This document shows positions 1 to 64,000 of a stretch of DNA of 64,000 bases, piece by piece. The notes below the pieces were generated by a model that was given only the letters and a program-made list of their open reading frames with translations, searched no databases and had not been told where the DNA came from. This DNA comes from an uncultured Bacteroidia bacterium (GTDB lineage Bacteria > Bacteroidota > Bacteroidia > Bacteroidales > UBA932): assembly GCA_902789245.1 (NCBI GenBank), contig CADAND010000010.1, positions 107,244-171,243 of the forward strand, read 5' to 3'. Made by a program: the position numbers and the translations under genes. Position 1 is the first letter of the stretch, and the number at the start of each line of letters is the position of its first letter.

Positions 1-687
1 CAGCGTCTGATCGAGCGGCACTACCGACCGGTCCCGCGCGTCCCGGAAGGAGAGGAACTCCGCCTGAACCTGGGCGTGAACGCCATGATGGACCTCTCGG
101 ACGGCCTCGCCTCCGACCTGCAGCACATCCTGGACGCTTCGGGAATGGACGCTGAGATTGACCTGGCGGCCATTCCCCTCTCCCTGGCGCTCAAGCATGT
201 TTGCGCCAGCCAAGGCTGGGACCCGGTCCAACTCGCCGTCAGCGGCGGCGAAGACTACGAACTGCTCTTCACCTGCACCCCGCAGGCCGAGGCGCTGCTC
301 AGCGTCCCGCACTTCGTCATCGGCAAAATCACGGACCGCACCCGCGGTACCGCCCGCATCACCTGGCGCGGCGCCCAGGGCCCCGTCGCCCCCGGCTTCG
401 ACCAAAGAAGGGGAAATAAGACAGGTGTCCACAAAAACGGCCACTGGTGCAATAAAAGTGGACACCTCCCCCCCCAAAACCCCCGAAAAGGGCCCAAAAC
501 GCCGACAGGTGTCCAAAAATATCGCGTAGAATGGCTATTCTCTGTACGCCTGTCCCAAGCTGCCAGCATTTCGTCCACCGGATATAGTTGGCAAGGACTG
601 GCTCCCGACGGGCAAAATGCCAAGTCCCTGCCGGCTTCCCGGAGAAGCATGGCGCTGGAATCGGGAACAGAAAACAGGCATTTATAG
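1..687 (+). CDS. thiL: Thiamine-monophosphate kinase, 3' part, with an abnormal C-terminal tail
   Basis: This is the C-terminal part of ThiL, which phosphorylates thiamine monophosphate to thiamine diphosphate; the start lies before the window. The frame is open from base 1. Family motifs are MDLSDGLASDL (from base 82) and GGEDYELLFT (about 244-273), followed by IGKITDR. The family normally ends within a few residues of a GFDHF-like sequence; here GFD occurs at 394-402 and the frame then continues for about 94 codons to a TAG at 685-687. That tail is rich in Lys, Gly, Pro and His, matches no family I know, and is encoded by DNA with repeats. The likely reading is that the native stop was lost by insertion of repetitive DNA. 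Identity is firm; whether the tail is tolerated is unknown. Confidence 0.85.
   Translation, partial: QRLIERHYRPVPRVPEGEELRLNLGVNAMMDLSDGLASDLQHILDASGMDAEIDLAAIPLSLALKHVCASQGWDPVQLAVSGGEDYELLFTCTPQAEALLSVPHFVIGKITDRTRGTARITWRGAQGPVAPGFDQRRGNKTGVHKNGHWCNKSGHLPPQNPRKGPKTPTGVQKYRVEWLFSVRLSQAASISSTGYSWQGLAPDGQNAKSLPASRRSMALESGTENRHL
423..467. repeat. Inverted repeat AGGTGTCCAC...GTGGACACCT with a nearby third copy
   Basis: AGGTGTCCAC at 423-432 is matched perfectly by its reverse complement GTGGACACCT at 458-467, with a 25-base spacer. GACAGGTGTCCA recurs directly at 420-431 and 504-515. The element lies in the abnormal tail of thiL. It looks like the end of a small non-autonomous element or a relic of one, but no transposase is present and the family is not recognised. 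Confidence 0.6.
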
Positions 688-725
688 TTACAGAATCGCA
701 AAATTGCGATTCTGTAACTGTTTTA
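686..725. terminator. Strong palindrome, probable bidirectional terminator between thiL and glmS
   Basis: A 16-bp perfect inverted repeat pairs 686-701 with 704-719 around an A-rich centre and is followed by GTTTTA on the plus strand. It sits between convergent genes (thiL plus, glmS minus) and overlaps the stop codon of the extended thiL frame. Position and shape suit a terminator; the near-zero loop is unusual. Confidence 0.6.
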
Positions 726-767
726 GGGCTTATTCTGTTCCGGAATTCGGACTCGGTACCAGGTGCC

Positions 768-795
768 GGAGATGCCCGATCAGGTCGGGCATGAC
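768..795 (+). repeat. REP-like palindromic repeat, copy A
   Basis: A 28-base unit of the form GGAGAT-stem-TCAGG-stem-GAC with an 8-bp perfect stem (772-779 with 785-792). Three more copies, at 6127-6154, 48751-48778 and 57582-57609, share the flanks GGAGAT and ATGAC and lie in the same orientation, always between genes. Confidence 0.75.
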
Positions 796-806
796 GTGCA
801 GGGGAC

Positions 807-2651
807 CTACTCCACCGTGACGGACTTGGCGAGGTTGCGGGGCTGGTCGACGTCGCGACCTTTGGCGATGGCGACGTGGTAGGCCAGCAGCTGGAGCGGG
901 ATGATGGAGAGGATGGGCTCAAAGCACTCCTCGGTGTCCGGAATCTCGAAGGTCCAGTCGGACAGGGCACTGACGTCGGTGTCCCCTTCCGTGACAACGC
1001 TGATGATACGGCCCTTGCGGGCCTTGACCTCCTGGATGTTGGAGAGGATCTTCTCGTAGTTGCCGCGGCGCGGCGCGATCACGACCACCGGCATCTCCTC
1101 GTCGATCAGCGCGATCGGACCGTGCTTCATCTCGGCGGCCGGATAGCCCTCGGCGTGTATGTAAGAAATCTCCTTGAGCTTCAGCGCACCCTCCAGGGCC
1201 ACCGGATAATTGAAGCCGCGGCCCAGATAGAGGAAATTGTGCGTATAGGTGAAGACCTTCGCCAGATCGGCGATCTGTCCATCGTGCTCCAGGATCTTCG
1301 CAATCTTGTCGGGGATGACCTGCAGCTCCTTCACCAGGGCGGCGCGGCGCTCGTCAGAAACGGTGCCGAGCTGCTCGGCGAGGCTCAGCGCAAGCAGGAA
1401 GAGCGTCGTCACCTGGGCGGTGAACGCCTTGGTGGAAGCGACGCCGATTTCGGGACCGATGTGCGTATAGCAGCCGGTGTCCGTGGCACGGGCGATGGAA
1501 GAGCCCACCACGTTGCAGATACCGAAAAGGAAGGCGCCCGCCTCGCGGGCCAGATTCACGGCGGCCAGCGTGTCGGCCGTCTCGCCGGACTGGGAAATGG
1601 CAATCACGACGTCCGTCGGAAAGATGACCGGACGGCGGTAGCGGAATTCAGATGCATATTCGACCTCGACGGGCTTGCGCGTCAACTCCTCAATCATATA
1701 TTTGCCGATCAGGCCGGCATGCCAGGAAGTGCCGCAGGCGCAGATGACAAAGCGGTTGGCGTTCAGCAGGCGCTCCCGGTTGTCGATGACGCCGGAGAGC
1801 TTGACCTCGCCGAGCTCAGGATGCAGGCGGCCCTGCATGGAAGCACGCAGGGTGCGTGGCTGCTCGAAGATTTCCTTCAGCATGAAATGCGGGAAGCCGC
1901 CCTTCTCGATCTCGCTCAGGCTCAGCTCCAGCTCCCGGACCTCGGGCGTCTGCTCGACGCTGCGCAGGTCCGTGATGCGGAGATCCTCGCCACGGCGGAT
2001 GAAGGCGATCTGCTCCTCACCCAGGTAGACGACCTTGTTGGTGTACTCGATGATCGGAGAAGCGTCGGAGCCGACGAAGTACTCCCCTTCTCCCACGCCG
2101 ATGATGAGCGGACTGCCCTTGCGGGCGGCGATCAGCTTGTCCGGCTGATTCTTGTCCATGATGACAAGCGCGTAGGCGCCGACGACGTGGTTGAGCGCCA
2201 TCGGCACGGCCTCGTCGAAAGAGGCGCCGCGCGAGTCCATCATGTACTGGATGAGCTGGATGACCACCTCCGTGTCGGTCTGGGACTGAAAATGATAGCC
2301 CTTGCGGGTGAGTTCCGTCTTCAGGGCCTGATAGTTCTCGATGATGCCGTTATGGATCAGGGCGAGCTGATGGTTCTCGGAATAATGGGGATGCGAATTG
2401 ACGTCGCTCGGCTCGCCGTGCGTCGCCCAGCGGGTGTGGGCGATGCCCGTGCTGCCGGACACATTCTTATCCGCAGCCGCGGCCTCCAGGTCCTTGACCT
2501 TGCCCTTGGTCTTATAGACGACCAGGTCGCCGCCGTCATTAATCAGCGCGACGCCGGCGCTGTCATATCCCCGGTACTCGAGCCGGGTCAGTCCCTTGAT
2601 CAGAATCGGGTAGGCCTGCCGGCCACCGACATATCCAACAATACCACACAT
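807..2651 (-). CDS. glmS: Glutamine-fructose-6-phosphate aminotransferase (isomerising)
   Basis: GlmS makes glucosamine-6-phosphate from fructose-6-phosphate and glutamine, the first step of amino-sugar supply for peptidoglycan and LPS; cytoplasmic. The 614 residues match the family length. The start MCGIVGY puts the N-terminal nucleophile cysteine at residue 2, so this start is secure. An Ntn glutaminase domain (about 1-215) is followed by two SIS sugar-isomerase domains, with CGTSWHAG and SQSGETAD in the first, and the conserved C-terminus LAKSVTVE. It is the last gene of the minus-strand glutamine block, 12 bases after the PurF-like gene, and converges on thiL. Confidence 0.97.
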   Translation of the reverse strand: MCGIVGYVGGRQAYPILIKGLTRLEYRGYDSAGVALINDGGDLVVYKTKGKVKDLEAAAADKNVSGSTGIAHTRWATHGEPSDVNSHPHYSENHQLALIHNGIIENYQALKTELTRKGYHFQSQTDTEVVIQLIQYMMDSRGASFDEAVPMALNHVVGAYALVIMDKNQPDKLIAARKGSPLIIGVGEGEYFVGSDASPIIEYTNKVVYLGEEQIAFIRRGEDLRITDLRSVEQTPEVRELELSLSEIEKGGFPHFMLKEIFEQPRTLRASMQGRLHPELGEVKLSGVIDNRERLLNANRFVICACGTSWHAGLIGKYMIEELTRKPVEVEYASEFRYRRPVIFPTDVVIAISQSGETADTLAAVNLAREAGAFLFGICNVVGSSIARATDTGCYTHIGPEIGVASTKAFTAQVTTLFLLALSLAEQLGTVSDERRAALVKELQVIPDKIAKILEHDGQIADLAKVFTYTHNFLYLGRGFNYPVALEGALKLKEISYIHAEGYPAAEMKHGPIALIDEEMPVVVIAPRRGNYEKILSNIQEVKARKGRIISVVTEGDTDVSALSDWTFEIPDTEECFEPILSIIPLQLLAYHVAIAKGRDVDQPRNLAKSVTVE

Positions 2652-2663
2652 AACGGTATATAT

Positions 2664-4400
2664 CTAAATGGTTTTCAATACTTTCTCAACATAGTTCACA
2701 AACGCCTCATTGCAGAGTCGGATGCCCCCCGGGGTGGGATAGTGTCCGGTGAAATACCAATCACCGGGATGGTTCGGGCAGGCGCTGTGCAGGCCCTCGA
2801 TGCTCTGGAAGACCAGCTCAACCGGCGTTTGCATACCTTCCGGACGGAGCATCTCCACGATCTTGGCGTTGATTTCCTCCACGGAGAAGGGAGCATAGAT
2901 GTTCCGCACATGGTTCTTGGACAGCGGATCCGTCTTGCAAGCCTGGTAGATGTCGGAAATCAGGTGCTGCATACCGCGCTCCTGCAGCAGGGCGATGGCG
3001 GCGCGGAAGGCGCAGAGCTCCTCGAGATGCGACATGTCGATGCCATAATAGTCCGGGTAACGGATCTGCGGCGCGCTCGAGACCATCACGATCTTCTTCG
3101 GGTGCAGGCGGTCCAGGATCTTGAAGATGCTCTCCCGCAGGGTCGTGCCGCGCACGATCGAGTCGTCAATCACGACCAGGTTGTCCACGCCCGGCTCCAG
3201 CGAGCCATAGGTAATGTCATAGACGTGGGCGGCCAGGTCGTTGCGCTCGTCCCCTTCCGTGATGAAGGTGCGCAGCTTGATGTCCTTGACCACCACCTTC
3301 TCGATGCGCACGTCATGGTCCAGCCGACGCACACCCTCCGTCATGCCGTAGAAGGCCACTTCGGCCGTGTTCGGAATGTAGGAGAAGACGGAATGCGCCA
3401 CGTCGCCGCCGATCGCGTTCAGGATGGCGGGCGTGAGCTGCTCGCCCAGGTGCTTGCGCTCCCGGTAGATATCGCGGTCGGAGCCGCGGCTGAAATAAAT
3501 CCGTTCAAAGGAGCAGGCGCTGTTCTCTTTCGGCTGCTGGATCTGCTCCAGCTGCATCTTGCCGTGCTTCGTCACGATCAGGGCCTGACCGGGACGGAGC
3601 TCATGGATATCGTCGGCCTGCAGGTCGAAAGTCGTCTGGATGACGGGGCGCTCACTGGCCACGACGACGATCTCCTCGTCCTGATACCAGAAGGCCGGGC
3701 GGATGCCCCAGGGATCGCGCACAGCGAACATCTCGCCGCTGCCCGTCAGGCCGCACATCACGTAGCCGCCGTCGAAATGCGGCATCGTCGAGCGCAGCAC
3801 GTTCCCCATCTTCACGTGGTCGTCGATGAATTCCGTAATCTTGATGCCCTCCAGGCCCAGCTCCCGCGCAATGGCATACAGGCGTTCGACCTCGCGGTCG
3901 AGCCGGTGGCCCATCAGCTCCAGGGTGATGTACGAGTCGCCCATGATGCGGGGAGACTGTCCCTGCGCCGTCAGGAAATCGAAAACCTCGTCGATGTTGG
4001 TCATGTTGAAGTTTCCGCACAGGCAGAGATTCTTCGCGCGCCAGTTGTTGCGGCGCAGGAAGGGATGTACGAACTGCAGCCCGCTCTTGCCCGTGGTCGA
4101 GTAGCGGAGATGGCCCATGTAGAGATGGCCCAGGAAGGAGCCGTCGATGGCTTTGATCACCTCGGTGATCGCGTCCTTGCCCATCGCCCGCTCGCGGAAC
4201 ATGTACTCCTCGCCCACCGGTGCGTCCAGGTTGACACAACCCACGCCCGCGCCTTCCTGGCCGCGGTTGTGCTGCTTCTCCATCAGGAGGTACAGCTTGT
4301 TCAACGCGTAACGGTCCGTGCCGTATTTCTGCTTGTAATAAGAGAGCGGTTTGAGGAGACGGATCATCGCCACGCCGCATTCATGCTTCAACACTTCCAT
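2664..4400 (-). CDS. PurF-like amidophosphoribosyltransferase, long Bacteroidota-type paralog
   Basis: A class II (Ntn) glutamine amidotransferase fused to a PRPP-binding phosphoribosyltransferase, 578 residues. The glutaminase cysteine is Cys8 (MEVLKHECGVA) rather than residue 2, so a short propeptide must be removed or the enzyme works differently from standard PurF. HNRGQEGAG follows near residue 44. The PRPP loop VVIDDSIVRGTT is at about 409-420. Standard PurF is roughly 470-510 residues; this is longer and has a distinct C-terminus. It may be the pathway PurF (phosphoribosylamine synthesis) or a paralog beside a normal PurF elsewhere; the window cannot decide. It lies between asnB (35-base gap) and glmS (12-base gap) and may have its own promoter. 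Confidence 0.8.
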   Translation of the reverse strand: MEVLKHECGVAMIRLLKPLSYYKQKYGTDRYALNKLYLLMEKQHNRGQEGAGVGCVNLDAPVGEEYMFRERAMGKDAITEVIKAIDGSFLGHLYMGHLRYSTTGKSGLQFVHPFLRRNNWRAKNLCLCGNFNMTNIDEVFDFLTAQGQSPRIMGDSYITLELMGHRLDREVERLYAIARELGLEGIKITEFIDDHVKMGNVLRSTMPHFDGGYVMCGLTGSGEMFAVRDPWGIRPAFWYQDEEIVVVASERPVIQTTFDLQADDIHELRPGQALIVTKHGKMQLEQIQQPKENSACSFERIYFSRGSDRDIYRERKHLGEQLTPAILNAIGGDVAHSVFSYIPNTAEVAFYGMTEGVRRLDHDVRIEKVVVKDIKLRTFITEGDERNDLAAHVYDITYGSLEPGVDNLVVIDDSIVRGTTLRESIFKILDRLHPKKIVMVSSAPQIRYPDYYGIDMSHLEELCAFRAAIALLQERGMQHLISDIYQACKTDPLSKNHVRNIYAPFSVEEINAKIVEMLRPEGMQTPVELVFQSIEGLHSACPNHPGDWYFTGHYPTPGGIRLCNEAFVNYVEKVLKTI

Positions 4401-4408
4401 AATCGGTG

Positions 4409-4416
4409 CAAAATTA
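4409..4416 (-). promoter_or_regulatory. Bacteroidota -7 box TAATTTTG upstream of the PurF-like gene
   Basis: The minus strand reads TAATTTTG, a perfect TAnnTTTG box, ending 8 bases before the ATG at 4400. Transcription would start at or a few bases before the start codon, giving an essentially leaderless mRNA. No convincing -33 TTG is seen at the right distance. Confidence 0.45.
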
Positions 4417-4435
4417 CACTTTTTTCAGAAAAAAA

Positions 4436-6103
4436 TTACAGCGCATGCTCGTGCACACCGGATACGGCGCGTCCACTGGGGTCGTTCATCCCCTTGAACG
4501 CGGCATCCCATTCCAGCGCCACGGCCGTGGAGCAGGCTACGCTCGCCTCGCTGGGCACGGCGCGGGCAGCACTCTCGCTCGGGAAAAGCTCCGCGAAAAT
4601 CGAGCGATAGTAGTACTCCTCCTTGCACTGCGGCGGATGCACCGGGAAGCGCTCCGCAGCGTGCGCCATCTGCTCGTCGGTAACGGCCTCGGAAGTGATC
4701 TTCTTCAGCGTGTCGATCCAGGAATAACCCACGCCGTCGCTGAACTGCTCCTTCTGCCGCCAGGCGACCTCCTCCGGAAGCATGTCGGCAAAAGCCTCAC
4801 GCACGATCTTCTTCTCGATGGTCGAGCCCGGACACATCTTCGCTTCGGGATTCAGGCGCATCGCCACATCCAGGAACTCCTTGTCCAGGAAAGGAACGCG
4901 ACCCTCCACGCCCCAGGCGGAGAGGCTCTTGTTGGCACGCAGGCAGTCGTAGAGGTGCAGCTTGGAGAGCTTGCGGACCGTCTCCTCGTGGAAGGCGCGC
5001 GCATCGGGGGCCTTGTGGAAATAGAGATAGCCGCCGAAGATCTCGTCGGCCCCCTCGCCGGAGAGCACCATCTTGATACCCATCGACTTGATCACGCGCG
5101 CCAGCAGGTACATCGGCGTGGAGGCGCGGATGGTCGTGACGTCATAGGTCTCCGTGAAATAAATCACATCCCGCAGGGCGTCCAGGCCCTCCTGGATGGT
5201 ATAGTTGATCTCGTGATGGACGGTGCCGATGTGCTCGGCCACCCGCCGCGCCTTCTCAAGATCCGGCGCACCCTTCAGACCCACGGCAAACGAATGCAGG
5301 CGCGGCCACCAGGCCCGCGTCCGCGAATCATCTTCAATGCGCATCGCGCTGTACTGCTCGGCAATGGCCGAAATGACGGAAGAGTCCAGGCCGCCGGAGA
5401 GCAGCACCCCGTAGGGGACGTCGGACATCAGCTGCCGCTTCACGGCACTCATCAGCGCCTCACGCACGGCGAGGGTGGAGGCGGGGCCGTCCTTGACGGC
5501 CTCGTACTCCATCCAGTCGCGCGTGTACCAGCGCTTTACGCCCGGCTCGCGGCTCCAGTAGAGATGGCCCGGCAGGAAGGGCTCGTAGCGCTCGCACTGC
5601 CCTTCCAGGGCCTTCAATTCGCTGGCCACGTAGACCTTGCCGTCGGCGTCGTCGAATCCGATATAGAGCGGGATCACGCCGATGGGGTCGCGGGCGATCA
5701 GGAAGGCATCCTTCTCCACGTCGTAGAGCGCGAAGGCGAAGATGCCGCTGAGATCCTCCAGGAAATCCGGCCCTTTGTCGCGGTAAAGGGCCAGAATCAC
5801 TTCACAGTCGCTGCCCGTCTGGAAATCATATTTCCCGGCATAGCGGCGGCGGATCTCCTGGTGATTATAGATCTCACCGTTCACGGCCAGCACCAGTTTC
5901 CCGTCCGGGGAGATCAGGGGCTGCCCGCCCGACTTGGGGTCCACGATGCTCAGGCGCTCGTGGCAAAGGATGGCGCTGCCGCCACACCAGATGCCGCTCC
6001 AGTCCGGTCCGCGATGGCGGATCCTGCGACTCATCTCCAGGGCCTTCCGACGCAGCGCGTCAGACTGCTCCCTGACATTGAAAATACCGATTATTCCACA
6101 CAT
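4436..6103 (-). CDS. asnB: Asparagine synthase B (glutamine-hydrolysing)
   Basis: AsnB makes asparagine from aspartate, glutamine and ATP in the cytoplasm. The start at 6103 (MCGIIGIFN) is chosen because the catalytic cysteine must be residue 2; the frame is open 13 codons further upstream but that start would bury it. The protein has 555 residues, the family's usual size. The Ntn glutaminase domain (RIRHRGPDWSG, near 27-37) is followed by the ATP-pyrophosphatase synthetase domain with the P-loop SGGLDSSVISA and later SGEGADEIFGGYL. It stands 35 bases before the PurF-like gene and 101 bases after the outer-membrane barrel gene, with a REP-like repeat in that gap. Confidence 0.97.
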   Translation of the reverse strand: MCGIIGIFNVREQSDALRRKALEMSRRIRHRGPDWSGIWCGGSAILCHERLSIVDPKSGGQPLISPDGKLVLAVNGEIYNHQEIRRRYAGKYDFQTGSDCEVILALYRDKGPDFLEDLSGIFAFALYDVEKDAFLIARDPIGVIPLYIGFDDADGKVYVASELKALEGQCERYEPFLPGHLYWSREPGVKRWYTRDWMEYEAVKDGPASTLAVREALMSAVKRQLMSDVPYGVLLSGGLDSSVISAIAEQYSAMRIEDDSRTRAWWPRLHSFAVGLKGAPDLEKARRVAEHIGTVHHEINYTIQEGLDALRDVIYFTETYDVTTIRASTPMYLLARVIKSMGIKMVLSGEGADEIFGGYLYFHKAPDARAFHEETVRKLSKLHLYDCLRANKSLSAWGVEGRVPFLDKEFLDVAMRLNPEAKMCPGSTIEKKIVREAFADMLPEEVAWRQKEQFSDGVGYSWIDTLKKITSEAVTDEQMAHAAERFPVHPPQCKEEYYYRSIFAELFPSESAARAVPSEASVACSTAVALEWDAAFKGMNDPSGRAVSGVHEHAL

Positions 6104-6126
6104 AGGCTTTACTGTTTGTTCCTGTT

Positions 6127-6154
6127 GGAGATTCCGGATCATGTCCGGAATGAC
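6127..6154 (+). repeat. REP-like palindromic repeat, copy B
   Basis: The same 28-base unit as copy A, with stem ATTCCGGA (6131-6138) and TCCGGAAT (6144-6151) around TCATG. It lies 24 bases upstream of the asnB start, in the gap to the outer-membrane barrel gene. Confidence 0.75.
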
Positions 6155-6204
6155 TATAAATGACTAAAACGAAACGACGGTTGTATTCCGATTGAACGAT
6201 ACCG

Positions 6205-6921
6205 CTACGGCTGCAGCGTGAAGCCGATCACGAAGAAGGCCTCCCGGCTGTACGGATTGGCTGCAACCTGCGCGAAGACGGGGATGGAGAAACTGTCCGT
6301 AATGGCGATCTCCTTCGACGCGGTCAGCGAGAGGTTGACCAGCGCGAACTTCTCCGTGCCATAGAAATCCGTGGCGAACGGAACCACGCCGACGGCTGCC
6401 GACCAGTCCGCACCGCCGAGGGTGAACGGAGCGCTGAGTTCCAGATAGCTGCTGAAAGCGCGCTTGCCGGCGGGGTTCACACCGTCGTTGCCGGCGAAGT
6501 TGGTGTACCACTGGATGGCGGCGAAGCCGAAATCATAACCGATATTGGCCTCGAAGACGTGGTTCGTGCAGTCGGAACGGTACATGAAGTAACGGTTCAG
6601 CGGGTCCAGACCCGCATCGAACCAATAATCCGTCACACCGATATTGAAGCCGCCGATCGTGTAGCTTAACGTCAGGTCGAACTCTTTCGTGTCGGCCGGA
6701 TTGGCGATTCCAACCGATCCCCAGGCCGACAGGCTCAGCCCCTTCCAGCCGAGGCCGAGCGTCGGTTGGAAGGACACGCCGCCCAGGTCCAGGCCGCGCC
6801 AGATATAGCGGCTGACGAAGTCAGCACCGACAGAAGCTTCCAGCTTGTCCTGTGCCCTGGCTGAAGTCAGGGAAGTGAAAGGCAGGACTGCAGCAGCGAT
6901 GATAGCTATTATCTTTTTCAT
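6205..6921 (-). CDS. Outer-membrane beta-barrel protein, Gcw_chp/TorF-like putative porin
   Basis: A 238-residue secreted protein. An N-terminal signal peptide (MKK, hydrophobic core, cleavage near SARAQ, residues 1-24) is followed by alternating amphipathic strands and a terminal aromatic-rich strand (FFVIGFTLQP), as expected for an outer-membrane barrel. SRYIWRGLDLGG near residue 37 resembles the SDYxFRG signature of the Gcw_chp family. It follows amtB by 33 bases, so it is probably co-transcribed with PII and AmtB. That context suggests a channel for ammonium or small nitrogen compounds across the outer membrane, but this is inference; the family has no settled substrate. Confidence 0.75.
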   Translation of the reverse strand: MKKIIAIIAAAVLPFTSLTSARAQDKLEASVGADFVSRYIWRGLDLGGVSFQPTLGLGWKGLSLSAWGSVGIANPADTKEFDLTLSYTIGGFNIGVTDYWFDAGLDPLNRYFMYRSDCTNHVFEANIGYDFGFAAIQWYTNFAGNDGVNPAGKRAFSSYLELSAPFTLGGADWSAAVGVVPFATDFYGTEKFALVNLSLTASKEIAITDSFSIPVFAQVAANPYSREAFFVIGFTLQP

Positions 6922-6954
6922 AAGGAATTACATTTTAGAAGTTAAACAAAAGGA

Positions 6955-8175
6955 TTAGGCATTGTAGCAGCTTTCGCCGTGCTCGTAAATATCGAGGCCT
7001 TCCTCCTCAACACGCTTGCCGACACGCAGACCGTGGAGCTTTTTGATGCCGAAGAAGAGCAGGCAGCCAGTCGCAACGGCCCAGAGATCGATGAACGCGA
7101 TGCCAAGGGCCTGCACACCGAAGAAGTGCCAGCCGCCGCCATAGAAGAGACCACCGTCCGTAGCCAGCAGGCCCGTCATGAGCGTACCGAGGATACCGCA
7201 GACGCCGTGCACGCTGGAGGCGCCCACCGGGTCGTCGATATGCAGCTTGCGGTCGATGAATTCGATGGAGTACACCAGGACGATGCCGCAGACCAGGCCG
7301 ATGATGACCGCACCGAGCGGAGACACCACGTCGCAACCCGCCGTGATACCGACCAGACCGGCCAGGACACCGTTGAGGGTCAGGGAGAGGGACGGTTTGC
7401 CATACTTCAACCAGGTGAGGAACATGGTCGCCAAGCCGCCGGCGGCAGCCGCCAGGTTGGTGGTCAGGAACACGTGGGAGATCGCGATGCGGTTCACCTC
7501 ACCGGAGGCAGCCAGCTGCGAACCCGGGTTGAAGCCGAACCAGCCCATCCACAGGATGAAGACACCGAGTGCCGCCATCGTCAGGTTGTGGCCGGGAATA
7601 GCGCGGCTCTTGCCGTCCGGGGCATACTTGCCGATACGGGGTCCGAGTGCGATCGCACCGATGAGCGCCAGCACGCCACCCACGCTGTGGACAATCGCCG
7701 AACCGGCGAAATCGTGGAAGCCCATCTCCGCGAGCCAGCCGCCGCCCCAGGTCCAGTGGCCCTCGATCGGGTAGATGAACAGGGAGATGAAAGCGCTGTA
7801 AACCAGATACATGGAGAACTTCGTACGCTCTGCCATGGCACCGCTCACAATCGTGGCGGACGTGGCGCAGAAAACGGTCTCGAAGATCAGGAAACCCTCC
7901 ACGGGAAGGTCGCTCTTGTAGAAAGACAGGTCACCCCAGTTGGGGGCACCGATGAAGCCGGCGCCTTCGCTGCCGAACATGAAGCCGAAGCCGACAAACC
8001 AGAATAGCAGGGAGCCGAACATGAAGTCCACAAAATTCTTCATCAGGATGTTCGCCGTGTTCTTGCTGCGGGTGAAACCCGCCTCGCACAGGGCAAAGCC
8101 CGGTTGCATGAAGAAAACGAGCATCGCAGCCAACAACATCCATACAGTATCGAGGGAAATAGCTAAATCTTCCAT
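6955..8175 (-). CDS. amtB: Ammonium transporter, Amt/MEP/Rh family
   Basis: An inner-membrane channel for ammonia/ammonium, 406 residues with about eleven hydrophobic segments. Diagnostic motifs are GFALCEAGFTRSKN near residue 26, the region ending AGSAIVHSVGG with the first pore histidine, FNPGSQLAA, and DPVGASSVHGVCGILG with the second pore histidine. The cytoplasmic tail after the last segment ends YEHGESCYNA. It follows the PII gene by 38 bases in the classic glnK-amtB pairing, which implies PII blocks the channel when ammonium is plentiful. No cleavable signal peptide is obvious. Confidence 0.96.
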   Translation of the reverse strand: MEDLAISLDTVWMLLAAMLVFFMQPGFALCEAGFTRSKNTANILMKNFVDFMFGSLLFWFVGFGFMFGSEGAGFIGAPNWGDLSFYKSDLPVEGFLIFETVFCATSATIVSGAMAERTKFSMYLVYSAFISLFIYPIEGHWTWGGGWLAEMGFHDFAGSAIVHSVGGVLALIGAIALGPRIGKYAPDGKSRAIPGHNLTMAALGVFILWMGWFGFNPGSQLAASGEVNRIAISHVFLTTNLAAAAGGLATMFLTWLKYGKPSLSLTLNGVLAGLVGITAGCDVVSPLGAVIIGLVCGIVLVYSIEFIDRKLHIDDPVGASSVHGVCGILGTLMTGLLATDGGLFYGGGWHFFGVQALGIAFIDLWAVATGCLLFFGIKKLHGLRVGKRVEEEGLDIYEHGESCYNA

Positions 8176-8213
8176 AAGGCAATAATTTTGAATGAATTAA
8201 ACAACTACTCACA

Positions 8214-8561
8214 TTACTTCTTGTCGCGCAGGACCGTGTCGCCGTGCTCACCGGTGCGGATGGACCAGGTATCGATCACATCGCTGATGAAAATACGGCC
8301 GTCACCGATCTCGCCTGTCGAGGCGGTCTTGAGAATGACCTTCACGGTCGGGTCGACAAACTGGTCGCGGCACACGATGGTCAACGCCACGCGCTCGATC
8401 ACGTCCGTGGAATACTGCACGCCACGGTAGATGCGTTCCTGGCGGCTCTGGCCGATACCATGCACATTGTGGTACTCAAACCAGTTGATGTCTGCTTCGA
8501 GCAAGGCTTCCTTGACCTCCTCGAACTTCGTCTTGCGGACGATTGCTTCAATCTTTTTCAT
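8214..8561 (-). CDS. PII nitrogen-regulatory signal protein
   Basis: A PII protein of 115 residues, a small trimeric sensor of ATP/ADP and 2-oxoglutarate that gates AmtB. The family start MKKIEAI, the T-loop region GIGQSRQERIYRGVQY (residues 35-50), the B-loop TASTGEIGDGRIF and the C-terminal SIRTGE are all present. The T-loop is about one residue shorter than E. coli GlnB and lacks its RQKGHTE sequence, but keeps the two tyrosines (Tyr45, Tyr50) that align with Tyr46 and Tyr51, the latter being the uridylylation site in Proteobacteria. No uridylyltransferase gene lies here. Encoded directly before amtB, so GlnK-like in context. Confidence 0.93.
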   Translation of the reverse strand: MKKIEAIVRKTKFEEVKEALLEADINWFEYHNVHGIGQSRQERIYRGVQYSTDVIERVALTIVCRDQFVDPTVKVILKTASTGEIGDGRIFISDVIDTWSIRTGEHGDTVLRDKK

Positions 8562-8604
8562 ACTACTAACTTTGTTAATGGGTTAAACAACTCTTTCAAA
8601 AAAA

Positions 8605-8612
8605 CAAAAATA
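8605..8612 (-). promoter_or_regulatory. Bacteroidota -7 box TATTTTTG upstream of PII-amtB
   Basis: The minus strand reads TATTTTTG, a perfect TAnnTTTG match, 43 bases before the PII start. The 141-base gap after pyrG holds no gene and is AT-rich, so a separate promoter for PII-amtB-porin is reasonable. No good TTG is seen 19-20 bases upstream. Confidence 0.45.
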
Positions 8613-8702
8613 TCCCCTTGCAAGCAAACTCCTCAGAATTTGCAAGTAACTATAAATCAAATATTTAAAGAACTGCGGGGTTTAAGTTTCGGCGCTGCCG
8701 AT

Positions 8703-10328
8703 TTACTGTCGTCCCAGATCAGCCGCCTGCGCGATGCAGGCCTTGACGAAACTGACAAAGAGCGGATGCGGATGCAGGACCGTCGAGGCGTACTCGGGAT
8801 GGAACTGCGTACCGATATACCAGCGCAGCTGCGGAATCTCCACGATCTCCACCAGGTCGGCGTCGGGGTTCACGCCCACGCACTGCATGCCGGCTTTCTC
8901 GTAATCCTTGCGGTAACGGTTGTTGAACTCATAGCGATGGCGGTGGCGCTCCCGGATGCTCTCCTGGCCGCCGTACGCCTCCGCGGCGCGGCTGCCGGGA
9001 CGGAGCTGGCAGGGATACTCGCCAAGCCGCATCGTCCCGCCCATCTGGGTGATGGTCTTCTGCTCCTCCATGATGTCGATCACATTGTTCGGCGTGTCGC
9101 GGTTCATCTCGCTGCTGTCGGCGTCCTCCAGTTTCAGGACGTCACGGGCGAACTCGATCACCATCATCTGCATGCCGAGGCAGATACCGAAGCAAGGGAT
9201 ATCGTTCGTCCGGGCGTACTCCGCGGCGAAGATCTTCCCCGGGATGCCCCGCTGGCCGAAGCCCGGGCAGATCACGATACCGGCCATGCCGGCCAGTTTC
9301 TCCGCCACGTTCTCCCGCGTGATTCCCTGGCTGCCGACGAAATGGATCTTCACCTTCACCTCATCGTAGATACCAGCGAGATTCAGGCTCTCACGGATGC
9401 TCTTGTAGGCATCCTGGAGATCGTATTTGCCCACGAGGGCCACATGCACCTCGCGCTTGGCATTACGCTGTTTCTCCAGGAAATCGTGCCAGGCCTGCAT
9501 GGCGGGCGTCTCCCCCACGGGGATGCCGATCTTGCGCAGGATGGCGGCGTCGAGCCCCTGGCGCTGCATGTTCACGGGCACCTCATAGATGCTCGGCAGG
9601 TCTTCGCTCTGCACCACGCACTCGAGGTCCACATTGCAGAAGGAAGCGACCTTCATGCGCAGGCTGTCGTCGAGATGCTGCTCCGTACGAAGGACCAGGA
9701 TGTCCGGCTGGATGCCCATCCCCTGCAGTTCCTTGACGGAGTGCTGCGTGGGTTTGGTTTTCAGCTCGCCGGCGGCCTTCAGATAGGGCACGTAGGTCAG
9801 GTGGACGCAGACGGAGTCGCGGCCGAGCTCCCAGCGGAGCTGGCGGATGGCCTCCATGAACGGCGCGCTCTCGATGTCGCCGATGGTACCGCCCACTTCC
9901 GTGATCACGAAGTCGAGATCCTCCCCCTTCACGTCCTTGCGCAGCATCCGGCGCTTGATCTCGTCGGTGATGTGCGGCACCACCTGGATGGTCTTTCCGA
10001 GGTAGTCTCCATGGCGCTCCCGGTCAATGACCGTCTTGTAGATGCGCCCCGTGGTAATAGAATTCTCGCGGGTAGTGTGGATGCCCGTAAAGCGCTCGTA
10101 ATGACCAAGGTCCAGGTCCGTCTCCATCCCGTCGGCCGTCACGTAGCACTCACCGTGCTCGTAGGGGTTGAGCGTCCCCGGGTCGATGTTGATATAGGGA
10201 TCGAACTTCTGGATCGTCACCTTGAACCCGCGGGCTTGGAGGAGTTTCCCCAGGCTGGCGGAGATGATGCCCTTGCCCAGCGACGAGACCACGCCGCCCG
10301 TAATGAAGATATACTTCGTGTTCATCAT
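8703..10328 (-). CDS. pyrG: CTP synthase
   Basis: PyrG converts UTP to CTP with glutamine and ATP. The 541 residues are typical. The N-terminal synthase domain carries ITGGVVSSLGKG with the ATP P-loop and DPYINIDPGTL; the C-terminal class I glutaminase domain has CFGICLGMQ with the nucleophile cysteine and HPEYAS. The start is ATGATG (10328 or 10325); the first overlaps the gltD stop by four bases, so translation is probably coupled to gltD. Placement of pyrG inside a glutamate-synthase operon is unusual and ties pyrimidine synthesis to glutamine supply. Confidence 0.97.
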   Translation of the reverse strand: MMNTKYIFITGGVVSSLGKGIISASLGKLLQARGFKVTIQKFDPYINIDPGTLNPYEHGECYVTADGMETDLDLGHYERFTGIHTTRENSITTGRIYKTVIDRERHGDYLGKTIQVVPHITDEIKRRMLRKDVKGEDLDFVITEVGGTIGDIESAPFMEAIRQLRWELGRDSVCVHLTYVPYLKAAGELKTKPTQHSVKELQGMGIQPDILVLRTEQHLDDSLRMKVASFCNVDLECVVQSEDLPSIYEVPVNMQRQGLDAAILRKIGIPVGETPAMQAWHDFLEKQRNAKREVHVALVGKYDLQDAYKSIRESLNLAGIYDEVKVKIHFVGSQGITRENVAEKLAGMAGIVICPGFGQRGIPGKIFAAEYARTNDIPCFGICLGMQMMVIEFARDVLKLEDADSSEMNRDTPNNVIDIMEEQKTITQMGGTMRLGEYPCQLRPGSRAAEAYGGQESIRERHRHRYEFNNRYRKDYEKAGMQCVGVNPDADLVEIVEIPQLRWYIGTQFHPEYASTVLHPHPLFVSFVKACIAQAADLGRQ

Positions 10329-11680
10329 TTCTTCTTGGTTTTTTTGAAGTAGGCATCCACGGCGGCAGCGGCCGCGTGGCCGGAAGCCATCGCACGGACC
10401 ACCAGGGAGGCGCCGCTCTGCACGTCGCCGGCGAAGAAGACATTCTCCCCCACCTCGGGCAGCTGCGGTTTCAGGAAGCCCATCGCCAGCAGGACGATGT
10501 CCGCCTTGACCAGTTCCGGCTCGCCGGCGGGGACCATCAGCGGGCGACCGCCCTCGGGGTTGGGTTTCCAGTCGATGGGCTGGATCTCCACGCCGGTCAG
10601 TTTCCCTTTTTCGCCCACGAAACGGAGCGTATTGATGTTCCAGCGCCGCACGCAGCCCTCTTCGTGCGAAGAGGAGGTCTTGAGCGTACGCGGCCAGTTC
10701 GGCCAGGGGTTGGCCGGGTCGTCCGGCCCCACGGGCGGCTTGGGCATGATCTCGATCTGCATCACGGACTTGCAGCCCTGACGGTGCGCCGTGCCGATGC
10801 AGTCGGACCCGGTGTCGCCGCCGCCGATGACCAGCACGTCCTTGCCCTTGCAGGTCACGCGGTGCGCGGCGTCGACCTCGGCGCCGTACAGGACGCGGTT
10901 CTGCTGCGCGAGCAGCTCCAGGGCGTAGTACACGCCTTTGAGTTCGCGTCCGGGCACGGGCAGGTCGCGCGCCGTCGGCGTGCCGGTGGCGATGACATAG
11001 GCTTCAAAGCCCTTCGGCAGTGCATCCGGCGCCACTTCCTCGCCGTAGCGGAAGGTGATTCCCTCCTGCTCCATCAGCGCGATGCGGCGGTCGATGACGG
11101 TCTTGTTCAGCTTGAAATTCGGAATACCGAAACGGAGCAGTCCGCCGGCCTTCTCGTTCTTCTCGAAGACCGTCACGGTGTAGCCGCGCCGGTTGAGCTG
11201 GTTGGCTGCGGCCAGTCCCGACGGACCCGCGCCGATCACGGCCACCTTGCGGCCGTTGCGCTCCGGGCTCACCGGGCGCACATAGTTCTCACGATAAGCG
11301 ATTTCCGTGATGGCCGCTTCGTTTTCGCGGTTGGTCGTCGGCTCATGCAGCGTGAGGTTGAGCACGCAGGCTTTCTCGCAGAGCGCCGGGCACACCCGTC
11401 CGGTAAACTCCGGGAAATCGTTGGTCGAGTTGAGCAGGCGGTAGGCCAGCTCGAAGTCCCCTTTATACACGGCGTCGTTCCACTCCGGCGGACGGTTGCC
11501 CAGCGGGCAGGCCCAGTTGCAGAAGGGCACGCCGCAGTCCATGCAGCGAGACGCCTGCAGCCGGCGGTCGCCCTCGTTGAGCGTCTGCTCCACTTCCCCG
11601 AAATCCTGGATACGGTCGTGAACTGCCCGGTAGCCGGCTTCCTTGCGGGGTATCGTCAAAAATGCTTTGTAGTCTCCCAT
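10325..11680 (-). CDS. gltD: Glutamate synthase, small (beta) subunit
   Basis: The NADPH-oxidising subunit that feeds electrons to GltB; 451 residues, cytoplasmic. N-terminal cysteines for iron-sulfur clusters are visible in CMDCGVPFC-NWACP (from residue 46) and GRVCPALCEKAC. Two Rossmann folds follow, with VIGAGPSGLAAANQL (FAD) and VLVIGGGDTGSDCIG (NADPH). It starts 6 bases after gltB stops and overlaps pyrG by four bases. The lysine-rich end (FKKTKKK) is unremarkable. Confidence 0.97.
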   Translation of the reverse strand: MGDYKAFLTIPRKEAGYRAVHDRIQDFGEVEQTLNEGDRRLQASRCMDCGVPFCNWACPLGNRPPEWNDAVYKGDFELAYRLLNSTNDFPEFTGRVCPALCEKACVLNLTLHEPTTNRENEAAITEIAYRENYVRPVSPERNGRKVAVIGAGPSGLAAANQLNRRGYTVTVFEKNEKAGGLLRFGIPNFKLNKTVIDRRIALMEQEGITFRYGEEVAPDALPKGFEAYVIATGTPTARDLPVPGRELKGVYYALELLAQQNRVLYGAEVDAAHRVTCKGKDVLVIGGGDTGSDCIGTAHRQGCKSVMQIEIMPKPPVGPDDPANPWPNWPRTLKTSSSHEEGCVRRWNINTLRFVGEKGKLTGVEIQPIDWKPNPEGGRPLMVPAGEPELVKADIVLLAMGFLKPQLPEVGENVFFAGDVQSGASLVVRAMASGHAAAAAVDAYFKKTKKK

Positions 11681-11686
11681 AAGGCG

Positions 11687-14600
11687 TCAATATTGGATTT
11701 GGAGGTTCTGTACTTTCTCCGCCAGGCCGCGCAGGCGCTCCTGTTCGAGAACGTGCTTGTATTCAATCGGAATGACCTTGATGAAGTCGTCGGCCGAGCG
11801 GGTCCAGTCGTCCAGCAGCGTCCGGGCCAGGTTGGACCCGGTGTAGAGGTAGTGCTGGCGGATCAGCTCATGCAGCTCCTTGCGGTCGAGTTTGTCGTCC
11901 ACGAGGGATATCTCCACCATGTCAAGGTTGCAATAGTAGTCGAAGACATGCTCCGGATCGTAAACGTAGGCCACGCCGCCGGACATACCGGCTGCGAAGT
12001 TGCGGCCCACCGGACCCAGGACAACCACGCGGCCGCCCGTCATGTACTCGCAGCAGTGGTCACCTGCACCCTCCACGACAGCCTTGGCGCCCGAGTTGCG
12101 GACCGCGAAACGCTGTCCGGCACGACCGGCTACGTACATCTCGCCGCCCGTGGCACCATAGAGGCAGGTGTTGCCGGCGATGATGTTGTCCTCGGCCTTG
12201 AACGTGGCGCGGGTGGACGGACGGATGGCCACGCGGCCACCGCTCAGACCCTTGCCGACATAGTCGTTGGCCTCACCCTCCAAACGGACGTTCACGCCGC
12301 CGGCGAGGAAAGCGCAGAAGCTCTGGCCGGCCGATCCCTTGAACTTGATGTTCAGGGTCGAATCCGGCAGGCCTTCGGCACCGTATTTCGCGGCGATCCG
12401 GCCGCTGAGCATCGTGCAGACGGCACGGTCGGTGTTGGCGATGGGATACTCGAGGCTGATCTCCTCCTTCCACTCGATGGCCGGCTGGGCGGCCTTGATA
12501 ATCTCGAGATCGCGTACGGGCGGGAGCGGATGGAAGTCAGCGCCCGACCAGCCGCAGGAACCCTCCTCCTTGTAGAGCACGCGGGAGAGGTCCACGCGCG
12601 CCGCCTTGGAGGCCGGATCCACGGGTTTGCGGACCAGCAGCTCCGTGTGTCCCACCACCTCGGAGAGGCTGCGGAAGCCCATTTCCGCGAGGTATTCCCG
12701 CACTTCCTGTGCGAGGTAGGTGAAGTAGTTGACGAGGTAGTCCGCCTTGCCGAGGAAATGTTTGCGCAGCTCGGGATCCTGCGTGGCCACGCCCGTGGGG
12801 CAGGTATTGAGGCTGCACTTGCGCATCATCACGCAGCCGAGCACGATCAGCGGCAGGGTGCCGAAGCCGAACTCGTCCGCGCCGAGCAGCGACATCAGGA
12901 GCACGTCGCGGCCGGTCTTGAGCTGGCCGTCCACCTGGAGGCGGACCTGGCTGCGCAGACCGTTGCGCGCGAGCGTCTGCTGCGCCTCTGCGAGGCCGAT
13001 TTCCGGGCTGATGCCTGCGAAACGCATCGAGGATGCAGGAGAGGCTCCGGTGCCGCCCTCGGCCCCGGAAATGACGATCAGGTCGGCCTTGGCCTTGGCC
13101 ACGCCGGCGGCGATCGTACCCACACCGCTCTCGGACACCAGCTTGACGCTGATGGCGGCGGCCGGGTTGACGTTCTTGAGGTCGAAAATCAGCTGCGAGA
13201 GGTCCTCGATGGAGTAAATGTCATGGTGCGGCGGCGGGGAGATCAGCGAGATGCCCGGGATGGAGTTGCGGGTCTTCGCGATGATGGCGTTGACCTTGAA
13301 TCCCGGCAGCTGACCGCCCTCGCCGGGCTTGGCGCCCTGGGCGACCTTGATCTGGATCTCCTCGGCATTGACGAGGTATTCGGCCGTAACGCCGAAGCGT
13401 CCGGAGGCCACCTGCTTGGTCTTGCTGGACAGCGACACGCCGTCCACGTCGGCGTGGTAGCGTTCGTTGTCCTCACCGCCCTCGCCCGTGTTGGAACGCG
13501 TCCCGAGGCGGTTCATCGCCAGGGCGATGGCCTCGTGGGCCTCGATGCTCAGGGCGCCGAAACTCATGGCGCTCACGACGAAGCGCTTGACGATGGACTC
13601 CACGGGCTCCACTTCCTCGACGGGAATCGCGGTGCCGCGCTTGAAGTCCAGCAGGTCGCGCAGGAAGAGCGCCTCGGACTTGCCGTCCACGGCGGCGGTA
13701 AATTCCTTGAATTTCTTGTAGCTGCCCAGGCGCGTGGCAATCTGCAGCGCGGAGATGGTCTCAGGGTTCCAGGCGTGGGCGATGCCGCCCTTGCGGTAGT
13801 GGAACTGGCCCACATTGGGCAGAAAGTCGGTCTTCGACGCTTCGGCGTACGCCTGCGCGTGGAACCACATGGCGTCGCGCGCAATGGTCTCCAGGCCGAT
13901 GCCGCCGATGGTCGAGCGCTCCGTGCCGAAGTACTCGCGCAGCAGGCTCTCGTCCAGGCCGATGCTCTCGAAGATCTTGGCGCCGCGGTAGGAGCGGATG
14001 GTGGAAATGCCCATCTTGGCCATGATCTTCAGCAGGCCCTTCTTCATCGCCTCGATGTAGTTGGTGCGGGCCGTGGCATAGTTCAGCTGGACCTTGCCGC
14101 CATGCGCCAGGCTCGAAATGATGGCGAAGGAGAGGTACGGGTTGATGGCGGAGGCGCCGTAGCCGAGCAGCAGCGCGGCGTGCATCGTCTCGCGGATCTC
14201 GCCGCTCTCGACGATCAGGGCCGTCTGCACGCGCTTGCCGGTGGCGATCAGGTGGTGGTGCACCGCGCTGACGGCCAGCAGCGAAGGAATGGGCGCATGC
14301 GTCTCATCCACGTCGCGGTCGGACAGGATGATATAGTTCACACCTTCGTCCACGCACTTCTCGGCCTTCTGGCAGAGGCCCGCGAGGGCCCGGCGCAGGT
14401 TGGCGGCCGCGGCGGTGGTGTTCGCCGCGCACTCGAAGAGCATCGGGAGCTTGACAGTGTTGAATCCTTTATACCGGATGTTGCAGAGCAGGTCGAGCTG
14501 CGTGTTGGTCAGGATCGGGTGCGGCAGGCGCACCATCTTGCAGTTGTCCTCGTCAGGCGTCAGGATGCCCGCACCCACGCGTCCGATGTACTCGAACAGC

Positions 14601-16162
14601 GACATCACCATCTGCTCGCGGATGGAGTCGATGGGCGGGTTGGTCACCTGCGCGAACTGCTGGCGGAAATAGTTGAAGAAGCTCTGCGGGCGCTCCGTCA
14701 GGACGGCCAGCGGGGTGTCGTTGCCCATCGAAGAGGTGGGCTCGATGCCCTTCTCGCACATGGGCTTGAGGGCGTTCTCCACGTCCTCGGCCGTGCAGCC
14801 GAAGAGGAGCTCCTTGTGCAGCAGGTCGGCCTCGTTGTGCTCGATCTTGCGGCCGCTGTGCAGGTCCTCCAGCTGAATGCGTCCGGCGGAGAGCCACTTG
14901 CGGTACGGGTGCTCGGAGGCTAGTTTTTCCTTGATCTCGGCGTCATACCAGATCTTGCCTTCCTTGGTGTCCACGAGCAGCATCTTGCCCGGCTCCAGAC
15001 GTCCCTTGCACTCGATCTCGGTGGGGTCGAAGTCCAGCACGCCCACCTCGCTCGCAACGACCAGCAGGCCGCGCTTGGTGATGGTATAGCGGCCGGGGCG
15101 CAGACCGTTGCGGTCCAGGATGCCGCCGGCGTAACGTCCGTCGCTGAAGAGCAGCGTGGCCGGGCCGTCCCAGGGTTCCATCAGGATGGAATGATACTCG
15201 TAGAATGCGCGCAGGTCCTCGGAGATCGGGTTCGTCTCGTCGAAGCTCTCCGGCATCAGCACGGAGACGGCCTGCGGCAGGCTGAGCCCGCTCTGCGTGA
15301 GGAATTCCAGCACGTTGTCCAGGCTGGCGGAGTCGCTCATGTCGGGCTGGACGATCGGCAGCAGGTCGCCGATATCGCCCATCGCGCCGGAATTGAGCAC
15401 GCTCTGGCGGGCCTGCATCCAGCTGCGGTTACCGCGGATGGTGTTGATCTCGCCGTTGTGGCAGAGCATACGGAACGGCTGCGCCAGGCTCCACTGCGGG
15501 AAGGTGTTGGTCGAGAAGCGGGAGTGGACGATCGCCATCGCGCTCGTGAACCACTGGCTCGTCAGGTCGGCGTAGTACTCCCGCAGCTGACGGCTGGTGA
15601 GCATACCCTTATACACGATATTGCGCGTGGAGAGGGAGCAGATATAGCCGTCCCCGCCGAGGCGCTCGACATGCTTGCGGATGCGGTAGAGCTTGCGCTC
15701 CAGGTCCGCCTCTTCGATAAATTCGGTGCTGGTCACGAAGAGCTGGGCCGTGTACGGCTCGCCCTTGGCCGCTTCCTCGCCGAGGCACGCGGAATTGACC
15801 GGCACCTCGCGGATGTGGCTCAGCACGCAGCCTTCGTGCTCGACCTCGGCCCGGATGGATTCGAGGATGCGCTCACGCTTGGCAGTTTCCTTGGGAAGGA
15901 ATACCAGGCCCGTGCCGTAGCGGCCTTTCTCCGGCACGGGGATACCCTGGAGTAAAATGAATTCATGGGGGATCTGGACCATGATACCGGCTCCGTCGCC
16001 AGACTTGCCGTCGGCGCCTTCGGCACCGCGGTGGCTCATGTTTTCAAGCACGGTCAGGGCGTTGTCCACCAGTTCATGGGTCTTGTCGCCGCGGATGTTC
16101 ACGACCATACCAACCCCACAGGCATCGTGTTCCGACGCCTTGTCATATAGACCGGATTTCAT
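11687..16162 (-). CDS. gltB: Glutamate synthase, large (alpha) subunit
   Basis: GltB transfers the amide of glutamine to 2-oxoglutarate to give two glutamates; 1491 residues, the usual size. The glutaminase cysteine is Cys15 (SEHDACGVG), implying removal of a 14-residue propeptide as in other GltB proteins. The central FMN barrel includes GAEGGTGASPASSM, the cysteines CVMMRKCSLNTCPTGVA bind the [3Fe-4S] cluster, and the C-terminal GXGXG beta-helix domain holds repeats such as GNTCLYGATGGE. It lies 42 bases after the glutamine synthetase gene and 6 bases before gltD, so GS, GOGAT and CTP synthase are likely on one transcript. Confidence 0.98.
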   Translation of the reverse strand: MKSGLYDKASEHDACGVGMVVNIRGDKTHELVDNALTVLENMSHRGAEGADGKSGDGAGIMVQIPHEFILLQGIPVPEKGRYGTGLVFLPKETAKRERILESIRAEVEHEGCVLSHIREVPVNSACLGEEAAKGEPYTAQLFVTSTEFIEEADLERKLYRIRKHVERLGGDGYICSLSTRNIVYKGMLTSRQLREYYADLTSQWFTSAMAIVHSRFSTNTFPQWSLAQPFRMLCHNGEINTIRGNRSWMQARQSVLNSGAMGDIGDLLPIVQPDMSDSASLDNVLEFLTQSGLSLPQAVSVLMPESFDETNPISEDLRAFYEYHSILMEPWDGPATLLFSDGRYAGGILDRNGLRPGRYTITKRGLLVVASEVGVLDFDPTEIECKGRLEPGKMLLVDTKEGKIWYDAEIKEKLASEHPYRKWLSAGRIQLEDLHSGRKIEHNEADLLHKELLFGCTAEDVENALKPMCEKGIEPTSSMGNDTPLAVLTERPQSFFNYFRQQFAQVTNPPIDSIREQMVMSLFEYIGRVGAGILTPDEDNCKMVRLPHPILTNTQLDLLCNIRYKGFNTVKLPMLFECAANTTAAAANLRRALAGLCQKAEKCVDEGVNYIILSDRDVDETHAPIPSLLAVSAVHHHLIATGKRVQTALIVESGEIRETMHAALLLGYGASAINPYLSFAIISSLAHGGKVQLNYATARTNYIEAMKKGLLKIMAKMGISTIRSYRGAKIFESIGLDESLLREYFGTERSTIGGIGLETIARDAMWFHAQAYAEASKTDFLPNVGQFHYRKGGIAHAWNPETISALQIATRLGSYKKFKEFTAAVDGKSEALFLRDLLDFKRGTAIPVEEVEPVESIVKRFVVSAMSFGALSIEAHEAIALAMNRLGTRSNTGEGGEDNERYHADVDGVSLSSKTKQVASGRFGVTAEYLVNAEEIQIKVAQGAKPGEGGQLPGFKVNAIIAKTRNSIPGISLISPPPHHDIYSIEDLSQLIFDLKNVNPAAAISVKLVSESGVGTIAAGVAKAKADLIVISGAEGGTGASPASSMRFAGISPEIGLAEAQQTLARNGLRSQVRLQVDGQLKTGRDVLLMSLLGADEFGFGTLPLIVLGCVMMRKCSLNTCPTGVATQDPELRKHFLGKADYLVNYFTYLAQEVREYLAEMGFRSLSEVVGHTELLVRKPVDPASKAARVDLSRVLYKEEGSCGWSGADFHPLPPVRDLEIIKAAQPAIEWKEEISLEYPIANTDRAVCTMLSGRIAAKYGAEGLPDSTLNIKFKGSAGQSFCAFLAGGVNVRLEGEANDYVGKGLSGGRVAIRPSTRATFKAEDNIIAGNTCLYGATGGEMYVAGRAGQRFAVRNSGAKAVVEGAGDHCCEYMTGGRVVVLGPVGRNFAAGMSGGVAYVYDPEHVFDYYCNLDMVEISLVDDKLDRKELHELIRQHYLYTGSNLARTLLDDWTRSADDFIKVIPIEYKHVLEQERLRGLAEKVQNLQIQY

Positions 16163-16204
16163 TTAGTGTGTTTCTAAAGAACTACTAACTATAAATACAC
16201 TTAA

Positions 16205-18385
16205 CTAGCTGATGAAGAGCATCTCGCGATACTTCGGAAGCGGCCACATCTTGTTGTCGACCACCTCTTCGAGCTTGTCGATCGGACGGCGCAGCGCGTA
16301 GAGGCTCTCGGCGATCTCGTGATAGGCCAGGGCGCGCTTGTAACCGTCTTCGATGGCGTTGGCGGCCTTGCGTGCTTCCTTCATCGCGGTGGCCTTGACG
16401 CGGACCTCCTCCACATACTTGTTGATGTCGTCGAGGATGCGCATCTCGGTGGTGCAGTTGTCCAGGTTGCCGTAAACCTCCTTGGCGAGCGAGACCTCCT
16501 TCAGGAGTTTGGCCTTGTACTCGAGGGCAGCCGGAACGATGTGGTTCAGGGCCATGCGGACCATCACGCGGGATTCGATCTGGACCTTCTTGACATAGGT
16601 CTCCCATTTGACCTCGTTGCGGGCCTCCAGCTCCTTCTCGGAGTAGACGCCGGTCTTGGTGAACATCTCGATGGCGGCGGGCTTGGTGAACTCGGTGAAC
16701 ATCTTCGGGACGTTCGTCTCGACGTCGAGGCCGCGCTTGACAGCCTCTTTCTTCCACTCTTCGGAGTAACCGTTGCCGTCGAAGCAGACAGTGCCGAGAA
16801 CGGACTTGATGATGGGCTTGAGGGCATCCATGACGGCCACGTTGGTCTTCTTGCCCTTGGCGATCTCCTTCTCCACGTCGGCCTTGAAGGCAATGAGCTG
16901 CTCGGCCACGGCGGCATTGAGCGTGGTCATCGCACCGGCGCAGTTGGCGCAGGAACCGACGGCGCGGAACTCGAAGCGGTTGCCCGTGAAGGCGAACGGC
17001 GAGGTGCGGTTGCGGTCGGTGTTGTCCACAAAGATCTCCGGGATCTCTACCAGGCCCAGGCTCTTGCCCTTCTTGCCCGCGATCTCGATCGGGGTGTCGG
17101 AAGGGACTTCCAGGAGCTTGTGCAGCACCTCGGTCATCGTGCGGCCCAGGAAGGCGGACACGATTGCAGGCGGCGCTTCGTTGGCACCCAGACGGTGGGC
17201 GTTGGTGGCGCTGGCAATGGAGGCCTTCAGCAGGGCGTTGTGCTTCTGCACGGCGGCCAGGACATTGACAAAGAAGGTGACGAACTGGAGGTTGCCCTTG
17301 GCGTCCTTGCCCGGAGCGAGCAGCTGCGTGCCCTTGTCGGTGCCAAGCGACCAGTTGTTGTGTTTGCCGGAACCGTTCACGCCGTCGAAGGGCTTCTCGT
17401 GCAGGAGCACCACGAAGCCGTGCTTGCGGGCGATGCGGCCCATCAGGTTCATCACGATCTGGTTCTGGTCGTTCGCGAGGTTGGTCTCGCCGTAGATCGG
17501 CGCGAGCTCGAACTGGTTCGGGGCCACTTCGTTGTGGCGGGTTTTCAGAGGAATGCCGAGGCGGTGGCCGGCGATCTCCAGGTCACGCATGAAAGCGGCC
17601 ACGCGGGTCGGGATGGCGCCGAAGTAGTGATCGTCCAGCTGCTGGTTCTTGGAGGAGTTGTGGCCGAACAGGGTGCGGCCGGTGATCATCAGGTCCGTGC
17701 GGGCGGCGTAGAGCGCCTCGTCGACGAGGAAGTACTCCTGCTCCCAGCCCAGGTAGGAATAGACCTTGGACACACCCGGATCGAAGAGTTTGCAGATAGG
17801 CACGGCAGCGTCGCTGACGGCCTTGAGGGCTTTCTTGAGCGGGGTCTTGTAATCAAGCGCCTCGCCGGTATAGGAAATGAAAACAGTCGGGATGCAGAGG
17901 GTGTCGTCCAGGATGAAGACCGGGGAGGTCGGATCCCAGGCGGTGTAGCCGCGGGCTTCGAAGGTGGCGCGGATGCCGCCGTTCGGGAAGGATGAGGCGT
18001 CCGGCTCCTGCTGTACGAGCATCTTGCCGTCGAAGGTCTCGATGACGCCGCCCTTGCCGTCGTAGTCGATCAAGGAGTCGTGTTTTTCGGCGGTGCCTTC
18101 GGTCAGGGGCTGGAACCAGTGGGTGACGTGGGTTACGCCGTGCTCCATCGCCCATTCTTTCATGCCGCGGGCCACGCCGTCGGCCGTCTTGCGGTCGAGG
18201 GGCTCACCGCCTTCAATGCAGGCCAGGAGCGCCTGGAGGCTGTCGGCATCCAGGTATTTGCACATTTTCTTACGGTCGAACACGAGTTCGCCGAAGTACT
18301 CGGAAGTCTTGCCAGCGGGGACTTCTGCAGGAACCTCTTTTCTCTCAAAGGATTCCTTCACCAAATCAAATCTGTCCATAAACAC
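16205..18385 (-). CDS. glnN: Glutamine synthetase, type III
   Basis: Makes glutamine from glutamate, ammonia and ATP. The 726-residue length and GSIII-specific N-terminus (ETFDGKMLVQQEPDASSFPN) mark the type III form typical of Bacteroides and cyanobacteria rather than the 450-residue type I. Active-site blocks include GWEQEYFLVD, TRHNEVAPNQFE, NGSGKHNNWSLGT and NRTSPFAFTGNRFEFR. The start is ATG at 18385 or 18379 (MFMDRF). It heads the minus-strand nitrogen block, 42 bases before gltB. A 379-base intergenic region upstream contains a strong hairpin and a larger predicted RNA fold, which may control it. Confidence 0.97.
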   Translation of the reverse strand: MFMDRFDLVKESFERKEVPAEVPAGKTSEYFGELVFDRKKMCKYLDADSLQALLACIEGGEPLDRKTADGVARGMKEWAMEHGVTHVTHWFQPLTEGTAEKHDSLIDYDGKGGVIETFDGKMLVQQEPDASSFPNGGIRATFEARGYTAWDPTSPVFILDDTLCIPTVFISYTGEALDYKTPLKKALKAVSDAAVPICKLFDPGVSKVYSYLGWEQEYFLVDEALYAARTDLMITGRTLFGHNSSKNQQLDDHYFGAIPTRVAAFMRDLEIAGHRLGIPLKTRHNEVAPNQFELAPIYGETNLANDQNQIVMNLMGRIARKHGFVVLLHEKPFDGVNGSGKHNNWSLGTDKGTQLLAPGKDAKGNLQFVTFFVNVLAAVQKHNALLKASIASATNAHRLGANEAPPAIVSAFLGRTMTEVLHKLLEVPSDTPIEIAGKKGKSLGLVEIPEIFVDNTDRNRTSPFAFTGNRFEFRAVGSCANCAGAMTTLNAAVAEQLIAFKADVEKEIAKGKKTNVAVMDALKPIIKSVLGTVCFDGNGYSEEWKKEAVKRGLDVETNVPKMFTEFTKPAAIEMFTKTGVYSEKELEARNEVKWETYVKKVQIESRVMVRMALNHIVPAALEYKAKLLKEVSLAKEVYGNLDNCTTEMRILDDINKYVEEVRVKATAMKEARKAANAIEDGYKRALAYHEIAESLYALRRPIDKLEEVVDNKMWPLPKYREMLFIS

Positions 18386-18446
18386 TACACTTATAAATTA
18401 AACTAACTACTTGTCCGTTTTCAGAGTCACTTACACTTTCACACTT

Positions 18447-18485
18447 ATAAAAGTAGAGAGGCTAGTCCACCGGACCAGCCTCTCT
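18447..18485 (-). terminator. Terminator-like hairpin upstream of glutamine synthetase
   Basis: A 14-bp stem with one mismatch pairs 18455-18468 with 18472-18485 around a three-base loop. On the minus strand it is followed by ACTTTTAT, so it would terminate leftward transcription about 60 bases before the glnN start. It either ends a separate small RNA or acts as an attenuator for glnN. Confidence 0.6.
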
Positions 18486-18646
18486 TATCTGATTTTCAAT
18501 TGTGCTTCTTTTAATGATGTGTCGCATAAGGACTGGAGTTATACGCACCTGGAAGCACCCGGAACCTGCTGGTTCTGGGAATTCTGCTTCTGATTATTCA
18601 GGGTGCGTGCCACTACTTAACTGTGTTTTTAAACCAAAAATTCGAC
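18447..18646 (-). ncRNA. Candidate structured RNA (small RNA or glnN leader)
   Basis: Between a minus-strand promoter (18649-18677) and the terminator-like hairpin lies about 190 bases without an ORF that can form a long nested stem. The pairs are 18543-18549 with 18602-18608, 18552-18557 with 18585-18590, 18558-18560 with 18577-18579, and 18562-18566 with 18571-18575, closing on a four-base loop with one 11-base internal bulge. Length, promoter, long imperfect rod and terminator recall 6S RNA, but I cannot confirm the 6S consensus. The alternative is a cis-acting glnN leader. Confidence 0.42.
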
Positions 18647-18648
18647 TG

Positions 18649-18677
18649 CAAGTTACGAAGAAAAATTGGAAATGCAA
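18649..18677 (-). promoter_or_regulatory. Bacteroidota promoter TTG-N19-TAACTTG, minus strand
   Basis: On the minus strand TTG (18675-18677) is followed after exactly 19 bases by TAACTTG (18649-18655), a one-base-short match to TAnnTTTG. It would start leftward transcription near 18645, feeding the candidate RNA and possibly glnN. Confidence 0.5.
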
Positions 18678-18728
18678 GAGTTTTTCAAAACTTTTTAAAA
18701 GTTTTTATTATACCACTAATATAATATC

Positions 18729-18759
18729 TTGCATAGCTTATGCAAATCCGCTATATTTG
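18729..18759 (+). promoter_or_regulatory. Bacteroidota promoter of nadE
   Basis: TTG at 18729-18731 and TATATTTG at 18752-18759 are separated by 20 bases, matching the Bacteroidota consensus TTTG/TAnnTTTG. The box ends only 5 bases before the nadE ATG at 18765, so the transcript should be leaderless or nearly so. A short inverted repeat GCATA-GCT-TATGC lies between the two boxes (18731-18743) and could be an operator. Confidence 0.65.
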
Positions 18760-18764
18760 CGTTT

Positions 18765-20699
18765 ATGAAGCGTCTTGGATTCCTTCGTGTGGCGGCGGCA
18801 ATGCCGCGCGTGCACGTGGCCGACCCGGCGGCGAACGCCCGGGAAATCCTCCAACTCTGCCGGGACCTGAAAACGCAGCGTCCCTCCGTAGTCGTCTTTC
18901 CGGAGCTGAGCGTGACCGGCTACACCTGCGCCGACCTGTTCGGCCAGGAGCGCCTGCTCGCCGACGCGGAAGCCGCCGTGGCGGAGATCGTCGCCGCCAG
19001 CGCCAAGCTGGAACCCATGCTGGTCGTGGGCGTCCCCGTGCGCCACGCCGGACGGCTTTTCAACTGCGCCGCCGCCATCCGCTCCGGCCGCATTCTCGGC
19101 ATCGTCCCCAAGACCTATCTCGCCGGCAACGGCGAATTCTACGAGCCGCGCTGGTTCGCCTCCGCCCGGGTGCTCTCCCCTGCCGGTGTGCGCATCCGCT
19201 TCGCCGGTCAGGACGGAATCCTGCTCGGCACGCGCCAGCTCTTCCGCATCGGAGAGGCGCTCGCCGCCATCGAGCTCTGCCAGGACCTCTGGGTCCCCGT
19301 GCCCCCCTGCTCGCAGGCCGCCGTGGCCGGCGCGCAGCTGATCCTGAACCTCTCCGCCAGCAACGACTATCTCTTCAAGCACGAATACCGCAAGAGCCTC
19401 GTGAGCGCCACCGCTTCCCGGCTCTATGCCGCATACGTTTACGCCTCCTGCGCCGAAGGCGAATCCACGCAGGACCTCGTCTGGTCCGGTGCATCGCTCA
19501 TCTGCGAGAACGGCACCCTGCTCGCCGAAGCCGAACGCTTCGCACGCGGCAGCCGCGCCATCCTCGCCGACGTGGACATCCAGCGCCTGGACACCCTGCG
19601 CGCCAAGGAACACAGTTTCGGTTTCGAAGGGTCCCTGCCCGACTACGTCGTCCAGGACGCCGGAGAAGCCGCCGCGACGGACTTCGAGGCCAGGCTGCTC
19701 CGCTACGTGGAGCCGCATCCCTTCGTCCCCCAGGGCGATCCCGAGGCGCTCGGCGTGCGCTGCCGCGAGATCCTCGCCGCCCAGGTGGCGGGCCTGACGA
19801 CCCGCCTGGAGCACATCCGCTGCAAGAAAGCGGTCATCGGCGTGTCCGGCGGACTGGATTCCACCCTCGCGCTGCTCGTGACCGTGCTGGCCTTCGACAC
19901 GCTCGGTCTGCCGCGTGAGAACATCATCGGCATCACCATGCCGGGCTTCGGCACCACGCACCGCACCCACGACAACTCCGTGGACCTGATGCGCGGGCTG
20001 GGCATCACCGCCCGCGAAATCTCCATCGTCCCCGCCGTCCGGCAACATTTCGCCGACATCGGCCAGGACGAGTCGAAGCACGACCTCACCTACGAGAACA
20101 GCCAGGCGCGCGAGCGCACGCAGCTGCTGATGGACGTGGCCGGCAAAGAAGGCGGCATCGTCGTCGGCACGGGCGACCTCTCCGAGCTCGCCCTCGGCTG
20201 GTGCACGTACAACGCCGACCACATGTCCATGTACGGCGTCAACGCCAGCGTGCCCAAGACGCTGGTGCGCACGCTGGTCCGCTGGGCTGCGGACAACAGG
20301 TTCGGCGGCAACGGCGACATCCACGCCACGCTGCTGGACATCGTGGACACCCCGATCAGCCCCGAGCTGCTGCCGGCCGACAAGGACGGCAAGATCGCCC
20401 AGAAGACCGAGGATACCGTCGGCCCGTACGAGCTGCACGACTTCTTCCTGTATCACTTCTTCCGCAGCGGCGCCGATCCCGACAAACTGCTCTTCCTGGC
20501 CCGCAAGGCCTTTGCGGGCAGCTATGACGACGCCACCCTGCGCAAGTGGCTGGAGACCTTCCTGAAGCGATTCTTCAACCAGCAATTCAAACGTTCCTGC
20601 CTGCCCGACGGGCCCAAGGTCGGTTCCGTCTCCCTGTCGCCCCGCGGCGACTGGCGTATGCCCTCCGACCTTGAGAGCTGCTGGAAACTGAGCGATTAG
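18765..20699 (+). CDS. nadE: Glutamine-dependent NAD+ synthetase
   Basis: The last step of NAD synthesis, amidating nicotinate adenine dinucleotide with ammonia cut from glutamine; 644 residues. The N-terminal nitrilase-type glutaminase domain shows the Glu-Lys-Cys triad in VVFPELSVTGYTC, KTYLAGNGEFYE and IELCQDLWVP. The C-terminal synthetase has the P-loop VSGGLDSTLALL. The start MKRLGFLRVA at 18765 is preferred over an in-frame ATG 36 bases upstream because the promoter -7 box lies between them. First gene of a plus-strand run of four, divergent from the glutamine synthetase operon. Confidence 0.96.
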   Translation: MKRLGFLRVAAAMPRVHVADPAANAREILQLCRDLKTQRPSVVVFPELSVTGYTCADLFGQERLLADAEAAVAEIVAASAKLEPMLVVGVPVRHAGRLFNCAAAIRSGRILGIVPKTYLAGNGEFYEPRWFASARVLSPAGVRIRFAGQDGILLGTRQLFRIGEALAAIELCQDLWVPVPPCSQAAVAGAQLILNLSASNDYLFKHEYRKSLVSATASRLYAAYVYASCAEGESTQDLVWSGASLICENGTLLAEAERFARGSRAILADVDIQRLDTLRAKEHSFGFEGSLPDYVVQDAGEAAATDFEARLLRYVEPHPFVPQGDPEALGVRCREILAAQVAGLTTRLEHIRCKKAVIGVSGGLDSTLALLVTVLAFDTLGLPRENIIGITMPGFGTTHRTHDNSVDLMRGLGITAREISIVPAVRQHFADIGQDESKHDLTYENSQARERTQLLMDVAGKEGGIVVGTGDLSELALGWCTYNADHMSMYGVNASVPKTLVRTLVRWAADNRFGGNGDIHATLLDIVDTPISPELLPADKDGKIAQKTEDTVGPYELHDFFLYHFFRSGADPDKLLFLARKAFAGSYDDATLRKWLETFLKRFFNQQFKRSCLPDGPKVGSVSLSPRGDWRMPSDLESCWKLSD

Positions 20700-20702
20700 G
20701 CC

Positions 20703-22115
20703 ATGTTCGAGAAGATCGTTTCCGCTCTCAACGACATCATCTGGAGCCCCGTCCTGGTCGTCCTCCTGGTCGGAGCCGGACTCTATTTCTCTTTCCGCAC
20801 GCGTTTCGTGCAGGTGCGCCGCTTCGGCTTGATGCTCCGCTCGCTCTTCGCGCAGGCGGAGAAGTCGCCGGACGGCAGACAGCACGGTATATCCTCATTC
20901 GAAGCATTCTGCGTGGCCCTCTCGGGCCGCGTGGGCACCGGCAATATCGTTGGCGTCGCCACAGCCCTGGCGTTGGGCGGACCGGGAGCCATCTTCTGGA
21001 TGTGGATTATCGCTTTCTTCGGTGCTTCCACGGCCTTCGTGGAGTCCACCCTCGCCCAGAAATACAAATTCCACCACGCCACGGGCTTTCGCGGCGGACC
21101 CGCCTCATACATCGAAAAAGGCCTCAAGCTCCGCTGGCTGGGCGTCCTCTTCTCCATCCTGGTCCTCGTGGGATACGGAACCTTCCTGCCGACGGTCCAG
21201 GCCAACGGCATGGCCGGCGCGTTGGCCAATTCGTTCGACCTCTCCCCGCTCGCTTCCGGGCTCGGCCTCGCCTTTCTGCTGGGCCTCGTGATCATCGGCG
21301 GCATCAAGAGCATTGCCCGCGTGGCCTCAATCGTGACGCCGTTCATGGCGGCGGGCTATATCATCATCACGCTGATTGTCATCGCCCAGCACCTGGACGC
21401 CGTGCCGGGTGTGTTCAAGGCCATCTTCGACGGCGCCTTCGGCATCCAGCCCGTGGCGGGCGGCATCCTCGGCTCCACCATCATGATGGGCGTCAAGCGC
21501 GGCATCTTCTCCAACGAGGCCGGCCAGGGCGGCGGCGCCATCGTGTCCGCTTCCGCAGCCGTCTCGCACCCCGCCAAGCAGGGCCTCGCGCAGGCCTTCT
21601 CGGTCTACGTGGACACGCTGCTCATCTGCACGGCCACGGCCCTGATGATCCTCTGCTCGGGCACCTACAACATCCTCGACGCCAAGACGGGCGAGCTGCT
21701 CGTGGCCGGTGCGCCGCAGCTTGGCGACAACTACGTGGGCTACACGCAGGCGGCCGTGGATTCCGTCCTGACGGGCTTCGGCAGCACCTTCGTGAGCATC
21801 GCCCTCGTGTTCTTCGTCTTCACGACCGTGATGGCCTACTACTTTTACGGCGAGTCCAGCATCATGCAGATCTTTGCGGACCGGCCGGAAAAGAAGAAAA
21901 CAGAACAGGTCTGCATCTGGATCTTCCGCTTCTCGCTGCTGGCGATGGTCATCTTCGGCGCCCAGCACGAGACCAACGTCATCTGGCAGTTGGGCGACGT
22001 GGGCGTGGGCCTGACGGCCTGGATCAACGTCATCGTGCTGATCCTCCTCTGTCCGCAAGCCATCAAGGCCCTGCGGGAATATGAATCCTCCGTTTCCAAA
22101 AAGCGCAAATCATGA
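20703..22115 (+). CDS. Sodium:alanine (glycine) symporter, AGCS family
   Basis: An inner-membrane amino-acid:Na+ symporter of 470 residues with about eleven hydrophobic segments. The family signature is GRVGTGNIVGVATALALGGP near residue 75, followed by FIESTLAQKYK-like sequence (FVESTLAQKYKF) and SNEAGQGGGAIVSASAAV. The start lies 3 bases after the nadE stop and the stop overlaps the next gene by four bases, so it belongs to the nadE operon. Substrate (alanine, glycine or glutamine) cannot be read from sequence. Confidence 0.93.
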   Translation: MFEKIVSALNDIIWSPVLVVLLVGAGLYFSFRTRFVQVRRFGLMLRSLFAQAEKSPDGRQHGISSFEAFCVALSGRVGTGNIVGVATALALGGPGAIFWMWIIAFFGASTAFVESTLAQKYKFHHATGFRGGPASYIEKGLKLRWLGVLFSILVLVGYGTFLPTVQANGMAGALANSFDLSPLASGLGLAFLLGLVIIGGIKSIARVASIVTPFMAAGYIIITLIVIAQHLDAVPGVFKAIFDGAFGIQPVAGGILGSTIMMGVKRGIFSNEAGQGGGAIVSASAAVSHPAKQGLAQAFSVYVDTLLICTATALMILCSGTYNILDAKTGELLVAGAPQLGDNYVGYTQAAVDSVLTGFGSTFVSIALVFFVFTTVMAYYFYGESSIMQIFADRPEKKKTEQVCIWIFRFSLLAMVIFGAQHETNVIWQLGDVGVGLTAWINVIVLILLCPQAIKALREYESSVSKKRKS

Positions 22116-22522
22116 CGACGAAACCTTACCTGCACGAAGTCAAGTACTACGAGACCGACAAGATGGGGATCACCCATCATTCCAACTATATCCGCATCAT
22201 GGAAGAAGCCCGCATCGACTGGATGGACCAGCTGGGCTACGGCTTCGACCGCATGGAGGCCGAGGGGATCGTCTCCCCCGTTGTCGGTGTGAGCGTCAAC
22301 TACAAGAAAACCACCACCTTCAAAGACGTAATTGAAGTGGAGGTCAAGGTCAAATCTCTCAGCGAAGTCAAGCTGATCATCGCCTATACGATGCGTGTGG
22401 CGGGCAAGATCGTCTGCACCGCCGAAAGCACCCATTGCTTCTTCGACAGCGGCCGTCCGGCCGTGATCGCCGAGCGCTTCCCCGCCCTCTACGAGGCGAT
22501 GCAGGCCACGATGAACGCGTAA
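22112..22522 (+). CDS. Acyl-CoA thioesterase, YbgC/FadM-like hotdog fold
   Basis: A 136-residue single hotdog-fold 4HBT thioesterase. The motif YYETDKMGITHHSNYIRIME (residues 10-29) carries the catalytic Asp of the YbgC type (YxDTDxxGxVYHxNY). It overlaps the AGCS gene by four bases (ATGA), implying coupled translation. Natural substrate unknown; members hydrolyse short- to medium-chain or aromatic acyl-CoA. Confidence 0.88.
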   Translation: MTTKPYLHEVKYYETDKMGITHHSNYIRIMEEARIDWMDQLGYGFDRMEAEGIVSPVVGVSVNYKKTTTFKDVIEVEVKVKSLSEVKLIIAYTMRVAGKIVCTAESTHCFFDSGRPAVIAERFPALYEAMQATMNA

Positions 22523-22534
22523 TCCTTTTCTTAA

Positions 22535-23332
22535 ATGAGCAACGAACTGAATCTCGATAGCCTGCTCCCCAAGGTGCAGGCGACGGTCCGGGAAGCCTCC
22601 CGGCTGATGATGGACCGGGAGCACCTGCTGGTCAAGACCAAGGGCTCCGTCACGAACCTCTGCACCAGCGCCGACCTGGCCGTGCAGGACTTCCTGTACA
22701 AGGAGCTGCGCGCGCTGCTGCCCGGCTCGGGCTTCCTGGGAGAAGAAAATGATCTGCTGGACACGCAGCACGAATACGTCTGGATCGTGGACCCCATCGA
22801 CGGCACGGCCAACTTCGCCCGGGAACTGCCCGAATGCTGCATCTCCGTAGCCCTGAAGGGAGGCGACGAGATCCTGCTCGGCGTGGTGTACAATCCCTAT
22901 CACGACCAGCTCTTCGACGCGGTCAAAGGCGGCGGAGCGCGCCTGAACGGGCAGCCCATCCACGTCTCCGACCGGCCCTTCGAGCAGGGCATGCTGCTCA
23001 CGGCCCTCTGCCTCTACCACAAGCAGTACGCAGAGACCTGCAGCGCCATCATCCTGGAAGCCTATAAGAAATGCAACGACGTGAGGCGCTTCGGCTCCTG
23101 CGCCATCGAGCTCTGCTACCTGGCCTGCGGCCTGTGCGAGCTCTTCTTCGAATACCGCATCCAGCCCTGGGACTACTCCGCCGCCTACCTGGTCCTGACC
23201 GAAGCGGGCGGCGTGCTCACCGGCCGCGACGGCGCCCGCTTGCACTTCGACGGCCCGACCATCCTCGTCGGGGCGAACAACGCCGAGAATCATAAGATCC
23301 TCAGCGACATCGTCACCCGCCACACGGCATAA
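22535..23332 (+). CDS. Inositol-monophosphatase family phosphatase
   Basis: A 265-residue lithium-sensitive-type phosphatase. The metal-binding signature VDPIDGTANFAREL (residues 89-102) and the C-terminal WDYSAAYLVLTEAGG are intact, as is GFLGEEND with the catalytic Glu. Family members act on inositol phosphates, 3'-phosphoadenosine phosphate (CysQ) or histidinol phosphate; neighbours do not decide which. It ends the plus-strand nadE run, 12 bases after the thioesterase, and converges on lysA across a palindromic element. Confidence 0.9.
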   Translation: MSNELNLDSLLPKVQATVREASRLMMDREHLLVKTKGSVTNLCTSADLAVQDFLYKELRALLPGSGFLGEENDLLDTQHEYVWIVDPIDGTANFARELPECCISVALKGGDEILLGVVYNPYHDQLFDAVKGGGARLNGQPIHVSDRPFEQGMLLTALCLYHKQYAETCSAIILEAYKKCNDVRRFGSCAIELCYLACGLCELFFEYRIQPWDYSAAYLVLTEAGGVLTGRDGARLHFDGPTILVGANNAENHKILSDIVTRHTA

Positions 23333-23335
23333 AGA

Positions 23336-23440
23336 TTCGCCGGTCGTGCGGGGGCGTTGTGGAGGACGGAGCGGAAATTGGTTTTTCGAGCAACTGCACG
23401 AAAAATAATTTCCGTCCGCCCGCGAGGGAAGACCGGCGAA
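23336..23440. repeat. About 105-bp imperfect palindromic element between convergent genes
   Basis: The outer arms TTCGCCGGTC (23336-23345) and GACCGGCGAA (23431-23440) are a perfect 10-bp inverted repeat. Inside, CGGAAATT pairs with AATTTCCG, and TTTTTCG pairs with CGAAAAA around ten bases. The whole folds as one long hairpin with an unpaired middle. It fills nearly all of the 120-base gap between the IMPase-like gene and lysA, so it may serve as terminator for both or be a small non-autonomous element. Confidence 0.6.
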
Positions 23441-23452
23441 GTACGGGCCGGG

Positions 23453-24610
23453 TTAGCCTTCCCAGAAGAAGGCGTCGGGGATGCGGTGGAGGTTGTAGCG
23501 GGAAGCCATGGCTTCGCCGTAGGCGCCGGCGGAGCGGATGGCGACAAAGTCCCCGCGGTGGCACTTGTCCATGGAGAACTCCTTGACGAAGACGTCGGAG
23601 CTTTCGCAGACGGGGCCCACCACATCGTAAATCTCCTCCGGCTCGTTCGAGCTCAGATTCTCCACGCGGTGGTATGCCCGATACATCGCCGGACGGACCA
23701 GCTCGGTCATGCTGCCGTCGATGATGGCGAACTGCTTGTGCGTACCCTGCTTGACGTAGAGCACACGGCAGATCAGCGAGCCGCAGGGAGCCACGATGCT
23801 CCGGCCCGGCTCGAAGTGCACGACCGTCCCCTGCGGCAGTTTGAGATGCTTGCGGAAGGTGTCGAACCAGCCCTCGAAATCAGCGATGGGCAGGTGGTTG
23901 GGATGCTGATAATTGATGCCCAGGCCGCCGCCCACGTTGATATCGCCCACCGGGCGACCGCCGCGCTGCAGACGCACAACCAGCTCGTTGACGCGGTTGC
24001 AGAGGGCCACGAAATCGCTCATATCGAGGATCTGCGAGCCGATGTGGAAATGAAGTCCCACATAGCGCACATGCTGCAGGCGCAGTGCCAGGTCCATCAC
24101 CTCGTCCAACTGCTCGTAATTGATGCCGAATTTGTTCTCGGCCAGGCCGGTGGTGATGCCGGCGTGCGTGTGCGCGCCGATGTCGGGATTGATGCGCAGG
24201 GCCACAGGGGCCACCTTCCCCATCTCGCCCGCCAGGGCGTCGATGATCTCCAGCTCGGCCGCGGACTCCACGTTGAAACGGGAAATGCCGGCCTGCAGCG
24301 CGAGGCGGATCTCCTCGTCGCTCTTGCCTACACCTGCGAAGACGATGCCCTCCGCGGGGAAGCCCGCGTCCAGCGCCGCCTGCACCTCGCCGCCGCTCAC
24401 ACAGTCGGCGCCGAAGCCCCGCGAAGCGATCTCCGCGAGAATACGGGGGTTGTAATTCGCCTTGACCGCATAGTGCACCCGGAAGTCCGGGTTGCGGTCC
24501 AACTGCTCCCGCACGAGGTCAAGCGTGCGGCGCAGCAGGGGCAGGTCGTAATAGTAGAACGGGGTCCGCAGGCCAGCAAAGCGTTCTACCGGGAAATCAC
24601 CCTTCAGCAT
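23453..24610 (-). CDS. lysA: Diaminopimelate decarboxylase
   Basis: A PLP enzyme that decarboxylates meso-diaminopimelate to lysine; 385 residues. The PLP lysine is in HYAVKANYNP (near residue 48), HFHIGSQI binds the cofactor, and VCESSDVF carries the substrate-site cysteine. Its ATG overlaps the lysC stop by one base (TAATG), so it is translationally coupled to lysC. It is the last gene of the 14-gene minus-strand run. No other dap gene is in the window. Confidence 0.95.
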   Translation of the reverse strand: MLKGDFPVERFAGLRTPFYYYDLPLLRRTLDLVREQLDRNPDFRVHYAVKANYNPRILAEIASRGFGADCVSGGEVQAALDAGFPAEGIVFAGVGKSDEEIRLALQAGISRFNVESAAELEIIDALAGEMGKVAPVALRINPDIGAHTHAGITTGLAENKFGINYEQLDEVMDLALRLQHVRYVGLHFHIGSQILDMSDFVALCNRVNELVVRLQRGGRPVGDINVGGGLGINYQHPNHLPIADFEGWFDTFRKHLKLPQGTVVHFEPGRSIVAPCGSLICRVLYVKQGTHKQFAIIDGSMTELVRPAMYRAYHRVENLSSNEPEEIYDVVGPVCESSDVFVKEFSMDKCHRGDFVAIRSAGAYGEAMASRYNLHRIPDAFFWEG

Positions 24611-25923
24611 TACTTAAACAGGCATTTGCTCAAGGAGCGCAGGGCGCGTGCCTTGTCCTCCCCCTTCACGAGGAAGGAGATGTTGTAGTTGCTGCCGCCG
24701 TAAGAAATCATACGCACGGGGATATCCTTCATGGCGTCCAGGGCACGGGACTCGAAGCCCACGTTCTCCCAGTCCATGTCGCCCACCACACAGATGATGC
24801 ACATGTCCAGGTCCACGCCCACGGTGCCGTACTTCTTGAGGTCGTGGACGATTTCGCCGAGATGGCGCGTGTTGTCGATCGACATCGACACGCCCACCTC
24901 CGAGGTGCAGATCATGTCGATGGAAGTCTGCCAGCTCTCGAAGATCTCGAAGACCTTGCGCAGGAAACCGTGCGCGAGGAGCATGCGGGAAGACTTGATG
25001 CGGATGGCGGTGATATTGTCCTTCGCGGCGATGGCCTTGATGGTGCCGGCCTCGGGGATATTGTCGATCAACGTGCCGGGAGCCTCAGGATCCATCGTAT
25101 TGAGCAGGAGCACCGGAATGCCGGCGAACTTGGCCGGCTGGATGCAGGTCGGATGCAGGATCTTGGCACCGAAATAACCCAGCTCAGCGGCCTCCTCGAA
25201 ATGGAGGTGACGCACGGCCGTGGTGTGGTCCACGATACGGGGATCGTTGTTGTGCATGCCGTCGATGTCGGTCCAGATCTGGATCTCCTCCGCGCCGACG
25301 GCCGCACCGATCAGCGAAGCGGTGTAGTCCGAGCCGCCGCGCTGCAGATTGTCGATCTCGTCGTGCGGATTGCGGCAGATGAAGCCCTGCGTGAGGTAGA
25401 GCGGGGCCTTGGGATATTTCGCGAGCAGCGCGGTGAGCTTCTCCCGGATGTACTCCGTGTCAGGCTCGCCCTGGACGTCGATCTTCATGAAGTCGAGTGC
25501 CGGCAGCAGCTGCACCGCCACACCCTTCTCCTCCAGGTAGAAGGCCATCATGTGCGTGGACAAGAGCTCGCCCTGACCGACGATGATCTTCGACTCCACT
25601 TGGGTGAAGAGCTTCTTGGTGAAGGTCTTGATATAATCGAACACGCCGTCGGCGTACTTCTGCGCCTTGTCACGCGCCTCGGCCGTGCTGTACAGCTCGG
25701 TGATCACGCCGCGGTACTTCTCAGCGAGGCGGTCGATGGTCTCGCGGGCGCCCTCGACGTTGCGGTTGAACAGGTAGTCGGAAATCTCCACCAGGGAGTT
25801 GGTCGTGCCGGACATGGCCGACAGGACAACGAAATTGCGGCCGCCGCGGGACACCAGGTCCGCGACATGCTGGATGCGCTGTGCGGACCCAACCGAGGTG
25901 CCGCCGAATTTCATAATTTTCAT
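24610..25923 (-). CDS. lysC: Aspartate kinase, monofunctional
   Basis: Phosphorylates aspartate, the entry to lysine, threonine and methionine synthesis; 437 residues. The start MKIMKFGGTSVGS at 25923 is set by the kinase signature KFGGTSVGS; the same frame is open far upstream into metX but that part is not homologous. NLQRGGSDYTASL marks the substrate site. Two ACT domains follow from about residue 300, implying end-product feedback. It lies 23 bases after metX and overlaps lysA by one base, so it is probably the lysine/methionine-branch kinase, with ThrA (40568) serving the threonine branch. Confidence 0.94.
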   Translation of the reverse strand: MKIMKFGGTSVGSAQRIQHVADLVSRGGRNFVVLSAMSGTTNSLVEISDYLFNRNVEGARETIDRLAEKYRGVITELYSTAEARDKAQKYADGVFDYIKTFTKKLFTQVESKIIVGQGELLSTHMMAFYLEEKGVAVQLLPALDFMKIDVQGEPDTEYIREKLTALLAKYPKAPLYLTQGFICRNPHDEIDNLQRGGSDYTASLIGAAVGAEEIQIWTDIDGMHNNDPRIVDHTTAVRHLHFEEAAELGYFGAKILHPTCIQPAKFAGIPVLLLNTMDPEAPGTLIDNIPEAGTIKAIAAKDNITAIRIKSSRMLLAHGFLRKVFEIFESWQTSIDMICTSEVGVSMSIDNTRHLGEIVHDLKKYGTVGVDLDMCIICVVGDMDWENVGFESRALDAMKDIPVRMISYGGSNYNISFLVKGEDKARALRSLSKCLFK

Positions 25924-25946
25924 ATCCTTACAATGTTTTATCTTCA

Positions 25947-26981
25947 CTAACGGTTCTGATACTTGTCCAGCAGCGGCTGCAGGATGGCGGTGAGCTGATC
26001 GTTCTCGATCAGGAAGCCGTCGTGGCCGAATGCGGAGCTGATTTCCCGGTAAGCCGCCGTCTTGAGGGCAGCCACCGTGGCCCGGCCGTGGCTGGGCGGG
26101 AACAGCACGTCGCTGTCGATGCTGATCATCATGCAGTTGGCCTGGATGCGCGAGAGCGCCGCGTCCACCCCGCCCCGGCCCCGGCCGACGTTCATGCTGT
26201 CCAGGGCATAGGTGAGGTACCAGTAGCTGTAGGCGTCGAACGAGCGCCGCAGGAGCTTCAGGCCCTGGTAGCGCTGGTACGAGCCGGCGCGGTCGGCGAA
26301 CAGGGTATCCACCTCCGGCTCCGCCTGCGTGAGGTTGTAGCCGGCATAGGTACGGTAGGAGATGAGGGCGATGGAGCGCGCACAGGCAAGGCCCGCGGCG
26401 CCGCCGCCCAGATCCTTCGCTTCGCGGAAGGTCGGATCGGCCTCCAGCGCCATGCGCTGCGATTCGTTGAACGCCGTCATGAAGGGCGGCACGCGCGTGG
26501 CCGTGGCCAGGAAGACCACGTCCCGCACCACCTCCGGCTCCATGATCACCCATTCCAAGGCCTGGAAGCCACCGATCGACGGGCCGAGCATCAGGTCGAT
26601 GTGCTCGATGCCCAGGTGCTTGCGCACCAGAATGTTGGCGCTCACGATGTCGCGCACCGTCGTGCGCGGGAAGTCGAACAGATAGGGCCGGCCCGTCTTC
26701 GGGTTGACGCTGGCCGGGCCCGTCTCGCCGTAGGGCGAGCAGAGCATCGACGCGCAGACGATGAAGTAGCGGTCCGGATCGAAGAGCTTGTCCTTGCCCA
26801 CGAGCTGCGGCCACCAGTCCTCGGGATTGGAATTGCCGGTAAGCGCATGGCAAACCCAGACCACGATATCGCCCGGCCGGTAGTCCCGATCAGAGGTGTG
26901 ATACACCAGCTCCAGGTGGTCGATCTGGCCGCCTGCTTCGAACTGGAAGGGTTTGTCTATGACAAGCTTGTTGTATCTCAT
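25947..26981 (-). CDS. metX: Homoserine O-acyltransferase, MetX type
   Basis: An alpha/beta-hydrolase that acylates homoserine, normally with acetyl-CoA, at the start of methionine synthesis; 344 residues. The nucleophile serine is in LGPSIGGFQALEW, the acid Asp in SIDSDVLFPP and the His in FGHDGFL; LTGNSNPEDWW and LCSPYGETGPAS are typical MetX blocks. Five bases downstream of the aminotransferase gene, 23 bases before lysC. MetX can be acetyl- or succinyl-specific; sequence alone does not prove which. Confidence 0.93.
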   Translation of the reverse strand: MRYNKLVIDKPFQFEAGGQIDHLELVYHTSDRDYRPGDIVVWVCHALTGNSNPEDWWPQLVGKDKLFDPDRYFIVCASMLCSPYGETGPASVNPKTGRPYLFDFPRTTVRDIVSANILVRKHLGIEHIDLMLGPSIGGFQALEWVIMEPEVVRDVVFLATATRVPPFMTAFNESQRMALEADPTFREAKDLGGGAAGLACARSIALISYRTYAGYNLTQAEPEVDTLFADRAGSYQRYQGLKLLRRSFDAYSYWYLTYALDSMNVGRGRGGVDAALSRIQANCMMISIDSDVLFPPSHGRATVAALKTAAYREISSAFGHDGFLIENDQLTAILQPLLDKYQNR

Positions 26982-26986
26982 ATAAA

Positions 26987-28303
26987 CTATTTCTTCGGAT
27001 GATCCCGCTCGAATTCAGCCATGCGCTCCTCGAGGACGGGATAGAGTTCTTCGCGCATCCGGCTCGTGCAGCCGCGCACGCCCTGGCGGGTACTGCCCGT
27101 CGTAGACAGGGAGATGCTGCTGACGCCATAGTACATCAGCTCGACCACCAGTTCGTCGCCGCTCAGGCCGTCATAGCCCAGCGTGAAGAAGAAACCGTCC
27201 CCCACCTCGCGCGTCACGTCGCGGTCATAGACCACGGAGAAACCGTGCCGGCGGAAGATTTCCTTCATCCGGGCCGCCCGGCGCGCGTACTCGCGCGTGT
27301 CCTCCACGAAGTTGATCTTGCCCTCGCAGGAGAGCCGCAGCATCTCGGCGTAGCCGTACTGCGTCGTGGCCGTGCAGCCGCTCGTGATCATGTAGAGGAT
27401 GGAGGCGGTGAGCGTGACGCCGAACACGCCGGCGTCCAGGTAACGCTTCGCCAGGGCCGGGTACTGCTTCTCGTAGAGTTTGTCGGAGATGCAGCAGAGC
27501 GCGATGCGCTGACCGGCGTAGCTGAAGATCTTGGATGCGGAGAGCATCAGGATGTAATTGTCCGTATAGCGCGCCACCGTAGGCAGGAAGGGGGCCTCGT
27601 AGGGATGGCCCAGCTCACGGCGGTAATCCATGCAGAAGTAAGCCAGGTCTTCCATCACGACGGCGTCGTACTTCGTGGCCAGTTCACCGATCACCTGCAG
27701 TTCTTCCTCCTCCAGGCAGATCCATGCGGGATTGTTGGGGTTGGAATACACGATGGCGGCGACATCGCCCGCGGCGAGTTCCTGCTCCAGCTTTTCGCGG
27801 AGCCGGGCGGCGCCGCGCCAGGCATAGATGTCGAATTCGCGCCAGCCGATGCCCAGCACGCGCAACTGCGACTTCTGGATTGGGAAGCCCGGATCGACGA
27901 ACAGCACCTTGTCCTTGCCGGGGATGCGCTGTGTGCAGGCGATGAACGAGCCGAAAGAGGCCGCCACGGAGCCCGTCGTGGGCACGCAGCCCCGCGGATT
28001 GATGTCGATATCGATAAAGGCCTTGATGAACGCGGAAGCGGCCTGTTTGAGCTCGGGCACGCCGGCAGCGGCCGGATACTGCGAGCCGATCCCGCTGTCC
28101 AGCGCCCGCTTCTCGGCTTCGACGCCGTAGCGGTTGATGGGCAGGCCGGGCGATCCCTGGTCCATCCGGACGAAGGGAATCCCCGTCTTCTGCTCCAGGT
28201 ACGACGCCGCGAGGAGGATCTCTCCGATCGTGGCGGTGGACAGGTCCGCTATGTTGTTGACGCGACAGGCCTCGGCGACCAGCGCTTCGCTGAAAATCTT
28301 CAT
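26987..28303 (-). CDS. PLP-dependent aminotransferase, class I/II, specificity unknown
   Basis: A fold-type I aminotransferase of about 438 residues. The PLP lysine is in SASKIFSYAGQR; SNPNNPAW and the tyrosine/aspartate block VVMEDLAYFCMDY are standard. The start MKIFSEALV at 28303, two bases after the ilvE stop, fits the operon better than an in-frame ATG at 28321 that would overlap ilvE. It sits between ilvE and metX in the branched-chain/aspartate run, so aspartate, aromatic, methionine or diaminopimelate-related transamination are all possible. I cannot choose among them. Confidence 0.85.
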   Translation of the reverse strand: MKIFSEALVAEACRVNNIADLSTATIGEILLAASYLEQKTGIPFVRMDQGSPGLPINRYGVEAEKRALDSGIGSQYPAAAGVPELKQAASAFIKAFIDIDINPRGCVPTTGSVAASFGSFIACTQRIPGKDKVLFVDPGFPIQKSQLRVLGIGWREFDIYAWRGAARLREKLEQELAAGDVAAIVYSNPNNPAWICLEEEELQVIGELATKYDAVVMEDLAYFCMDYRRELGHPYEAPFLPTVARYTDNYILMLSASKIFSYAGQRIALCCISDKLYEKQYPALAKRYLDAGVFGVTLTASILYMITSGCTATTQYGYAEMLRLSCEGKINFVEDTREYARRAARMKEIFRRHGFSVVYDRDVTREVGDGFFFTLGYDGLSGDELVVELMYYGVSSISLSTTGSTRQGVRGCTSRMREELYPVLEERMAEFERDHPKK

Positions 28304-28305
28304 CC

Positions 28306-29340
28306 TTAGATCTTGTAGCACCAGCCGTGAGCGTCTTCGATCTCACCGAACTGGATACCGGTAATTCTCTTGTAGAGTTTGGTGCAGACGGGGCCCACGG
28401 CGCCGTCTTCCTCGTAGCGGAAGCTGCGGGACACCGCCGGCTCCCGGAGGACGGGCTTCATGTCGATGTGCGACATCGGGGTGATGACCACGGCCGTGCC
28501 GCAGCCGCCGGCCTCTTCGAACTCGGCGAGCTCCTCGAGGGGCACCGGACGCTTCTCGACCTTCATGCCGAAATCCGCGGCGCATTCCTGCAGCGTCAGG
28601 TTGGTGATGGAGGGCAGCACGCTGTCGGACAGCGGCGTCACATAGGTATTATCCTTGATGCCGAAGAAGTTGGAGGAGCCGAACTCGTCCACGAACTGAC
28701 GCGTCGCGGAATTGAGGTAAAGCAGTTCGGCATAACCCTGCTCATGGGCGATCTGGTAAGGCACGAAGGTGCCGGCGTAGTTGGCGCTGAGCTTGTAGGA
28801 GCCCGTACCCTTCGGCGCGGCGCGGTCGAAGTCGCCGGGAATCACGGCGGCGGCGGAGCGCAGGTGGGCGCCGTAGTAGGAGCCGGCAGGGGCGCACATG
28901 ACGGCCAGGATCACCTCCGGGTAAGGCACCAGCTGCATCTGCGGATGCGGAGCGAAAAGCAGCGGACGCAGGTACAGCGAAGCCTGGTGCCCGTAGGGCG
29001 GCAGGAACTCCATATTGTTCTTGACGCAGAGCTCACACATCTTGATGAACATTTCCTCCGACGGCGCGGGCAGTCCGAGGAAACGGGCGGAACGAGCCAT
29101 GCGGGCGGCGTTCTTGTCCGGACGGAACATGACGACGCTGCCGTCCTTCTGGGTGAAAGCCTTCAGGCCCTCGAAGCAGGAAATGGCGTAGTGCAGTCCC
29201 TGCGTAAACGGGTCGATGGTGAAAGAAAAGGTCTCGGTGGTCTGGATGTCAGACCAGGCGCCGTCCCGGTAATGTGCCAGGACAACGGTGCGCGTACGAT
29301 AGGCGTCGAAGCCTAAAGAATCCCAATCTATCTGAGCCAT
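28306..29340 (-). CDS. ilvE: Branched-chain amino-acid aminotransferase
   Basis: The last transamination in leucine, isoleucine and valine synthesis, a fold-type IV PLP enzyme of 344 residues. HYAISCFEGLKAF is the N-terminal family block, the PLP lysine lies in GTGSYKLSANYA, and FGSSNFFGI and GCGTAVVITP follow. It starts 24 bases after leuB and ends two bases before the next aminotransferase. Length and blocks fit the BCAT2-like group. Confidence 0.95.
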   Translation of the reverse strand: MAQIDWDSLGFDAYRTRTVVLAHYRDGAWSDIQTTETFSFTIDPFTQGLHYAISCFEGLKAFTQKDGSVVMFRPDKNAARMARSARFLGLPAPSEEMFIKMCELCVKNNMEFLPPYGHQASLYLRPLLFAPHPQMQLVPYPEVILAVMCAPAGSYYGAHLRSAAAVIPGDFDRAAPKGTGSYKLSANYAGTFVPYQIAHEQGYAELLYLNSATRQFVDEFGSSNFFGIKDNTYVTPLSDSVLPSITNLTLQECAADFGMKVEKRPVPLEELAEFEEAGGCGTAVVITPMSHIDMKPVLREPAVSRSFRYEEDGAVGPVCTKLYKRITGIQFGEIEDAHGWCYKI

Positions 29341-29364
29341 AACTTAAACTTATATTACCGTTTT

Positions 29365-30423
29365 TTAGATGTGTTTTGCCACCCAATCACCCACTTCCTC
29401 GGTCGTGTGAGCGACGCCGGAAGCAGCCAAATCTTCTGTGACATAATTGTTTTCAATACTGGCAGTCACCGCATTACGTATTGCCCGTCCTTCTTCCATC
29501 ATACCGAAGGCATATTCGAACATCATCGCGGCCGAAAGGATGGCTGCGAGGGGGTTCGCAATGTTCTTGCCGGCGGCCTGCGGCCAGGAACCGTGGATGG
29601 GTTCGTACACGCCGGTCTTCTCGCCGACAGAGGCGGAAGCAAGCAGGCCCATCGAGCCGGAGACCACGCTGGCCTCGTCGGTGAGGATATCGCCGAAGGT
29701 GTTCTCCGTCACGACGACGTCGAAGAATTTCGGGCCCGTGATGAGCTTCATCGCGGCATTGTCCACGTACATGTAGTCCGTGGTGACCTCGGGATAATTC
29801 GGGGCCATCTCCTGGGCGATCTGGCGCCACAGGCGGGAGGACTCGAGCACGTTGGCCTTGTCCACCACGGTGAGGTGCTTCCGGCGGCGCATGGCATATT
29901 CGAAAGCCTGCTTGAGGATGCGCTCGATCTCGTAGCGGTGATAGATGTTCGTATCGAAGGCGGTGTCGCCTCCGTCGAGGCGGCCCTTGTCGCCGAAATA
30001 CATACCGCCCGTCAGCTCGCGGAGCACGAGGAAGTCGGCTCCGTCCACCAGGTCCTCCTTGAGCGGGGACTTGTGGACCAGCGACTTGAAGGTCTCCACG
30101 GGGCGCAGGTTGGCATACAGGCCGAGCTGCTTGCGCATGGCCAGCAGGCCCTGCTCCGGACGCACCTTGGCGGTCGGATCGTTGTCATATTTGGGGTCGC
30201 CGACGGCGCCGAAGAGCACTGCGTCGCAATCCAGGCAGGTCTTGTAGGTCACCTCCGGGAAGGCGTCTCCGAAACGGTCGATGGCGCAGGCGCCCACGTA
30301 TGCGAAATGGTAGGACACTTCGTGTCCGAACTTGCGGCAGACGGCGTCAACGCTTTTGACCGCCTGGCTGATGACTTCGGGGCCGATGCCGTCCCCGGGC
30401 AGAAGGGCAATGTTCAGTTTCAT
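29365..30423 (-). CDS. leuB: 3-isopropylmalate dehydrogenase
   Basis: NAD-dependent oxidative decarboxylase of leucine synthesis, 352 residues. [10 protein letters not shown] at the N-terminus, the substrate loop [24 protein letters not shown] and the NAD-binding [18 protein letters not shown] are all intact. Its start overlaps the stop of leuA2 by four bases (ATGA). If LeuA2 is a citramalate synthase, LeuB would also act on the isoleucine side branch. Confidence 0.96.
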
Positions 30424-32084
30424 TTCAGTTGATTCAAATCCATGTTTTCAATGATGTTGAGCATCTTGACCGTGGCTTTGATAGCGGCTTCCGTCTGGTC
30501 GGAGTCGATGCCGCGGGTCTTGAACTCATAGTCGCCGTTCTTCCAGGAGATGCTGGCGGACACGAGGGCGTCCGTCTTGCCTCCCGGAGGGATGGTCACC
30601 TGATAGTCGGTGAGCACGGGGTGCTTCTTGCCGAGCTTTTCGTAGATAATCCAGAGCGCCTTCATGAAGGCGTCATACTGACCGTCGCCGGGAGCGGCGG
30701 CTTCAAATTCTTCTCCGTGGATGCTGACCTTGACGATGGCCACCGGGCGCATGCCGCGGGCCAGCTGCAGGGAGTAGTTGACGATATGGATGTTGTCCTG
30801 GGTGGCGTTGTGCGTCGTCTTGAGGACGTCCGCCACGATGAACGGAAGGTCCTCCGGAGCCAGGGACTCCTTCTTGTCGCCCAGCTCCACGACACGCTGC
30901 GTCACGAGTTTGATCTGCTCGGGCGTGAGCCGGATACCCAGTTTGTCAAGATTCTTGGCGATGTTGGCCTTGCCGCTCATCTTGCCCAGCGCATAGCTGC
31001 GCTCGCGGCCGAAACGCTGCGGCAGCAGGCGGTTGGCATAAAGGTCGGCCTTGTTGTCGCCGTCGGCGTGCACGCCGCTGCTCTGCGTGAAGACGTTCTC
31101 TCCGACCACCGGCTCGTTGTCCGGGATGCGGATGCCGGCGATGCTCTCCACGTACTTGCAGACGTGGGTGAGACTTCCCTCCTCCACACTGACGGCGCAG
31201 CCGAGCTGGTCCTTGAGCGCCGCCACGACACTCGCCACGGGGGCGTTGCCGCTGCGCTCGCCCAGCCCGTTCACAGTCACGTGGACACCGCCGACGCCGG
31301 CACGGGCCGCCGCCAGGGTGTTCGCCACGGCGAGGCCGTAGTCGTTGTGGGCGTGGAAATCGAAAGCCAGACTCGGGAAGCGCTGCTTCATCCGGGCGAT
31401 GTACTCCTCCACCTGCCAGGGGTTGAGCACCCCCAGGGTATCGGGCAGCATCACGTGCCGGATCGGCTGGAAACGCAGTTTGTCCAGCAGTCCGAACACG
31501 TAGTCGGGCGAATCCGCCATGCCGTTGGACCAGTCCTCCAGGTAGAGGTTCACCGCGAGGCCGCGCACGCCGGCGTGGCCGATCACGCGGATGATGTCCT
31601 CGGCATGCTGCTCAGGGGTCTTCTTCAGCTGCTTCTCCAGATGACGCAGGGAGCCTTTGGCGAGGATGTTGATCACCTTGCCGCCGGCGTCGGCGATCCA
31701 GTCCACGGACACGCCGTCATCCACGAATCCCAAGGCCTCCACGCGGTCCAGGCAGCCGGCGTCGGCCGCCCAGGCGCAGATGCGCCGGAAGGCCTCGCTC
31801 TCCCCCTTGGATACGCGGGCGGACGCCACTTCGACACGGTCGACCTTCAGCTCCTCAAGCAGGAGCTGGGCAATGGCCAGCTTCTCGTTCGCATTGAACG
31901 AGACGCCCGCCGTCTGCTCACCGTCGCGCAGCGTGGTATCCAGTATTTCGACAACTCGATTGTCGAAATACGGTCGTCCAACGACCCCATCCCCAAACCC
32001 CTTCCCGGCGGGAAGGGGCTTAGTCGCTTCGCTCCTAGCCCTGTCTATTTCTCTCAAATTGTTCAATTTTTGACTTATTTTCAA
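30420..32084 (-). CDS. Second alpha-isopropylmalate/citramalate synthase-like protein (LeuA2)
   Basis: A DRE-TIM metallolyase with a LeuA-type C-terminal regulatory domain. Conserved sequence begins at [18 protein letters not shown], about residue 47 of the longest frame; [13 protein letters not shown] carries the metal histidines and [11 protein letters not shown] follows. It differs clearly from LeuA at 34003. It may make 2-isopropylmalate, citramalate (entry to isoleucine through LeuCDB) or another 2-alkylmalate. No ATG lies upstream of the conserved part in frame; the longest frame uses TTG at 32084, overlaps leuD by 50 bases and contains three palindromes that encode the peptide [13 protein letters not shown]. 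The true start is uncertain. Confidence 0.85.
31943..32018. repeat. Three consecutive palindromes at the leuD/leuA2 junction
   Basis: Three perfect hairpins in 76 bases: GTATTTCGACAA (31943-31954) with TTGTCGAAATAC (31960-31971), 12 bp; GGTCGT (31972-31977) with ACGACC (31981-31986), 6 bp; CCCCTTCCC (31998-32006) with GGGAAGGGG (32010-32018), 9 bp. They lie inside the apparent 5' coding region of leuA2 and just past the leuD stop. They look like inserted palindromic repeats that kept the reading frame. Confidence 0.7.
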
Positions 32085-32634
32085 GAAGATAATCTATATC
32101 ATCTAATGCGTTAGTCAAGCAATATTTCTTGTAGGCGTTGAGCTCGAACTTCTCGCTGCGGCCGGTGGCCAGGTTGGTCACCGTCTGGGCGGGCACATCG
32201 ACGCGGACCTTCATTTTCGGGTCGGCGGCGATGCTGTCGAAGAGTTCCTGCAGGAACGCCTCCGAGACCACCACAGGCAGCACGAAGTTGTTGAGTTCGT
32301 TGTTCTTGTGGATATCGGCGAAGAAGCTGGAAATCACCACCCGGAAGCCGTAACCGGCGATGGCCCAGGCAGCATGTTCGCGGCTCGAACCGGAGCCGAA
32401 GTTCTTGCCGGCCACCAGGATGCAACCGCCGTAGCGGGGATCGTTCAGTACGAAATCCGCCTTGGGTGTACCGTCGGCGTTGTAGCGCCAGTCGCGGAAC
32501 AGATTGTCACCGAAGAACTTCTCCTCCCGCGTGGTAGCCTTCAGGAAGCGGGCCGGGATGATCTGGTCCGTATCTACGTTCTCCAGCGGAAGCGGCACGC
32601 AAGTGCTCTCTATGATGTCGAATTTCTGTTTCAT
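32035..32634 (-). CDS. leuD: 3-isopropylmalate dehydratase, small subunit
   Basis: With LeuC forms the isomerase of leucine synthesis; 199 residues, normal length. The swivel-domain signature [13 protein letters not shown] is near residue 80, preceded by [13 protein letters not shown]. The ATG overlaps the leuC stop by four bases. The end (FERNRQG) lies in the region that the longest leuA2 frame also reads. Confidence 0.96.
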
Positions 32635-33998
32635 AATAGCGTTCTGGGATCGGTTACAACACCCGTGACGGCAGCGGCAGCCGCGGTCAGCGGGCTGGCG
32701 AGCATGGTACGGGAGCCGGGGCCCTGACGGCCCTCGAAATTACGGTTGCTCGTGCTGACGGCATATTTCCCGGCGGGAATCTTGTCGTCGTTCATCGCAA
32801 GGCAGGCTGAGCAGCCGGGCTGACGGACTTCGAAGCCCGCTTCGGCGAACTGCCTGTCCAGCCCTTCCGCCTCGATCTGGCGCTTCACGGCCCAGGAGCC
32901 GGGCACCAGCCAGGCGGTCACGCCGGCAGCCTTGCGACGGCCCTTCACCAGGGAGGCGAAGGCCCGGAAATCCTCGATGCGGCCGTTGGTGCAGGCGCCG
33001 AGGAAGACATAGTCGACAGGCTGTCCAAGCAGTTTCTGCCCCGCCTGGAAGCCCATATAATTCAACGCTTTCGGCGTGGCATCTGCAGGAATGCTTCCGT
33101 TCACGGGGATACCCATGCCCGGGTTGGTTCCATAGGTGATCATCGGGGCGATGTCGGCCGCGTCGAAGACGAGCTCCTTGTCGAAGACGGCGTCGTCGCC
33201 GCTGCGAAGGGTCTTCCAGTAGGCCACGGCCTTGTCCCAGGCCTCCCCCTTCGGCGCGTACTCGCGCCCCTTGAGGTAGGCGAAGGTCGTCTCGTCCGGA
33301 GCGATGAAACCGCCGCGGGCACCCATCTCGATGGACAGGTTGCAGAGCGTCAGGCGGCCCTCCATCGAGAGCGCGCGCACGGCGCTTCCGCGGTACTCCA
33401 CGAAATAGCCCGTGGCGCCGCTCGTGGTGAGCTTCATCATCAGGTAGAGGGCGATATCCTTGGCGGTCACGCCCTTGCCGAGCGTGCCCTCGATGCGGAT
33501 GCTCATCGACTTGGGTTTCTGCTGCAGGATGCACTGCGAGGCCAGCACCATTTCCACCTCGCTCGTACCGATGCCGAAGGCGACGGCGCCCATGGCGCCA
33601 TGCGTGGAAGTGTGCGAGTCGCCGCAGACAATGGTCATGCCCGGCAGCGAAAGTCCCTTCTCGGGGCCCACCACATGGATGATGCCGTTGTCCGGGCTCA
33701 TCATCCCGTAGTGCGTGAGGCCGAACTCGGCAGCATTGCGCGCGAGCGCATCCACCTGGGCCTTGGACACGGGATCCTCGATCGGTTTGTCCTGGTCGTG
33801 GGTGGGGGTGTTGTGGTCCGGCATGCAGAAGATCTGCTGCGGGCGCAGACACTTGATCCCGCGGGCGCGCAGACCGTCAAAGGCCTGCGGGCTCGTGACC
33901 TCGTGGCAGTACAGCCGGTCGATGTAGAGCTGGGTCGGACCGTCCTCGATGAGCGAGACCACGTGGGCGTCCCAGATTTTGTCGAAAAGCGTATTCAT
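32631..33998 (-). CDS. leuC: 3-isopropylmalate dehydratase, large subunit
   Basis: The [4Fe-4S] subunit of isopropylmalate isomerase, 455 residues. Cluster cysteines are in [12 protein letters not shown] and [25 protein letters not shown] is the aconitase-family block. The start [12 protein letters not shown] at 33998 is chosen because family proteins begin here; the frame is open 11 codons upstream into the leuA end. It follows leuA by 4 bases and overlaps leuD by 4. Confidence 0.96.
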
Positions 33999-34002
33999 TC
34001 TC

Positions 34003-35502
34003 CTAATTCTGGAATTTGTTGATACAGTCAATGTAAGCCTCCACGGAACCGGTCACGATGTCCGTGTTGGCGCCGAAGCCGTAGTAGACATGCCCGTCGT
34101 GCTCCACCTGCATGTGCACCTTCGCCACGTCGTCCGAGCCCTTGGTGATGTTCTGGATGGTGAATTCCTTGATCACCATCTGGCGATGGACGATGCTCTT
34201 GAGCGCATTGATGGCGGCGTCGACCGGGCCGTTACCCTGGGCCGCACCCTCGAACTTCTCGCCGGCGATGTCCAGGCCGATGCTCGCGACGGGCTTGAGG
34301 CCCTTACCGCTCGTCACCTGGAGATAGTCCAGCTTGATGTGGGCCACGGCCGCGCGCTCGGCGCCGGCCAGCACGAGCAAGTCGTCGTCGTTGACCTGCT
34401 TCTTCTTGTCGGCCAGTTTGAGGAACTCCTGGTAGAATGCGTCCAGCTTCTCGTCGGTCAGCTTGATGCCCAGGGTTTCCAGGCGGTAACGCAGGGCGGC
34501 ATGGCCGCTGCGGGCCGTCAGCACGATGTTGTTGTCGTCCAGGCCGATGTCCTTGGGATCGATGATCTCGTAGGTGCTCACCTCTTTGAGCACGCCGTCC
34601 TGGTGGATACCGGACGAGTGCGCGAAGGCGTTGCGGCCCACGATGGCCTTGTTGGCCTGCACGGGCATGTTCATCAGGCTCGACACCATCCGGCTGACCG
34701 GATAGATGCGCGTTGTGTTGATGTTGGTCTGGAGGGGAATGTCGGAATGGCTCTTCAGGATCATGGCGACCTCCTCGAGCGCGGTGTTGCCCGCACGCTC
34801 GCCCACGCCGTTGATCGTCACCTCGCACTGGCGGGCGCCGTTCAGCAGACCAGACATCGTATTGGCCGTGGCCATGCCGAGGTCGTTGTGGCAGTGGGTG
34901 GAGAGGATGGCATTGTCGATGCCGTCCACATGCTCCATCAGGTACTTGATCTTGGCGCCGTACTCCTCCGGCAGGCAGTAGCCCGTGGTGTCGGGAATGT
35001 TCACCACGGTGGCGCCGGCCTTGATCACGGCCTCGACCACCTGGGCCAGGAAGGCGTTTTCGGTGCGTCCGGCGTCTTCGGCGTAGAACTCCACGTCGTC
35101 GACGAACTGCCGGGCGTACTTCACGGCGCGCACGGCCCGCTCCATGATCTCCTCGCGCGTGGAGTTGAACTTGTAGCGGATGTGCGAGTCGGAAGTACCG
35201 ATGCCGGTGTGGATGCGCTTGTGTTTCGCGAACTTGAGCGCATCCACCGCAGCGTCGATATCTTTCTGCACCGCCCGGGTAAGGGCGCACACGGTGGGCC
35301 AGGTCACGGCCTTGGAGATCTCCACGACCGAGTTGAAGTCGCCGGGACTCGAGACCGGGAATCCGGCCTCGATCACATCCACGCCGAGCTCTTCCAGCGC
35401 CTTCGCCACCTGGATTTTCTCCACGGTGTTGAGCTGGCAGCCGGGCACCTGTTCACCGTCGCGCAGGGTGGTGTCGAAGATGTAGATCCGGTTCTTATCC
35501 AT
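34003..35502 (-). CDS. leuA: 2-isopropylmalate synthase
   Basis: Condenses acetyl-CoA with 2-oxoisovalerate, the committed step to leucine; 499 residues. [17 protein letters not shown], the metal site [15 protein letters not shown] and [11 protein letters not shown] define the catalytic barrel; [11 protein letters not shown] lies in the linker and a LeuA regulatory (leucine-binding) domain occupies about 370-499. It is five bases downstream of ilvC and four bases upstream of leuC. Confidence 0.96.
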
Positions 35503-35507
35503 AGGGA

Positions 35508-36551
35508 TTACTTGTTTTCAGGACGCAGTTCGCGGACAGCGGCACCGGTGCGCCAGAGCTCGCTCTCGCGCAGGGCCTTCAGTTCCTTCTCCAGGCCTTC
35601 GCGGTAGTCCGGCTTGGAGTTGGCGTCGATGGAACGCTGGGCCTCACGGCCGCTGGCAACCTCGTTGTAGAGCTTCTCGAACACGGGCTTGGTGGCGTCG
35701 TGGAACGGGCCCATCCAGTCGAGGGCGCCGCGCTGGGCGGTCGTGGAGGTGTTGGCATACATCCAGTCCATACCCTTCTCCGCGAAGAGCGGCATCAGGG
35801 ACTGGGTCAGCTCCTCGACGGTCTCGTTGAAGGCCTCCGACGGGGAATGGCCATGCGAACGAAGCACTTCGTACTGAGCGGACAGGATGCCCTGGATGGC
35901 GCCCATCAGGGTGCCGCGCTCACCGGTAAGGTCGGAGTAGACCTCACGCTTGAAGTCGGTCTCGAAGAGGTAGCCCGAGCCGATGGCGATACCGAGGGCC
36001 AGGGTGCGGTCGAGTGCACGGCCGGTGGCGTCCTGGTACACGGCGTAGGAGGAGTTGATGCCGCGGCCCTGCAGGAAGAGACGGCGCACGGAGGTGCCGG
36101 AGCCCTTCGGGGCCACCATGATCACGTCGACATCCTTCGGAGGAATGATGCCGGTGCGGTCGTTGAAGGTGATGCCGAAGCCGTGGGAGAAATAGAGCGC
36201 CTTGCCGGGGGTCAGGTGCTTCTTGACCACGGGCCACTGGGCGATCTGGGCGGCGTCGGAGAGCAGGTATTCGATCACGGTCGCCTTCTCGCAGGCCTCC
36301 TCGATGCTGAAGAGGGTCTTGCCGGGCACCCAGCCGTCTGCGACAGCCTTGTCGAAGGTCTTGCCGGGACGCTGACCGACGATGACGTTGATGCCGTTGT
36401 CCTTCAGGTTCAGGGACTGTCCAGGACCCTGGACGCCATAGCCGATCACGGCCACTACTTCGTTCTTGAGGACTTCACGTGCTTTTTCAACCGAAAATTC
36501 TTCGCGGGTGACGACGTTCTCGACCACTCCGCCGAAATTCATCTTTGCCAT
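35508..36551 (-). CDS. ilvC: Ketol-acid reductoisomerase, class I
   Basis: Isomerises and reduces acetohydroxy acids in valine and isoleucine synthesis; 347 residues. The nucleotide-binding loop reads [17 protein letters not shown], in which the usual QGHAHALN is replaced, and is followed by [12 protein letters not shown] in place of the SKS-type phosphate-binding loop. Catalytic blocks [31 protein letters not shown] and [10 protein letters not shown] are intact. Cofactor preference (NADH or NADPH) may therefore differ from textbook enzymes. Thirteen bases after ilvN. Confidence 0.95.
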
Positions 36552-36564
36552 ACTCTTTTAGTTT

Positions 36565-36873
36565 TTATTGGTTTCTGTTTTGTAAATATTCTTCCATGAT
36601 GCCGTGTTCGGCGGCGCTCGTCGAATTGTCCGGGAAGCAGAAGGCCTTCACCACCTCCACCTTCTTCTCGATGAAGCCCACCACCTGCTGCGCGGCGCGC
36701 TCGGTGGTAATGGCCCGGAAGGTGAAATGGTGGATGCCCGGGAACTCGGACGGGAACACCGTCAGGCTCTCGATGTTGATGCCGCGGCGGGTGAAGATGT
36801 TGGAGATGGAACTCAACAGACCCACCTGGTTCTCGGAGTACACCGAGATGATATACATATTGCTATTCTCCAT
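36565..36873 (-). CDS. ilvN: Acetolactate synthase, small regulatory subunit (short form)
   Basis: The valine-sensing ACT subunit of acetohydroxyacid synthase. The ACT motif VGLLSSISNIFTRRGINIES is complete, but the protein has only 102 residues from ATG 36873 (107 if ATG 36888 is used) and so lacks most of the C-terminal domain of long IlvN proteins (about 160-190 residues). Start 36873 (MENSNMYI) is preferred because only a few residues normally precede the first strand. It overlaps the ilvB stop by 11 bases. Confidence 0.88.
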   Translation of the reverse strand: MENSNMYIISVYSENQVGLLSSISNIFTRRGINIESLTVFPSEFPGIHHFTFRAITTERAAQQVVGFIEKKVEVVKAFCFPDNSTSAAEHGIMEEYLQNRNQ

Positions 36874-38581
36874 CGCGATACCATTCATCTTTGTTCAACA
36901 GGATCTCGTCCAGCCGGCGTCCGCCGGGGACCATGGGATAGACCATACCCATCTCGACGACGTGGGCGTCGAGGATGTAGGCCTCTTTCGCGTCCAGCAT
37001 TTCGCGGATCGCCTCGTCCAACTCCCGGCGCTCCGACACGCAGCGGTAGCGGATGCCGTAGGCCTTCGCGATCAGCGAGTAGTCCGGGTTGAGCAGGCGC
37101 GTCTGCGAGTAGCGCTCGCCGAAGAAGAGTTCCTGCCACTGGCGGACGTTCCCCAGCCAGTTGTTGTTCAGGATAATGATCTTGACGGCCGTGCCTTCCT
37201 GCATGATCGTGCCCAGCTCCTGGATGGTCATCTGGATGCCGCCGTCGCCCACGAACAGGCAGACCTGACGGCCGGGCTCGCCCACTTTGGCGCCGATGGC
37301 GGCCGGCAGGCCGAAGCCCATCGTGCCAAGGCCGCCGGAACTGATGAAGCTGCGCGTGTCCGCAAAGCGGGAATACCGGGCGCCCATCAGCTGGTTCTGG
37401 CCCACGTCGGTGACGATGATGGCCTTGCGGCCGGACAGTTCGGCCACCTTGGAAACCACCTCGCCCATGTTGATCGGCCCCTGGTCGGGAGCGGTCTCGG
37501 GCGCGGCTACCTTGGCCTTCTCCACGGCGTCGTAGCGGCGCGCGGAAGCGGCCCACTCATCGTGGAAGGAGAATTTGATCTTCGCGGTCAGGCGCTCCAG
37601 CACCTCAGCGGCGTCGCCCAGGATGCCCACGTCAACCGGAATGATCTTGCCGATCTCGGTACGGTCCACATCGATGTGGATCACCTTTGCATTCGGGGCG
37701 TAATGGGACGGCGTGCCCGTGACGCGGTCGCTGAAGCGCATGCCGACGGCGATCAGCACGTCGCACTTCTGCGTCATCATGTTGGAGGCGACGTTGCCGT
37801 GCATGCCGGCCATGCCCACGTAGTACGGGAAGTCGGACGGCAGGGCGCTCAGGCCCAGCATCGTGGAGGCCGCCGGGATGCCGCCCTTCTTCAGGAAGGC
37901 CTTCAGCTGCTCCTCCGCGTGGGAGATGACCACGCCCTGGCCGAACACCACGAAGGGACGCTCGGCGTTGTCGATCAGCTCCGCCGCCGCGTCCAGGGCC
38001 GCCTCGTCGGCGGGCGCCGGGAGCGCATAGCTGCGGATGTGATCGCATTTCTCATATTCGAACCAGCCCACGCCCACCTGGGCGTCTTTGGTAAAGTCCA
38101 GCACCACGGGGCCGGGACGGCCCGTGGAGGCGATGTGGAAGGCTTTGGCGACCGCCGGAGCCACGTCTTCGGGCCGGCGGATCTGGTAAGTCCACTTGTC
38201 GATCGGACCGGTCATGCCGACCACGTCCGTCTCCTGGAAGGCGTCGGTGCCCAGCGAGGCGTTGCCCACCTGGCCGGCGATCACGATGACCGGGGTGGAA
38301 TCCACCATCGCATCGGCCACGCCGGTGATCACGTTGGTGGCGCCCGGACCCGAGGTCACGATCACGACGCCGGGGCGGCCCGTGGCGCGGGCGTAGCCCT
38401 GCGCTGCATGGATCGCGCCCTGCTCATGGCGCACCAGAATGTGCTTCAGACGATCCTGGTAGCTGTACAACTTGTCATAGACGGTGATGATCGAACCGCC
38501 GGGATAGCCGAAGACGGTGTCCACCCCTTCGGCGATGAGAGACTCCAGCAGAATCTCGGCTCCTGTCAAACGCTGTCCCAT
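36863..38581 (-). CDS. ilvB: Acetolactate synthase, large catalytic subunit
   Basis: A ThDP enzyme condensing pyruvate with pyruvate or 2-oxobutyrate; 572 residues. The ThDP glutamate lies in LVRHEQGAIHAAQGYA, FQETDVVGMTGPI is family-specific, and GDGGIQMTIQELGT with NNNWLGNVRQWQ is the metal-ThDP motif (GDG...NN). It starts five bases after ilvD and overlaps ilvN. Confidence 0.97.
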   Translation of the reverse strand: MGQRLTGAEILLESLIAEGVDTVFGYPGGSIITVYDKLYSYQDRLKHILVRHEQGAIHAAQGYARATGRPGVVIVTSGPGATNVITGVADAMVDSTPVIVIAGQVGNASLGTDAFQETDVVGMTGPIDKWTYQIRRPEDVAPAVAKAFHIASTGRPGPVVLDFTKDAQVGVGWFEYEKCDHIRSYALPAPADEAALDAAAELIDNAERPFVVFGQGVVISHAEEQLKAFLKKGGIPAASTMLGLSALPSDFPYYVGMAGMHGNVASNMMTQKCDVLIAVGMRFSDRVTGTPSHYAPNAKVIHIDVDRTEIGKIIPVDVGILGDAAEVLERLTAKIKFSFHDEWAASARRYDAVEKAKVAAPETAPDQGPINMGEVVSKVAELSGRKAIIVTDVGQNQLMGARYSRFADTRSFISSGGLGTMGFGLPAAIGAKVGEPGRQVCLFVGDGGIQMTIQELGTIMQEGTAVKIIILNNNWLGNVRQWQELFFGERYSQTRLLNPDYSLIAKAYGIRYRCVSERRELDEAIREMLDAKEAYILDAHVVEMGMVYPMVPGGRRLDEILLNKDEWYRDGE

Positions 38582-38586
38582 AAGCC

Positions 38587-40416
38587 TTAGTCTTCAATGA
38601 TCCGGATGGCTCCCTTGTCCGCGCTGCTGACCATGGCGGCGTACGCCTTCAGGCTCTTGGACACCTCGCGCTGGCGGAACGGCGGCGTGAAGGCCTTGCG
38701 GCCCCGGGCCTCCTCCGCGCGGCGGCGCTCCGCGAGCTGCTCGTCGCTGAGCCGCACCTCGATGCGGCGGGAAGGAATGTCGATCATAATGATATCTCCG
38801 TCGCGGACCAGGGCGATGTTGCCGCCGGAAGCCGCTTCGGGGGAAATATGTCCGATGCTCAGGCCGGAAGTGCCGCCGCTGAAACGGCCGTCCGTCAGCA
38901 GGGCGCACTCCTTGCCCAGGTGCATCGATTTGATATACGAAGTAGGATACAGCATTTCCTGCATGCCGGGGCCGCCCTTCGGGCCTTCATAGGTGATCAC
39001 GACCACGTCGCCGCTGCCCACCTTGCCGCCGAGGATGCCCTCGCAGGCCGCCTCCTGGGAGTCGAACACGCGGGCCGGGCCCTCGAAATGGAAAATGCTC
39101 TCGTCCACGCCGGCCGTCTTGACGATGCAGCCGTCCTGGGCGATGTTGCCGAAAAGCACGGCCAGGCCGCCGTCGCGGGTGTAGGCGTGCGCCACGTCGC
39201 GGATGCAGCCTTCGGCGCGGTCGGTGTCGAAGCTCTCGTAGTACATCTTCTGCGAGCCGAGCTCGATGTTGTAGCGGCCGCAGGGAGCGACGCGATAGGT
39301 ACTTTTCGCCTCCTCCGTGCAATTCGGGGAAAGGATGCACCACTGGTCGATCTCCTCGGCGAGGGTCATGCCGTCCACGCGCTTGAGCGTGGTGTCCACC
39401 AGACCGGCCTTGGCCAGTTCGGCCATGATGGCGACGATGCCGCCGGCGCGGCCCACGTCCTGGATATGGTATTTCGCCGTGTTCGGGGCCACCTTGCAGA
39501 TGCAGGGGACCTTGCGGGACAGGGCGTCGATGTCGGCCATCTTGAAGTCCGCACCCGCCTCGGCCGCCACGGCCAGCAGATGCAGGACCGTGTTGGTCGA
39601 GCCGCCCATGGCGATGTCCAGCGTCATGGCATTGAGGAACGCGGCGCGGGAGGCGATGCTGCGGGGCAGCACGGACTCGTCGCCGTCCTGATAATACTTG
39701 TAGGTATTCTCCACGATCTGGCGCGCCGCCTTGCGGAAAAGCTCCGCGCGCATGGCATGCGTGGCGAGGATGGTGCCGTTGCCGGGCAGGGCCAGGCCGA
39801 TGGCCTCCGAGAGGCAGTTCATCGAGTTGGCCGTGAACATACCGGAGCAGCTGCCGCAGGTCGGGCAGGCGTGCGCCTCGATCTCGGCCACCTGGTCGTC
39901 GCTGACGGAAGGATCCGCGGATTTGATCATCGCATCGATCAGGTCGAGCTTCGCATCGCCCAGGACGCCGGCTTCCATCGGGCCGCCCGACACGAAGATG
40001 GTCGGGATGTTGAGCCGCATCGCGGCCAGCATCATGCCCGGGGTAATCTTGTCACAGTTGCTGATACACACGAGCGCGTCCGCCTTGTGCGCGTTCACCA
40101 TATATTCCACGCTGTCCGCGATAATGTCACGGGAAGGCAGGGAATACAACATCCCGTCGTGGCCCATGGCAATGCCATCGTCCACGGCGATCGTATCGAA
40201 TTCAGCCGCGAAGCAACCCAGCTTCTCGATTTCGGCCTTGACAATCTGGCCGGCATCGTGAAGATGCGTATGACCGGGGACAAACTGCGTGAAGGAATTC
40301 GCAATGGCAATGACCGGTTTGCCAAACTGGCTCCGCTTCATCCCATCGGCCATCCAAAGCGCACGGGCCCCGGCCATCCTGCGGCCTTCGAAGGTTACAC
40401 TACTACGATATTTCAT
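38587..40416 (-). CDS. ilvD: Dihydroxy-acid dehydratase
   Basis: A [Fe-S] dehydratase making the 2-oxo acid precursors of valine and isoleucine; 609 residues. Cluster cysteines are in [13 protein letters not shown] and [31 protein letters not shown] is the family block. It is the first gene of the minus-strand amino-acid run, divergent from thrA across 151 bases. A six-base-pair hairpin (40427-40441) lies ten bases before its start codon. Confidence 0.97.
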
Positions 40417-40567
40417 AACTAACTGCGGGGTACAATACCCCCCTTACCTGCCACGAATCTCGGGATTTTTTGCGGAAAAAGCAAGGAAAGTGCAAAATAT
40501 TTATTAAAATTTTGAAAAATTGCCAAAAAATGCTTTACTTTGGGATGGATAAACGCGTTAGTTAGTC
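40417..40567. promoter_or_regulatory. Divergent ilvD/thrA promoter region
   Basis: AT-rich in the middle. Plus strand: TTTG at 40511-40514, 20 bases, then TTACTTTG at 40535-40542 (one mismatch to TAnnTTTG), giving a thrA start near 40548 and a 20-base leader. Minus strand: TATTTTG at 40493-40499 is the best ilvD -7 candidate, without a well-spaced TTG. GGGGTA-CAA-TACCCC (40427-40441) is a hairpin in the ilvD leader. No amino-acid-rich leader peptide was found. Confidence 0.5.
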
Positions 40568-43006
40568 ATGAAAATCCTGAAATTCGGCGGTTCTTCGGTG
40601 GGTACACCGGAGAGCATCCTCAGAGTCAAAGAGATTGTAAGTTCCCGCCAGGAACCCTCCATCGTTGTCGTTTCCGCCCTCGGCGGCGTCACGGACCAGT
40701 TGATCCGCGCCTCCAAGCTGGCGGCGGCCGGCGATGCGGCCTTCCGCGACGAAGTCGCGCAGTTGCGCGCACGGCATCGCGCCGTGTGCGAGGCCGTTGT
40801 GCCCGCCGCTGCCGTCAAGACCGTGGAGACCGAGATGGACACCCTGCTGGACCAGCTGGAGCGCATCTGCGAGGGTATTTATCTGCTGCAGGTCATCCCC
40901 ACGAAGATCTCGCACGAAGTCATGAGCTTCGGCGAGCGGCTCTCCTCGCGCATCGTCACCGCATGCCTCCCCTGCGCCATGCGTTACGACGCCGTCGATT
41001 TCATCAAGACACGCCGTCACGGCCACCGGGACGAGGTGGATCAGGGACTCACTTACGACCTGATTCAGAAGACGTTCCAGGGCTGGAGCCAGACTGGAGC
41101 CTCGGCGGTCGTGCCCGGATTCATCGCCTCCGACGCCGCCACCGGCGAGATCACCACGCTGGGACGCGGGGGCTCCGACTACACCGCCAGCCTGATCGCC
41201 GCTGCGCTTGACGCGGAGCTGCTTGAGATCTGGACCGACGTGGACGGATTCATGACGGCCGACCCGCGCATCATCAAGACTTCCTATGTCATTGACGAGA
41301 TGAGTTACGAGGAGGCCATGGAGCTCTGCAATTTCGGAGCGAAAGTGGTCTATCCGCCTACCCTTTACCCGGTCTGCGCGAAAGGGATTCCCATTCTCAT
41401 CAAGAATACTTTCAATTTGAAAGCAAAGGGCACGATCATCAAGAAAAACGTTACTCCAGGATCCACTTCCATCAAGGGTATCTCCTCCATTGACGACATC
41501 GCCCTGATCACCCTGTCCGGCACCTCCATGGTCGGCATCGTGGGTGTGGACAGCCGCATCTTCGCCGCCCTCACCCAGGAGCAGATCAGCGCCTTCCTCG
41601 TCAGCCAGTCGGCTTCCGAGACGGGCATCTCCATCGGTGTCAGCCGCGCCGACGCCGCCCGCGCCCGGGAAGTCCTCGACGAGGCCTTCGCCCGCGAGAT
41701 CGGTAGCGGCGCCATCAATCCGGTGGAAATCCGCGACGAGCTGGCCGCCGTGGCCGTGATCGGCGAGAACATGAAGCAGCACGCGGGCATCGCCGGCAAG
41801 CTCTTCACCACGCTGGGACGCAACGGCATCAGCGTCATCGCCCTGGCCCAGGGCGCCGCCGAGTCCAACATCTCCTTCATCGTGGAGCGCCGCCAGCTGC
41901 GCAAATCCCTGAACGTCATCCATGACAGTTTCTTCCTTTCCGAATATAAGGAACTCAACCTTTTCCTCTGCGGCATCGGCACCGTCGGCGGCCGCCTGAT
42001 CGCCCAGATCGCACAGCAACGCGAGACGCTCATGCGCACGCGCGGACTTAAAATTAATATCGTCGGCATCGCCCGCAGCACGCGCGCCGTCTTCGACCGC
42101 GCCGGCATCGACCTCGCCCACTGGCAGGAGCGCCTGCAGCAGGACGGCATCGACACCGACCCGCAGCGCCTCAAGGACGAGATCATCGGCATGAACATCT
42201 TCAACTCCGTGTTCGTGGACTGCACGGCCAGCCCGGCCGTCGCGGCGCTCTACGGCGACTTCTTCGACCACGGCATCTCGGTGGTCGCGGCCAACAAGAT
42301 CGCCGCCTCCTCCGACTACGAGAATTACCGCCGGCTCAAGGACCTCGCGCGCAAGCGCAATGTCAAGTGGCTCTTCGAGACCAACGTCGGCGCCGGCCTG
42401 CCCATCATCGGCACCATCAATGACCTGTGCAACTCCGGCGACACCATCCTCAAGCTGGAGGCGGTGCTGAGCGGCACGCTCAACTTCATCTTCAACACCC
42501 TGTCCGCCGACATCCCCTTCAGCGAGACCGTCCGCATGGCCAAGGAGCAGGGCTTCTCCGAGCCCGACCCGCGCATCGACCTCTCCGGCAAGGATGTCAT
42601 CCGCAAGCTGGTCATCCTCTCCCGCGAGGCGGGATATGAAGTGAACCAGAAGGACGTGGAGGCCAACCTCTTCATCCCGAAGGACTTCTTCGACTGCAGC
42701 GAGGAGGAATTCTGGGCCAAGCTCCCCTCCCTCGACGCAGGGTTTGAGGAGCGTCGCCGCAAGCTGGAAGCCGAAGGCAAACGCTGGCGTTTCGTCGCCA
42801 AGATGGAGAACGGCAAGTACTCCGTCTCCCTGCAGGCCGTGGAGAACCAGCACTCCTTCTATGTGCTGGACGGCTCCAACAACATTGTCCTGCTGACCAC
42901 CGAGCGTTACAACCGCCACCCGATGCTCATCCAGGGCTACGGCGCGGGCGCGGACGTGACGGCCGCCGGCGTATTCGCCGACATCATGAGCATCGCAAAC
43001 ATCTAA
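40568..43006 (+). CDS. thrA: Bifunctional aspartokinase/homoserine dehydrogenase
   Basis: Catalyses the first and third steps of threonine synthesis; 812 residues. The kinase domain (about 1-295) begins MKILKFGGSSVGTPES and has LGRGGSDYTASL near 198-209. ACT regulatory domains (about 305-455) imply threonine feedback. The dehydrogenase domain (464-812) has the NADP fold LCGIGTVGG and AANKIAAS. It is the first gene of the plus-strand thrA-thrB-thrC-asd-purU run, divergent from ilvD. Confidence 0.96.
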   Translation: MKILKFGGSSVGTPESILRVKEIVSSRQEPSIVVVSALGGVTDQLIRASKLAAAGDAAFRDEVAQLRARHRAVCEAVVPAAAVKTVETEMDTLLDQLERICEGIYLLQVIPTKISHEVMSFGERLSSRIVTACLPCAMRYDAVDFIKTRRHGHRDEVDQGLTYDLIQKTFQGWSQTGASAVVPGFIASDAATGEITTLGRGGSDYTASLIAAALDAELLEIWTDVDGFMTADPRIIKTSYVIDEMSYEEAMELCNFGAKVVYPPTLYPVCAKGIPILIKNTFNLKAKGTIIKKNVTPGSTSIKGISSIDDIALITLSGTSMVGIVGVDSRIFAALTQEQISAFLVSQSASETGISIGVSRADAARAREVLDEAFAREIGSGAINPVEIRDELAAVAVIGENMKQHAGIAGKLFTTLGRNGISVIALAQGAAESNISFIVERRQLRKSLNVIHDSFFLSEYKELNLFLCGIGTVGGRLIAQIAQQRETLMRTRGLKINIVGIARSTRAVFDRAGIDLAHWQERLQQDGIDTDPQRLKDEIIGMNIFNSVFVDCTASPAVAALYGDFFDHGISVVAANKIAASSDYENYRRLKDLARKRNVKWLFETNVGAGLPIIGTINDLCNSGDTILKLEAVLSGTLNFIFNTLSADIPFSETVRMAKEQGFSEPDPRIDLSGKDVIRKLVILSREAGYEVNQKDVEANLFIPKDFFDCSEEEFWAKLPSLDAGFEERRRKLEAEGKRWRFVAKMENGKYSVSLQAVENQHSFYVLDGSNNIVLLTTERYNRHPMLIQGYGAGADVTAAGVFADIMSIANI

Positions 43007-43019
43007 CGGAACGGGAATT

Positions 43020-43946
43020 ATGAAAAAAATCAAAGTATTCGCCCCCGCCTCCATCGCCAACCTCGGCTGTGGTTTCGACGTGATGGGCATGGCCCTCGAC
43101 GAAGTCGGAGATGTGCTGGAAATGACCCTCGAGGAGGAGGGCTCCGGCATCTCCATCGTCAACGATACGGACGTTCCCCTGCCGGAAGCCGTCGAAGACA
43201 ACGTCGTCACGCCCGTCATCCGGAAATTCTTCGCGATGACCGGCCGGAGCGGACACGTGGACATTCGCATCGTCAAGAAGATTTATCCCGGATCCGGCAT
43301 CGGTTCCAGCGCCGCCTCGAGCGCCGCGGCCGCTTTCGGCATCAACGAGCTCTTCGGCGCACCGCTGTCCGAGGAGGACGTGGTCATCTGCGCCATGGAG
43401 GGTGAAAATCTCGCCAGCGGCGGCTACCACGCCGACAACGCAGCGCCGGCCGTCATGGGCGGCATCACGCTGATCCGCGGCTACGAACCGCTGGACATCA
43501 TCAAGCTGCCCGTCCCGGGCAACCTCTACTGCCCCGTCATCCATCCCCACCTGATGGTCTCCACCAAAGAGGCGCGCAGCATTCTCCCCAAAGAGATTCC
43601 GATGCACACCGCCATCACCCAGTGGGGCAACGTGGGCGGCCTCGTGGCCGGCCTCTGCACCGGCAACATCGAGCTGGTGGGCCGCGCCATGCGAGACGCT
43701 GTTGCGGAACCCTACCGCAAGGGCTTCATCCCGGGTTTCGACGAGCTCCGCTCCAAGCTGCTCGGCGCCGGCGCCCTCGCGATGAACATCAGCGGCTCGG
43801 GCCCGTCCGTGTTCGCCCTGGCGAACCGCAGCGACATCGCCCAACGCGTGGGCTCCATCATGGAGCGCCACTTCGCCCAGCAGGGCATCCTTTCTGAAAC
43901 TTACGTGGTCAAGGTGTCCAACAAGGGCGCCCGCCTGATTGCCTGA
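43020..43946 (+). CDS. thrB: Homoserine kinase (GHMP family)
   Basis: Phosphorylates homoserine for threonine synthase; 308 residues. APASIANLGCGFDVMGMAL and the ATP loop YPGSGIGSSAASSAAAA define the GHMP kinase; NISGSGPSVFAL is the C-terminal motif. Lies 13 bases after thrA and 5 bases before thrC. Confidence 0.96.
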   Translation: MKKIKVFAPASIANLGCGFDVMGMALDEVGDVLEMTLEEEGSGISIVNDTDVPLPEAVEDNVVTPVIRKFFAMTGRSGHVDIRIVKKIYPGSGIGSSAASSAAAAFGINELFGAPLSEEDVVICAMEGENLASGGYHADNAAPAVMGGITLIRGYEPLDIIKLPVPGNLYCPVIHPHLMVSTKEARSILPKEIPMHTAITQWGNVGGLVAGLCTGNIELVGRAMRDAVAEPYRKGFIPGFDELRSKLLGAGALAMNISGSGPSVFALANRSDIAQRVGSIMERHFAQQGILSETYVVKVSNKGARLIA

Positions 43947-43951
43947 CGCCT

Positions 43952-45259
43952 ATGCAATACTACAGCACCAACGGAAAAGCGCCCCGCGCCAGCCTGGAGA
44001 AGGCCGTGATCCGCGGCCTCGCCGAGGACCGGGGACTCTATATGCCCGAACGCATCCCCGTCCTGCCCGCCGAGTTCTACGAGAACATCCAGACGATGAC
44101 CTTCCAGGAAATCGCCTGCACCGTCGCCGACGCGCTGTTCGGCGAGGACATCCCCGCCGCGGAGCTGCACCGCATCGTGAAGGAGACGCTCTCCTTCGAC
44201 TGCCCGGTGGTCCCCGTGACGCGGAGCATCAGCGCGCTGGAGCTGTTCCACGGCCCCACCCTGGCGTTCAAGGACGTCGGCGCCCGCTTCATGGCACGCC
44301 TGCTGCGCCATTTCACGCAGCACTCCGACGACCCACGCACCATCCACGTGCTCGTAGCCACGTCGGGCGATACGGGCAGCGCCGTGGCCAACGGTTTCCT
44401 CGGCGTCGATGGCGTGCGCGTGCACGTGCTCTACCCGAAAGGCAAGGTCAGCCCCATCCAGGAGTGCCAGTTCACCACCCTCGGACAGAACATCACAGCC
44501 CTTGAGGTGGACGGCAACTTCGACGACTGCCAGGCCCTCGTCAAGAGCGCCTTCATGGATGCGGAGCTCACCGGACGCCTGCGCCTGACCTCCGCCAACA
44601 GCATCAACGTCGCGCGGCTGCTGCCGCAGTCGTTCTACTATTTCCACGGCTACGCCCAGATGAAGCGCCTCGGCCTCGCAGACCAGCTGGTCGTGTGCGT
44701 GCCGAGCGGCAACTTCGGCAACATCTGCGCCGCCCTCTTCGCGAAGCGTATGGGCCTGCCGGTCAAACGTTTCGTGGCGGCGAACAACGCCAACCAGGTC
44801 TTCTTCGACTACCTGCAGACCGGGCAGTACGACCCGCGTCCCAGCATCCCGACCCTGGCCAACGCCATGGATGTCGGCGACCCGAGCAACGCCGCCCGCA
44901 TTTTCGAACTCTATGGCCATGACTGGAAGGCCATTACAAACGATATCTCCGGCAGCGTCTGCAGCGACGAGCACATCCGCCAGGCGCTGAAGTACTGCAG
45001 GGAGAAATATGGCTATCAGCTCGACCCGCACGGCGCCTGCGGCTTCCTCGCGGTGTACCACAAGCTGGAGCCGGGCGAATCCGCCCTGCTCTGCGAGACC
45101 GCGCATCCGGCCAAATTCAAGGACACCGTCGAAGCGGCCACCGGCGCGGAAATCGAGATTCCCGCCCGGCTCGCCGCCTTCATGCAGGGCACGAAACAAT
45201 CCGTCCCGATGGGTCGGGACTATGCCTCATTTAAAGATTATTTATCAAAAATTCAATAA
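43952..45259 (+). CDS. thrC: Threonine synthase
   Basis: A PLP enzyme converting O-phosphohomoserine to threonine; 435 residues. The PLP lysine is in GPTLAFKDVGARFM; VATSGDTGSAVANGFLG and CVPSGNFGNICAAL bind the cofactor phosphate. The N-terminus MQYYSTNGKAPRASLEKAV is typical of the E. coli-like class. Three bases separate it from asd. Confidence 0.96.
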   Translation: MQYYSTNGKAPRASLEKAVIRGLAEDRGLYMPERIPVLPAEFYENIQTMTFQEIACTVADALFGEDIPAAELHRIVKETLSFDCPVVPVTRSISALELFHGPTLAFKDVGARFMARLLRHFTQHSDDPRTIHVLVATSGDTGSAVANGFLGVDGVRVHVLYPKGKVSPIQECQFTTLGQNITALEVDGNFDDCQALVKSAFMDAELTGRLRLTSANSINVARLLPQSFYYFHGYAQMKRLGLADQLVVCVPSGNFGNICAALFAKRMGLPVKRFVAANNANQVFFDYLQTGQYDPRPSIPTLANAMDVGDPSNAARIFELYGHDWKAITNDISGSVCSDEHIRQALKYCREKYGYQLDPHGACGFLAVYHKLEPGESALLCETAHPAKFKDTVEAATGAEIEIPARLAAFMQGTKQSVPMGRDYASFKDYLSKIQ

Positions 45260-45262
45260 GTT

Positions 45263-46264
45263 ATGAAAGTAGCTATCGTAGGTGCAAGCGGAGCCGTGGG
45301 ACAGGAGTTCCTGCGGGTCCTCGACGAACGCAATTTCCCCATTGACGAACTCGTGCTCTTCGGCTCTGCCCGGAGCGCCGGCAGCAAGTACACCTTCCGC
45401 GGGAAGGAATATGAAGTGAAGCTTCTCCAGCACAACGACGACTTCAAGGGCGTGGACTACGCCTTCGTGTCGGCCGGCGCCTCCACCTCCAAGGAGTTCG
45501 CCGAGACCATCACCAAGCACGGCGCCGTGATGATCGACAACTCCAGCGCCTTCCGCATGGACGCCGACGTGCCCCTCGTGGTGCCTGAGTGCAACGCCGA
45601 GGACGCCCTCGTTCGCCCGCGCGGCATCATCGCCAACCCGAACTGTACCACCATCATGATGGTCGTGGTGCTCAAGCCGATCGAGGCCCTCTCCCACATC
45701 ACCCGCATCCACGTGGCGAGCTACCAGTCCGCCTCCGGCGCCGGTGCCCAGGCCATGGCCGAGCTGCAACAGCAGTACCAGGAGATCGTCGAAGGCAAGC
45801 CCGTGACGGTCAAGAAGTTCGCCTATCAGCTCGCCTACAACGTCATCCCGCAGATTGACGTCTTCCAGGACAACGGATACACCAAGGAGGAGATGAAGAT
45901 GTTCAACGAGACCCGCAAGATCCTCCACTCCGACGTGCGCTGCAGCGCCATGTGCGTGCGCATCTCCTCGCTGCGTTCCCACTCCGAGGCCGTCTGGATC
46001 GAGACCGAGAAGCCGCTGACCGTCGAGCAGGTGCAGGCCGCCATCGCCGCCGCGCCGGGCGTCACCCTGCAGGACGATCCGTCCACGCAGACCTACCCGA
46101 TGCCGCTGTTCACCGGCGGCAAGGACGACGTCTATGTGGGCCGCGTCCGCAAGGACCTCGCCAACGACAACGGCATCACCCTCTGGCTCTCCGGCGACCA
46201 GATCAAGAAGGGCGCAGCGCTTAATGCCGTCCAGATTGCAGAGTATTTGATTTCCAAGAAATAA
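45263..46264 (+). CDS. asd: Aspartate-semialdehyde dehydrogenase
   Basis: Reduces aspartyl phosphate to the semialdehyde shared by lysine, threonine and methionine synthesis; 333 residues. [15 protein letters not shown] is the NADP site, [10 protein letters not shown] holds the catalytic cysteine and [16 protein letters not shown] the substrate loop. The insertion-bearing Gram-negative class is not seen; it resembles the shorter Gram-positive/archaeal-like class. The stop shares a base with the purU start (TAATG). Confidence 0.96.
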
Positions 46265-47130
46265 TGACAGAAGGAAAAGCGATCATCCTGCTGCATTGCC
46301 CTGACCAGCAGGGCATCATCACGGACGTGACGGGCTTCATCACCCGCAACCACGGCAACATCGTCTATATCGACCAGTACGTGGATACCATCGAAGGGCA
46401 CCTCTTCATGCGTATCGAATGGGAGCTCAAGGGATTCTTCATCCCGCGCGAGCACATCAAGGAAGTCGTCGACGAACTGTTCGCCGAGCGCTACGGGATG
46501 GTCTCGAGCATCTTCTTCAGCGACGAGCGGCCGCGTATGGCCATTTTCGTGAGCAAGATGAGCCACTGTCTCTACGATCTGCTCGCCCGCTACCGCGCGG
46601 GCGAGTGGGACGTGGACATCCCCTGCATCATCAGCAACCACGAAGACCTGCGTTTCGTGGCCGACCAGTTCGGGATCCCCTTCTACGTGTGGAGTATCGC
46701 CCCGGACAAATCCAACCGCGCCGAGGTGGAGCAGGCGGAGATGGAGCTCCTGCACAGGGAGAAGATCAATTTCATCGTGCTCGCCCGCTACATGCAGGTG
46801 ATCAGCGACGAGATGATTGCGGAGTACCCGCACCACATCATCAACATCCACCACTCCTTCCTGCCGGCCTTCGTGGGAGCGAGACCCTACCACCAGGCCT
46901 ACGAGCGCGGCGTCAAGATCATCGGCGCCACGAGCCACTATGTCACGCGCGAACTGGACGCCGGCCCGATCATCGAGCAGGATGTCGTGCGCATCACCCA
47001 CAAGGACACCCCCGACAGCCTGGTACTGAAAGGACGAGACCTGGAAAAGATTGTTCTGAGCCGGGCGGTCACCAAGCACATTGAACGCAAGATCCTGACC
47101 TACAAGAACAGGACGATCGTTTTCGGTTAA
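46264..47130 (+). CDS. purU: Formyltetrahydrofolate deformylase
   Basis: Hydrolyses 10-formyl-THF to THF and formate, balancing one-carbon pools and supplying formate to PurT; 288 residues. An N-terminal ACT domain (about 6-85, HCPDQQGIITDVTGFITRN) is followed by the formyltransferase-like domain with NIHHSFLPAFVGARPYHQA and GATSHYVTRELDAGPIIEQD. It shares one base with asd, so the two are translated in a coupled way. Its presence in a threonine/aspartate run may link glycine/threonine status to one-carbon balance; that is inference. Confidence 0.95.
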   Translation: MTEGKAIILLHCPDQQGIITDVTGFITRNHGNIVYIDQYVDTIEGHLFMRIEWELKGFFIPREHIKEVVDELFAERYGMVSSIFFSDERPRMAIFVSKMSHCLYDLLARYRAGEWDVDIPCIISNHEDLRFVADQFGIPFYVWSIAPDKSNRAEVEQAEMELLHREKINFIVLARYMQVISDEMIAEYPHHIINIHHSFLPAFVGARPYHQAYERGVKIIGATSHYVTRELDAGPIIEQDVVRITHKDTPDSLVLKGRDLEKIVLSRAVTKHIERKILTYKNRTIVFG

Positions 47131-47147
47131 AGGAGAAGCGCGGCCCT

Positions 47148-47831
47148 TCAGACCAGCTTGATGGAAGAAATGGTGCGGCCGCAGTCCATGCCCTCGTTAC
47201 GGGCAGAGTAGAAAGCAGGATCCGTATAGGAATCGATCCCCGCTACCTGGATACAGGCGGCGGGGACGCCTGCTTCTTCCAGCAGCCAGCGGTTGGCCTT
47301 GAAGAGATCGATGTGATGTCCGTCCACCATGGGGACGCTGCTGAAACCGGGACGGAACGACCAGATCTCGTCCAGCGGGAAATTCTGCTCCTTGAAGAAC
47401 TGGACGACTTCCTCGCCCACCTGGAAACTCGCCGGACCGATGGCCGGTCCAAGGGCGGCGCGGATATTCTCCGGACAGCAGCCGAACTCCTGCTTCATCA
47501 GGAAGAGCGTCTTTTGGGAAATGCGCTGCACAGTCCCCTTCCAGCCGGAATGCACCGCGGCCACGACCCGGCACTCCGGATCATACAGCAGAATGGGAAC
47601 GCAGTCCGCCGTCCGCACGCCGATGGCGCAGTCCGGCAGGGCCGTCACCAGCGCATCGACGCCCTCCAGATCTTCCCGCGTCAGATCCGGCCGGTCCACG
47701 ACGGCCACACGGACGCCGTGCACCTGATGGCTCTGCACCACAGGATACGGGAGTTCGGAGTCCCGGCGGGTGGAAAAAGCCTCTACACCCGGCCCCAGAT
47801 CGTATCGGAGAAGTTCTTTGCTACTGGTCAT
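47148..47831 (-). CDS. pgeF: Laccase-domain (YfiH/PgeF) protein, probable purine nucleoside phosphorylase
   Basis: A 227-residue protein of the former DUF152 family, now known to cleave purine nucleosides at a zinc site. The metal-ligand blocks are present: QSHQVHGVRV, VRTADCVPILLYD (Cys), VAAVHSGWKGT (His) and LGPAIGPASFQVG. Older annotations call it polyphenol oxidase. It converges on purU with a 17-base gap and no clear terminator. Purine salvage or peptidoglycan-editing roles have been proposed for relatives. Confidence 0.88.
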   Translation of the reverse strand: MTSSKELLRYDLGPGVEAFSTRRDSELPYPVVQSHQVHGVRVAVVDRPDLTREDLEGVDALVTALPDCAIGVRTADCVPILLYDPECRVVAAVHSGWKGTVQRISQKTLFLMKQEFGCCPENIRAALGPAIGPASFQVGEEVVQFFKEQNFPLDEIWSFRPGFSSVPMVDGHHIDLFKANRWLLEEAGVPAACIQVAGIDSYTDPAFYSARNEGMDCGRTISSIKLV

Positions 47832-47879
47832 GACAGGGCAAAGATACGAAAAAAAACGGCTCGCTCGTCACACAAAAGA

Positions 47880-48746
47880 TTACCGGACGCGCAGCACGCT
47901 GACGCCCAAAATCTTGGGATTCGCCTTCAGATAGGCGGCGAGGGTGCGCGGCTCCACGATGACTTTTTTCGCCGCCGTAGATGCGTGGATGAAGCCCAGG
48001 GAGTCGCCGGTCTTCTCCCGGTACGCGATCACCACGTGCGAATAATCCAGACCCTCGATGGAGGTGGCGAAGCAAAGGATATCCCCGCTCCGGATGCGGC
48101 CTTCCACGTCGGCAAGCCGGTCCCGCGGGATATAATAGCGCTCCGTGTCATCCAGGCGTTCTTCGACGGCACGGATGGCGCGACGGTTGTCTTTCGCATA
48201 CTGCGACTCCCCGGTCAGGGGCGCGTAGCTGTCGGGGTGCTGCGTCATGAAACGGATCGGACGTGCATCCCGCACGCCGCCCAGCTCGTCGGAGAGATCG
48301 TCAAACAAGCCGTTCGCCTCCCCCTGGCGGATCCACTCCGCCGTATAATGCAGACGCGAAGCGTAACCGTCCACGATGCCGTCCCGGTAGCGGGACTGCA
48401 GCAGGCAGGCGGCCAGGTCCTCGAAAGTCGCCTGTGCGCCGAAGCGCGCCACGGTCCGCACGAGGCCCAGACAGGTCTCGGCGAAAAGGATGCAGTCCGT
48501 GCGGGTCAGGTAGATGCGCAGCCGCTCTTCCCTGCCCTCTTGCGTGCCGGCTTCGTAAGGCTGATTCAGCAGGGACTTCGCCGCAAGGATCATCTGCGCC
48601 CCGGGGTCCTGCTGCGGGGCGGCGGCAAGCCGCTCCAGCACCAGCTTTCCCAACGCGATGTCGTCAGCCGTGGAGACGTAGTCCTGCGCGCCTGCCGGGG
48701 GCAGGAGCAGGAGCAGCGCAGTGAGAAGCAGTAATATTCTCTTCAT
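47880..48746 (-). CDS. Secreted DUF1460 protein, N-acetylmuramoyl-L-alanine amidase-like
   Basis: A 288-residue exported protein: signal peptide MKRILLLLTALLLLLPPAGAQ (residues 1-21). RTDCILFAETCL holds the likely catalytic cysteine of an NlpC/P60-like papain fold, with histidines later in LDYSHVVIAY and GFIHAST. DUF1460 proteins of Bacteroidota act on cell-wall peptides or are muramoyl amidases. It lies 48 bases upstream (in transcription, after a REP-like repeat) from its neighbours and is probably its own unit. Confidence 0.78.
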   Translation of the reverse strand: MKRILLLLTALLLLLPPAGAQDYVSTADDIALGKLVLERLAAAPQQDPGAQMILAAKSLLNQPYEAGTQEGREERLRIYLTRTDCILFAETCLGLVRTVARFGAQATFEDLAACLLQSRYRDGIVDGYASRLHYTAEWIRQGEANGLFDDLSDELGGVRDARPIRFMTQHPDSYAPLTGESQYAKDNRRAIRAVEERLDDTERYYIPRDRLADVEGRIRSGDILCFATSIEGLDYSHVVIAYREKTGDSLGFIHASTAAKKVIVEPRTLAAYLKANPKILGVSVLRVR

Positions 48747-48750
48747 GCTT

Positions 48751-48778
48751 GGAGATTCCGGGTCAAGCCCGGAATGAC
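48751..48778 (+). repeat. REP-like palindromic repeat, copy C
   Basis: The same 28-base unit with the stem ATTCCGGG (48755-48762) and CCCGGAAT (48768-48775) around TCAAG. The part word GGAATGACT recurs at about 48794. It fills the gap between the DUF1460 gene and the receiver/PPDK gene. Confidence 0.75.
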
Positions 48779-48804
48779 TAATAAAAAAGGCGGAATGACT
48801 GTGA

Positions 48805-51747
48805 CTACTTAATCATCGCGCGGCCGGTGCGGCCGTCGATGCAGATCTTCAGCTCTTCCTCAAAATGGACCTGGCGCAGGTACTCCGTCTCGAATGCGGC
48901 CGGCATGGCGTCCAGGCGCGCCGCGTCGAAGCACTCGCCCTCGCGGGCGTAGGGATTGACATTGACGTAGCCTGCGTTGAAGGAGGTCATGTTCTGGAAG
49001 AAATGCGTGCCCTGGCTGGGATCCACGCGGAAGTTCTCCAGGCAGCATTCCACGATGGCGCGCGCCTCGGAGATGTCGCTCCACTGCACCGGCACGCCCA
49101 GCGACGGGATGCTGGAGCCCCAGCGGCCATAGCCTACCAGGACGTAGTTGCGTCCCTCCTGGCGCATCTGCGCGTTGAGCGCCTTCAGCTCGGCGGCCAT
49201 CTCACGCGTCTTCAGCACGTCGAAGGCAGACTCCTTGAGGTACACGATGTCGTGCACGCCCTGGATCCAGCCCGGGCCGATGGCGCTGCCGGAACTGACC
49301 AGCGCACCGTCGGCGTCGATGTCGCTCCAGTCCACCTCGGCATCCAGGCCGTCGGCGGAGATGGGCCGTACCTGCAGCACGTTGAAGATGGCGGGGCTGT
49401 CTGCTCCGACGTCCAGGTTGGCGGCAAACTCGATCTCGACGCCGCACTTGACTTCCTTCTGCGTGATCTCAAGCAGTTCGTTCAGGATGTCCGCCAGCGG
49501 GAAGGTGTTGTATTTGAGGATGTGCGCGAAGGTGACGAATTTCGGGCCGGCCGGAGCCGGAGAATCCACCATGCGCTGGTTCTCGTAGTCATAGGTGGAG
49601 ACCACGCGGGAGAAGTTGCGGAACGCGCCGCAGTCCGTGACCGGGATGCGGTCCAGGTTGACCGCGTCGTCGACGCTGGTCTTGAACTTATCCGGCTGAA
49701 GATCAAGCGCATACATGGCCTGCTGCGTCTCCGTCATCACCAGCTCGGGTGTAGAAGTCTGCAGGACATTGCGCGGGTATTTCGGGGAGAAACGGAGCAC
49801 CTGGTCACCGTCCACGACGGCCTTGCCCAGGCCCAGGGCGACCTTGGCGACGCCGTCCTCCGGCGCCTCATAGCCGATCGGGTAGAAGTTGACCGAACGG
49901 GCCACGCCCGAGAAGGTCGGGAAGAAATAGCCCCGGTCCTCGCTGCCGCAGATCTCCTGCAGCACGATGGCCATCTTCTCCTCGGAGAGCACGTTCGCCG
50001 TGGCCGTGATGTAGCCTCTCGACGAGGCGAAATACACGGAGGCGTAAACGCTCTTGATAGCCTTGGACAGCAGGCGGAGCTGCTGGTCCTCGTTCTCCGT
50101 GTGCGGGATCATATAAGTCGAATAGACCCCGGCAAACGGCTGATAGTAAGAATCCTCCAGCTTCGACGACGAGCGCACGGCCAGCGGCTTGCGGACGTTG
50201 CGGATGAAGACGCGAAGCGCCTCCGTCAGCTCCAGAGGCAGGGTCGAAGCCACGAACTCAGAGAGGATCTCGGCATCCGACAGGTCGGAATTGATGACGT
50301 ATTTCAGACCATTCTCACGGATGAAACGGTCGAAATACTCCGTCGTGATCACGAGCGTACGCGGCACGAGCACGCGCACGTCTTCCCACTTGTCGTAGAG
50401 ATCGTATTTCTGGAGGATATGGTTCAAGAACGCCAGGCCGCGCGCCTTGCCGCCCAGGGACCCTGAGCCGATGCGGGCGAACCAGATGGCGTCGTTGTAG
50501 GTCTCCGGTTCGAAGAGCGCCACGACGCCGAGTCCCTGGCTGATGCGGTAATCTCGGATCATGCGGAGGTTCATCTCACGCACGTGGGCAACGTCTTCGT
50601 CGGAATGGATGCGGATCGGGCGGAACAGGTCGCCGATCTGGAAAATACCGCGGCCGTAGAGCCAGCGGGAGATATAATTCTTGTCGGCGAGCTCGCGCAG
50701 CGCCCGGTCGGACATGCCCGCCACGACCTGCTCGAACTCGTAGAGGTTGCGGGCGCGTGCCGTGACGCGGCCCGTGTCGGGATCCGTGACCACGAAGTCA
50801 CCGAAACCGAATTCGCGGCCGATGTACTCCGAAACCTCCTGCGTGAGGGTCTTGGAGCGCTTGTGCACGAAGCCCACGCCGAGCTGCTCGGCCACGGCGC
50901 GCATGCTCTCCTGCGAGGACTGCATCAGGAACGGCAGCATCGGGTTCTCCTGCCGCACCACGCGGCAGAGATCGATACCGGCATCGATTTTCTCCTGCTC
51001 GGGCTTGTCGCCCTTGTGCAGGACGAAGCCGATGTCGGAGATGATGCCGATGACATTGGATTTGTACTTCTGGTAATAATCATAGGCCTCGTCGTAACAC
51101 GTGGCCATGAGGATCTTCGGCCGCGCGCGCTTGCGCAGGAACTGCTGCTCCTCGTTGAGCGCGTCGCGCACCGCCTCGCTGTTCTGCTGCAGCACGAGGC
51201 GGTACAGCAACGGCAGATAAGTCGAGTAATAACGGACGGAGTCTTCCACCAGCAGGATGACGCGGGCCCCCATCTCCAGGCAGTCGTGCTCGGCATTGAG
51301 CTTGTCCTCCAGGAGTTTGATGATGGCGATGAGCACGTCGGTACTGTTGTTCCAGCAGAACACATAGTCAATCCCGGCATGGTCACATTCCGCGATCTTG
51401 CGATAGATCTCCCGGGAGAAAGAAGACAGCAAGACGATCGGCGTGTCCGGCGCGAGCTGCTTCGCCTCCACGGAGAAGGAGAAGACGTCGAGCTTGCCGA
51501 CGTTGTACATCGTGATGATGAGGTCAAACCCCTCCCCGCCCTTCAGGATTTCGAGCGCCTCGAGCGTGGACTCGGCCCGCACGATGGCGGGCGGGTTGCT
51601 CAGGTTGAGCTCGGAGTACTCCTTCGTGATCAGGGCTTCGATGTGCCCGTCCTCCTCCAGGGAGAAACTGTCATAATTGTTACAAACCAGGAGGATTCGG
51701 CGAATCCTCCTGGCCATTAATTGTGTGTAGTCCGTGTTATTGCTCAT
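48805..51747 (-). CDS. Receiver-domain protein fused to a PPDK-type ATP-grasp (PEP/pyruvate-binding) domain
   Basis: A 980-residue cytoplasmic protein. Residues about 16-150 look like a degenerate receiver domain (the acceptor position reads ITMYN, no Asp). Residues 160-310 resemble an intact receiver: ILLVEDS (acidic pair 168-169), IISDIGF (Asp238), MQSS (277-278) and VHKRS (Lys296). From about 400 a PPDK N-terminal ATP-binding domain follows: GSGSLGGKARGLAF (427-440), AVRSSSKLEDSYYQPFAGVY (523-542), IVLQEICGS and FNVLQVRPIS (788-797). The phosphohistidine swivelling domain and the PEP-binding barrel of PPDK or PEP synthase are absent; 800-980 is a separate C-terminal region. It starts 9 bases after gdhA. 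It cannot be a normal PPDK; its reaction is unknown. Confidence 0.85.
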   Translation of the reverse strand: MSNNTDYTQLMARRIRRILLVCNNYDSFSLEEDGHIEALITKEYSELNLSNPPAIVRAESTLEALEILKGGEGFDLIITMYNVGKLDVFSFSVEAKQLAPDTPIVLLSSFSREIYRKIAECDHAGIDYVFCWNNSTDVLIAIIKLLEDKLNAEHDCLEMGARVILLVEDSVRYYSTYLPLLYRLVLQQNSEAVRDALNEEQQFLRKRARPKILMATCYDEAYDYYQKYKSNVIGIISDIGFVLHKGDKPEQEKIDAGIDLCRVVRQENPMLPFLMQSSQESMRAVAEQLGVGFVHKRSKTLTQEVSEYIGREFGFGDFVVTDPDTGRVTARARNLYEFEQVVAGMSDRALRELADKNYISRWLYGRGIFQIGDLFRPIRIHSDEDVAHVREMNLRMIRDYRISQGLGVVALFEPETYNDAIWFARIGSGSLGGKARGLAFLNHILQKYDLYDKWEDVRVLVPRTLVITTEYFDRFIRENGLKYVINSDLSDAEILSEFVASTLPLELTEALRVFIRNVRKPLAVRSSSKLEDSYYQPFAGVYSTYMIPHTENEDQQLRLLSKAIKSVYASVYFASSRGYITATANVLSEEKMAIVLQEICGSEDRGYFFPTFSGVARSVNFYPIGYEAPEDGVAKVALGLGKAVVDGDQVLRFSPKYPRNVLQTSTPELVMTETQQAMYALDLQPDKFKTSVDDAVNLDRIPVTDCGAFRNFSRVVSTYDYENQRMVDSPAPAGPKFVTFAHILKYNTFPLADILNELLEITQKEVKCGVEIEFAANLDVGADSPAIFNVLQVRPISADGLDAEVDWSDIDADGALVSSGSAIGPGWIQGVHDIVYLKESAFDVLKTREMAAELKALNAQMRQEGRNYVLVGYGRWGSSIPSLGVPVQWSDISEARAIVECCLENFRVDPSQGTHFFQNMTSFNAGYVNVNPYAREGECFDAARLDAMPAAFETEYLRQVHFEEELKICIDGRTGRAMIK

Positions 51748-51756
51748 AGAGACGAT

Positions 51757-53112
51757 TTAGACCAGACCCTGAGCCACCATCGCGTTGGCAACCTTGATGA
51801 AGCCGGCGAGGTTGGCACCCTTGACGTAGTTGATGTAGCCGTCCTCCTCGGTGCCGTACTTGATGCAGGCAGCGTGGATGTCGGACATGATACGGTGCAG
51901 GTGCTCGTCGACTTCCTCGGAAGTCCACTTCTGGCGGATCGAGTTCTGGGTCATCTCCAGGCCGGATGTCGCCACGCCGCCGGCGTTGGACGCCTTGCCC
52001 GGCGAGTAGAGCATCTTCTTCGCCTGGAAGATGGCGATGGCCTCAGGCGTAGAGGGCATGTTCGCACCCTCGACAACGCACCAGCAGCCGCCCTTCACCA
52101 GGTTCTCCGCGTCGGCCTTCTCGATCTCGTTCTGCGTGGCGCAAGGGAGCGCGATGTCGCAGGGGATGCGCCAGGGGCGCTCGCCCGGGAAGTACTGGGC
52201 CTTCGGATATTTGGTGACATATTCTTTGATACGACCGCGGCGGATGTTCTTGAGCTCGAGCACGAACTGGTGCTTCTCCTCGTCGAAGCCGTCAGGATCG
52301 TAGATAAAGCCGTCGGAATCGGAGAGCGTGACCACCTTGGCACCCAGGCGCATGGCCTTCTGGGCGGCGTACTGGGCCACGTTGCCGGAGCCGGACACGA
52401 CCACGGTCTTGCCTTCGAAGGACTCACCGCGCGTGGCGAGCATCTCCTGGGCGAAGTAGCAAACGCCATAACCCGTCGCTTCCGTACGGAGGAGGCTGCC
52501 GCCGAAGGGCAGGCCCTTGCCGGTCAGCGTACCCGTGAACTCGTCACGCAGACGCTTGTACTGGCCGAAGAGGTAACCGACCTCGCGGCCGCCCACGCCG
52601 ATGTCACCGGCCGGCACATCCGTGTCGGGGCCGATGTGGCGGGAAAGCTCGGTCATGAAACTCTGGCAGAAACGCATCACCTCGGCGTCGGACTTGCCAC
52701 GCGGGCTGAAGTCGGAGCCACCCTTGCCGCCACCCATCGGGAGCGTGGTGAGGGAGTTCTTGAAGGTCTGCTCGAAAGCGAGGAACTTCAGGATGCTGAG
52801 GTTCACGCTGGCGTGGAAACGGATACCGCCCTTGTAGGGGCCGATCGCGCTGTTCATCTGCACGCGGTAACCACGGTTGATGTGGATCTCGCCCTTGTCG
52901 TCGGTCCAGGGGACGCGGAACATGATGACGCGCTCCGGTTCAACCATGCGCTCAAGGATCTTGAGGTCCATCAGATGAGGGTAAGAGGTGACATAAGGTG
53001 CAACACTTTCCACCACCTCACGGACAGCCTGGTGAAATTCTTTTTCGCCAGGGTTGCGTGCGATCAGTTCATCCATGAACCGGTCGACGTAGTTCTGTGT
53101 GAATTTGTCCAT
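51757..53112 (-). CDS. gdhA: Glutamate dehydrogenase (hexameric, NADP-type)
   Basis: Reversibly aminates 2-oxoglutarate; 451 residues, the size of the small hexameric class. PMGGGKGGSDF carries the catalytic lysine, IGPYKGGIRFH the substrate lysine, PAGDIGVGGREVGYL and the dinucleotide fold SGSGNVAQYAAQKA follow; SDSDGF after the second strand suits NADP-type enzymes but does not prove it. Nine bases before the receiver/PPDK gene, so the two are almost surely co-transcribed. Divergent from hsp20. Confidence 0.96.
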   Translation of the reverse strand: MDKFTQNYVDRFMDELIARNPGEKEFHQAVREVVESVAPYVTSYPHLMDLKILERMVEPERVIMFRVPWTDDKGEIHINRGYRVQMNSAIGPYKGGIRFHASVNLSILKFLAFEQTFKNSLTTLPMGGGKGGSDFSPRGKSDAEVMRFCQSFMTELSRHIGPDTDVPAGDIGVGGREVGYLFGQYKRLRDEFTGTLTGKGLPFGGSLLRTEATGYGVCYFAQEMLATRGESFEGKTVVVSGSGNVAQYAAQKAMRLGAKVVTLSDSDGFIYDPDGFDEEKHQFVLELKNIRRGRIKEYVTKYPKAQYFPGERPWRIPCDIALPCATQNEIEKADAENLVKGGCWCVVEGANMPSTPEAIAIFQAKKMLYSPGKASNAGGVATSGLEMTQNSIRQKWTSEEVDEHLHRIMSDIHAACIKYGTEEDGYINYVKGANLAGFIKVANAMVAQGLV

Positions 53113-53140
53113 TTATTATGGGTGTTTAACTAACCGGATT

Positions 53141-53148
53141 CAAATGTA
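53141..53148 (-). promoter_or_regulatory. Bacteroidota -7 box TACATTTG of gdhA
   Basis: The minus strand reads TACATTTG, a perfect TAnnTTTG box, 28 bases before the gdhA start, predicting a leader of about 24 bases. The -33 element is weak (TGC at 20 bases). Confidence 0.5.
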
Positions 53149-53184
53149 AGAAAAAATTTTAATAATTATGCACGCTTCGCTGAA

Positions 53185-53254
53185 AAAATGTCAGCGATTT
53201 TGACAAAATGTCTTGACTATCAGGGATTTAAGCCACTTTTTGCGCCAAAATGTC
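53185..53254. promoter_or_regulatory. Phased AAAATGTC repeats with TGTCA/TGACA inverted repeat upstream of hsp20
   Basis: AAAATGTC occurs at 53185-53192, 53205-53212 and 53247-53254, spaced 20 and 42 bases, that is on one face of the helix. TGTCA-N7-TGACA (53189-53205) and GACA-AAA-TGTC (53202-53212) are overlapping inverted repeats. They lie in the 244-base region between divergent gdhA and hsp20 and look like binding sites for a dimeric regulator of one or both genes. No such regulator is encoded nearby. Confidence 0.45.
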
Positions 53255-53356
53255 TCAAACGGGCAAGTGGTGTGCGAATTGTAAGTTGTAAGTTGTCCCC
53301 CGGTCGGGACGAAGATAAAAAGTTAAACGACATTTTAAATGATAGGAGATTTGATT

Positions 53357-53788
53357 ATGTATCCCGCAAGAAGAAACCAAGCTTGGATTCCGAGCATTTT
53401 CGGTGACCTGTTCGACGATTTCAACGTTATGCCTGCGAAGCAGTTCGCTTCCCCGGCCGTCAACATCAAGGAGACCGACAAGGCCTTCGAGATCGAGATC
53501 GCGGCCCCGGGCATGACCAAGGAGGACTTCTCCATCCGCGTGGACAACGACGAGGAGCTGGTGATCGCCCTCGAGAAGAAGCACGAGGACAAAGAAGAGA
53601 AGAAAGGTGAGAATTATCTCCGCCGCGAATTCTCTTACACGTCCTACCACCAGGCCTTCACCCTGCCCGACAACATCGCCGTCGAGGACATCAAGGCCAC
53701 GATGAACAACGGCATCCTCGGCATCGAACTGCCGAAGAAGACCCCGGACAAGCAGATTCCGGCATCGCGCCACATCGCGATCGCCTGA
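53357..53788 (+). CDS. Small heat-shock protein, Hsp20/alpha-crystallin family
   Basis: A 143-residue chaperone that holds unfolding proteins in the cytoplasm. The alpha-crystallin domain begins near IKETDKAFEIEIAAPGMTKED and ends with GILGIELPKK. The start ATG at 53357 (MYPARRN) is chosen over an in-frame ATG at 53339 because an AGGAG sequence at 53344-53348 lies 8 bases before it, one of the few real Shine-Dalgarno sites in the window. A strong terminator follows at 53814. Confidence 0.94.
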   Translation: MYPARRNQAWIPSIFGDLFDDFNVMPAKQFASPAVNIKETDKAFEIEIAAPGMTKEDFSIRVDNDEELVIALEKKHEDKEEKKGENYLRREFSYTSYHQAFTLPDNIAVEDIKATMNNGILGIELPKKTPDKQIPASRHIAIA

Positions 53789-53813
53789 TCATAACACACA
53801 CTTGAATTAAACG

Positions 53814-53854
53814 CAGCGGCCCGCTCCATCCAGGTAGCGGGCCGCTGTTATTTT
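53814..53854. terminator. Rho-independent terminator between hsp20 and the MTA/SAH nucleosidase gene
   Basis: A perfect 12-bp GC-rich stem pairs 53814-53825 with 53836-53847 around ten bases and is followed by TTATTTTAT on the plus strand. It separates convergent genes and could serve both. Confidence 0.85.
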
Positions 53855-54473
53855 ATAAGGTATCGATCAATTGCTTCAGGAAGTGGAAGGAGCTGTCTGA
53901 GATGCGGTCCCAGAAGTCCGCGTAGGCCTGCATGTCGTGGCCGCCAACGCGCGTGTCGCTGATGATGCGGAAACTCAGGAAGGGCACGCCGTAGTGGTGG
54001 CATACCTGTGCGATGGCGGCGGACTCCATGTCGCAGGCCAGGGCCTCGGGATAGGTCTTGAGGACCTTCTCGTCCTCCTGCGAGCTCGTCACGAACCAGT
54101 CGCCGGTGCAGATGAGGCCGCTGTGCACCTGCTGTGCCGCCGGCAGGGAAAGCGCTTTGCGCAGGAGCGCCGGATCGGCGTCGAAGCGCTGCGGCAGCCC
54201 CTGGACCTGGCCGGGAAGATTCCCCTCCCCGCACCACACGTCGTGATAGGCCGTTTGGGCGCCCAGCACCGTATCCCCCACCGCCACCGACGGCGCCAGG
54301 CCGCCGGCACAGCCGGAGTTGATGATGCAGTCGGGGCGCTCGCGCAGGATCAGTTCCGTGGCCGTACGGGCCGCGCCCGCCTTGCCGATCCCGGACTGCA
54401 CGGCGTCCGTCATCCCGGCCCGCTGCAGGGCAGCGAGCTCCTTGCTCATCGCTACGATTATTCCGATTTTCAT
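53853..54473 (-). CDS. mtnN: 5'-methylthioadenosine/S-adenosylhomocysteine nucleosidase
   Basis: Cleaves adenine from methylthioadenosine and S-adenosylhomocysteine, salvaging SAM by-products; 206 residues from ATG 54473 (MKIGIIVAM), preferred over a GTG three codons upstream. Glu12 matches the catalytic Glu12 of the E. coli enzyme, SGCAGGLAPSVAVGDTV is the phosphorylase-family block and ACDMESAAIAQV with RIISD holds the substrate Glu and Asp. It is last in a HAD-HD-nucleosidase run (30-base gap after the HD gene). Confidence 0.93.
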   Translation of the reverse strand: MKIGIIVAMSKELAALQRAGMTDAVQSGIGKAGAARTATELILRERPDCIINSGCAGGLAPSVAVGDTVLGAQTAYHDVWCGEGNLPGQVQGLPQRFDADPALLRKALSLPAAQQVHSGLICTGDWFVTSSQEDEKVLKTYPEALACDMESAAIAQVCHHYGVPFLSFRIISDTRVGGHDMQAYADFWDRISDSSFHFLKQLIDTL

Positions 54474-54502
54474 AACAGTCACAAAGATACAGAAAAACTA
54501 CG

Positions 54503-55096
54503 TTATTCCTCCTCCGGCAGGTTTCCTTTCCCGATCTGCTCGCGGATGATGCCGTCGACTACCTCGAAGAGGCGCTCGGAGCCGAGGCGCGTCTTGTTCT
54601 GGCGGCCATAGACCTGCCGGGCCGTCACGCCGTGCGCCTTCCAGTCGGCGCCGTCGTTGCTGCCGTTGAGCATCAGCGGCTGTAGGTTGTCCAGCGCGTG
54701 CGCGAAGCGCGCTTCCGGGCTGCTCCAGTTTTCGAATTCATCGAACAGGGCGATGAGTTCCGCCTTCTGGTCGGCGGGCAGCAGGGAGTAGATGCGCTCC
54801 TTGGCGGCGTCCTCGCGCGCCTGCTGCGTCTTCTGGGCTTCCGGGTCGTAGGCGTATGTGTCGCCGGCGTCAATCTCCACGATGTCGTGGATCAGGCACA
54901 TCATCATGACCTTCGCCAGGTCCACTTCTTCGTTGGCGTACTCCCGCAGCAGCCAGGCCATGACGGCCATGTGCCAGGCGTGCTCGGCGTCGTTTTCCGC
55001 GCGGCCGTGGCCGGACAGGTGCGTCTGCCGGAAGATGTTTTTCTCCTTGTCGATTTCCAGAATGAAATCCAGCTGGCGTTTCAGTCGTTCGTCCAT
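54503..55096 (-). CDS. HD-domain hydrolase, YfbR-like
   Basis: A 197-residue metal-dependent phosphohydrolase of the HD_3 type. NDAEHAWHMAVMAWLLREY (His), CLIHDIVEIDAGDTYAYD (the HD pair and following Glu/Asp) are the metal and catalytic blocks. Relatives include 5'-deoxynucleotidases. The start MDERLKRQL at 55096 shares a base with the stop of the upstream HAD gene (TGATG). The frame is open further upstream but that part overlaps the HAD gene and is not homologous. Confidence 0.88.
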   Translation of the reverse strand: MDERLKRQLDFILEIDKEKNIFRQTHLSGHGRAENDAEHAWHMAVMAWLLREYANEEVDLAKVMMMCLIHDIVEIDAGDTYAYDPEAQKTQQAREDAAKERIYSLLPADQKAELIALFDEFENWSSPEARFAHALDNLQPLMLNGSNDGADWKAHGVTARQVYGRQNKTRLGSERLFEVVDGIIREQIGKGNLPEEE

Positions 55097-55749
55097 CAAT
55101 AATCCTGTTTGTTGCAAAAGGCGAGCAGTTCGCCGAAATCGTCGATAATCAGATCGGGCCCGGCCGTCTGAAGTTGTGCGCGGTCCTGGTTGCCCCAGGT
55201 CACGCCGCAGGTGCGGCAGAGGGCCGCGCGACCCATCTGCAGGTCGAAGACGGTGTCGCCGACGACCAGCGTCTCGTCCGGCCGGGCGCCGAGGCGCTCC
55301 AGGGCCAGGAGGGCGATGTCCGGGGCGGGCTTGGGATGGGAGACGTCCTCGTTGGTGACAATGGCCGGGAAGTGCGCCCGGATGCCGAGCACCTGCAGCA
55401 GCGCATTCAGCGAGTTGTTGCTGCGCGACGTGCAGAGGGCCAGCGTGAATCCGCGCGCCTGCAGTTCGGCAAGCGTTTCCTTCGTGCCGGGATAGAGCGT
55501 CGTACACGGAATGGCGATCTCGTTGAACAGTTTGCGGTATGTGGCACAGGCTTCGGCGATGCGCTCGGGCGGGGTGTCGGTGCCCCGCTCGAAGCACCCG
55601 GTGAGCGGGAGCCCGATGACGGAACGGATCCGTTCCGGGGTGGAAGCGGGAAGTCCCAGCTTCTGCAGGGTGACCAGGGTGCACTGCACGATGCCCTCGG
55701 TGGTGTCGGCCAGCGTGCCGTCGAAGTCAAAAAAGATATTGCGGATCAT
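55096..55749 (-). CDS. HAD-family phosphatase, phosphoglycolate-phosphatase-like
   Basis: A 217-residue haloacid-dehalogenase hydrolase. Motif I FDFDGTLAD (from residue 7), motif II LALCTSRSNN, motif III KPAPDIALLALERL and motif IV VVGDTVFDLQMG are all present with an alpha-helical cap, as in PGP/beta-phosphoglucomutase-like proteins. Start at ATG 55749. The stop overlaps the HD gene by one base. Substrate unknown; with its neighbours a nucleotide-salvage role is plausible. Confidence 0.88.
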   Translation of the reverse strand: MIRNIFFDFDGTLADTTEGIVQCTLVTLQKLGLPASTPERIRSVIGLPLTGCFERGTDTPPERIAEACATYRKLFNEIAIPCTTLYPGTKETLAELQARGFTLALCTSRSNNSLNALLQVLGIRAHFPAIVTNEDVSHPKPAPDIALLALERLGARPDETLVVGDTVFDLQMGRAALCRTCGVTWGNQDRAQLQTAGPDLIIDDFGELLAFCNKQDY

Positions 55750-55775
55750 GGCCTGCAAAAGTAATGGAAATATCG

Positions 55776-55783
55776 TATCTTTG
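55776..55783 (+). promoter_or_regulatory. Bacteroidota -7 box TATCTTTG of the ThrE-like exporter gene
   Basis: TATCTTTG is a perfect TAnnTTTG box ending 5 bases before the ATG at 55789, so the mRNA should be leaderless. The -33 region is weak (CTG). The 39-base gap is shared with the divergent HAD gene. Confidence 0.5.
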
Positions 55784-55788
55784 CAATT

Positions 55789-57093
55789 ATGACGGAAACA
55801 ACACGACAGGAAGCCGACCTGGCTGAAGTGCTGGAAGTGGCGGCGGAAGCGGGACACATCCTGCTGGAGAACGGAGCGGAAATCTCGCGGGTCGAGGACA
55901 TTATGTCCCGCATCGCGTCGCATTACGGCGTGGATTCGGGCAGTTTCTTCGTGCTCAGCAACGGCATTTTCACCACCGGCTCGGTCGACAAGGTCCGCCA
56001 GGGCGGCGGACAGGCGCAGACCTACGCCAACGTGGAGTTCATCCCAATCCGGGGAATCCAGCTTTCCAAGGTCGTGGCTGTCAATCGTTTGAGTTACGAT
56101 ATTTCCTACGGCGTCTGTTCGCTGGAGCAGGCGCGCGAGCGGCTCAAGCTCATCCGCGAATCGGCTCCCAAGCCGAACTGGGAGCAGATCCTGGGCTCCG
56201 CGCTGGGCGCTGCCGGCTTCTGTGTGGTATTCGGCGGCGGCTGGCTGGACTGCGCCGCCGCGTTCGTCGTGGGCGCGCTGCTGTATGCCTTTATCCTCTT
56301 CTTCAGCGGCCGTTTCCTGTCCAAGATCGTGGGCGGGGTGAGCAACGCGCTGCTGGTCACCTTCCTCTGTCTGCTCTTCTACCGCATCGGTTTCGGCGAG
56401 AGCCTCAGCAACATGATCATCGGCGCCATCATGCCCCTGGTCCCCGGCGTGCCCTTCGTGAACGGCGTGCGGGACCTGGCGAACTCCGACTACATCGCCG
56501 GCCTGACGCGCCTGACGGACGCCCTGCTCGGCTTTTTCTGCATCGCCCTCGGCGTGGCCTTCAGCTTCCTGCTGGACGGCTGGTGCTTTGGCGGCATGAT
56601 CGTGCTGGAGGGGATGAGCGTCAATCCGCAGACCGCCGGCCTGATCACCCAGACGCTGGCCGCCTTCGTCGGCACGCTCGCCTTCGCCGACCTGTTCGGC
56701 GTGCCGCGGGCGCAGTACGTCACCTCCGGGCTCATCGGGGCCGTCGGCTGGCTGCTGTATCTCGTACTGGTGCGCTTCGCCGCCGTGAGCCCCATCATCG
56801 CCGTCATCCTCTCGTCCGTGCTGATCTGCGTGCTGGCGCGCATCGCCGCCATCGACCATAAATGTCCTGCCCAGGTCTTCCTGCTCTGCGGCATCTTCCC
56901 GCTGGTGCCGGGAGCCGGCATCTTCTGGTGCACCTATTACCTAGTGTCCGGCCAGCTCGCGCCGGCGCTCACCAGCGGCTTCGGCGCCGCCAAGACTGCC
57001 GTCGCCATCGTGCTCGGCATCATCGTCGCGATGGAGCTGCCGCAGCGTCTCTTTTCCGGCCGCAAACGCCGTGTTGAGCGGCCCGTGCATTGA
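55789..57093 (+). CDS. Threonine/serine exporter family protein (ThrE-like, fused form)
   Basis: An inner-membrane protein of 434 residues. The N-terminal part (about 1-130) is the DUF1212/ThrE soluble domain (AGHILLENGAEISRVEDIM); about ten hydrophobic helices follow, the last five forming the DUF3815-like (YjjB) half with LLCGIFPLVPGAGIFW. In E. coli these halves are two genes (yjjP and yjjB); here they are one chain as in Corynebacterium ThrE. It may export threonine, serine or dicarboxylates; the window makes threonine, which fits but does not prove it. Confidence 0.87.
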   Translation: MTETTRQEADLAEVLEVAAEAGHILLENGAEISRVEDIMSRIASHYGVDSGSFFVLSNGIFTTGSVDKVRQGGGQAQTYANVEFIPIRGIQLSKVVAVNRLSYDISYGVCSLEQARERLKLIRESAPKPNWEQILGSALGAAGFCVVFGGGWLDCAAAFVVGALLYAFILFFSGRFLSKIVGGVSNALLVTFLCLLFYRIGFGESLSNMIIGAIMPLVPGVPFVNGVRDLANSDYIAGLTRLTDALLGFFCIALGVAFSFLLDGWCFGGMIVLEGMSVNPQTAGLITQTLAAFVGTLAFADLFGVPRAQYVTSGLIGAVGWLLYLVLVRFAAVSPIIAVILSSVLICVLARIAAIDHKCPAQVFLLCGIFPLVPGAGIFWCTYYLVSGQLAPALTSGFGAAKTAVAIVLGIIVAMELPQRLFSGRKRRVERPVH

Positions 57094-57097
57094 GTTA

Positions 57098-57569
57098 CCG
57101 GGCACATCAACGCCCTATTTTATGCCCGGCATCCGCCTCGCAGGGCAAAAACACCCCATTTTGCCCCTGGTAACTCGTTATTTTCGTCGCCAGGGGCAAA
57201 ACAAGGCAAAATTGCCCCTGGGGGAAGAAGATGTCTGACCCGGGCAGACAATCTGGGGTGCATAATAGGCTAATCTGCACCCCAGAGGCTTCTGAACCAT
57301 GCTGCGGGGTGCAAAATGGGGCCGAATTGCACCCCAATCCGCTTTGCGGCAGCCGGTGGGGAGGATGTGCGGGGGCCCGCGCCCGTTTGCCCGTGCTGTC
57401 GGGGGGTGTGCGCGAGCCGTGCGGTGGGAGCGGCTGCCGCGGGTGCTGAAGGCAGAAAAGCCTGTGGGGTGCAGTCAGACAAGCATTTTTTGCTTGGATG
57501 GCTGCAGCCCCACAGGCTCTGCCGGAAGCACCGGGTGCAAGTAGCCTGCTGATTTTCAAGCAGACTACT
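57098..57569. repeat. Dense array of palindromes (GGGGTGCA and CCAGGGGCAA families)
   Basis: Hairpins in order: 57098-57104/57123-57129; 57143-57150/57159-57166; 57190-57199/57212-57221 (CCAGGGGCAA); 57232-57237/57245-57250; 57252-57262/57276-57286 (11 bp, TCTGGGGTGCA); 57306-57314/57327-57335 (GGGGTGCAA); 57460-57469/57508-57517 with inner 57480-57485/57491-57496; 57540-57544 and 57546-57550 with 57559-57563 and 57565-57569. TTTTGCCCCTGG (57159-57170) can also pair with CCAGGGGCAAAA (57190-57201). No gene in this stretch looks real. Apart from the first, which may terminate the exporter gene, function is unknown. Confidence 0.7.
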
Positions 57570-57581
57570 CGCAGTATGGGA

Positions 57582-57609
57582 GGAGATACCCGATCAGGTC
57601 GGGCATGAC
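57582..57609 (+). repeat. REP-like palindromic repeat, copy D
   Basis: The same 28-base unit as copies A-C, with one mismatch in the stem (57588 against 57604). It lies between the palindrome array and the his promoter. Confidence 0.7.
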
Positions 57610-57629
57610 AAAGATCCTGGCCGAAAAGA

Positions 57630-57660
57630 TTTGCTTTTCCGGAAATAAACCCTATATTTG
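57630..57660 (+). promoter_or_regulatory. his operon promoter, TTTG-N19-TATATTTG
   Basis: TTTG at 57630-57633 and TATATTTG at 57653-57660 with 19 bases between them match the Bacteroidota consensus perfectly. Transcription should start near 57665, only a few bases before the leader-peptide ATG at 57669. Confidence 0.75.
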
Positions 57661-57668
57661 CAGAACGT

Positions 57669-57710
57669 ATGACTCAACTCCGCGCATATCACCATCACCA
57701 CCGAATCTGA
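57669..57710 (+). CDS. hisL: his operon leader peptide
   Basis: A 13-codon ORF encoding MTQLRAYHHHHRI and then TGA. Four consecutive histidine codons (57690-57701) immediately before the stop, followed by alternative hairpins and a terminator ahead of hisG, are the hallmark of ribosome-mediated attenuation. The start lies only a few bases after the predicted transcription start. No Shine-Dalgarno is present, as usual in this phylum. Confidence 0.88.
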   Translation: MTQLRAYHHHHRI

Positions 57711-57782
57711 GGATCCGGTAGGTCATCGTGTGCGTACGTGTTGCGTTGAAAGAGGCTTGCCGGATGACGGTAAGCCTTTTTT
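57700..57782 (+). terminator. his attenuator: pause hairpin, antiterminator and terminator
   Basis: Terminator: AGGCTTGCCG (57753-57762) with CGGTAAGCCT (57768-57777), ten pairs including one G-U, followed by six T (57777-57782). Pause hairpin: 57700-57707 with 57712-57719, one mismatch, with the leader stop codon in its loop. Antiterminator: 57713-57718 (ATCCGG) can pair with 57760-57765, or 57722-57727 (GTCATC) with 57763-57768; either opens the terminator stem. Ribosome stalling at the His codons would free these sequences and let transcription reach hisG. Confidence 0.82.
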
Positions 57783-57804
57783 AATATGAAAGTTAGTAGA
57801 TAAA

Positions 57805-58656
57805 ATGATAAGATTAGCCATCCAATCCAAGGGCCGGTTGAACGAAGACAGTACCGCCCTGCTGCGCGAGATCGGAATCGACATTGACGATTCTCGCCGG
57901 AAATTCCTGTCCCAGGCTCCCAATTTCCCCCTGGAACTCCTTTATATGCGCGATGACGACATCCCCGGGGTCGTCTCCAGCGGCACCGCCGCGCTCGGCA
58001 TCGTCGGCCTCAACGAGGTCGAGGAGCACGGCCTCCCGGTGCAGATCGTCAAGAAACTCGGTTTCGGCGCCTGCCGCATCTCGCTGGCCGTGCCCAAGAC
58101 CGTGGACTATACCGGGCCGAAGTGGTTCGCGGGCAAGCGCATCGCGACCTCCTACCCCCGCATCCTGAAGAAATGGCTGGACGAGCAGGGCATCGAGGCC
58201 CGAATCGAAGTGATCACGGGCTCCGTGGAGATCGCTCCCGCCGCCGACATCGCCGACGCCATCTTCGACATCGTCTCCTCCGGCGGCACGCTCGTGTCCA
58301 ACGGCCTGGTGGAGGTGGAGAAGGTATTCTGGTCCGAAGCGGTGCTCATCTCCAGCGGGGACCTGACGTCCGACCAGCAGGCCATCCTGGACGAGATGCT
58401 CTTCCGCATCGACTCCGCCATGATCAGCCGCCGCAAGAAATACATCCTGATGAACCTCCCGCAGGCCTCCGTCGAGGAAGCGACGCGCATCCTGCCCGCC
58501 ATGCGCAGCCCGACCGTGATGCCGCTCGCCGCCGAGGGCTGGTGCTCCATGCACTCCGTGGTGGACGAAGACGACCTCTGGGACAAGATCAAGCAGCTCA
58601 AGGCCATCGGCGCCGAAGGCATCCTGGTCCTGAATATCGACAAGCTTATTCCGTAA
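57805..58656 (+). CDS. hisG: ATP phosphoribosyltransferase, long form
   Basis: First step of histidine synthesis, condensing ATP and PRPP; 283 residues, the long form with its own C-terminal ACT-like regulatory domain (about 210-283), so histidine feedback is expected and no HisZ is needed. MIRLAIQSKGRLNEDS at the N-terminus and SGGTLVSNGLVEVE near 170 are family blocks. Starts 23 bases after the attenuator and lies 3 bases before hisD. Confidence 0.96.
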   Translation: MIRLAIQSKGRLNEDSTALLREIGIDIDDSRRKFLSQAPNFPLELLYMRDDDIPGVVSSGTAALGIVGLNEVEEHGLPVQIVKKLGFGACRISLAVPKTVDYTGPKWFAGKRIATSYPRILKKWLDEQGIEARIEVITGSVEIAPAADIADAIFDIVSSGGTLVSNGLVEVEKVFWSEAVLISSGDLTSDQQAILDEMLFRIDSAMISRRKKYILMNLPQASVEEATRILPAMRSPTVMPLAAEGWCSMHSVVDEDDLWDKIKQLKAIGAEGILVLNIDKLIP

Positions 58657-58659
58657 ACC

Positions 58660-59943
58660 ATGCTGGAGACCTATATCAACCCGTCCCGGGAACAGTGGGA
58701 GGCGCTCTGCGCCCGTCCTTCGGCCGCCAATCCGACGGTCCGCGCCCGGGTGGAAGCCATCCTGCAGCGCGTGCGCGAGCAGGGTGACGATGCGCTCCGG
58801 GCCCTGTCGGAAGAGATCGACGGCCGCCCGCTGGGCGAGATCGAAGTGAGCCCCGAGGAGATCCTTGAGGCGGAAGTACGCGTGAGCGGCAGCGTCAAGC
58901 GCGCCGTGGCGCAGGCGGAGGCGAACATCCGCGCCTTCCACGAGGCCCAGCGCCCGCGCGAAGTCAGCGTGGAGACGGCCCCCGGCGTGCGCTGCATCCA
59001 GCGGCCCGTGCCCATCGAGCGCGTGGGCCTCTACATCCCGGGCGGCACCGCTCCCCTCTTCTCCACCGTGCTGATGCTCGCCGTGCCGGCGAATATCGCC
59101 GGGTGCCCCGAGGTGGTGCTCTGCACCCCGGCCGGCAAGGACGGCAAGGTCAACGCGGAAGTCCTCTACACCGCCGCCTACTGCGGCGTGAAACGCATCT
59201 TCAAGCTGGGCGGCGCCCAGGCCGTGGCCGCCATGGCCTACGGCACGCAGAGCGTCCCGAAAGTCGACAAGATCTTCGGTCCCGGCAACCAATACGTCAC
59301 CACGGCCAAGCAGCTCCTGTCGGCCGGCACCGTGGCCATCGACATGCCTGCCGGGCCGTCCGAGGTGATGGTCGTCACGGACGGCTCGTCGCCGGCCTCC
59401 TTCGCCGCCGCAGACCTGCTCTCGCAGGCCGAGCACGGCGTGGACAGCCAGGTGATGCTGGTCTGCACCGACGCCGCGACCGCAGAGGCGGTCCGCGCAG
59501 AAGTGGAGCGGCAGACCCGCGAGCTGCCCCGCGCGGATTTCGTGCGGCAGGCGCTCGAGAAGAGCCGCTGCGTCGTATTCTCCGCGCAGGAAGACCGCAT
59601 CGCCTTCGCGAACGCCTACGCCCCCGAGCACCTGATCCTCTCCGTGGCGGACGCCTGGGACTTCGCCGGGCGCATCACGGCGGCCGGCAGCGTCTTCGTG
59701 GGCGCGTGGACCCCGGAGAGCGCAGGAGACTACGCCTCCGGCACCAACCACACCCTGCCCACCTGCGGCTGGGCCCGCTCCTTCAGCGGGGTCAACCTGG
59801 ACAGCTTCTACCGCAAGATGACCCTGCAGGAGCTCACGCCCGAAGGCCTGCGCGGCCTGTCGGAAACCATCGTCACCATGGCGGAAGCGGAGGGCCTGCA
59901 GGCCCACGCCAACGCCGTCAAAATCCGCCTGCAAAATGAATAG
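58660..59943 (+). CDS. hisD: Histidinol dehydrogenase
   Basis: The last two oxidations of the pathway, zinc- and NAD-dependent; 427 residues. YIPGGTAPLFSTVLMLAVPA, FGPGNQYVTTAKQLL, MPAGPSEVMVV and the zinc/catalytic block SAGDYASGTNHTLPTCGWA are intact. It overlaps hisC by 8 bases. Confidence 0.97.
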   Translation: MLETYINPSREQWEALCARPSAANPTVRARVEAILQRVREQGDDALRALSEEIDGRPLGEIEVSPEEILEAEVRVSGSVKRAVAQAEANIRAFHEAQRPREVSVETAPGVRCIQRPVPIERVGLYIPGGTAPLFSTVLMLAVPANIAGCPEVVLCTPAGKDGKVNAEVLYTAAYCGVKRIFKLGGAQAVAAMAYGTQSVPKVDKIFGPGNQYVTTAKQLLSAGTVAIDMPAGPSEVMVVTDGSSPASFAAADLLSQAEHGVDSQVMLVCTDAATAEAVRAEVERQTRELPRADFVRQALEKSRCVVFSAQEDRIAFANAYAPEHLILSVADAWDFAGRITAAGSVFVGAWTPESAGDYASGTNHTLPTCGWARSFSGVNLDSFYRKMTLQELTPEGLRGLSETIVTMAEAEGLQAHANAVKIRLQNE

Positions 59944-60988
59944 CCGGGATATCGAAGCGCTCGTGCGCCCCAACATACGCGCCCTCTGCCCCTACAGCAC
60001 GGCCCGCGACGAATACCAGGGCTCGCTCGGCATCTTCCTCGACGCCAACGAGAGCCCCTACCCCACCGGCTGGAACCGCTATCCGGATCCGCGCCAGAAG
60101 GCGCTCAAGGCCAAGCTGGCGGCCATCAAGGGCGTGCCGGCGGAGAGCATCTTCCTCGGCAACGGCAGCGATGAGGCCATCGACCTGATGTTCCGCATCT
60201 TCTGCACGCCGGGCGTGGACAACGCCGTCGCCATCGACCCCAGCTACGGCATGTACGGCGTCGCCGCCGACATCAACGACATCGAGATGCGCAGCGTGCC
60301 CCTCGGGCCGGACTTTTCGCTCCCCGCGAAAGAACTGCTCGCCGCAGCCGACGCGCACACCAAGCTGCTCTTCCTGTGCAGCCCCAACAACCCTTCGGGA
60401 AATGCGTTCCCGGCCGCGGAGCTGGAAGCGATCATCCGCCGCTTCCCGGGCATCGTGGTGCTGGATGAGGCGTACGCTGACTTCAGCGCGCAGGGCAGCC
60501 TGCGCGGACGCCTGGCGGAATTCCCCAACCTGGTCATCTTCCAGACGCTCTCCAAGGCTTACGGCCTCGCGGGACTGCGCCTCGGCATGGCCTTCGCCAG
60601 TCCGTACATCATCTCCCTGATGTCGATGGTCAAGTACCCGTACAACATCAACCAGTCCACCCAGGAGCTCGTCTCCAAGGCGCTGGACAAACCCGTCGAC
60701 GGCCAGGTGGCCGAGATCGTGGCCCAGCGCCGGCGCATCGCCGCGACGCTCCCCGCCTTCGGCTTCGTGCGCCGCGTCTATCCGAGCGACGCCAACTTCC
60801 TGCTGGTGCAGGTGGACGACGCGGACGCGCTCTACGCGCACCTGATTGCTGACGGCATCATCGTGCGCAACCGCAACCGCGTCCGCGGATGCTCGGGCTG
60901 CCTGCGCATCACCATCGGACTCAAGTCCGAGAACGACAAACTGTTAGAATCCCTGCAAGCATATGAAAAAGGCGATATTCATCGATAG
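59936..60988 (+). CDS. hisC: Histidinol-phosphate aminotransferase
   Basis: A PLP enzyme of 350 residues. ANESPYPTG near residue 40, LCSPNNPSGN, VLDEAYADF and TLSKAYGLAGLRLG with the PLP lysine are present. The 3' end overlaps hisB by 26 bases; the 5' end overlaps hisD by 8. Confidence 0.96.
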   Translation: MNSRDIEALVRPNIRALCPYSTARDEYQGSLGIFLDANESPYPTGWNRYPDPRQKALKAKLAAIKGVPAESIFLGNGSDEAIDLMFRIFCTPGVDNAVAIDPSYGMYGVAADINDIEMRSVPLGPDFSLPAKELLAAADAHTKLLFLCSPNNPSGNAFPAAELEAIIRRFPGIVVLDEAYADFSAQGSLRGRLAEFPNLVIFQTLSKAYGLAGLRLGMAFASPYIISLMSMVKYPYNINQSTQELVSKALDKPVDGQVAEIVAQRRRIAATLPAFGFVRRVYPSDANFLLVQVDDADALYAHLIADGIIVRNRNRVRGCSGCLRITIGLKSENDKLLESLQAYEKGDIHR

Positions 60989-62021
60989 GGACGGCACCCT
61001 GCTGTGCGAGCCCGCCGACGAGCAGATCGACGCCCTGGACAAGGTCGTCTTCGTGCCCGGCGCCATCAGCGGCCTGAAAGCCCTCACGGGCCTGGGCTAC
61101 GAGCTCGTCATGGCCTCCAACCAGGACGGCCTCGGCACGCCCGCCTTCCCGGAAGAGACCTTCTGGCCCGCCCAGAACCTGCTGCTGCGCACGCTGGAGG
61201 GCGAAGGCGTGGTCTTCGACGACATCCTCATCGACCCGTCCTTCCCGGAGGACAAGTCCCCCAACCGGAAGCCCGGCACGGGGATGTTCGGCAAGTACCT
61301 CGACGGCTCTTACGACCTCGCGGCCAGCTGGGTCGTCGGCGACCGCGAGACGGACCGCCAGCTGGCGGAGAACCTGGGCGCACAGGCGCTGCTGGTCGGC
61401 GAGAAGAGCTGGGCGGAGATCGCCGAGACCATCCGCAGCAGCGCGCGCAGCGCGACCGTCGCCCGCAAGACCGGCGAGACGGACATCTACGTGCGCGTGG
61501 ACCTGGACGGCAAGGGCCCGTCGGGTGTCGATACCGGCCTGAAGTTCTTCGACCACATGCTCACGCAGCTCATCCACCACGGCGGCATCGCCCTGGAAAT
61601 CAGGTGCAAAGGAGACCTGGAGGTCGATGAGCACCACACCATCGAGGACGTCGGCATCGCCCTTGGCGAGGCCTTGCGCCAGGCCCTCGGCGACAAGCGC
61701 GGCATCGACCGCTACGGCTTCGCCCTTCCGATGGACGAGAGCCGTGCCATCGTACTGCTCGACTTCGGCGGCCGCAGCGAGCTCGTCTGGGACGTGCAGT
61801 TCACGCGCGAGTACGTGGGCGACGTGCCCACGGAAATGTTCAAGCATTTCTACAAATCCCTCTCCGACGCCATGCGCGCCAACCTCTACGTGCAGGCGCG
61901 CGGCGAGAACAACCACCACCTCGCCGAAGGCATCTTCAAGGCCTTCGCCCGCTCGCTCAAGCAGGCGGTGCGACGCGACGTTTTCATTTACGACCTTCCC
62001 TCCAGCAAAGGACTGCTATGA
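60963..62021 (+). CDS. hisB: Bifunctional histidinol-phosphatase/imidazoleglycerol-phosphate dehydratase
   Basis: A 352-residue fusion. The N-terminal HAD phosphatase (about 1-165) has IDRDGTLLCEP and MASNQDGLG; the C-terminal dehydratase (about 175-352) has GLKFFDHMLTQLIHHGG, DEHHTIEDVGIALGEAL and GENNHHLAEGIFKAFA. In E. coli HisB a zinc loop reads CPHLPADECDCRKP; here the aligned stretch is DPSFPEDKSPNRKP, so all four Cys/His ligands are replaced. The phosphatase must fold without that zinc. It overlaps hisC by 26 bases and hisH by 4. Confidence 0.95.
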   Translation: MKKAIFIDRDGTLLCEPADEQIDALDKVVFVPGAISGLKALTGLGYELVMASNQDGLGTPAFPEETFWPAQNLLLRTLEGEGVVFDDILIDPSFPEDKSPNRKPGTGMFGKYLDGSYDLAASWVVGDRETDRQLAENLGAQALLVGEKSWAEIAETIRSSARSATVARKTGETDIYVRVDLDGKGPSGVDTGLKFFDHMLTQLIHHGGIALEIRCKGDLEVDEHHTIEDVGIALGEALRQALGDKRGIDRYGFALPMDESRAIVLLDFGGRSELVWDVQFTREYVGDVPTEMFKHFYKSLSDAMRANLYVQARGENNHHLAEGIFKAFARSLKQAVRRDVFIYDLPSSKGLL

Positions 62022-62605
62022 TCGCCATCATCGACTACGACGCCGGCAACATTCGTTCGGTCGGCAACGCCCTGCAACGCCTGGGCGCAGAATATGAACT
62101 CACCGCAGACCCCGCCCGCATCCTCGCGGCCGACAAGGTCATCCTCCCCGGCGTGGGCAACGCCGCCGAGGCCATGGCCAGCCTGGAAGAGCGCGGACTG
62201 GCCGGCCTCATCAAGACCCTGCGCCGCCCGGTGCTGGGCATCTGCGTGGGCATGCAGCTGATGTGCCGCGACTCCGAGGAGGGCCCCACCCGGTGCCTGG
62301 GCATCTTCGACGCCCACGTGCGCCGCTTCACCGAAGCCCCCGACGCGAAGGTCCCCCACATGGGCTGGAACGCCATCGGCAACCTGGACAGCAAACTGTT
62401 CAAGGGCCTGGACGGCGGCAGCTTCGTCTATTTCGTCCACTCCTACTTCCCCGGGCTGTGTCCCGACACCATCGCGACCTGCCGCCACGGAGAGCAGCTT
62501 TTCAGCGCCGCGCTGAAATATGAGAATTTCTACGGCACCCAGTTCCACCCCGAGAAGAGCGGCTCCGTGGGAGCGGCCATTCTCCAGAATTTCCTCGCTT
62601 TATGA
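62018..62605 (+). CDS. hisH: Imidazole glycerol phosphate synthase, glutaminase subunit
   Basis: A class I glutamine amidotransferase that supplies ammonia to HisF; 195 residues. IIDYDAGNIRSVGNAL, the nucleophile cysteine in LGICVGMQLMC and the His-Glu pair in QFHPEKSG are present. Four-base overlaps at both ends. Confidence 0.97.
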   Translation: MIAIIDYDAGNIRSVGNALQRLGAEYELTADPARILAADKVILPGVGNAAEAMASLEERGLAGLIKTLRRPVLGICVGMQLMCRDSEEGPTRCLGIFDAHVRRFTEAPDAKVPHMGWNAIGNLDSKLFKGLDGGSFVYFVHSYFPGLCPDTIATCRHGEQLFSAALKYENFYGTQFHPEKSGSVGAAILQNFLAL

Positions 62606-63345
62606 TCCAGATTATTCCCGCCATCGACCTCATCGGCGGGCGCTGCGTGCGCCTGACCCAAGGTGATTACTATCAGAAGAAGGTGTACGACGGCTCCCCG
62701 GTCGACGTGGCGCGCAGCTATGCCGACTGCGGCGTGCAGCGCATCCACCTCGTGGACCTGGACGGCGCCAAAGCCGGCGCCCCAAAGAACCTCGCCACGC
62801 TGGAGGCCATCGCCAAGGCCGTCCCCTGCGAGGTGGAATGGGGCGGCGGACTCTCCCATGAGGCGGCGGTGCAGGACGCTTTCAACGCCGGCGCCACGCA
62901 CGCCATCATCGGCAGCATCGCCGCCCGGAATCCGGAATGGCTTGAAGCCTGGCTCAAGAAGTACGGCGCGAAGATGATCCTGGGCGCCGACGTGCGCGAC
63001 GGGCGCATCGCCGTGTCCGGCTGGCAGGATTCCGTCGCCCTGGGCATCGAGGACCTCGTGTCGCGTTTCCAGGATCTCGGGCTGCAGGAGTGCATCGTCA
63101 CGGAGATCTCCCGCGACGGCATGCTGCAGGGGCCCGCTTCCGCGCTCTACGTGCGCCTGCAGCGGCAGTTCCCCGAGATCAGCTTCACCGTGAGCGGCGG
63201 CATCTCCGGGATGGCCGACATCCGCTCGCTGGACGCCCTGCACCTGCGCAAAGTCATCGTGGGCAAGGCTATTTTTGAGAACCGTATCAGTCTGGAAGAT
63301 ATCAAGTCATGGTCGCAAAGCGCATCATCCCCTGCCTCGATGTAA
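62602..63345 (+). CDS. hisA: ProFAR isomerase (HisA)
   Basis: A (beta/alpha)8 barrel isomerase of 247 residues. IPAIDLIGGRCVRLTQGDY carries the catalytic Asp, ISRDGMLQGP the second one and TVSGGISGMADI a phosphate-binding loop. It overlaps hisH by 4 bases and runs 37 bases into hisF, a larger overlap than usual. Confidence 0.96.
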   Translation: MIQIIPAIDLIGGRCVRLTQGDYYQKKVYDGSPVDVARSYADCGVQRIHLVDLDGAKAGAPKNLATLEAIAKAVPCEVEWGGGLSHEAAVQDAFNAGATHAIIGSIAARNPEWLEAWLKKYGAKMILGADVRDGRIAVSGWQDSVALGIEDLVSRFQDLGLQECIVTEISRDGMLQGPASALYVRLQRQFPEISFTVSGGISGMADIRSLDALHLRKVIVGKAIFENRISLEDIKSWSQSASSPASM

Positions 63346-64000
63346 AGGACGGGCAGGTCGTCAAGGGCATCAATTTCGAGGGGCTCCGCGAAGTCGGCGA
63401 CGCCGTGGACATGGGCGTGAAGTACTCCCGTGACGGCGCCGACGAGCTGGTCTACCTCGACATCAGCGCCACCCAGGAGGGACGGCGCACCTTCGCCGCG
63501 CTCGTGGAGCGCATCGCCCAGGGCATCGACATTCCCTTCACCGTGGGCGGCGGCATCGGCAGCATCGAGGACGCCGCGCGCCTGCTGGACGCCGGCGCCG
63601 ACAAGATCTCCGTCAACAGCGCCGCCATCGCGGACCCGACACTCATCAGCCGGATTGCCTCGAAATACGGCAGCCAGTTCGTCGTGGTGGCCATCGACGC
63701 CAAGTGCATCGAGGGCCGCTGGACCTGCACCACGCACGGCGGCAAGCGCCTGACGGACGTGGAGCTCTTCTCCTGGGCACGCGAGGCGCAGGAGCGCGGC
63801 GCCGGCGAGATCCTCTTCACCTCGATGGACCACGACGGCACCTGCGCGGGCTATGCCGACGAGGTGTATGCGCGACTGGCGGACGAGCTCACGATTCCGG
63901 TGATCGCCTCGGGCGGCGCCGGCTCCGTGGAGGACATCCGCCGGGTGCTGACGGAGGGGCGCGCCGACGCCGCCCTCGCCGCCAGCATCTTCCACTACGG
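63309..64000 (+). CDS. hisF: Imidazole glycerol phosphate synthase, cyclase subunit (3' end outside window)
   Basis: The frame runs from ATG 63309 to the window edge without a stop, giving 230 residues of about 250. RIIPCLDVKDGQVVKGINFE has the catalytic Asp, LDISATQEGR the next strand, TVGGGIGSIEDAARLL and IASGGAGSVEDI the phosphate loops, and FTSMDHDGT the second catalytic Asp. It starts inside hisA (37-base overlap). HisIE, the remaining pathway enzyme, is expected downstream but is outside the window. Confidence 0.96.
   Translation, partial: MVAKRIIPCLDVKDGQVVKGINFEGLREVGDAVDMGVKYSRDGADELVYLDISATQEGRRTFAALVERIAQGIDIPFTVGGGIGSIEDAARLLDAGADKISVNSAAIADPTLISRIASKYGSQFVVVAIDAKCIEGRWTCTTHGGKRLTDVELFSWAREAQERGAGEILFTSMDHDGTCAGYADEVYARLADELTIPVIASGGAGSVEDIRRVLTEGRADAALAASIFHY

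Follow-up and report, generated by a model that had tools for sequence, protein, structure and literature searches.

Genes and features at the locus

The window analysed here is a stretch of 64,000 nucleotides from the genome of an uncultured member of the Bacteroidales. It contains an open reading frame that starts with ATG and encodes a protein of 980 amino acids, here called PPDKR, Table 1. From the N to the C terminus the protein consists of two receiver domains, a linker, an ATP-grasp domain of the PPDK type and a C-terminal domain. A glutamate dehydrogenase (GDH) gene is located directly upstream, with its TAA stop codon 9 bases before the ATG of PPDKR, and judging by this gap the two genes are presumably co-transcribed. 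A sequence-only reading of the same DNA had described this architecture beside GDH, which is confirmed here, while its interpretation is partly supported; the conserved C-terminal domain had been overlooked.

Table 1. Position of the features described in the text (window coordinates; residue numbers refer to PPDKR).
Feature	Position	Strand	Basis or remark
PPDKR, whole gene	48805..51747	-	receiver - receiver - PPDK_N ATP-grasp - C-terminal domain
Receiver 1, degenerate pseudo-receiver (residues 17-158)	51274..51699	-	AlphaFold2 model, residue 80
Receiver 2, intact active site (residues 163-313)	50809..51261	-	AlphaFold2 model, conservation, Foldseek
Linker, mostly helical (residues 314-429)	50461..50808	-	AlphaFold2 secondary structure
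PPDK/PEP-synthase type ATP-grasp (residues 430-803)	49339..50460	-	Pfam PF01326, E 5.2e-36
C-terminal domain without known fold match (residues 804-980)	48808..49338	-	motifs GxGRWGS and SxG[S/T]HFF[Q/H]
Codon of invariant His915	49003..49005	-	56/56 sequences, predicted helix start
Gap between gdh stop and PPDKR start	51748..51756	-	9 bases
Glutamate dehydrogenase gene, 451 aa	51757..53112	-	proposed partner and target; linkage, co-occurrence

The best 80 of 301 relatives were kept as the Bacteroidales set, many of them from ruminant metagenome-assembled genomes; they are 64-99% identical to PPDKR and of conserved length. In a plasmid collection only three matches were found, all from Bacteroidales. 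For modelling, 40 of 81 sequences (39 relatives and the window protein) were picked at less than 88% identity, and the AlphaFold2 model obtained from this alignment has a pLDDT of 81.9 and a pTM of 0.72. Residue conservation was counted in 52 full-length sequences, i.e. the window protein and 51 from 42 wider loci. Four receiver-less sequences were kept apart, and counts out of 56 combine both sets. The least conserved of the six segments compared is 331-429, with a mean of 0.57.

One degenerate and one intact receiver

The model contains two receiver-like folds, and their profiles resemble each other with an hhalign probability of 90.6%. Foldseek matches of the model include PleD, tandem-receiver structures and PhoB. 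A receiver fold had been expected at residues 160-310, where the model indeed places the second one. The ends of its beta strands coincide with or adjoin E168/D169, D238, S277 and K296, and these residues are kept in 52 (E168), 50 (D169), 52 (D238), 51 (S277, with T in the remaining one) and 52 (K296) of the 52 full-length sequences. By the model and the conserved residues, receiver 2 has the fold, acidic pair, Asp, Ser/Thr and Lys of a response-regulator receiver. In receiver 1, the place expected for the phospho-acceptor is taken by residue 80, with T in 42 sequences, M in eight and W in two, which makes this domain a pseudo-receiver that has the fold but no acceptor Asp at that place. The proposed pair of one degenerate and one intact receiver therefore holds, except that S278, named as an alternative to S277, is variable (S in 31 of 52).

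As had been noted, no partner histidine kinase is encoded nearby: none of the 14 HATPase_c matches of the genome, and none of its 10 Response_reg matches, is on the contig of the window. In another locus, L132, two PPDKR-GDH pairs flank a PAS-HisKA_3 kinase and a regulator of the LuxR type, and the clusters of both proteins are also represented in other double loci.

A PPDK-type ATP-grasp domain

The PPDK_N match is accompanied by the residues K434, R525, E771/E773 and Q792/R794, which we take to be the PPDK-type ATP site. They are invariant in 40 sequences and kept in 50-52 of the 52; K434, R525, E771, E773 and Q792 are invariant in all 52. The four receiver-less relatives keep K434, R525, E773 and Q792, and three of them have D in place of E771. 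By sequence, PPDKR has a PPDK_N ATP-grasp domain in which the ATP-site residues are intact.

Neither the phosphohistidine domain PF00391 nor the PEP/pyruvate barrel PF02896 gave a Pfam match in PPDKR up to an E-value of 10. The nucleotide-binding domain thus stands without a recognisable copy of either, as had been claimed. Of the domain search suggested earlier this part was borne out; Response_reg matches at E 1.4e-4, with a score below its Pfam cut-off. PPDKR shares with PPDK and PEP synthase (PF01326 + PF00391 + PF02896) the ATP-grasp domain and its conserved ATP-site residues, but it appears to lack their swivel and barrel, and it has a C-terminal domain of its own and N-terminal receivers. 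Another gene of the same genome, on contig C17, is PPDK-like and combines PF01326 with PF00391; it is the only place in the genome where PF00391 is found.

For the ATP-grasp part, Foldseek gave rifampin phosphotransferase (5hv1-5hv3) and HpeI (9goj) as the best matches; both are only 14-16% identical to PPDKR and, unlike it, have no receivers. Between its ATP and substrate domains rifampin phosphotransferase has a swivel His domain, and this too appears to be missing from PPDKR. Partial NCBIfam matches to the prodigiosin ligase PigC and to PEP synthases are far under the cut-offs.

The C-terminal domain

Residues 798-980, modelled alone, reach a pLDDT of 90.5. The domain contains the invariant motifs GRWG and G[S/T]HFF, and G874-G877, S911, G913 and H915-F917 are kept in all 56 sequences. 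H915 is at the start of a helix (914-922 in the whole model, 915-922 in the C-terminal piece alone), which makes it a candidate phospho-acceptor or catalytic residue.

A phosphohistidine domain hidden at 800-980 would have contradicted the sequence-only reading, and none was found by Pfam, profile-profile or fold search. Pfam gave no match to this domain of PPDKR, and among 40 members only two stray ones, at E 0.15. The hhalign probability against two swivel profiles is 0.2%, compared with 99.5% in a positive control in which distant swivel groups were aligned to each other. Against a single PPDK sequence even the ATP-grasp region scores only 3%, although its Pfam E-value is 5e-36, which shows that single-sequence templates are insensitive; the swivel comparisons were built on multi-sequence profiles. 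The best Foldseek E-value is 0.12, and no swivel-domain enzyme could be recognised among the 50 of 795 matches listed. In a PDB sequence profile search KtrA came out best, at E 0.0035 for the whole sequence but with single stretches at E 5.6 and 15, and was rejected as a chance match.

Because H915 is invariant and at a helix start, a very divergent phosphohistidine domain is still conceivable. PPDKR would then be a two-domain dikinase with an altered swivel domain, in which H915 carries the phosphate to GDH or to a metabolite. Two features fit this reading: the invariant G[S/T]H at the helix start, with a strand after it, and an order of strands and helices that resembles that of the PPDK swivel domain. 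The hhalign and Foldseek results speak against it, and we consider it improbable.

Association with glutamate dehydrogenase

The linkage to gdhA, noted earlier from the 9-base gap, is real and extends well beyond it. Among the Bacteroidales, GDH is within 600 bp of PPDKR in 59 of 80 loci, and four more loci stop at a contig edge. The 43 wider loci comprise three named records and 40 of the 53 further genomes in the sample that encode a full-length PPDKR; here GDH is within 600 bp of 42 of the 52 full-length copies. For the 13 genomes outside these loci, coordinates put GDH within the same distance in 10. No GDH is found in the fetched stretch of 15 of the 80 Bacteroidales loci and of 6 of the 52 wider copies. 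All 17 Bacteroidales genomes with PPDKR away from GDH carry a GDH elsewhere; three genomes behind the 15 Bacteroidales loci (G395, G396, G409) show a GDH of the more distant type only.

Around the 42 wider copies GDH is upstream in tandem in 29, downstream in tandem in 7, divergent in 4 and convergent in 2. In the two convergent cases (L113, L114) the nearest GDH has the N-terminal sequence type of unlinked GDHs, and a GDH of the usual type is located past a peptidase gene. Neighbours can persist by common descent, and many of the 80 loci are ruminant Bacteroidales assemblies, so a passive neighbourhood with no functional link has to be weighed. Against it, adjacency occurs in tandem, divergent and convergent order across lineages at a protein identity of roughly 36-44%, and chance or a passive neighbourhood is a very remote explanation.

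It is made still less attractive by the co-occurrence of the two genes and by their correlated absence within two families (f18 and f36). In a sample of 395 genomes a GDH (E<=1e-60) is present in all 54 with a full-length PPDKR and in 80 of the 341 others (Fisher 7.6e-30, without phylogenetic correction), so the co-occurrence survey proposed earlier came out in favour of the link. In the two families such a GDH occurs in each of the 30 genomes that encode full-length PPDKR, and it is missing from all six with only a receiver-less variant. G156 (f36) has GDH and no PPDKR match, and in G310 (f18) the only matches are a PPDKR fragment where a contig ends and a short variant. The 80 genomes with a close GDH but no full-length PPDKR indicate that this class of GDH does not generally depend on PPDKR.

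The paralogues point the same way. In seven of nine two-copy loci (L121 and L122 were dropped, as their upstream partners could not be assigned) the PPDKR and GDH paralogues are concordant in 21 of 21 non-independent comparisons, a pattern also expected from joint duplication. We also compared 103 linked GDHs with 30 from genomes taken as lacking PPDKR, after dropping matches that span less than 350 residues or carry stops. The signal is weak and shared, and located near the N terminus: at the best interpretable position, residue 36, S is found in 89 of the 94 linked sequences in which it is present and in 8 of the 30 others. As 6 of 9 unlinked GDHs of PPDKR genomes share the serine, S36 was rejected as a signature of regulator-linked GDH.

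The fold matches to rifampin phosphotransferase and HpeI, both of which act on small molecules, the faint PigC and PEP synthase similarities and the active-site-like look of the invariant C-terminal motifs would also suit a receiver-controlled phosphotransferase or ligase for a small molecule near the 2-oxoglutarate/glutamate branch, with GDH as a pathway neighbour and not a target. Such an enzyme would hardly call for GDH in 54 of 54 genomes and directly adjacent in varied gene orders. Further, of the 42 wider neighbourhoods 36 contain the GDH cluster and 17 the next one, the latter a merged mixed group that includes the LuxR-type regulator of L132 and an annotated sensor kinase of L111. We regard this alternative as unlikely.

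A proposed regulator of GDH

We favour, with a probability of roughly 0.6, PPDKR as a dedicated and ATP-dependent regulator of the GDH encoded next to it. The two genes are neighbours in many Bacteroidota, and PPDKR probably acts as an on/off regulator. GDH is one of the main routes by which ammonia enters the biomass of gut and rumen Bacteroidota, and that of B. fragilis reportedly undergoes reversible inactivation. A role at the carbon/nitrogen branch had been suggested earlier, with an unspecified metabolite or protein as acceptor. The GDH link behind the first part is real; as to the second, GDH itself appears the likeliest target, and we infer that the effect on it is activation.

In the proposed mechanism, D238 of receiver 2 would obtain its phosphate from a small phosphodonor or from a histidine kinase whose gene lies elsewhere, and receiver 1 may serve in dimerisation or relay the conformational change. 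This change would gate the ATP-grasp domain, which would bind ATP at K434/R525/E773/Q792/R794. Together with the C-terminal domain (R875-W876-G877, H915) it would transfer phosphate or otherwise use ATP, switching GDH between states of low and high activity in answer to nitrogen or carbon supply.

Whether phosphate ends up on GDH is a separate matter, and a covalent transfer is possible, with the balance leaning somewhat against it. Without a recognisable phosphohistidine domain there is no PPDK-like carrier for the phosphoryl group, which counts against this step. The full proposal is more tentative and on the doubtful side: a two-component-gated PPDK-type ATP-grasp enzyme would covalently modify GDH via a new-fold C-terminal domain with a catalytic His, and so control ammonia assimilation post-translationally in much of Bacteroidota. 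If the effect is covalent, a response regulator would here control a central nitrogen enzyme after translation in a new way, and the full proposal, if true, would add a new class of switches for metabolic enzymes.

Relation to known systems

Baggio and Morrison are said to have found GDH inactive in E. coli without the DNA downstream of its gene, and a segment of about 3 kb reportedly restored the activity in trans. PPDKR, with 2.94 kb, is close to this segment in size. The reported inactivity also fits a chaperone-like role, in which PPDKR would be a non-catalytic allosteric regulator: the ATP-grasp domain senses ATP/ADP as an energy signal, the receiver binds phosphate, and GDH assembly or folding is controlled by binding only. 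That no phosphohistidine carrier is detectable agrees with this, but the five ATP-grasp residues invariant in 52 of 52 sequences, and H915, R875 and W876 kept in 56 of 56, are conserved above what is expected for a pure sensor. We judge a purely non-catalytic role rather unlikely.

By the title of Baggio and Morrison (1996, J. Bacteriol. 178:7212-7220), which PMC4539542 cites, one or more trans-acting genes downstream of gdhA affect GDH activity in Bacteroides thetaiotaomicron. PPDKR likewise lies downstream of gdh, at a distance of 9 bp in the window, and the downstream position is shared by 59 of the 80 Bacteroidales loci, whereas related genera also show a divergent order. In L111, L115, L118 and L157 PPDKR is divergent, i.e. 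upstream of GDH, and for this reason its identity with the factor is not proven. We lean towards PPDKR being this trans-acting factor, as a working hypothesis. In the open-access literature searched we found neither a molecular identity for the factor nor any description of the PPDKR architecture. The earlier statement that the architecture has no defined function is to that extent upheld, but it had missed the published lead of 1996. BT_1969 of B. thetaiotaomicron is malic enzyme (PMC8865466) and BT_1971 is catalase (PMC12596196, PMC4595636); the tags BT1970, BT1972 and BT1973 were not found in the same literature. As a GDH regulator, PPDKR may explain why the GDH activity of Bacteroides was once reported to depend on a neighbouring gene. 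With a named candidate gene and specific residues (D238, K434, R525, H915), the old question of the GDH factor is now testable.

PleD-type proteins combine a degenerate and an intact receiver with an enzymatic output. PleD, 3luf and PorX, with tandem receivers or an enzymatic output, are among the fold matches of PPDKR, but its output is a PPDK-type ATP-grasp and an unmatched domain, encoded beside GDH. Covalent control of nitrogen-assimilation enzymes is established for GlnE/GlnD-type proteins. PPDKR resembles them in concept, and differs in having no nucleotidyltransferase domain and in that its modification of GDH is only proposed. Such a domain is found in receiver-less relatives of PPDKR of about 1060 residues, which in two loci (L139, L140) adjoin GDH-family genes and in L126 share a cluster with one.

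Domain architecture of the proposed regulator

Judged from its sequence and distribution, the protein, here called the regulator, is a conserved signalling enzyme associated with GDH. It is found across Bacteroidota and carries a C-terminal domain without a match to known families. The gene is present in a single copy in the 2.28-Mb genome, and nine bases lie between the TAA of the glutamate dehydrogenase (GDH) gene and its ATG. Among the best 80 of 301 relatives, the nearest named ones are from Bacteroidia/Bacteroidales MAGs, with 98-99% identity.

Coordinates of the regulator gene, the linked GDH gene and receiver-less relatives in three other loci (L126, L139, L140)
Feature	Position	Strand	Remarks
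Regulator ORF	48805-51747	minus	ATG at 51747; 980 residues
Glutamate dehydrogenase gene	53112..51757	minus	451 aa; directly upstream of the regulator gene
Receiver-less ~1060-aa relative	L126 3305-6487	(-)	Pfam: ATP-grasp + NTP_transf_2; in a cluster with GDH-family genes
Receiver-less ~1060-aa relative	L139 3295-6474	(-)	Pfam: ATP-grasp + NTP_transf_2; in a cluster with GDH-family genes
Receiver-less ~1060-aa relative	L140 16346-19525	(+)	Grouped by similarity; in a cluster with GDH-family genes

Pfam assigns residues 430-803 to PPDK_N (PF01326, E 5.2e-36) and gives no match to PF00391 or PF02896 in the regulator, in agreement with the sequence-only reading of a lone PPDK ATP-grasp domain. 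Since it has neither a recognisable phosphohistidine domain nor a PEP barrel, the regulator is, by domain content, neither a PPDK nor a PEP synthase, and may work in a phosphotransferase-like manner without belonging to these families. PF01326 and PF00391 do occur together elsewhere in the genome, in a separate PPDK-like gene on contig C17.

To study conservation we used 52 full-length sequences, the window protein and 51 from 42 wider loci. K434, R525, E771, E773 and Q792 are found in all of them and R794 in 50, with K in two; from general knowledge of PPDK we take these six to be ATP-site residues.

The receivers are visible to Pfam only as a sub-threshold Response_reg match (E 1.4e-4). The AlphaFold2 model (40 sequences, pLDDT 81.9, pTM 0.72) contains two receiver-like folds, whose sequence profiles match each other with a probability of 90.6%. 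In a Foldseek search with the whole model, the receiver part matches PleD, tandem receivers and PhoB, and the ATP-grasp part matches rifampin phosphotransferase and HpeI. In receiver 2, strands beta1, beta3, beta4 and beta5 terminate at or beside E168/D169, D238, S277 and K296, conserved in 52 (E168), 50 (D169), 52, 51 and 52 of the 52 sequences, while the expected phospho-acceptor position of receiver 1 is occupied by T, M or W. The proposed pair of one degenerate and one intact receiver is thus upheld, and because this anatomy fits, the regulator is classed as a response regulator. The receiver is an orphan here, since none of the genome's 14 HATPase_c and 10 Response_reg matches lies on the window's contig; a nearby partner histidine kinase had already been thought absent.

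The C-terminal domain

The earlier description was based on a real observation but overlooked a conserved domain at residues 804-980. G874, R875, W876, G877, S911, G913, H915, F916 and F917 are kept in 56 of 56 sequences, and the domain alone (798-980) is modelled confidently (pLDDT 90.5, pTM 0.89). A phosphohistidine domain hidden at 800-980 would have told against that description, and none was found by Pfam, fold or profile comparison. Pfam has no match in the window member and two stray ones at E 0.15 among 40 members; the best PDB fold match listed (50 of 795) has an E of 0.12, i.e. no match; and the phosphohistidine domain profile scores 0.2%, against 99.5% for distant swivel groups as positive control.

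The ATP-grasp and C-terminal domains probably form the functional core, with the receivers as an input module, because the two also occur without receivers in ~580-aa proteins. Receiver-less proteins of ~1060 aa contain the C-terminal domain and an added nucleotidyltransferase domain, and both members examined for its GS..DxD motif (L126, L139) have it intact. They possibly represent a second mode of control.

Association with glutamate dehydrogenase

In the 395-genome phylum sample, with a threshold of E<=1e-60, GDH is present in 54 of 54 genomes with a full-length copy vs 80 of 341 others (Fisher 7.6e-30, a statistic that ignores phylogeny). Among the matches listed, and with incomplete denominators, 20/20 genomes of family f18 with a full-length copy are GDH-positive and the 4/4 with only a receiver-less variant are GDH-negative at this threshold; in f36 the corresponding counts are 10/10 regulator-bearing and 2/2 variant-only. 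One f18 genome (G310) has a regulator fragment at a contig end and is GDH-positive, and one f36 genome (G156) is GDH-positive without the regulator gene. The regulator is not a general requirement of GDH, since most GDH-positive f7 genomes lack it and only G107 and G296 carry it.

We took the best 80 of 301 relatives, all in Bacteroidales loci; in 59 of them a same-strand GDH lies upstream at a distance of at most 600 bp. Four of the remaining loci end before GDH would be visible, two have it at a greater distance, and in 15 the stretch contains no GDH. All 17 genomes of these last two groups have a GDH elsewhere, three of them (G395, G396, G409) only of a more distant type. The wider set has 52 full-length copies in 43 loci, from 40 of the 53 other sampled genomes that carry a full-length copy and three plasmid-collection records. 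For 42 copies the closest GDH is no more than 600 bp away (29 upstream tandem, 7 downstream tandem, 4 divergent, 2 convergent), for four it is further off and for six it is absent from the stretch. By match coordinates, GDH is also within 600 bp in 10 of the other 13 genomes with a full-length copy. The regulator is divergent from annotated gdhA in Parabacteroides distasonis and from GDH in Phocaeicola massiliensis.

Besides the linked GDH, the window genome encodes an unlinked one on contig C7 (about 41973-43295), 57% identical to the first. A further point against the proposed link is that comparisons of GDH sequences gave no convincing residue that marks partnership with the regulator. One record listed as a plasmid (NC_022111.1) contains the regulator gene with no GDH in the 8-kb flanks; with a size of 1.77 Mb, it is probably a chromosome.

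Proposed role

From the sequence evidence we give a probability of roughly 0.6 to the regulator being a GDH-dedicated, ATP-dependent control protein, whose input would be gated by phosphorylation. Among outside sources, a paper title supports this reading most strongly: according to Baggio and Morrison (1996), gene(s) downstream of gdhA affect GDH activity in B. thetaiotaomicron. The regulator gene would fit such a factor, as it is 2.94 kb long, is directly downstream of gdh and has an enzymatic signalling architecture. In that study a downstream segment of ~3 kb, supplied in trans, reportedly restored the activity of GDH in E. coli. Older studies reportedly describe reversible inactivation of B. 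fragilis GDH in vivo, although a search of the open-licence literature found no paper on this. We lean towards the regulator being the B. thetaiotaomicron factor, but keep this as a hypothesis because its gene is divergent from GDH in some related genera. The regulator gives a testable link to that report and is more interesting than first described.

GDH-regulator pairs are preserved in duplicated loci. In seven two-pair loci the paralogue types match in 21/21 comparisons, which are non-independent; joint duplication would also give this pairing. Five double loci (L132, L134, L136, L137, L138) have the order GDH, regulator, PAS-HisKA_3 histidine kinase, LuxR-type response regulator, GDH, regulator, GDH-family gene, with the kinase and LuxR-type genes identified by Pfam in L132 and by cluster membership in the others. 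This kinase is a possible partner of the regulator's receiver.

Two further loci (L113, L114) speak against the proposed pairing: the nearest GDH is convergent and has the N-terminal type of the unlinked GDHs, and a GDH of the usual partner type follows past a peptidase gene. This gene, between the regulator and the second GDH, encodes an S9 prolyl oligopeptidase, and an M24 peptidase lies beyond (Pfam, L113 only), which suggests that peptide use is coupled to GDH in some lineages.
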